Origin: Vicinamibacteria bacterium
Lineage (GTDB): Bacteria > Acidobacteriota > Vicinamibacteria > Vicinamibacterales > JAENWD01
Length of the DNA stretch: 33,727 nucleotides
Assembly: GCA_016650245.1 (NCBI GenBank)
Contig: JAENWD010000287.1
Coordinates: 1-33,727, forward strand
Direction of reading: 5' to 3'
A program made the translations under genes and the position numbers. Positions 1 to 33,727 of the stretch are shown here, in pieces. Positions within the stretch are counted from its first letter, which is position 1, and each line of letters starts with the position of its first letter. The notes beneath the pieces are model-generated. The model searched no databases. It was not told the DNA's origin and worked only from the letters and a program-made list of their open reading frames with translations.

Positions 1-885
1 GCCGGCGCGATGCGCAGGCTGCCGACGATCCTGCACGAGCACGCCAACCTCACCGACACGCCGTGGTTCCAGAAGTTGGCCGACAGGCTGCTCGAGCCGT
101 CGACCGACCTGGCGATCGCGGTGTCCAAGAGCACCGCGGAGTTTGTGGAGCACGCGCGGCTCGTGCGGCCGGAGAAGATCAAGGTGGTCTATCTGGGCGC
201 GCCGCTCGAGGAGTTCGGCCGCACGCGAACCGCCGAGGAACTCGCCGTCGCGCGGACCTCCATTGGCGCCTCGGCCGACGACTTCGCGATTGGCACCATC
301 ACGCGGCTGCACGACTCGAAGGGCAACCATTACCTGGTCGAGGCCGCGGCCAAGGTCGTGGCCTCGCACCCGCGCGCCAGGTTCTTCCTGGCAGGGGAGG
401 GGCCGCTGCGGGACCCCCTGGAAGCCCAGGCGACTGCGCTGGGGCTCGGCGACCGGTTCGTATTCCTCGGGTTCCAGAAAGACGTCGCGCAGACGCTGTC
501 CGCCTTCGACCTGAGCGTGTTCCCATCGCTCTGGGAAGGCACGCCGCTGACGGCGTTTGAAACGCTGGCCATGGGCAAGGCCATCGTGGCGACCGACGCC
601 GACGGATTGCTCGACATCCTCGAACGCGACGTCACCGCCTGGATCGTCCCGCGGCGCGACGCCACCGCGCTGGCCGACGCGATCGGCTATGCCCTCACGC
701 ATCCCGATGAGCGGGCCGCCATGGCGTCCCGCGCGCGGCACGCCGGCCGGCAGCACGACATCGCGGTGTTCGTGCGCAAGATGGAGCGGCTCTACACGCT
801 GCTCCACGCGGTCTCTCGCCCGACCCGTCGACGCGGCATCCTGAGGGAAGACTTGTCGTTCCTCACGACGGGAGTTGGCGTGTGA
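1..885 (+). CDS. Glycosyltransferase family 4 (group 1), 5'-truncated by window edge
   Basis: Frame is open from base 1. The C-terminal GT-B half is present (GTITRLHDSKGNHYLVEAAAKV, LAGEGPLRDPLEAQA, FPSLWEGTPLTAFETLAMGKAIVATDADGL), but the N-terminal Rossmann half is missing. Confidence 0.88.
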   Translation, partial: AGAMRRLPTILHEHANLTDTPWFQKLADRLLEPSTDLAIAVSKSTAEFVEHARLVRPEKIKVVYLGAPLEEFGRTRTAEELAVARTSIGASADDFAIGTITRLHDSKGNHYLVEAAAKVVASHPRARFFLAGEGPLRDPLEAQATALGLGDRFVFLGFQKDVAQTLSAFDLSVFPSLWEGTPLTAFETLAMGKAIVATDADGLLDILERDVTAWIVPRRDATALADAIGYALTHPDERAAMASRARHAGRQHDIAVFVRKMERLYTLLHAVSRPTRRRGILREDLSFLTTGVGV

Positions 886-2759
886 CCGCCACGCCTGCCG
901 CGTCCCAGGCCTCCCCGCGCCCGCTCGACGTCACGCCGGGCCTCGTCGTGGCCGCGCTGGTCCTCGCCATCTACGGCGGCCTCGCGTTCTCCGTAGACTT
1001 CCCTCGCGCGGCGATCGGGTTCAAGAGCGACGAAGCCACGTACTACATGATGGCGCACAGCCTGGCGCACGACGGCGACCTGTCGTACAGCCGCCAGGAC
1101 CTCGCGCGTGTGTGGCACGAGTTTTCGGCAGGACCGACCGGCCTCTTTCTCAAGAAGGGCCGCGAGGTCCAGGTCGCGTTGAACGGACAGTTTCCGTTCG
1201 TCCACCTGCGGTATCGGCCCGACACCGATCCGGCCCGCTTGTATTACGGCAAGTCGTACATGTATCCGCTGGTCGCGGCGCCATTTGTGTGGCTGTGGGG
1301 CACCAACGGGTTCGTGGTGCTGCAGGCCCTGCTGCTGGCCGCGCTGGTGTTTGCCGGCTATCTGTTCATCGCCGCGCGCTCGCCGGCCAACGTCGCCCTG
1401 CTCGTTGGGGCCGGCTACTTCCTGGCCACTGTGGCGCCTGGCTACGTCGTCTGGATGACGCCAGAGCTGTTCAATCTGGCCGCGGTGACACTGGCGTATT
1501 TCTGCTGGCTCTACAAGGAGGTCGCGCCCACTGCTCTGCCGCGTGGCTTGCGATGGCTGCGCACCGACTGGTCCGACGTGGCTGCGGTGGTGCTGCTGGC
1601 GATGGCGTCGTTCTCCAAGCCGCCCAACGCCGCGCTGATTGGGCCGATGGTGTTGCTGGCATGGTCGCGTCGACGGTGGTCGCGGGGACTACTGGTCGGT
1701 GTCGCGTTCACGGCGCTGTTGGCCTTCTTGTTCCTTGGCAACCTGGCGATCACCGGCGACCTGAACTTTCAAGGCGGTGAGCGTCGGACGTACTATGTCG
1801 GGTTCCCGTACATGGACCCGACGATGGGCTTTGACGTCGGCGCGGGTCGGGCGACCAACGAGGTGCTCACCGACGTCGTCTTCGATCCCGGCGTGTTCTG
1901 GGCGCGCCTGGGGTGGAACGTCGTCTACTTCTTCATCGGGCGGCACTCCGGGATGCTGCCGTACTTTTTTCCGGGACTGTTCGCGCTGGCAGTGTTCCTG
2001 TGGCCGCGGTCACAGCGGCTGGGCTGGCAGTGGCTGGTGTGTGCGGCGGTGGTCGGCGAGACGCTGCTGCAACTGGTGTGGCTGCCGTACACGTACTACG
2101 GCGGCCCTGGCGTGCTGGGCAGCCGCTACTACATGAGCGTGTACGGGCTGCAGCTCTTCCTGTTGCCCGGCCTGTCGTCGGTGGGGTTGGCGCTCATGCC
2201 GTGGTTTGTGGGGTGCCTGTTCACCGCGAAGATCACGCTGAACCCGTTCTACTACTCGTTCCATCCGCACGAGCACGCCAAGGCCGGCCCACTGCGCTGG
2301 CTGCCGATCGAGCTGACGCTCATCAACGACCTGCCGATCAACACGCGAGTGGACCGCGTGCGGCAGCTGTTCGGCCAGGGGCCGCGTTTCCAGATCTACT
2401 TCCTCGACGACAACGCGTACCCGCGCGACGGCGACTCGTTCTGGGTCCGCGGCCGCTCGCGCACCGACCTGCTGTTCAAGACTCCAGAGCCGGTCGGTCA
2501 GCTCAAGCTCACGGTCGAAAACGGTCCGTTCCCGACCGACGTGCGGGTGACGGTGGATGGGCGACTGGTGGAGGCCGCGCTCGGCAGAAACGAGTCCAGC
2601 GTCGTGCAGGTGCCGCTCGGGCCGGGCAGGCCGTATCAAGGCACGCGCGTGTGGGTCGTGACCATCGCATCAGGCAGCGGCCATGTGCCGCTGTTTGACG
2701 TGGGCGGGGAAGACCATCGCTACCTTGGCGTGAAGGTCACGCCGCAGCTATTGCCGTGA
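882..2759 (+). CDS. Polytopic membrane protein, GT-C/ArnT-like glycosyltransferase candidate
   Basis: 625 aa with many hydrophobic segments and an early acidic loop (FKSDEATYYMMAHSLAHDGDLSY) typical of GT-C enzymes. GTG start overlaps the upstream stop (GTGTGA). Confidence 0.65.
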   Translation: MTATPAASQASPRPLDVTPGLVVAALVLAIYGGLAFSVDFPRAAIGFKSDEATYYMMAHSLAHDGDLSYSRQDLARVWHEFSAGPTGLFLKKGREVQVALNGQFPFVHLRYRPDTDPARLYYGKSYMYPLVAAPFVWLWGTNGFVVLQALLLAALVFAGYLFIAARSPANVALLVGAGYFLATVAPGYVVWMTPELFNLAAVTLAYFCWLYKEVAPTALPRGLRWLRTDWSDVAAVVLLAMASFSKPPNAALIGPMVLLAWSRRRWSRGLLVGVAFTALLAFLFLGNLAITGDLNFQGGERRTYYVGFPYMDPTMGFDVGAGRATNEVLTDVVFDPGVFWARLGWNVVYFFIGRHSGMLPYFFPGLFALAVFLWPRSQRLGWQWLVCAAVVGETLLQLVWLPYTYYGGPGVLGSRYYMSVYGLQLFLLPGLSSVGLALMPWFVGCLFTAKITLNPFYYSFHPHEHAKAGPLRWLPIELTLINDLPINTRVDRVRQLFGQGPRFQIYFLDDNAYPRDGDSFWVRGRSRTDLLFKTPEPVGQLKLTVENGPFPTDVRVTVDGRLVEAALGRNESSVVQVPLGPGRPYQGTRVWVVTIASGSGHVPLFDVGGEDHRYLGVKVTPQLLP

Positions 2760-3805
2760 GCACACTGGCCGTCGTCACGTCGAGCCCGCCGTTTGTCGAA
2801 GGCGGCCACCTGGTCATCGCGCGGTCGCTGGTCGCCGCCTTGCGCGACGGCGGCCACCAGGCCGACCTGGTGGTGACTCCGCAGAACCGGTTCGGACGGC
2901 AGGGATCCGCGTTTCTGGCGACGTGGCTGACCGATGTCGGCCGCACGCACGACGACCAGCCGGTCGATCAGGTCATCTCGCTGCGCTATCCAAGTTACGC
3001 CGTGCGGCATCCCCGCCACGTGGGCTGGCTGCTGCATCCCATGCGCGAGTACTACGACCAGTGGGACGCGTTCAGCCGGCCGCTGTCGTGGAAGGGCCGT
3101 CTCAAGGAGAACGCGCGGCGGAGGATGGTCTGGACGGCCGACCGGTACCTGCTGACGAAGAACGTCTCGAAGCTGTTCGTGATCTCGGCGACCGTGCAGA
3201 AGCGCCTCGAGACCTTTGGCGGCATCCCGTCCGAGGTATTGCATCCGCCGCCGCCGCAGCGGGCGTACCGCGTGGATGACTACGCGCCGTACGTGTTTGC
3301 CGTCTCGCGCTTCACGCCCCTCAAGCGCATGGCCCTGCTGGTCGAGGCGTTGGCGCAGCCGGCGGCCCGGGGCATCCGCGCGGTGCTGGCCGGGGAAGGG
3401 GAGTCGTACGGGGACGTTCAGCGTCTCGTCGTCGAGCGCGGCCTGGCCGATCGCGTGAGCCTGCCAGGGCGCCTCGACGAGGCGCAACTGGTCGAGCATC
3501 TGGCCCGCTGTCGCGCCGTGGTCTTCCCGCCGTTTGACGAGGACTACGGCTTTGTCACCGTGGAGGCCTTTGCCTCTACCAAGCCGGTCATCACCTGCAC
3601 CGACAGCGGTGGGCCAACCGAGTTGGTCGTGCATGAGGCGTCAGGCTTCGTCAGCGAGCCCACGCCGGCAGCGCTGGCCGAGGCCATGCGGCGGCTCATC
3701 GACAGCAGAGACCTGGCCGAGCGTCTGGGCACGGCGGGCCGTCAGGTCGCCAGTGGCCTGACGTGGCCCGCTACCGTGGCGCGCCTGCTGCTTCCGGTAA
3801 ACTGA
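2756..3805 (+). CDS. Glycosyltransferase family 4
   Basis: SRFTPLKRMALLVEALAQ, LAGEGESYGDVQRLVVERGLADRVSLPGRL, FPPFDEDYGFVTVEAFASTKPVITCTDSGGPTELV motifs. GTGA overlap with the upstream gene. Confidence 0.9.
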   Translation: MSTLAVVTSSPPFVEGGHLVIARSLVAALRDGGHQADLVVTPQNRFGRQGSAFLATWLTDVGRTHDDQPVDQVISLRYPSYAVRHPRHVGWLLHPMREYYDQWDAFSRPLSWKGRLKENARRRMVWTADRYLLTKNVSKLFVISATVQKRLETFGGIPSEVLHPPPPQRAYRVDDYAPYVFAVSRFTPLKRMALLVEALAQPAARGIRAVLAGEGESYGDVQRLVVERGLADRVSLPGRLDEAQLVEHLARCRAVVFPPFDEDYGFVTVEAFASTKPVITCTDSGGPTELVVHEASGFVSEPTPAALAEAMRRLIDSRDLAERLGTAGRQVASGLTWPATVARLLLPVN

Positions 3806-3813
3806 TCGGCGTC

Positions 3814-4665
3814 ATGGGGTACCGCACGCCGCTCGAATCCCGGATCGCCAAGCGCACGACCAGGGCCATCCTCGACTACCAGATGATCGAGGACGGCGAC
3901 CGCGTCATGGTCGGCCTGTCGGGGGGCAAAGACAGCTGGGCGCTCATCCAGATCCTCGAGGTCCTGCAGGAGCGCGCGCCGATAGACTTCTCGATCGTCG
4001 CCGTCAATGTCGACTCCGGCTACGAGGGCTATCAGCACGACCTGCTGACGCGCACGTGCGCCGAGCGCGGCTGGGAGTTTCACCACATCGACACGAACAT
4101 CGGCGCGACCATCGACGACACGCTCGACGCCGACGCGACGCCCTGCTCGCTCTGCGCCCGGCTGCGTCGTGGCGTTTTGTACCGCATCGCGACCGGCGTC
4201 GGGGCCACCAAGATCGCCCTGGGCCATCACGCCGACGACTTCATCGAGACGCTGCTCCTGAACGTGTTCTTCGCCGGCGCGCTCAAGGCGATGCCCGCCA
4301 AGCTGGTGTCCGACGATGGCCGGCACACAGTGATCCGTCCGTTGGCCTACGTGCTCGAGGAAGAGGCGCGGGCGTATGCCAAAGCCTCTGGCCTGCCGAT
4401 CATCGGCTGCTGTTGCCCGGCCTGCGGTGACCTGTCGTTGCAGCGGCAGCGCATCAAGCGGATGCTGATGGAGCTCGAACGCGAGCACCCGGGCGTGAAG
4501 GCTTCGCTGCTCAAGGCGTTGGCCAATGTCGCGCCACGCCACCTGCTCGATCGTCGGCTCAACCCGCCCGGCGCGACGTTGCGCCGGGAGATCGTCCCGG
4601 TCGAGACCGACGCGGCCGCCGACCTGACCTCGCGCATCATCCCGCTGCTGCAGCGCCCACTCTGA
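3814..4665 (+). CDS. ttcA: tRNA 2-thiocytidine(32) synthetase TtcA
   Basis: PP-loop SGGKDS, CSLCARLRRGVLYRIA, ATKIALGHHADD, and a second Cys cluster CCCPACGDLSLQRQ. ATG at 3814 is preferred over the ORF-track start at 3763. Confidence 0.93.
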   Translation: MGYRTPLESRIAKRTTRAILDYQMIEDGDRVMVGLSGGKDSWALIQILEVLQERAPIDFSIVAVNVDSGYEGYQHDLLTRTCAERGWEFHHIDTNIGATIDDTLDADATPCSLCARLRRGVLYRIATGVGATKIALGHHADDFIETLLLNVFFAGALKAMPAKLVSDDGRHTVIRPLAYVLEEEARAYAKASGLPIIGCCCPACGDLSLQRQRIKRMLMELEREHPGVKASLLKALANVAPRHLLDRRLNPPGATLRREIVPVETDAAADLTSRIIPLLQRPL

Positions 4666-4669
4666 CCGC

Positions 4670-5119
4670 GTGCGCGCCGTCCTGCAACGCGTGTCGTCGG
4701 CTGAGGTCACGGTCGACGGCCGTCGTGTCGGCGCCATCGGCGCCGGCCTGCTCGTGCTGCTTGGCGTCGAGACAGGCGACGGCCCGTCTGACGCGACCTA
4801 CACCGCGGACAAGATCGCCGGCCTGCGCTGCTTTGCCGACGAGGCTGACCGCATGAACCGCTCGGTGGCCGACATCGGAGGCAGTGTGCTGGTCGTCTCT
4901 CAGGTCACTCTGTGCGGCGACACACGGAAGGGCCGACGGCCGTCTCTTGATGCGGCGGCGCCGCCGGCCGAGGCACGGCTGCTCTATGACGACGTCGTGC
5001 GGCAGCTGCGCGCACGCGAGCTTGTCGTCGAGACCGGGGAATTTCAAGCCACGATGGCGGTGGCCCTGGTCAACGACGGCCCGGTGACCTTCCTCGTCGA
5101 CAGCCGAAAGCGACTCTGA
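4670..5119 (+). CDS. dtd: D-aminoacyl-tRNA deacylase
   Basis: MRAVLQRVSSAEVTVDGRRVGAIGAGLLVLLGVE, SQVTLCGDTRKGRRPS and VNDGPVTF, the DTD signature motifs. Confidence 0.95.
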   Translation: MRAVLQRVSSAEVTVDGRRVGAIGAGLLVLLGVETGDGPSDATYTADKIAGLRCFADEADRMNRSVADIGGSVLVVSQVTLCGDTRKGRRPSLDAAAPPAEARLLYDDVVRQLRARELVVETGEFQATMAVALVNDGPVTFLVDSRKRL

Positions 5120-5961
5120 TGCGGCCCGCCGTCCTCTCGCGGTTCGTGACGTGTGCCATCGCGATGGCCATCGGCGCCGGTGGTCACGCCGAGGCACAAC
5201 AACGACCGCTGATCACACAGGACCCTGAGGTCATCGGCGACGGCCGTCTGCTCGTCGAATCGGGCGTGGAGGTGGGGAGCAATATCTTGTATCCCGTCTC
5301 CGGACTCACCGGCGACCACGTCGCGTTGCCCCTCGGTGTGAGTGTGGGCCTGGGCACTGTGACCGAGCTTCAAATTGTCAGCGGCTACCAGTGGCTGGCC
5401 ATCGACCGGCGCGACTTCGCGCCGCTGGACTTCCGCGTCGAGCCCGGTGGGCGCACGTCGGATGTGATCGACGTCACGCTGGCGATGAAGGTGCGCGTGT
5501 GTGGCGAAGGTGTGCGCCGTCCGGCGGTCGGCCTGCGCTTTGCGACCGAGCTGCCCAATGCCAGCAACGAAAGCGGACTGGGCCTGGACACGCTGAACTT
5601 CGTCGGGACGATACTTGTCGGCAAGACCGTGGGCGCCTTCCGCCTGGTCGGCAACGCCGGCCTCGCCCTGCTCAGCGATGTCCTGCAGGGCAGTCTGCAG
5701 CATGACGCCGCCGTCGGAGGTGTGTCGGTGGCTTTTGCGCTGCGGCCGTCGGTCGATCTGGTCGGGGAACTGGCGGGCCGGCAAGTGCTCTTTGCCGACC
5801 GGCCGCCGATTGGCGCCGAGCCGCGCGGTCAGGTGCGGGCTGCCGTGCGCTACACGCGCGGCGCGTGGCGTGGCGATGCGGGCCTCATCATCGGGACGAC
5901 CCGCCAGGATCCCGACATCGGCCTGTCGGTGGGTCTGACCTGGATCGGCCAGATGCGTTGA
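5119..5961 (+). CDS. Secreted or outer-membrane beta-barrel-like protein (transporter-like), function unknown
   Basis: Signal peptide (AIAMAIGAGGHAEAQ), alternating amphipathic strands, C-terminal beta-rich GLSVGLTWIGQMR. Confidence 0.6.
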   Translation: MRPAVLSRFVTCAIAMAIGAGGHAEAQQRPLITQDPEVIGDGRLLVESGVEVGSNILYPVSGLTGDHVALPLGVSVGLGTVTELQIVSGYQWLAIDRRDFAPLDFRVEPGGRTSDVIDVTLAMKVRVCGEGVRRPAVGLRFATELPNASNESGLGLDTLNFVGTILVGKTVGAFRLVGNAGLALLSDVLQGSLQHDAAVGGVSVAFALRPSVDLVGELAGRQVLFADRPPIGAEPRGQVRAAVRYTRGAWRGDAGLIIGTTRQDPDIGLSVGLTWIGQMR

Positions 5962-5967
5962 GCCGGT

Positions 5968-5985
5968 CGTCAATCACTCGTCAAT
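5968..5985 (+). repeat. Two CGTCAAT heptamers in the convergent gap before glpD 3' end
   Basis: CGTCAAT-CACT-CGTCAAT (5968-5974, 5979-5985), same heptamer as upstream of metG. Confidence 0.6.
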
Positions 5986-5987
5986 TC

Positions 5988-7586
5988 CTACCCGGCCACG
6001 TGGACCGGCAGATAGAACTGCTTGAGCCCCTGAATCTCGTCTTGCACCCGCGACGAGCTCCACCCGAGTTCGTCGCGGGCAATCCCTTCCACCTTCAGAA
6101 TAGCGTCGTCGCCCGGGTACCCGGCCGATCCCAGTCCCGTACGCCGCAGCACGATGTCTTCGAGCGTCAGGGCCATCTCGTTGCGGGCGGCTTCGACGAT
6201 CTGCGCGCCGACGATGGGCAGGCGGTCCACGATGCGCTGGCCCAGCGAGGTCCTGGTGTGCACGAGGGAGGCGACTCGCGGGGCCTGATCGCCGTAGACG
6301 CGTTGCAGGTGGTCCCAGGCCTCCTGGTCCAGGCCTTCCACGGGAGGCTTCGTGCCGGTGGGCCCGAAGCCCGGCAGGAGCAACGACGCGGTTCGGGGCG
6401 GCGCGTGGCAGCCCAATTGCGCCGTCACCAGTGTCACCGCCTGTTCGGCCACCGCACGAGCGGTGGTGTACTTCACGCCCATCAACGAAATCGCGCCGTC
6501 GACGCCGTCGTGCCGATGTTCCCGAAGCAAGGGGCGATCGGCCAGCGTCACGTGATGCCCGAAGCCGGCGGCCGGCACGACGCCGCGCTGTACGAGCGTG
6601 ACGTCGTCTTCGGTGAGCTGCAACGACGGGAAGGCCTGGTTGACCTCGGCGAGACACGCGCCGAAGTCCTCCGGTGTCACCATCGCGGCATCGGCACCGC
6701 AGGGCCCGGCGCCGTGCCAGGTGCCGATCGCCAACTGTCCCTGCCACGGCAGCGCGAAGAGCAGGCGGCCGTCGCCCGTGGGTGCTCCGCACGCCACGGC
6801 GGGCGCCGGGCGGCGTGTCACCAGGTTCATCGCCTTCACCAGCCGCGGCGTCTTCCTTACGCCGAAGGCGCCCATCAGCCGCCCGGCGCCCGCGCCTGTG
6901 GCGTTGAGCAGCACGCGTGCGCTGATCGACAACACGGCGCCGTCGACGTGATCGCGCGCGATGACGCCGGCAATCGTACGGCCCCGGCGGATCGGCTCGA
7001 TCGCGTCCAGGTAGTTGGCCAGCACCGCGCCGTCGCGCGCCGCGGCGACGGCCACGCCAAATGTGAGACGTTCGGCGTGCGCCGTACGGTAGTCGTGCCA
7101 CACGCCCAGCGGCCCGTCGCCAAGCAGCGGGCCAGTGTCGAGCCCAGCCCGGTCCTCGCCGTCCACGATGCGGCCGGCGGGCAGGCGCAGATGGTCGGGC
7201 ACGCCGTGGTTGCGATCGAGCGTCAGCGCCGCGTCGAGCGCGAAACCGGCCCGCAGCAGCGCCGCCGACTTGCCGTCCGGTCCGCCCGCCTGCACGGCAA
7301 ACGTCTGTCGCTCGATCAGATGCGGTGCGATACGCGCCCACGTGCGGCGCTCGCGTGCCGACTGCCGCAGCCGGCGGAGGTTGGCGGTCTGCAGATAGCG
7401 CAGGCCGCCGTGCAGCGTGCGATGGTGATGAAAGGATGAAGCGCCGCCGAAGTCGTGCCGCTCGATCAGCGCGACGTGCAGGCCTCGGGTGGTGGCGTCC
7501 CACGCCGCCATCAAGCCATGGATGCCGCCACCTACGACGAGCAGGTCGAAGGTGTGTGAGGTAAGGGAGTCGAGATCACGGAACAT
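5988..7586 (-). CDS. glpD: FAD-dependent glycerol-3-phosphate dehydrogenase
   Basis: FDLLVVGGGIHGLMAAWDATTRGLHVALIERHDFGGASS...RTLHGGLRYL; SLMGVKYTTARAVAEQAV; full-length 532 aa. Confidence 0.9.
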   Translation of the reverse strand: MFRDLDSLTSHTFDLLVVGGGIHGLMAAWDATTRGLHVALIERHDFGGASSFHHHRTLHGGLRYLQTANLRRLRQSARERRTWARIAPHLIERQTFAVQAGGPDGKSAALLRAGFALDAALTLDRNHGVPDHLRLPAGRIVDGEDRAGLDTGPLLGDGPLGVWHDYRTAHAERLTFGVAVAAARDGAVLANYLDAIEPIRRGRTIAGVIARDHVDGAVLSISARVLLNATGAGAGRLMGAFGVRKTPRLVKAMNLVTRRPAPAVACGAPTGDGRLLFALPWQGQLAIGTWHGAGPCGADAAMVTPEDFGACLAEVNQAFPSLQLTEDDVTLVQRGVVPAAGFGHHVTLADRPLLREHRHDGVDGAISLMGVKYTTARAVAEQAVTLVTAQLGCHAPPRTASLLLPGFGPTGTKPPVEGLDQEAWDHLQRVYGDQAPRVASLVHTRTSLGQRIVDRLPIVGAQIVEAARNEMALTLEDIVLRRTGLGSAGYPGDDAILKVEGIARDELGWSSSRVQDEIQGLKQFYLPVHVAG

Positions 7587-7609
7587 GGCTGGGGGTGCGG
7601 ACCAGCTGC

Positions 7610-7617
7610 ATTATAGT
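7610..7617. promoter_or_regulatory. Symmetric divergent -10 element between glpD (-) and methyltransferase (+)
   Basis: ATTATAGT reads TATAGT on + (8 nt before GTG 7626) and TATAAT on - (23 nt before glpD ATG). Confidence 0.5.
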
Positions 7618-7625
7618 TAGGGCTC

Positions 7626-8438
7626 GTGTCTGAATCCCGCGTACTTCAGGGCGTCGGAGTCGCTCCGCCTGATCGCGTCAACCGCCGGGTTCGCAGGTAT
7701 TGGAACCAACACATCCACGATCTGGCGATTTCGCGCCACCCGCCGGGCTCGCCCGGATTCTTCGACGATCTCGACCAGTATCACTTCGACAAGCTCCATC
7801 ACCTGCTCCGCCTGGTGCCCTTTGACGGGCTGGCCGGCAAGCAGGTCCTCGACGTAGGCTGCGGAACGGGCGTGGATCTTGTGCGCTTTGCGCGCGGAGG
7901 GGCCCGGGCCACCGGTGTCGACATCGCCGACTCGGCCATTGCGCTGGCGAGGCAGAACGTCGCGTACCGCGGCCTGCACGCCCACCTGCTGGTCGCCGAT
8001 GGCGAAGCGTTGCCGTTTCCCACTGAGCACTTCGACTATGTGTTCGCGCATGGCGTGGCGCAGTACACCGGTAATGGGAGGCACCTGGTCGAGGAAGTGC
8101 ACCGGGTGCTGAAGCCAGGCGGCGAGGCGGCGCTCCAAGGCTACAACCGCATCTCGTGGCTCAACGCGTTGTCCAAGCTCATGAAGGTGGACCTCGAGCA
8201 CGAAGGCGCGCCCGTGCTGCACACGTACTCGCCGGCCGAGTTCCGCGCGCTGGTCGATGTCTTTCCGAGCGTCGATCTCGTCTTCGAGCGGTTTCCAGTG
8301 AAGAGCCGGCTGCATGGCGGCTGGAAGGGGCTGGCCTTCAACGCGTGCTTCGTCGGCGCGTTCAACGCGTTGCCGCGCGGCATGGTCACGCGCTACGGCT
8401 GGCACCTGCTCGCCCTCTGCCGCAAGTCGTCCACATGA
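7626..8438 (+). CDS. Class I SAM-dependent methyltransferase
   Basis: VLDVGCGTGVDLVRFARGGARATGVDIADSAIALA; FDYVFAHGVAQYTGNGRHLVEEVHRVLKPGG. Confidence 0.9.
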   Translation: MSESRVLQGVGVAPPDRVNRRVRRYWNQHIHDLAISRHPPGSPGFFDDLDQYHFDKLHHLLRLVPFDGLAGKQVLDVGCGTGVDLVRFARGGARATGVDIADSAIALARQNVAYRGLHAHLLVADGEALPFPTEHFDYVFAHGVAQYTGNGRHLVEEVHRVLKPGGEAALQGYNRISWLNALSKLMKVDLEHEGAPVLHTYSPAEFRALVDVFPSVDLVFERFPVKSRLHGGWKGLAFNACFVGAFNALPRGMVTRYGWHLLALCRKSST

Positions 8439-9241
8439 TCGCCTTCACCAAGGCACACGCCTACGGCAACGACTTCCTGTACGCCGCCGCCTCTGATCTG
8501 GCAGGCGCCGATCTGGCGATGTGGGCGCGCCGGCTTTGCGACCGCCACCGCGGCGTGGGCGCCGACGGACTCATTCTCTACACGCTCACAGCGCGTGGCG
8601 CGACGATGACGCTCCTCAACGCTGACGGCAGCCCGTCGGAGCTTTCCGGCAACGGGCTGAGAGGCCTGGCGGCGATCGTCGCGCGCGAATGGCGGCGCGC
8701 CGGGCGGTTGGATCGACACGACATCGTCGTTGAGACTACCGCGGGCCCCAAGCGCCTCGTGCTCGAAGAGGTCTCGGGCGCGTCCTATTTGTTTGTGGCC
8801 GAGATGGGGCAGCCTACGGGCATCGTCGAGCGCCGGTTCGACGTGCTGGGCGAGACGCTGACCGCCACGGTCATGGCCGTCGGCAACCCTCAGTGCGTCG
8901 TGCTCGGCCCACTGCCAGACGATGCGAGGTTCGCGCGGCTTGGGCCGGCACTGGAGCACCATCCCGCGTTTCCTGATCGCACCAACGTCGAGTTCGCCGT
9001 CGTCGAAGCCACGGACCGCGTGCGGATTCGGATCTGGGAACGTGGCGTCGGGCCGACCGAGTCGTCGGGCACCGGGTCGTGCGCGGCCGCCGTCGCCGCC
9101 GCCAGCCACGGCGGCGCTTCACGCGACGTCGAGGTCGTCGCGCCCGGCGGCACGCAGCGCGTCATCTGGAGCGAGGCCGGCATCACGCTGACCGGGTGGG
9201 CGGAAATCCTCGCCGACGGGACGTTTTGTGCGCAGCTTTAA
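8435..9241 (+). CDS. dapF: Diaminopimelate epimerase (DapF)-family protein with both catalytic Cys positions occupied by Ser
   Basis: KAHAYGNDFLY, NADGSPSELSGNGLRG, GNPQCVV, NVEFAVVE, ERGVGPTESSGTGSCAA. ATG 8435 overlaps the upstream stop (ATGA); the ORF-track start at 8156 is too far upstream. Confidence 0.85.
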   Translation: MIAFTKAHAYGNDFLYAAASDLAGADLAMWARRLCDRHRGVGADGLILYTLTARGATMTLLNADGSPSELSGNGLRGLAAIVAREWRRAGRLDRHDIVVETTAGPKRLVLEEVSGASYLFVAEMGQPTGIVERRFDVLGETLTATVMAVGNPQCVVLGPLPDDARFARLGPALEHHPAFPDRTNVEFAVVEATDRVRIRIWERGVGPTESSGTGSCAAAVAAASHGGASRDVEVVAPGGTQRVIWSEAGITLTGWAEILADGTFCAQL

Positions 9242-10766
9242 TCAGGCGATCGAGTCGGTGGAGATGTACTCGCCGGCCGAGGAACGGTTCAACCGGCGCC
9301 GGCGTACGGTGGGCCTGTTTCTGGCGCCGGCGGTCATGGCGGCGCTGTGGCTTGCGCCGCTGCCACTGGACGGGCCGGCGCACCGCATGGCCGCTATCAT
9401 GGGCCTGGTCGTCGTGCTGTGGGTCTCCGAAGCGCTGCCGATGGCCGTCACCGCGATTCTCGGACCGGTCCTGGCGGTTGTCCTGCGCGTGGCTGACGCG
9501 CGCGCCGCACTGGCGTCATTTGCCGATCCGATCATCTTTCTGTTCATCGGCAGCTTCATCCTCGCCGAGGCCATGTTCGTGCACGGCGTGGACCGCCGCA
9601 TCGCCTACACGGCGCTGTCGTGGAAGTTCGTGGGACACAGCGCGCCGCGCCTCCTGTTGGTCTACAGCGCGGTGGCGACCGGCTTGTCGATGTGGATCAG
9701 CAACACCGCCACCACCGCGATGATGTTTCCCATCGGCCTGGCGCTGGTGAGCCACCTGATGCAGAGCGGACCAAAAGACGAGGCCAGCCGGACCGCGGTG
9801 CGCCGCTTCGCGTTGGGTCTGATGCTGACGACCTCGTTTGCCGCGTCGGTGGGCGGGATGGCCACGCCGGTTGGCACGCCACCCAACCTGATTGGGATCG
9901 GCATGCTGGAGCGCATCACCGGTACCCGCATCTCGTTTTTCACCTGGATGGCCATCGGCGTGCCGCTCGTGCTCGTGCTCTTTACCGTGTTGATGGTCCT
10001 GTTCACAGTGACGACGACGCGAGGCGTGCGGATGTTGGAAGGCGGCGCGGAACTGGTGCGCGCCGAGAAGCGCAAGCTTGGTCCGCTGTCGGCCGCCGAG
10101 CGCAACGTGCTGCTGGCCTTTGGCGTGACGGTGCTGCTCTGGACGCTTCCGGGATTGCTCGCCCTGGTCGGACTCGACGCCAGCCCGTTCTCGCGGGAGT
10201 ATCAGAGGGCCGTGCCGGAAGGCGTCGCGGCGATGATCGGCGCACTCCTGCTGTTTCTGCTGCCCGTCGACTGGCGCGTGCGGCGCTTCACGCTCACGTG
10301 GGATGAAGCCGTGCGCATCGACTGGGGCATCGTCTTGCTCTACGGCGGAGGCCTGGCGCTGGGGGCCCTGGCGTTTCAGACGGGTCTGGCCGAGGCGCTG
10401 GGCAAGGGCATCACGGCGTGGCTGCCGTCGAAGACGTCGCTGACGTTGACCGTGATCTTCACCGGGTCGGCCATCCTGCTGTCGGAGGCGACGTCCAACA
10501 CGGCGTCAGCCAACATGATCGTGCCGGTCGCGATTGCCGTCGCCCAGGCGGCTGGCGTGCGGGCCGTCGAGCCCGCGCTGGGCGCCACGCTGGGCGCGAG
10601 CATGGGCTTCATGATGCCCATCTCCACGGCCCCCAACGCGATCGTCTACAGCTCGGGCTTCATCCCCATCACGGCCATGATGCGCTTCGGCATCGTGCTC
10701 GATGTCGTCGCGTTTGTTGCCATCGTGACGCTCGTGATGCTGCTCGGCCCGGTCCTCATTCCCTGA
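9228..10766 (+). CDS. SLC13/DASS-family anion:Na+ symporter
   Basis: Two SNT-type motifs (WISNTATTAMMFPIGLAL; SEATSNTASANMIVPVAIA), GTPPNLIG, and about 12 hydrophobic segments. Confidence 0.9.
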   Translation: MRSFNQAIESVEMYSPAEERFNRRRRTVGLFLAPAVMAALWLAPLPLDGPAHRMAAIMGLVVVLWVSEALPMAVTAILGPVLAVVLRVADARAALASFADPIIFLFIGSFILAEAMFVHGVDRRIAYTALSWKFVGHSAPRLLLVYSAVATGLSMWISNTATTAMMFPIGLALVSHLMQSGPKDEASRTAVRRFALGLMLTTSFAASVGGMATPVGTPPNLIGIGMLERITGTRISFFTWMAIGVPLVLVLFTVLMVLFTVTTTRGVRMLEGGAELVRAEKRKLGPLSAAERNVLLAFGVTVLLWTLPGLLALVGLDASPFSREYQRAVPEGVAAMIGALLLFLLPVDWRVRRFTLTWDEAVRIDWGIVLLYGGGLALGALAFQTGLAEALGKGITAWLPSKTSLTLTVIFTGSAILLSEATSNTASANMIVPVAIAVAQAAGVRAVEPALGATLGASMGFMMPISTAPNAIVYSSGFIPITAMMRFGIVLDVVAFVAIVTLVMLLGPVLIP

Positions 10767-10787
10767 ACGCGTCACGCGTCACGTTGC
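10767..10787 (+). repeat. 7-bp tandem repeat after SLC13 stop
   Basis: ACGCGTC-ACGCGTC-ACGTTGC immediately after the TGA. Confidence 0.65.
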
Positions 10788-10930
10788 GCCCGCCCCCGGT
10801 CAGGGCAACGGCGGGCCGGTATCTTCGAAGGACCCGCGGATACTCTTGCCGCCGCACGCCCATCCAGCCGGGTTCCCGCGAAAAGCTGCGTACTGCTGGG
10901 GCGTGTCGATCGCAGAAGTTGCGACGCAGG

Positions 10931-11509
10931 TCAGCGGCGGCGGCGGACGGGTCGAGCGGCGGGGGTGGCCGGAAGTGCCTGCTGCGCCGCCGCCAGCGTG
11001 TCGCGGACGCCTTTCAGGCGGCGGCGCGCCTCGAGGTAATCCTCGGTGGCAAGCGCCTTGCCTGCATCGTCAACAGCGGTGCGCGCGTGTTGCACCGCGG
11101 ATTGCAGGGCGACAACGGCCGGCGACCTCGTCCGCGCGGTCTCGGCCGTCAGGCGTGTGCTGGCCATAACCGCGGCCGAGGTGACCTCGGCCAGGAGTCG
11201 TTCGGCCTCGCTGCGCACAGCGGCTTTCTGGCTCGCGGCGATCTTGGCGGCGTTTTGCGCGCGTTCGCGACTGTCGAGGGCCTGGCTGAGCGCCAGTCGG
11301 TAGTCGCGCTGGCCGACGGCCGCCTCGGCGCGGGCGAGAGCCTCGCCTGCGGCGGTGAACTCTTCGGTGGCGTAGCTGTCGGCGCCGGCGGCACGCGCCG
11401 CGTCGATGGCACCCTGGGCCTGATGCAGTTCCTTGTTGGGCGGATCGGCGCATCCGGCAGCAGCGGCGACCAGACAGGCAAGCAGACACGACACGACAAG
11501 GCGCGGCAT
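10931..11509 (-). CDS. Lipoprotein with helical Ala/Glu-rich DUF4398-like domain
   Basis: MPRLVVSCLLACLVAAAAGCADPP lipobox, then amphipathic helical repeats. The 458-aa ORF-track entry is a 5' over-extension across antisense radC. Confidence 0.75.
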   Translation of the reverse strand: MPRLVVSCLLACLVAAAAGCADPPNKELHQAQGAIDAARAAGADSYATEEFTAAGEALARAEAAVGQRDYRLALSQALDSRERAQNAAKIAASQKAAVRSEAERLLAEVTSAAVMASTRLTAETARTRSPAVVALQSAVQHARTAVDDAGKALATEDYLEARRRLKGVRDTLAAAQQALPATPAARPVRRRR

Positions 11510-11517
11510 CGCGCCTG

Positions 11518-11525
11518 AGTATACG
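11518..11525. promoter_or_regulatory. Symmetric divergent -10 element between lipoprotein (-) and radC (+)
   Basis: AGTATACG reads TATACT on - (8 nt before the lipoprotein ATG) and TATACG on + (14 nt before radC TTG). Confidence 0.45.
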
Positions 11526-11539
11526 CAAGGGCGATCGCT

Positions 11540-12283
11540 TTGGCAGCATCCGCCATCCCGCTGGGCCCCGATGATCGGCCGCGCGAGAAGTTCATCCGCG
11601 TAGGCGCCGGGGGCCTGGGCGACAATGAACTGCTCGCGCTGGTGCTCGGACACGGCACGCCGGCGATGAATGCGCTCGAGCTGGCCAACGCGCTGCTGGC
11701 ACGCGCCGGCGGGGCTCGCGGCCTGCTGCGGCTGACGGAGGTGGAGTTGTGCCAGATGAGCGGCGTCGGGCCCGCCCGGGCCGCGCAGGTGCTGGCCGCC
11801 CTCGAGCTGGGGCGCCGGACCGTGATGCCGGAACTGGCCGAGCGGCGACAATTCAAGGCCCCGCGCGACATGGCGCTGTGGCTGGTGCCGCAATTCGGCG
11901 CCCACCCGGTCGAGCAGTTCGGCATCGTCTTGCTCGACACGAAGTATCGCTGGCTGGCCACGCGCATCATCTCGAGCGGCGCGCTGGACCGCAGTCCCGC
12001 ACCGCCCCGCGACGTGTTTCGCGAGGCCGTCGCTGTCCGCGCGGCCTTCGTCGTGGTCTTCCACAACCACCCGTCGGGTGAGGCCTCGCCCAGCGAGGAG
12101 GACACGGCCCTGACGCTCCACCTGTCGGAGGCAGCCGAGTTGCTGGGCATCGGCCTGTTGGACCACTTGATCCTCACGGCCACGGGGTACTTCAGTTTCA
12201 AGGAGCGGTCCGACGACGACCATCGGTCCGTGCTGCGCCTGCGCCGCGATCGCGGCGGCAACCGGCTCTTCAGTGATGACTGA
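11540..12283 (+). CDS. radC: RadC family JAB/JAMM-domain protein
   Basis: UPF0758 HhH region plus JAMM motif FHNHPSGEASPSEEDTALT. TTG start. Confidence 0.93.
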   Translation: MAASAIPLGPDDRPREKFIRVGAGGLGDNELLALVLGHGTPAMNALELANALLARAGGARGLLRLTEVELCQMSGVGPARAAQVLAALELGRRTVMPELAERRQFKAPRDMALWLVPQFGAHPVEQFGIVLLDTKYRWLATRIISSGALDRSPAPPRDVFREAVAVRAAFVVVFHNHPSGEASPSEEDTALTLHLSEAAELLGIGLLDHLILTATGYFSFKERSDDDHRSVLRLRRDRGGNRLFSDD

Positions 12284-12285
12284 GC

Positions 12286-12291
12286 TACAAT
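12286..12291 (+). promoter_or_regulatory. -10-like TACAAT upstream of larC
   Basis: TACAAT 14 nt before larC ATG 12306; no clear -35. Confidence 0.35.
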
Positions 12292-12305
12292 TGTCGTTTC
12301 GGACC

Positions 12306-13505
12306 ATGAGGATTCTCTACTTCGACTGCTTCAACGGCGCCTCCGGCGACATGATTCTCGGCGCGCTGCTCGACGCCGGCGTGCCGCTCGACGGGTTGCG
12401 CACGGCGCTGGGCAGTCTGGCCATCGACGGCTACGACATCGCGGCCGACCGCGTGTTGCGGGCCGGCGTGTCGGCCACCAAGTTTCGCGTGACCGAAGAC
12501 GAGACCACCAAGGCCGCGCACACCCACCATCACTCTCACCGCAGCCTCCCGGAGATCTACCGGCTCATCGACCGCTCCGCGCTGGCGCCAGCCGGCAAGG
12601 ACCGCGCAAAGGCGCTCTTTGAACGGCTCGCGGTGGCCGAGGCGGCGATTCACCAGATGCCCGTGGAGAAGGTGCACCTGCACGAGGTCGGCGCGCTCGA
12701 CTCGATCATCGACATCGTCGGCGCGGTGTACGCGCTCGACAGTCTGGGCGTGGACCGCGTGATCGTCTCGCCGATCAACGTCGGGCGCGGCATGGTGCAC
12801 TCGGCCCACGGAGTGTTCCCCGTGCCGGCGCCCGCGACGGTGCGCCTGCTGGCCGATGCGCCGGTGTTCTCGCGTGGACCTGAGGCCGAACTGCTCACGC
12901 CCACTGGTGCGCTGGTGCTCACCGGGTACGCGCAGGCGTTCGGCCCGATGCCGGCGATGCGCGTCGCGGCGACCGGCTACGGCGCCGGCGACCACGAGTT
13001 TGCCGACACCCCCAACGTGCTGCGCGTGCTGGTCGGGGAGTCCGGCGACGGACATGCCGACGGCGATCGCGTGCTCGTCGTCGAGAGCGAGATCGACGAC
13101 ATGAACCCGCAGTTGTTCGGCTCGGTCATGGACCAGCTCTACGCCGCCGGCGCCCTCGAGGTGTTCTTCGTCTCCGTGCAGATGAAGAAGAGCCGCCCCG
13201 GCACGCTGGTGTCGGTCCTCGTGGCGCCGTCGAAAAAGGACGACATCGTCGATGTGCTGTTCCGCGAGACCACGACCATCGGTGTGCGCTTTGCCGAGTG
13301 GCAGCGCGAGTGCCTGGCACGGGAGATCCTCTCGGTGGCCACGCCGTATGGTGACGTGCGCATCAAGGTCGCGCGGCGCAACGGCGTCGTGATGAACGGC
13401 CAGCCCGAGTTCGACGACTGCGCCGCCCGCGCGAACGAGCACGGCGTGGCGACCAAGGACGTGCACGCCTCCGCTGTGAAGGCCTGGCTCGAGCACCGCC
13501 CGTAA
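12306..13505 (+). CDS. larC: Nickel-pincer cofactor insertion protein LarC
   Basis: MRILYFDCFNGASGDMILGALLDAG; HLHEVGALDSIIDIVGA; ESEIDDMNPQLFGSVMDQL; single uninterrupted ORF. Confidence 0.92.
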   Translation: MRILYFDCFNGASGDMILGALLDAGVPLDGLRTALGSLAIDGYDIAADRVLRAGVSATKFRVTEDETTKAAHTHHHSHRSLPEIYRLIDRSALAPAGKDRAKALFERLAVAEAAIHQMPVEKVHLHEVGALDSIIDIVGAVYALDSLGVDRVIVSPINVGRGMVHSAHGVFPVPAPATVRLLADAPVFSRGPEAELLTPTGALVLTGYAQAFGPMPAMRVAATGYGAGDHEFADTPNVLRVLVGESGDGHADGDRVLVVESEIDDMNPQLFGSVMDQLYAAGALEVFFVSVQMKKSRPGTLVSVLVAPSKKDDIVDVLFRETTTIGVRFAEWQRECLAREILSVATPYGDVRIKVARRNGVVMNGQPEFDDCAARANEHGVATKDVHASAVKAWLEHRP

Positions 13506-13533
13506 CGTCAATCGTCAATCTGCAATCGTCAAT
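13506..13533 (+). repeat. 7-bp tandem repeat running into metG start codon
   Basis: CGTCAAT-CGTCAAT-CTGCAAT-CGTCAAT followed by G, so the last AT forms the metG ATG. Confidence 0.85.
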
Positions 13534-15523
13534 GTCCTTCTACCTCACCACAGCCATCGACTACGTCAACAGCCGTCCCCATCTCGGCACCGCGTACGAG
13601 AAGATCACGGCCGACGTCATCGCGCGCTACACGCGCCTCACCGGCGTGCCCACCAGGTTCGTGATGGGCAACGACGAGCATTCGCAAAACGTGTTCCGCA
13701 AGGCGCGCGAGCTTGGTCTGGATCCGCACGCCTATTGCGACCAGATGGAGCTGGAGTTTCGAGAGGTGTGGGCGAAGCTGTCGATCTCGTTCGACGACTT
13801 TATCCGCACGACCGAGCCACGTCACCGCGCCGCAGTGCAACGGATGGCGCAAGCCTGTCACGATCGCGGCGACGTCTACGAAGGTCACTACGAAGGCTGG
13901 TACTGCGTCTCGTGCGAGGCGTTCAAGCAGGAAAAGGATCTGGTCGACGGCAGCTGTCCGATCCACCTGACCAGGCCGGACTGGATCCGCGAGAAGAACC
14001 ACTTCTTCCGCCTGTCGAAGTATCAGCAGCCGCTGCTCGATCACTACAGCGCGCGCCCGGAGTTCATCCAGCCCGAGATTCGCCGCAACGAGATCCTGCG
14101 GCTGGTGGAAGGCGGGCTCGAAGACATCTCCATCTCGAGGGCCGGACAGAGCTGGGGCATCCCGCTGCCGTTCGATCCGTCCAGTGTCGTCTATGTCTGG
14201 TTCGACGCCTTGATCAACTATGCGGCGGCCGTCGGCTACGGCACCGACCAGGAGCAGTTCGGCCGCTGGTGGCCGGCCAACCTGCACATCGTAGGCAAGG
14301 ACATCACGCGCTTTCACTGCGTGGTGTGGCCGGCGATGCTCATGAGCGCCGGGCTGCCGCTGCCGACCTCGGTGTTCGGGCACGGCTGGGTGCACTTCAA
14401 GGGCCAGAAGATGAGCAAGTCGGTCGGCTCCGCGATCGACCCGCTCGACGCGGCGGATCATCTCGGGGCCGATCCGCTCCGGCTCTATCTGGTGAAGGAG
14501 ATCCCGTACGGCGGCGACGGCGACTTCTCGTGGGAGCGCTTCGAAGAGCGCTACAACGTGGACCTGGCCAACAACCTCGGCAACCTGGTGAGCCGCGTCA
14601 CGACGATGGTCGAGAAGTACCGCGGCTTGTCGTTGCCGGCCGCTCCGCTGGAGCCCGGGCGGCTGCGCGGTGTGGCCGAGCAGGCCGTGAGGACCTACCG
14701 CGACGCCATGAAGCGGTTCGCGCTCCACGAGGCGGCGTTTGCGGCTTTCTCCATCGTCGATGCAACCAACGAGTTCATCGCGGCATCTGAACCCTGGACG
14801 CTGGCGAAGGACCCGGCCAAGGCCGAGACGCTCACGCAAGCCCTCTGCGATGCGGCCGAGGCCCTGCGGATTGCGTCTGTGCTGTTGCTGCCTGTGATGC
14901 CGACGACGGCGGCTGAGATCCTGCGACGCGCGGGCGAGCCGAATGCGGCCGAGGCGATCGCGTTCGATCGCGACACCGCCTGGAAGTCGACCCTGGCGCG
15001 TACGCTGGTGAAGGGACCCGCCATCTGGCCGCGGCTGGATGGCTTGAAAGCCGCGGCCCCCGCGGCAGGAGTTGTGACCGTGTCCGACCCGATCGTACCG
15101 CCGGCCACCCCGCCGGACACCACGCCTGAGCCTGCCGCGCCACCGACGCCATCGCCGCAAGCCGATGGCGCACCCGCAGTGGCACCGGCCGTGGACGCCC
15201 GCATTGGCATCGACCAGTTCATGAACGTCGAGTTACGCGTCGCCAAAGTCCTTGGCGCCGAACGCGTGCCCAAGTCGAAGAAGCTGATGCAGCTGCGCAT
15301 CGACGCCGGGACGGAAGAGCGCACGATCGTCGCCGGCATCGCCGAGGCCTACGAGCCCGACGCGCTGGTCGGACGCCTGATCGTCATCGTCGCCAACCTC
15401 AAGCCAGCCAAGCTCATGGGCATCGAGAGCAACGGGATGGTGCTCGCCTCGAGCAGCGAAGGCGGAAAGCCCATTCTGGTCTCGCCCGGCGAGGGCGCGG
15501 AGCCGGGGATGCGAGTGCGGTAG
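13532..15523 (+). CDS. metG: Methionyl-tRNA synthetase with C-terminal EMAPII/Trbp111-type tRNA-binding domain
   Basis: PHLGTAYEKITADVIARY (HIGH-like), KGQKMSKSVGSAIDP, C-terminal FMNVELRVAKVLGAERVPKSKKLMQLRID. Confidence 0.96.
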   Translation: MSFYLTTAIDYVNSRPHLGTAYEKITADVIARYTRLTGVPTRFVMGNDEHSQNVFRKARELGLDPHAYCDQMELEFREVWAKLSISFDDFIRTTEPRHRAAVQRMAQACHDRGDVYEGHYEGWYCVSCEAFKQEKDLVDGSCPIHLTRPDWIREKNHFFRLSKYQQPLLDHYSARPEFIQPEIRRNEILRLVEGGLEDISISRAGQSWGIPLPFDPSSVVYVWFDALINYAAAVGYGTDQEQFGRWWPANLHIVGKDITRFHCVVWPAMLMSAGLPLPTSVFGHGWVHFKGQKMSKSVGSAIDPLDAADHLGADPLRLYLVKEIPYGGDGDFSWERFEERYNVDLANNLGNLVSRVTTMVEKYRGLSLPAAPLEPGRLRGVAEQAVRTYRDAMKRFALHEAAFAAFSIVDATNEFIAASEPWTLAKDPAKAETLTQALCDAAEALRIASVLLLPVMPTTAAEILRRAGEPNAAEAIAFDRDTAWKSTLARTLVKGPAIWPRLDGLKAAAPAAGVVTVSDPIVPPATPPDTTPEPAAPPTPSPQADGAPAVAPAVDARIGIDQFMNVELRVAKVLGAERVPKSKKLMQLRIDAGTEERTIVAGIAEAYEPDALVGRLIVIVANLKPAKLMGIESNGMVLASSSEGGKPILVSPGEGAEPGMRVR

Positions 15524-16339
15524 TTGATCGACACCCACTGCCATCTCGCCGACGAGGTCTTCGAGGTGGACCTTGATGCCGTCGTCGGCCGCGCGCGCGC
15601 GGCCGGTCTGACCAGCACGATCTGCATCCTCGCCGCAGGCGACCAGGCCGAGACGAGGCGTGCCGAGCGCGTGCGGCAACTGTGGCCAGAAGCCGCCTTT
15701 GCCGTCGGCGTGCATCCCCATCAGGCGCACCAGTGCGCCGGGCAGGCAGGACGGGCCGAATCGTGGATCCGCCAGGGCGTGTCTGAAGGGCGAGTGTGCG
15801 CGGTCGGTGAAATCGGGCTGGATTACCACTACGACTTCTCGCCGCGCGATGTCCAGCAGACGGTCTTTGCCGAGCAGCTTCACTGCGCACGCGCGATGCA
15901 CCTGCCGGTGGTCATTCACACGCGGGAGGCCGACCAGGACGCGTTTGCGATGCTGGTCACCGAAGGGGCGGGTGTCGCTGGCGTGTTCCATTGCTTCACC
16001 GGAGGCATCGCCCGCGCGCGGCGCGCGCTGGACCTCGGCTTCCACCTCTCGCTGGCTGGGATCGTGACGTTTCCAAAAGCCATCGAACTCCACGAAGTGG
16101 CCGCGTTTGTGCCCGAGGACCGGCTGCTGATCGAGACCGACAGCCCCTTTCTGGCCCCTGTGCCGTACCGAGGCAAACGGAACGAGCCCGCCTGGGTGGT
16201 CAACGTCGCCGATCGGCTGGCCACGCTGCGGGGCGTGCCGCGCTCGGCCGTGCTCGCACGCACCACCGAGAACGCCCTGCAACTCTTCGGCGCGCAAGCT
16301 TTTGCGCGCGTTGACACTCCGCGCGCAAGTATGTTGTGA
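15524..16339 (+). CDS. tatD: TatD family hydrolase
   Basis: MIDTHCHLADEVF, VGEIGLDYHYDFSPRDVQ, HTREADQDAF, FHCFTGG, IETDSPFLAPVPYRGKRNEP. TTG start directly abuts the metG stop. Confidence 0.92.
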   Translation: MIDTHCHLADEVFEVDLDAVVGRARAAGLTSTICILAAGDQAETRRAERVRQLWPEAAFAVGVHPHQAHQCAGQAGRAESWIRQGVSEGRVCAVGEIGLDYHYDFSPRDVQQTVFAEQLHCARAMHLPVVIHTREADQDAFAMLVTEGAGVAGVFHCFTGGIARARRALDLGFHLSLAGIVTFPKAIELHEVAAFVPEDRLLIETDSPFLAPVPYRGKRNEPAWVVNVADRLATLRGVPRSAVLARTTENALQLFGAQAFARVDTPRASML

Positions 16340-16340
16340 T
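16311..16340 (+). promoter_or_regulatory. Candidate sigma70-type promoter for polyprenyl synthase inside tatD 3' end
   Basis: TTGACA (16311-16316), 18-nt spacer, TGTGAT (16335-16340), 9 nt before TTG 16350. Confidence 0.4.
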
Positions 16341-16349
16341 GGACGAGCT

Positions 16350-20883
<4,534 letters not shown>

Positions 20884-20895
20884 CGCCGCCCACCG

Positions 20896-22266
20896 ATGAA
20901 ACCACGGATTCTGGTAATCGACGACGAGTCAGCGATCCGCGACTCGCTCAAGATGATTCTCGAGTACGAGGGATTCGAGGTGCACGGCGCAGCCACCGGG
21001 CAGGACGGCCTGACGCTGGCCGACCGCGAGCCGGCCGACCTCGTGCTGCTCGACATCAAGATGGCCGGCATGGACGGCCTCGATGTGCTGCAGCGGCTGC
21101 GGACGACCCACGAAGCGCTGCCGGTCATCATGATCTCGGGACACGCCACGGTGAGCACGGCGGTGGAAGCGACCAAGCTGGGCGCTTTCGACTTCATCGA
21201 GAAGCCGCTGTCGACCGAGCGCGTGCTCGTGAGCGTACGCAACGCGCTCGACCAGCAGCGTCTCACCCAGGAAGTGGTGGCGTTTCGCCGCACCGAGACC
21301 CTCAAGCATCAACTCATCGGCGACAGCCCGGCGATTCGCGGCGTGCTGGAAGCCGTCAAGCGGGCGGCGCCGACCTCGGCCACCGTGCTGATCACCGGCG
21401 AAAGCGGCGTCGGCAAGGAACTGGTGGCGCGGGCCATTCATCGCAACAGCCTGCGCGCGCGCGAGCGCTTCATCCAGGTCAACTGCGCAGCCATTCCCGA
21501 CGACCTGATCGAGTCGGAGTTGTTCGGACACGAGAAAGGCTCGTTCACCGGCGCCACCGAGAAGCAGATCGGCAAGTTCGAGCAGGCCGATCGCGGCACG
21601 ATCTTCCTCGACGAGGTCGGCGACATGAGCCTCAAGACGCAGGCCAAGGTGCTGCGCGTGCTGCAGGAGGGCGAGGTCGAACGGCTTGGTTCGGCACGCA
21701 CCATCAAGGTGGACGTGCGCGTGATTGCCGCCACCAACAAACGGCTCGAAGACGAGTTCGAGAAAGGGCAGTTCCGCGAGGATCTCTATTTCCGGCTCAG
21801 CGTCATCCCGATTCACGTGCCGCCGCTGCGCGAGCGGCCGGGCGACATCGGCCCGCTGGTGAAGTACTTCCTCGAGAGCGCCACCCGCGAGAACAACGTG
21901 CGTCCGAAGCGAATTACCGACGGGGCGATGGCCGTGCTGGAGCGGCACCGCTGGCGCGGCAACATCCGCGAGTTGCGCAACACCCTCGAGCGGTTGGTCA
22001 TCATGACGCCAGGCGACGCCATCGACGTCGCGCACCTGCCCGAGGCGATGCGCGTTGACGCTGGCGGACGGGCGCCCGATAATGAAGTACTGCGGGCCGG
22101 AACGCTGCGGGAGCACAAGGAAGTGGCCGAACGGACCTTCCTGGTGCAGAAGCTGCGGGAAACCGCGTGGAACATCTCGAAGACCGCGGAGGTCATCGAC
22201 ACGCCCCGCAGTAACCTGTACAAGAAGCTGGAGCAATACCGGATTTCGCAGGAAACGGATGGGTAG
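20896..22266 (+). CDS. Sigma54-dependent NtrC/NtrX-type response regulator
   Basis: Receiver domain (ILVIDDESAIRDSL, VLLDIKMAGMDG), AAA+ GESGVGKE, ELFGHEKGSFTGA, FLDEVGDMSL, Fis-like HTH. Confidence 0.95.
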   Translation: MKPRILVIDDESAIRDSLKMILEYEGFEVHGAATGQDGLTLADREPADLVLLDIKMAGMDGLDVLQRLRTTHEALPVIMISGHATVSTAVEATKLGAFDFIEKPLSTERVLVSVRNALDQQRLTQEVVAFRRTETLKHQLIGDSPAIRGVLEAVKRAAPTSATVLITGESGVGKELVARAIHRNSLRARERFIQVNCAAIPDDLIESELFGHEKGSFTGATEKQIGKFEQADRGTIFLDEVGDMSLKTQAKVLRVLQEGEVERLGSARTIKVDVRVIAATNKRLEDEFEKGQFREDLYFRLSVIPIHVPPLRERPGDIGPLVKYFLESATRENNVRPKRITDGAMAVLERHRWRGNIRELRNTLERLVIMTPGDAIDVAHLPEAMRVDAGGRAPDNEVLRAGTLREHKEVAERTFLVQKLRETAWNISKTAEVIDTPRSNLYKKLEQYRISQETDG

Positions 22267-22440
22267 GAGACAGTGGGCCGCAGCCAGGCCAGACGATCGC
22301 TGTCGGCGGGAACCACGCGGGCGGTCATTCGCGCGCGTGTAGTGCCGCCGGGAGAGGAAAGTCCGAACTCCAAAGGGCAGTGCGCCGGGTAACGCCCGGG
22401 CAGGGTAACTTGACGGACCAGTGGCACAGAAAATATACCG

Positions 22441-22521
22441 CCCGCCTTCGCACGCTTCGCGTGCTTCGGCGCGGCAGGCCCACAAGGCTTGCTTCGCCGG
22501 AGCCCGGAGGGCGAAGGCGAG
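22441..22521 (+). repeat. GC-rich palindromic element forming enlarged P12 of rnpB
   Basis: CCCGCCTTCGC (22441-22451) faces GGGCGAAGGCG (22509-22519), with internal hairpin potential (GCACGC-TTC-GCGTGC). Confidence 0.6.
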
Positions 22522-22694
22522 TAAGGGTGAAAAGGTGCGGTAAGAGCGCACCGCGCCGGCCGTAAGGTCGGTGGCAGGCAAAACCCCGCACGGAGCAAGA
22601 CCAAATAGGGAGGCGCTCGAGGACGGCCCGTCCGAAGCCTCCGGGTAGGTCGCTGGACCCTGTCAGTGATGGCAGGGCAAGAGGAATGGTCGTC

Positions 22695-22750
22695 TCGCCG
22701 TAGCCCGCCGTCGCGCGAGCGCATGCTCGCGCTATGGCGGGCGAAGGCGG
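22695..22750 (+). repeat. Second copy of related palindromic element forming P19 of rnpB
   Basis: CCCGCCGTCGC (22704-22714) faces GGGCGAAGGCG (22739-22749), with inner stem GCGCGAGC-GCAT-GCTCGCGC. It shares an exact 11-mer with the P12 element. Confidence 0.6.
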
Positions 22751-22770
22751 ACAGAATTCGGCTTATCGGC

Positions 22771-23940
22771 GTGGCTGCGGCACTGTCATCTCACACGCAA
22801 CCCATCCAGCGGCGGTCCGGCGCTCGGCGTCAGTTCGGGCTGGCCGTCGCGCTGGTCGGCGTCACCCTTGCCGGTGCGCCGCGCGCGCAGGATCTCGGCA
22901 TCCGGCAATACAAGCCGAAGTCGACCCTCGTCGTCAGCGAGCACCCGGTGCCGCGGGCGAAGTATCCCGTCATCGACATTCACAGTCATCACTCGCGCCT
23001 GACCCAGGAACGGTGGGCCGAGATCGTGCGCGAGATGGACGCGCAGCATCTGCAGGTGCTGGTGAATCTCAGCGGCGGCAGCGGTGCGCGGCTGGCCGAC
23101 AGCCTCAACCTCATCGCGGGCAGTCCCGCGCCCGATCGGATGGTATTTTTCGCGAACCTTGATTTCTCCGATCTCGACCAGCCCGGCTACGGCGCGCGCG
23201 CGGCAGCGAAACTGGAAACCGACCTCAAGGCTGGGGCCCGCGGTCTGAAGATCTTCAAGAACCTCGGCATGTCAGTGAAGCGTGCCAATGGCGTCCGCGT
23301 GCCGGTGGACGACCCCGAGTTCGACCCGGTGTGGCAGACCTGCGCGCTCTACGGCGTGCCCGTGCTGATCCACACGGCCGAGCCCGCGCCGTTTTTTGAG
23401 CCGGTCACCGAGACCAACGAGCGGTGGCTCGAACTGCAGGTCCATCCCGAACGTCGGCGCCCGGCCGGCGAGTTCCCGCCGTTTGAGACGCTGGTCGCCG
23501 AGCGTAATCATCTGTTCGCAAACCACCCGACGACCACGTTCATCGCGGCGCACTTCGCGTATCACGCCAACGACCTGGCGCGGCTGGGCCGGCTGCTCGA
23601 CAATCACCCGAACGTCGTGACCGAGACAGGCGCGATCCTGGCGGAGTTGGGCCGGCAACCGCGAGCGGCCCGGGCGTTCTTCATCAAGTACCAGGACCGG
23701 ATCCTGTTTGGGAAGGATTCCTACGTGCCCAGCGAGTACCCGTACTTCTGGCGGACCCTCGAGACAGCCGACGAGTACTTCGACTACTACCGCGACTACC
23801 ACGCTTTTTGGAAGCTGTACGGGCTTGACCTGCCAGGTGTCGTGTTGCGGAAGCTCTACTACGGCAACGCGTTGCGGCTCGTTCCGGGCCTGCGCGCCTC
23901 CGATTTCCCGCCAGTCGGCGGGGCAACCGCGTCACACTGA
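22771..23940 (+). CDS. Exported amidohydrolase-family (TIM-barrel) protein
   Basis: VIDIHSHHSRLT, LKIFKNLGMSVKRANG, LIHTAEPAPFFEP, AHFAYHANDLARL, FGKDSYVPSEYPYFWRTL. Signal-like FGLAVALVGVTLAGAPRAQ. The start is uncertain: GTG 22771 is the last canonical start upstream of the signal peptide. Confidence 0.8.
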   Translation: MAAALSSHTQPIQRRSGARRQFGLAVALVGVTLAGAPRAQDLGIRQYKPKSTLVVSEHPVPRAKYPVIDIHSHHSRLTQERWAEIVREMDAQHLQVLVNLSGGSGARLADSLNLIAGSPAPDRMVFFANLDFSDLDQPGYGARAAAKLETDLKAGARGLKIFKNLGMSVKRANGVRVPVDDPEFDPVWQTCALYGVPVLIHTAEPAPFFEPVTETNERWLELQVHPERRRPAGEFPPFETLVAERNHLFANHPTTTFIAAHFAYHANDLARLGRLLDNHPNVVTETGAILAELGRQPRAARAFFIKYQDRILFGKDSYVPSEYPYFWRTLETADEYFDYYRDYHAFWKLYGLDLPGVVLRKLYYGNALRLVPGLRASDFPPVGGATASH

Positions 23941-23945
23941 GGCCG

Positions 23946-24884
23946 ATGGCTCGCTGGCTCGTGACTGGTGGCGCGGGATTCATCGGATCGCATCTGGCGA
24001 TGGCCCTGCTCGATCGCGGTGAGACGGTTCGCGTCGCCGACGACTTGAGTACTGGCAAGCCAGCCAATCTGGCGCTCCTGGCCGGCCGCGCCGAGGTGCT
24101 GACCGGCGACCTGGCGGACGTCGCCTTCGCGCGCGCGGCGACCAGGGACATGGACGTGGTGCTGCATCAAGCCGCCATCCCTTCAGTGCCCAGGTCGGTG
24201 GCCGACCCCCTCACCTCGCATCGGGCCAACGTCGACGCGACCCTTGCCGTGCTCGTAGGGGCCCGCGAGGCCGGCGTCGGTCGCCTCGTCTATGCCGGCT
24301 CGTCGTCGGCGTACGGCGACTCGCCGGAACTGCCGAAGCGGGAAGACATGGCGCCCAACCCGTTGTCGCCGTACGCGCTGCAGAAACTGGTCGGGGAGCA
24401 GTATCTGCAGATGTTCACGCGGCTCTACGGGCTCGACACCGTCACCGTCCGCTACTTCAACGTCTTTGGCCCGCGACAGGACCCCTCGTCGCAGTACTCC
24501 GGGGTGATCGCGTTGTTTGTGACGCGCCTGCTGGCCGGCCAGCCGCCGCTCATCATCGGCGACGGGGAGCAGACCCGCGACTTCACCTATATCGACAACG
24601 TCGTCGATGGCGTCCTGCGGGCGGCGACGGCACCCGGCGCCACCGGGCGGGTCATCAACGTCGCGACCGGCGGCCAGATCTCCATCAACCAGCTGGCCAG
24701 GACGATCCAGCGCCTGTTGGGCTCGGACCTGGCTCCCCTGTACGCCGAGGCGCGCGCGGGAGACGTGCGCGACTCGCTCGCGGACATCCGGCTGGCACGG
24801 CAGGTGCTGGGGTACGAACCCCGGATCTCCTTCGAAGAGGGCCTCCGCCGCACCATCGACTGGTATCGCGCCGCCCAGGCCTAG
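23946..24884 (+). CDS. NAD-dependent epimerase/dehydratase (UDP-GlcNAc/UDP-glucose 4-epimerase-like)
   Basis: MARWLVTGGAGFIGSHLAMALLDRG; AGSSSAYGD; SPYALQKLVGEQY (YxxxK); RYFNVFGPRQDPSSQYSGVI. Confidence 0.92.
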   Translation: MARWLVTGGAGFIGSHLAMALLDRGETVRVADDLSTGKPANLALLAGRAEVLTGDLADVAFARAATRDMDVVLHQAAIPSVPRSVADPLTSHRANVDATLAVLVGAREAGVGRLVYAGSSSAYGDSPELPKREDMAPNPLSPYALQKLVGEQYLQMFTRLYGLDTVTVRYFNVFGPRQDPSSQYSGVIALFVTRLLAGQPPLIIGDGEQTRDFTYIDNVVDGVLRAATAPGATGRVINVATGGQISINQLARTIQRLLGSDLAPLYAEARAGDVRDSLADIRLARQVLGYEPRISFEEGLRRTIDWYRAAQA

Positions 24885-24997
24885 CCTGGAGCGACGACTT
24901 CAACGGCGACGGGTAACTGCAGTTGACCGACGGCGGGCTCCATGCGGGCCTGCCGCCAACCAACGGTGTCATCGGGCGCCGATGTCTCGCCCACTCC

Positions 24998-25020
24998 GGC
25001 GCGTGATGTTCTCACGCGTC
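24998..25020 (+). other. Hairpin, possible rho-independent-like structure without U-tract
   Basis: GGCGCGTGA-TGTTC-TCACGCGTC, 9-bp stem including one G-U. Confidence 0.3.
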
Positions 25021-25177
25021 CCCGTCTAGGCCCGTCCCTTCAACGAGTTCCACGCACATCGGCGTTCCGGCGCCGGCAGGCATCGCGCTTGCCCATACGG
25101 CTGGCGTCCGCGTGACGGCGTCCTCGAGAGCCCGACCTCCTCTCCGGCGCGTCGCTCGCGGATCTGTCGGCGGGCCG

Positions 25178-25204
25178 GGCCGGGATGCGTGTGGCATCCC
25201 GGCC
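25178..25204 (+). other. Strong hairpin just upstream of comEA-like gene
   Basis: GGCCGGGATGC-GTGTG-GCATCCCGGCC, perfect 11-bp stem, no T-tract. Confidence 0.5.
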
Positions 25205-25228
25205 GCCGCCACGTAAAGGAGTCGTGCC

Positions 25229-25564
25229 ATGGTCCCGAGATTCGCCGTTTGGAGTGTCGTTCTCATGTTGGCGGCCGCGGTGGTCGCGCCCGCACTGGCC
25301 CAGCAGGGCCCAAGCGCCGCGCCGAAGCCTTCGTCGAAGGCCGAGGTCAAAGCCGAGGGCGTGATCAACCTCAACACTGCCAGCGCCATCGACCTCGAGT
25401 CGTTGCCCGGCATCGGCAAAAGCACCGCCCAGCGCATCGTCGAGTACCGCCAGAAGAGCGGGGGATTCAAGAAGATCGAGGAGCTGATGAACGTGAAGGG
25501 CATCGGCGAGAAGAGCTTCCTGAAGATCAAGGGCCGGTTGACGGTGGCGGCACCAAAGGCCTGA
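25229..25564 (+). CDS. ComEA-like exported helix-hairpin-helix protein
   Basis: Signal peptide, then INLNTASAIDLESLPGIGKSTAQRIVEYRQKSGGFKKIEELMNVKGIGEKSFLKIKGRLTV. SD AAAGGAG. Confidence 0.92.
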   Translation: MVPRFAVWSVVLMLAAAVVAPALAQQGPSAAPKPSSKAEVKAEGVINLNTASAIDLESLPGIGKSTAQRIVEYRQKSGGFKKIEELMNVKGIGEKSFLKIKGRLTVAAPKA

Positions 25565-25580
25565 CCGCTTCGGTGTGCCT

Positions 25581-25614
25581 GGTGTCGTTCCTGCCTCGCG
25601 GCCGGAACGGCACC
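25581..25614 (+). terminator. Hairpin between comEA-like gene and pseudopilin
   Basis: GGTGTCGTTCC-(12 nt)-GGAACGGCACC, 11-bp stem with one G-U, further flanked by GTGCC/GGCAC. No U-tract. Confidence 0.35.
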
Positions 25615-25666
25615 GGGCCTGGCACGGCCACGCGCACGTGAATGGGCCAGGCAGAAAGAAAAGACG

Positions 25667-26239
25667 ATGAGAGGGTTCACGTTGATCGAGGTCCTGGCCA
25701 CGCTTGCCCTGGTGCTCGTGGTCACGGCCATGGCCCTGCCGATCACCGATCGTCTGCGGCAGGAAGGCCAGGTGCGAGGGGCCGCCTTTGCGTTGGCGGC
25801 GCGCTGCGGTCGCCTGCGGTTTTCGGCGGTGCATCGTGCCGCCCGTGTCGGCATGCGGTTCAGCGCCAGCGGCGATTCGTGGGTCGTGCAGTCGTTCGTC
25901 GACGGCGACTGGGACGGCGTGCGAGCGGCCGACATCGCCACAGGGCGCGACCCGGCCATCGACGAACCGCTACCGGTGCAGGCGCTGTTCCCCGGAGCGA
26001 AATTCGGCTTCGTGGTCGGGTGCCCCTTCATCGACGGCACCGCAGTGCCCGACGGCAGCAACCCCGTGCGTATCGGCACTGCCAGGATGCTCGTCTTCTC
26101 GCCCGACGGCGTGTCAAGCGGCGGCACCCTGTACTTGCGCGGTGGCGCACTCGCCAGTGGCTACGCGGTGGTCGTGCTCGCCGCCACCGGGCGCACGCGT
26201 TTGCTTCACTGCGCGCCCGGCTCCGGCGTCTGGAAATGA
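25667..26239 (+). CDS. Type II/IV secretion minor pseudopilin (GspH/FimT-like)
   Basis: Prepilin N-terminus MRG|FTLIEVLATLALVLVVTAMALPITDRLRQEGQ, then a GspH-like body. Confidence 0.85.
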   Translation: MRGFTLIEVLATLALVLVVTAMALPITDRLRQEGQVRGAAFALAARCGRLRFSAVHRAARVGMRFSASGDSWVVQSFVDGDWDGVRAADIATGRDPAIDEPLPVQALFPGAKFGFVVGCPFIDGTAVPDGSNPVRIGTARMLVFSPDGVSSGGTLYLRGGALASGYAVVVLAATGRTRLLHCAPGSGVWK

Positions 26240-26703
26240 CGATGGGCGAGGAGCGGAGGAGATGGCCGCGCCAGACGTATGCCGGCGGTCGCTTGCCGCC
26301 GAGCGCACGCGTGCGTCACTCCGCCGTCGTGACGCTGGTCGACTTGTCGGGCGGCGGTGCCCTGGTCGAAGGCTGCCTCCGGCTCCGCTGGGGCAGCCGC
26401 TGCGAGGTCGAATGGACGGCGGCCGATGGCGTTGTCGGCGTGGCGGCCCGAGTCGTCCGCTGCTTCGTGGCGCGCCTCGACGCATCGGCCGTGCGCTACC
26501 GCACGGCCCTGAGCTTTGAAGTGCCGGTCGCGCAACCCGCCGAGGAGGATCTACTCGCCGAGTATCAGGTTCCCGGCGGCATCGCGGCGATTTCAGCCGG
26601 TGGGGTAGTGACTGCACGGTGGCCAGGCCGGGCGCGGCCGCCAAGCGCAGGACAGCCCAAATTCGTGGCACGGGAGAAGGGCCTGACATGGCATCGACCT
26701 TGA
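26236..26703 (+). CDS. PilZ-domain protein (predicted c-di-GMP receptor)
   Basis: RRWPR (RxxxR) plus VDLSGGGALVEG (DxSxxG). ATGA overlap with the pseudopilin stop. It is the tail of the over-extended 25642..26703 ORF. Confidence 0.75.
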   Translation: MTMGEERRRWPRQTYAGGRLPPSARVRHSAVVTLVDLSGGGALVEGCLRLRWGSRCEVEWTAADGVVGVAARVVRCFVARLDASAVRYRTALSFEVPVAQPAEEDLLAEYQVPGGIAAISAGGVVTARWPGRARPPSAGQPKFVAREKGLTWHRP

Positions 26704-28181
26704 AGACTGCACCTGCCGTGCGTGTGCGTCCCCAACCAACGGCAGGAGAGGCCGTGGCGCAGCCGGCCTGGGCGCCCGCCGAACACCGTGTGCTGCCCCC
26801 TCGGCGCCGCGGTGAGCGGCGTCGCGGGATCGCGGTCGTCTGCCAGGCATTGGCGGCCAGCCTGATGCGCGAGCAGGGCGACGCGCAGCGCGATCGGTTC
26901 CTCGATGGCGTTCGCCGGGTCCTGCCAGCCGCGGCCCGTGTCACGCTGCGCGACTGGCGCGCCGGCGAGACGCCCGTGACCGCCGCGCCGGAGCGCCACC
27001 TGTTGAGCGTGGACGTGCCGACTGCGGATCCTCGCATCGTGGCTGCGCTCGACGCCGTGCCGCACGATGCGCGTCAGTTCGACGAATGGGACGTCCAGGT
27101 GCTCACGCTGGCCGGACGGTTGGCCGGCGTGCTGCTGGAAGTTGAAGCCCTGCGCCGCACGCAGCGTGCAAACGCGTTTCGGGTCTTTCCAAGCCGGCCC
27201 GACGGGGCGGCGCCCCTTATCGGCTCGACGCCGGTGATGTGCGCGCTGCGCGAGCGGATCGAACGGCTGGCGGCTACCGACTTCACGGTGCTGATCGAAG
27301 GCGAGTCGGGCACGGGCAAAGAGTTGGTGGCCCGACAGATCCACGACCTGAGCCCGCGTCGCGCCGGGCCCTTTGTGGCCGTCAACTGCGCGGCCCTCGT
27401 CGAGTCGCTGCTGGAGGCCGAGCTGTTCGGTATCGAAGAACGCACGGCCACGGGGGTGCGCGGGCGACGGGGCAAGTTCGAGCACGCCGACACGGGCACA
27501 CTCTTTCTGGACGAGGTCTCCGATCTGTCACTGTCGGCCCAGGCCAAACTGCTCCGCGCGATTCAGGAGCTCGCCGTGGAGCGGGTCGGCGGTCAAGGGG
27601 TGCACTGCGTCGACATCCGCATCGTGGCGGCGACCAATCGCAGTCTGCGTTCGCTCGTGGCCGACGGGGCGTTCAGGGCCGACCTGTTCTACCGCCTCGG
27701 CGGCGTCGAATTGCAGGTGCCGCCCCTTCGGCATCGTCAGGCCGACATCGTGGAGCTCTCACATTACTTTCTTGAGCGGCATCGAGAGACCCGTCGTCTA
27801 AAGTTGTCGCCCGAGGTCGTCGATGCGCTGCTGGCGCACGATTGGCCGGGCAACGTGCGCGAACTGCAACGGGTGCTCGAAAGTGTCATCTGTCTGGCGC
27901 GGGGTGAGCGGGCCGAGCTGAGCGATCTGTCACCGGCGCTGCGTGGCGATGCGGAGACGATCCTCGGGCCGTCTCTCAAACACGGCGACACGCTGCGCGA
28001 GTGGGCCAGCCGCTACGCGCGATTGGTCTGGCAACGGCACGCCCAGAACAAGCGGCAGGCGTGCGTGACGCTGGGCATCAGCTATCACACGCTGCAATCA
28101 CACTTGCGCTACGGCAATCGCATGCTGTGGGCGCGCGAGCCGCGCACTGCGCCGGCAGCGCGGCGGGCGGGGGTGGACTGA
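26688..28181 (+). CDS. AAA+ bacterial enhancer-binding-type regulator lacking canonical GAFTGA
   Basis: Walker A GESGTGKE, Walker B GTLFLDEV, FRADLFYRL arginine-finger region, Fis-type HTH C-terminus, N-terminal GAF-like region and no receiver domain. Sigma54 loop reads ELFGIEERTATGVRGRRGKFE. Confidence 0.85.
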   Translation: MASTLKTAPAVRVRPQPTAGEAVAQPAWAPAEHRVLPPRRRGERRRGIAVVCQALAASLMREQGDAQRDRFLDGVRRVLPAAARVTLRDWRAGETPVTAAPERHLLSVDVPTADPRIVAALDAVPHDARQFDEWDVQVLTLAGRLAGVLLEVEALRRTQRANAFRVFPSRPDGAAPLIGSTPVMCALRERIERLAATDFTVLIEGESGTGKELVARQIHDLSPRRAGPFVAVNCAALVESLLEAELFGIEERTATGVRGRRGKFEHADTGTLFLDEVSDLSLSAQAKLLRAIQELAVERVGGQGVHCVDIRIVAATNRSLRSLVADGAFRADLFYRLGGVELQVPPLRHRQADIVELSHYFLERHRETRRLKLSPEVVDALLAHDWPGNVRELQRVLESVICLARGERAELSDLSPALRGDAETILGPSLKHGDTLREWASRYARLVWQRHAQNKRQACVTLGISYHTLQSHLRYGNRMLWAREPRTAPAARRAGVD

Positions 28182-28320
28182 AGATGAGCGCGGCACAACA
28201 CGATGCCGCCGAGCTGCCGGGCGCGCCGCCGGCGTTAACTTGCAGACGTCACGCAGGTGGTAGGGCACCGCGAGGTCGCGCGTCTGTCACCAACGGTCTT
28301 CGGACCGGCGTGGGGGATCT

Positions 28321-29097
28321 ATGACGCGAAGGTGGTGTGTAGTGGCCGGCGTGGCCGGTCTTCTCGTGGCTTTGGCGGGTGCGGCGGTCGCGGCGCCCCG
28401 CGAGAAGACGCTGCGGCCCGTGCGGCTCGTGCAGGACGTGCCGGAACTCGGGCTGTCGGCCGGCGTGACGATGGGGGAGGATGGAGGATTTGCGGTGACC
28501 GCCACCGCCGGTGATTTGACGGTGAGTAAGCAGGTATACGCCGACGGCCGCTTCGTGGTGCGAGTGGCCACGCGGGGTGAGGACCGGCTGCTCATCAGCG
28601 GCGCTGCCAATGGACTCACTGTCGCCTACGGAGCCGAAGCGGCCGTGGACCTGCGTGCCGATGGCGATGTCGATTACGAAGGCAAGGCCCGCCGCGTGCG
28701 CGGGTGGATGGCGCGGTCCGACGCTGTCCAGCGGTTCCGTCTGATCAACGAGGCGCTCGAGCAGCAGGATGCCCTGTCACCCGAGGCGCTGAGTCTGCGG
28801 GTTACCGGTGCGCTGGTGGCCGAATTACTTGGCGACCCGGGAGCGGCCCAGCGCTTGAGCCGATCCCTCAGCGCCAGGCTCGCGAACCGGCTGCGGAAAG
28901 CGCAGTCCGGTTACACGACGTCGTGCTGGGACACCTACCAGCGTCTGGTGGTTTCGGCCGCCAATGCGCTGCAAAGCTGCCTGAACAGCTTTGCCGTGTA
29001 CAACCCGATGCGGCAGGTCTGTGCGTTCATCTGGACGCTCCAGGTGGAGTCAGCGTGGTTTCAGTTCCTCAGTTGCTCCTCGTTCCCGGTGAAGTAG
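28321..29097 (+). CDS. Secreted protein of unknown function with four-Cys C-terminal helical domain
   Basis: Signal peptide (CVVAGVAGLLVALAGAAVAAP); C-terminus SCWDTYQRLVVSAANALQSCLNSFAVYNPMRQVCAFIWTLQVESAWFQFLSCSSFPVK. Confidence 0.75.
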   Translation: MTRRWCVVAGVAGLLVALAGAAVAAPREKTLRPVRLVQDVPELGLSAGVTMGEDGGFAVTATAGDLTVSKQVYADGRFVVRVATRGEDRLLISGAANGLTVAYGAEAAVDLRADGDVDYEGKARRVRGWMARSDAVQRFRLINEALEQQDALSPEALSLRVTGALVAELLGDPGAAQRLSRSLSARLANRLRKAQSGYTTSCWDTYQRLVVSAANALQSCLNSFAVYNPMRQVCAFIWTLQVESAWFQFLSCSSFPVK

Positions 29098-29105
29098 GAG
29101 GCGGG

Positions 29106-29133
29106 GAAGGGGCGCGTACGTGCGCGCCCCTTC
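29106..29133 (+). terminator. Strong hairpin after secreted-protein gene
   Basis: GAAGGGGCGCG-TACGTG-CGCGCCCCTTC, perfect 11-bp stem starting 9 nt after the stop codon. No U-tract. Confidence 0.5.
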
Positions 29134-29162
29134 GACCGCGTGTGTGTCAAGAAGGAGGCGGA

Positions 29163-29363
29163 ATGTCGACGAAGGTGTCCAGTATCCTGGCCGATGTCGT
29201 GATTGGGCTGCTGGTGGCGGGAGTGCTTGTGGGGGGGCTGGTGCCCTTGCTGGGCACTGCCGTGGGGCCGGTGGCCGCGCTGGGGTTGGCTGTGGTGTCG
29301 GTTGTGGGCGCCCTGGCCGTTGGACGCGCGCTCAGGCGATCGAAGGCCAGCGGAGGCGGCTGA
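29163..29363 (+). CDS. Small (66 aa) membrane protein, two predicted TM helices
   Basis: SD AAGGAGG a few nt upstream of ATG. MSTKVSSILADVVIGLLVAGVLVGGLVPLLGTAVGPVAALGLAVVSVVGALAVGRALRRSKASGGG. Confidence 0.6.
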   Translation: MSTKVSSILADVVIGLLVAGVLVGGLVPLLGTAVGPVAALGLAVVSVVGALAVGRALRRSKASGGG

Positions 29364-29454
29364 GTACCCCCGGTGGGGCCGCCTGTCCCCGCCTTGACCT
29401 GATCCAACGCGCATAGTACCGTTACATGTTTCGTCCCTCACGCACACGCGTTTC

Positions 29455-30567
29455 ATGGCCCAGGTCGAGTCGTCTACCCTCCGTCGCACGCCGTTGTACG
29501 CCCGCCACGTCGCGCTGGGTGCCCGCATGGTCCCGTTCGGGGGCTGGGAGATGCCGGTCGAGTACAGCGGCATCACCGACGAGCACATGGCCGTGCGTAC
29601 CCGCGCGGGCCTGTTCGACGTCAGCCACATGGGCCAGATCGAGGTGGCCGGGCGCGACGCGCTTGCCGGGATTCAGCGCATCACCAGCAACGACGCGGCC
29701 AAGCTGACGATCGGTCAGGCGCAGTACGCCGCCCTGACGAGCGAGCGCGGCTCCTTCGTCGACGACCTGCTGGTCTATCGTCTCGCCGAGGACCACTTCC
29801 TGCTCGTCGTCAATGCCTCGAACATCGAGAAGGATTTTGCCTGGATCGCTCAGGGCGTAGCCGTTGCGGGTGATGCCGTCGCGGTCAATACCAGTGCGCG
29901 GTATGCCCTGATCGCCGTGCAGGGGCCGGCCTCTCGCGAGGTGTTGCAGCCACTCACGGGCGCCGATCTGGGGATGAAGTACTACTGGTTTGCAACCGGC
30001 GAGGTCGCGGGGGTGCGGGCCACCATCTCGCGCACGGGGTACACCGGTGAAGACGGCTACGAGGTATTTGTCGCGCCGGCGTACGCTGCGCGCGTCTGGG
30101 ACGCGCTGATCGATGCGGGCCGGTCGGTCGACCTGCGCCCGGCGGGCCTGGGGGCCCGCGACACGCTGCGGCTCGAAGCGGCAATGCGGCTGTACGGCAA
30201 CGATATCGACGACACCACCAGCGTGCTCGAGGCCGACCTCGAGTGGATCGTGTCCTGGACCAAGGGCGACTTCATCGGCCGCGAGGCGCTGGCCGCGCAG
30301 AAAGCCGCTGGTGTCCCACGTCGGCTCGTGGGTTTCGAAATGAGCGACCGCGCGATCGCCCGGCACGGCTATCCCGTCGTCATCGGCAACACGCCGGTGG
30401 GCGTGGTCACCAGCGGCACGCAGACGCCGTTTCTCAAGAAGGCCATCGGCATGGCGTATGTGCCGGCCTCGGTGGCTCCCGAGGCTGAAATCGCCATCGA
30501 TATCCGCAACCGGCGCGTGCCCGCGCGCCTTGTGCCGCTGCCGTTCTACAAGCGGCCGAGAAAGTGA
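29455..30567 (+). CDS. gcvT: Glycine cleavage system aminomethyltransferase (T protein)
   Basis: LGARMVPFGGWEMPVEYSGITDEH, GLFDVSHMGQIEV, SRTGYTGEDGYEVF, GLGARDTLRLEAAMRLYGNDID. Confidence 0.97.
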   Translation: MAQVESSTLRRTPLYARHVALGARMVPFGGWEMPVEYSGITDEHMAVRTRAGLFDVSHMGQIEVAGRDALAGIQRITSNDAAKLTIGQAQYAALTSERGSFVDDLLVYRLAEDHFLLVVNASNIEKDFAWIAQGVAVAGDAVAVNTSARYALIAVQGPASREVLQPLTGADLGMKYYWFATGEVAGVRATISRTGYTGEDGYEVFVAPAYAARVWDALIDAGRSVDLRPAGLGARDTLRLEAAMRLYGNDIDDTTSVLEADLEWIVSWTKGDFIGREALAAQKAAGVPRRLVGFEMSDRAIARHGYPVVIGNTPVGVVTSGTQTPFLKKAIGMAYVPASVAPEAEIAIDIRNRRVPARLVPLPFYKRPRK

Positions 30568-30570
30568 CGC

Positions 30571-30942
30571 ATGTATCCCGAGACCCTCAAGTACACGAAA
30601 GACCACGAGTGGATTGCGATCGGCGATGGAGTGGGGAAGGTCGGGATCACGGACTTTGCACAGAAGCAGTTGGGCGATGTCGTCTACGTGGAGTTGCCTG
30701 ACGTGGGCACCGTGGTGACACAGGGACAGGCCTTCGGCACGATCGAATCGGTCAAGGCGGTCTCGGAGCTGTTTGCGCCGGTGTCGGGCGAAGTCGTCGA
30801 GGTCAACGACGGACTGAAGGACAAGCCCGAGCAGGTCAACACCGACCCGCATGGGGCCTGGATGGTCGCGATTCGATTGGCCTCGCCCGCACAGGCCGGC
30901 GAGTTGCTCTCTGCTGCCGCCTATATCGACCTGGTCAAATAG
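30571..30942 (+). CDS. gcvH: Glycine cleavage system H protein
   Basis: [37 protein letters not shown] and lipoyl-lysine motif [18 protein letters not shown]. Confidence 0.97.
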
Positions 30943-30961
30943 CCGCCGCGCGTTGTCACCG

Positions 30962-33727
<2,766 letters not shown>

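Follow-up and report, generated by a model that had tools for sequence, protein, structure and literature searches.

A DapF homologue with serine at both catalytic cysteine positions in Acidobacteriota and other phyla

The textbook diaminopimelate epimerase, DapF, is a cell-wall and lysine enzyme said to need two cysteines. It is the model of thiol-based, cofactor-free racemisation, in which the pKa mismatch between the thiolate and the alpha-carbon is a standing puzzle. A contig of a Vicinamibacteria bacterium (JAENWD010000287.1, positions 1 to 33,727, the whole stretch of 33,727 nucleotides being called the window below) carries a dapF-like gene with serine codons at both cysteine positions. 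This raises the question of whether such a protein can still epimerise diaminopimelate (DAP).

A DapF homologue with two serines

The features of the window on which the analysis bears are the following.

7626..8438, + strand: SAM-dependent methyltransferase ORF, directly upstream of dapF, with an ATGA overlap
8435..9241, + strand: dapF-like ORF of the Ser/Ser form, 268 aa, assigned by TIGR00652, PF01678, AlphaFold2 model, and PDB match
8645..8647, + strand: codon TCC, Ser71, at the E. coli Cys73 position, preceding predicted helix 72-88
8891..8893, + strand: Gln153, at the E. coli His159 position (codon coordinates computed from the residue number)
9038..9043, + strand: Glu202-Arg203, the invariant DAP-binding pair equivalent to E. 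coli Glu208-Arg209 (codon coordinates computed from the residue number)
9065..9067, + strand: codon TCG, Ser211, at the E. coli Cys217 position, preceding predicted helix 212-226

A sequence-only reading of this DNA had placed an ORF at 8435-9241 and had seen both catalytic cysteines replaced by serine (TCC and TCG). The ORF was confirmed at those coordinates, and alignment with the E. coli and solved DapFs put Ser71 and Ser211 at the Cys73 and Cys217 positions. The protein scored 172.9 bits with TIGR00652 of NCBIfam, above the equivalog cut-off of 114.65, and its sole Pfam match was PF01678 (120.8 bits). All DAP-binding residues, namely those equivalent to E. coli Asn11, Asn64, Asn157, Asn190, Glu208, and Arg209, were present. 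With serine at both catalytic positions, the window protein belongs among DapF homologues but lacks the cysteine pair of canonical DapF. A displaced catalytic cysteine was also considered and rejected: no conserved cysteine was specific to Ser/Ser sequences, and the remaining ones (E. coli positions 34, 79, 160, and 222) were either also found in canonical DapF or variable among Ser/Ser sequences.

The AlphaFold2 model of the window protein (pLDDT 97.2) showed the two-domain DapF fold. Its best PDB match was Anabaena DapF (9mro, E 1e-29, TM 0.89/0.85), and the top 26 structure matches were all DapF or O-ureidoserine racemase. DapF structures matched at E 1e-29 to 1e-22. The similarity to PhzF isomerases was distant and far weaker (from E 6e-14, ~16% identity), and the match to hydroxyproline epimerases, likewise far weaker, ranked behind all DapFs. 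Membership of the PhzF family or of the proline racemase superfamily (hydroxyproline epimerases, t3HypD) was rejected on these fold rankings and on PF01678 being the only Pfam match. The comparison with the DapF, PhzF, and proline racemase families that had been suggested earlier places the window protein with DapF by both sequence and closest fold. In the model, Ser71 and Ser211 lie directly before helices 72-88 and 212-226; the catalytic cysteines of DapF are likewise located at helix N-termini (PMC12039745).

Copy number and genomic context

No second PF01678 gene and no second, canonical dapF, for which the sequence-only reading had advised a search, turned up in the host genome, a 4.26-Mb assembly of 448 contigs that is 90.7% complete. 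The host MurE scored as DAP-adding (NF001126, 539.2 against a cut-off of 373), with the Lys-adding model NF010628 below cut-off. The host DapB was over its cut-off, and the LysA-like open frame was intact. LysA requires meso-DAP, and the LysA of a relative, G003, passed the TIGR01048 equivalog. The DAP dehydrogenase Ddh (TIGR01921) was over cut-off in none of 60 same-order relatives. Among 149 phylum genomes, only G139 scored above it, and this genome has a Cys/Cys DapF (L248). Taken together, a DAP-type MurE, LysA, DapB, a single DapF, and no Ddh bypass make the Ser/Ser protein the sole known candidate for meso-DAP formation, gene absences being called in part on draft assemblies. The source, a soil-type acidobacterium, would thus have a Ser/Ser protein as its only diaminopimelate epimerase, as would most of its phylum. 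As to the enzyme forming LL-DAP, the DapL model TIGR03540 stayed below cut-off in the genome and matched general aminotransferases only.

A dapF homologue was found in 55 of the 60 same-order genomes, at 50-67% identity. Fifty-three of these had one match each, and G002 and G050 had two partial matches each, resembling one split gene. The Ser/Ser form is conserved in the clade, being present in 29/29 same-order relatives whose loci were first examined. The other five genomes (G016, G007, G022, G029, and G052) had no DapF homologue at E 0.001, nor a DAP dehydrogenase over cut-off; G016 is listed as 100% complete.

Pathway genes were also seen with serine-bearing DapFs elsewhere. G174, which has a Ser/Ser DapF, has a MurE and a LysA-like match. 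A dapE-like gene was found less than 8 kb from a Ser/Cys dapF in 11 Acidimicrobiia-type loci; meso-DAP has been reported in Acidimicrobiia members, mainly Iamiaceae (PMC12263773), strains that may differ from those of our loci. Chloracidobacterium thermophilum requires L-lysine (PMC4376005); were G174 of that species, its Ser/Ser DapF would act for the cell wall. We found no report on the peptidoglycan chemistry of a Ser/Ser isolate in the open-access literature.

The ATGA coupling of dapF to the methyltransferase gene, as previously noted, is a real overlap, and the methyltransferase is the same-strand, directly upstream neighbour of dapF in 11 of the 29 order relatives. It had also been remarked that other lysine/DAP genes were absent nearby, and indeed the window held no dapA, dapB, dapE, lysA, or murE homologue. 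Across loci, five gene families were tested and no dap neighbour of a Ser/Ser dapF was found. On the other side of dapF lies a Na+/sulfate-type (SLC13-like) symporter (9228-10766), which recurs in 3 of the 29 order relatives. Further on, at 11540-13505, a RadC-like ORF overlaps the ORF of a LarC-type nickel insertion protein, and a similar protein was seen near Ser/Ser dapF at other loci.

Distribution and conservation of the Ser/Ser form

When any codon was allowed at the catalytic position, a pattern search matched 80 of 396 phylum genomes; one matched codon was TGC and the others were TCN. In a census with TIGR00652, 175 of 179 good phylum genomes had a DapF, in nearly all cases a single one. 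The 95 distinct DapFs read from this Acidobacteriota census comprised 59 Ser/Ser, 33 Cys/Cys, and 3 Cys/Ser forms. The Chloroflexota sample (42 sequences) comprised 32 Cys/Cys and 10 Ser/Ser, and the Actinobacteriota sample (70 sequences) 47 Cys/Cys, 9 Ser/Cys, 8 Ser/Ser, and 6 Cys/Ser, these phylum fractions being rough because we chose the regions to fetch. The entire sequence set contained 182 Ser/Ser, 117 Cys/Cys, 55 Ser/Cys, and 9 Cys/Ser sequences. The last, reverse one-Ser form (Cys73/Ser217) was seen in a few Acidobacteriota and Actinobacteriota (L273, L311, L332, L432, L434, L439, L440, L442, and L443).

In 24 Ser-bearing genomes from several phyla, the Ser-bearing gene was the sole DapF. 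Four actinobacterial genomes (G561, G590, G614, and G625) had two DapF matches each, and the second copy read was Ser/Ser (L464-L467), so not all Ser/Ser proteins need be DAP epimerases. The second motif of L464-L467 (from G614, G625, G590, and G561) is altered to SSATG or ASAAG, and these are possibly subfunctionalised paralogues.

Trees built with both sites masked needed at least 15-18 state changes. Parsimony gave 8 changes of the Ser/Ser label, but a single Ser/Ser clade was not rejected (p-AU 0.177), and we therefore do not claim multiple Ser/Ser origins.

The positions of E. coli Asn11, Asn64, Asn190, Glu208, and Arg209 were invariant in all 182 Ser/Ser sequences, and that of Asn157 varied in a few relatives. 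Position 159 was His in all 172 Cys217 sequences; among the 182 Ser/Ser sequences, it was Gln in 70, including the window protein, and another residue in 9. Non-His159 was seen only with Ser217, a coevolution that is not significant because the independent pairs are too few and tree-aware tests lack power. When loci retrieved through a TCN-biased pattern were left out, Ser217 was encoded by 129 TCN and 4 AGY codons, and Ser73 by 112 TCN and 21 AGY. The background ratio of serine codons was 2717 TCN to 979 AGY in an earlier, partly overlapping gene set that included the pattern loci, a comparison which is indicative only, given the different gene sets and the relatedness of the sequences. Between close Ser/Ser pairs, dN/dS was ~0.04-0.26, indicating purifying selection. 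The gene is neither a sequencing slip nor a decayed gene.

A probable active Ser/Ser epimerase and its alternatives

In our view, the Ser/Ser protein quite probably serves its organism as the working epimerase of LL-DAP to meso-DAP, serine hydroxyls standing in for both catalytic thiols. This activity is inferred from the pathway logic given above: sole DapF, DAP-type MurE, LysA, DapB, and no DAP dehydrogenase. The single copy, the invariant DAP-binding residues, the TIGR00652 score, and the closeness of the fold to DapF all argue for it. The sequence-only reading had offered, as its third option, a lineage-specific active Ser/Ser epimerase. Activity is what the sequence data favour, but "lineage-specific" proved too narrow for a form found in several phyla.

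In canonical DapF, one cysteine removes the alpha-proton and the other donates a proton from the opposite face (PMC12039745, PMC8142540). By analogy, abstraction of the alpha-proton at the L centre would fall to Ser71 and reprotonation from the other face to Ser211, with the roles exchanged in the back reaction. Helix dipoles and backbone amides may lower the hydroxyl pKa enough, the helix N-termini probably activating the serines. Ser71 and Ser211 would then be the acid/base pair with which the window protein epimerises DAP.

Several points stand against activity. Serine hydroxyls are much less acidic than thiols. None of the five tested dap genes adjoins a Ser/Ser dapF, 5 of 60 relatives have no DapF match although one is listed as 100% complete, four actinobacterial genomes carry Ser/Ser second copies, and the DapL model was below cut-off for the LL-DAP-making step. 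Engineered C67S and C209S changes strongly reduce turnover in HisR (PMC11602996), and Cys-to-Ser changes are stated in general to lower turnover in the DapF fold (PMC12039745).

Alternatively, the DapF fold may have been kept and the chemistry changed, the protein catalysing isomerisation or dehydration as PhzF or t3HypD do, or binding DAP without epimerising it, with meso-DAP coming from another enzyme. In its favour, the proline racemase fold includes Ser/Thr relatives that act as dehydratases (PMC4113996), mutants with serine for cysteine epimerise poorly (PMC11602996), and many Ser/Ser members have lost the His159 of E. coli. We nevertheless think this unlikely, as the DAP-binding residues are invariant, the gene is single with a DAP-type MurE and LysA present and no Ddh, the DapF equivalog cut-off is passed, and the nearest fold is DapF.

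DapF-fold enzymes also switch substrate easily, as in the Fusobacterium histidine racemase (PMC11602996), and Anabaena DapF tolerates lanthionine (PMC12039745). The Ser/Ser protein might thus epimerise another diamino diacid or amino acid, such as lanthionine, the cell wall using that product or LL-DAP. We give this still less credence: the Glu208, Arg209, and Asn64 contacts are intact, LysA (the TIGR01048 equivalog in G003) requires meso-DAP, and a dapE-like gene is close to the Ser/Cys relatives of 11 Acidimicrobiia-type loci. Gene decay, or an error in sequencing or assembly, to which a fragmented assembly of 448 contigs might point, is hardly credible, because the Ser/Ser form occurs in independent genomes, with 182 distinct sequences from several phyla including the single-contig genomes G003 and G015, and dN/dS is far below 1.

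Discussion

The window protein shares with canonical DapF (TIGR00652; E. coli, H. influenzae, Anabaena 9mro, and A. thaliana 3ejx) its fold, length, and DAP-binding residues, the motif frames NADGS....xGNGxR and WERGxGxTxxxGTG, and the placement of the catalytic positions at helix N-termini. It differs in having serine for both catalytic cysteines and, together with many order relatives, Gln for His159.

Hydroxyl residues in place of one thiol are known elsewhere. The aspartate/glutamate racemase Ecl-DER belongs to a different racemase family from DapF. Likewise cofactor-independent, it has a Thr/Cys pair, but unlike the window protein it keeps one cysteine, and it is described as one-directional (review PMC8142540). 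Precedents within the same overall fold are a natural Ser93/Cys236 enzyme (4HypE, B9JQV3), a proven 4-hydroxyproline epimerase, and a natural Ser90/Thr256 enzyme (t3HypD, B9K4G4), a dehydratase, both having serine for a catalytic cysteine with proven activity (PMC4113996). In contrast to the window protein, they belong to another family and act on another substrate, each has only one serine per pair, and the Ser/Thr form dehydrates. What appears new here is the natural Ser/Ser pair, the Ser/Cys and Ser/Thr forms of the proline racemase superfamily being characterised precedents. In the open-access literature we came upon no natural Ser/Ser epimerase, though an earlier report could lie outside it.

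More generally, we regard it as likely on balance that two serine hydroxyls, acting as an acid/base pair, can run the cofactor-independent epimerisation of an amino-acid alpha-carbon, and that the thiol/thiolate pair is thus replaceable. In most Acidobacteriota such a protein would serve as the main DapF; it may have had several origins, some of them via one-Ser intermediates. The finding points to a DAP epimerisation that can dispense with the two-thiol chemistry of the textbooks. If true, a natural two-hydroxyl enzyme would sharpen the pKa puzzle and make it testable in one protein. The two-cysteine motif would be an unsafe criterion for scoring the presence or absence of dapF in genomes. 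Finally, one could no longer assume that thiol reactivity, redox control, and thiol-targeted DapF inhibitors apply across large parts of several phyla.
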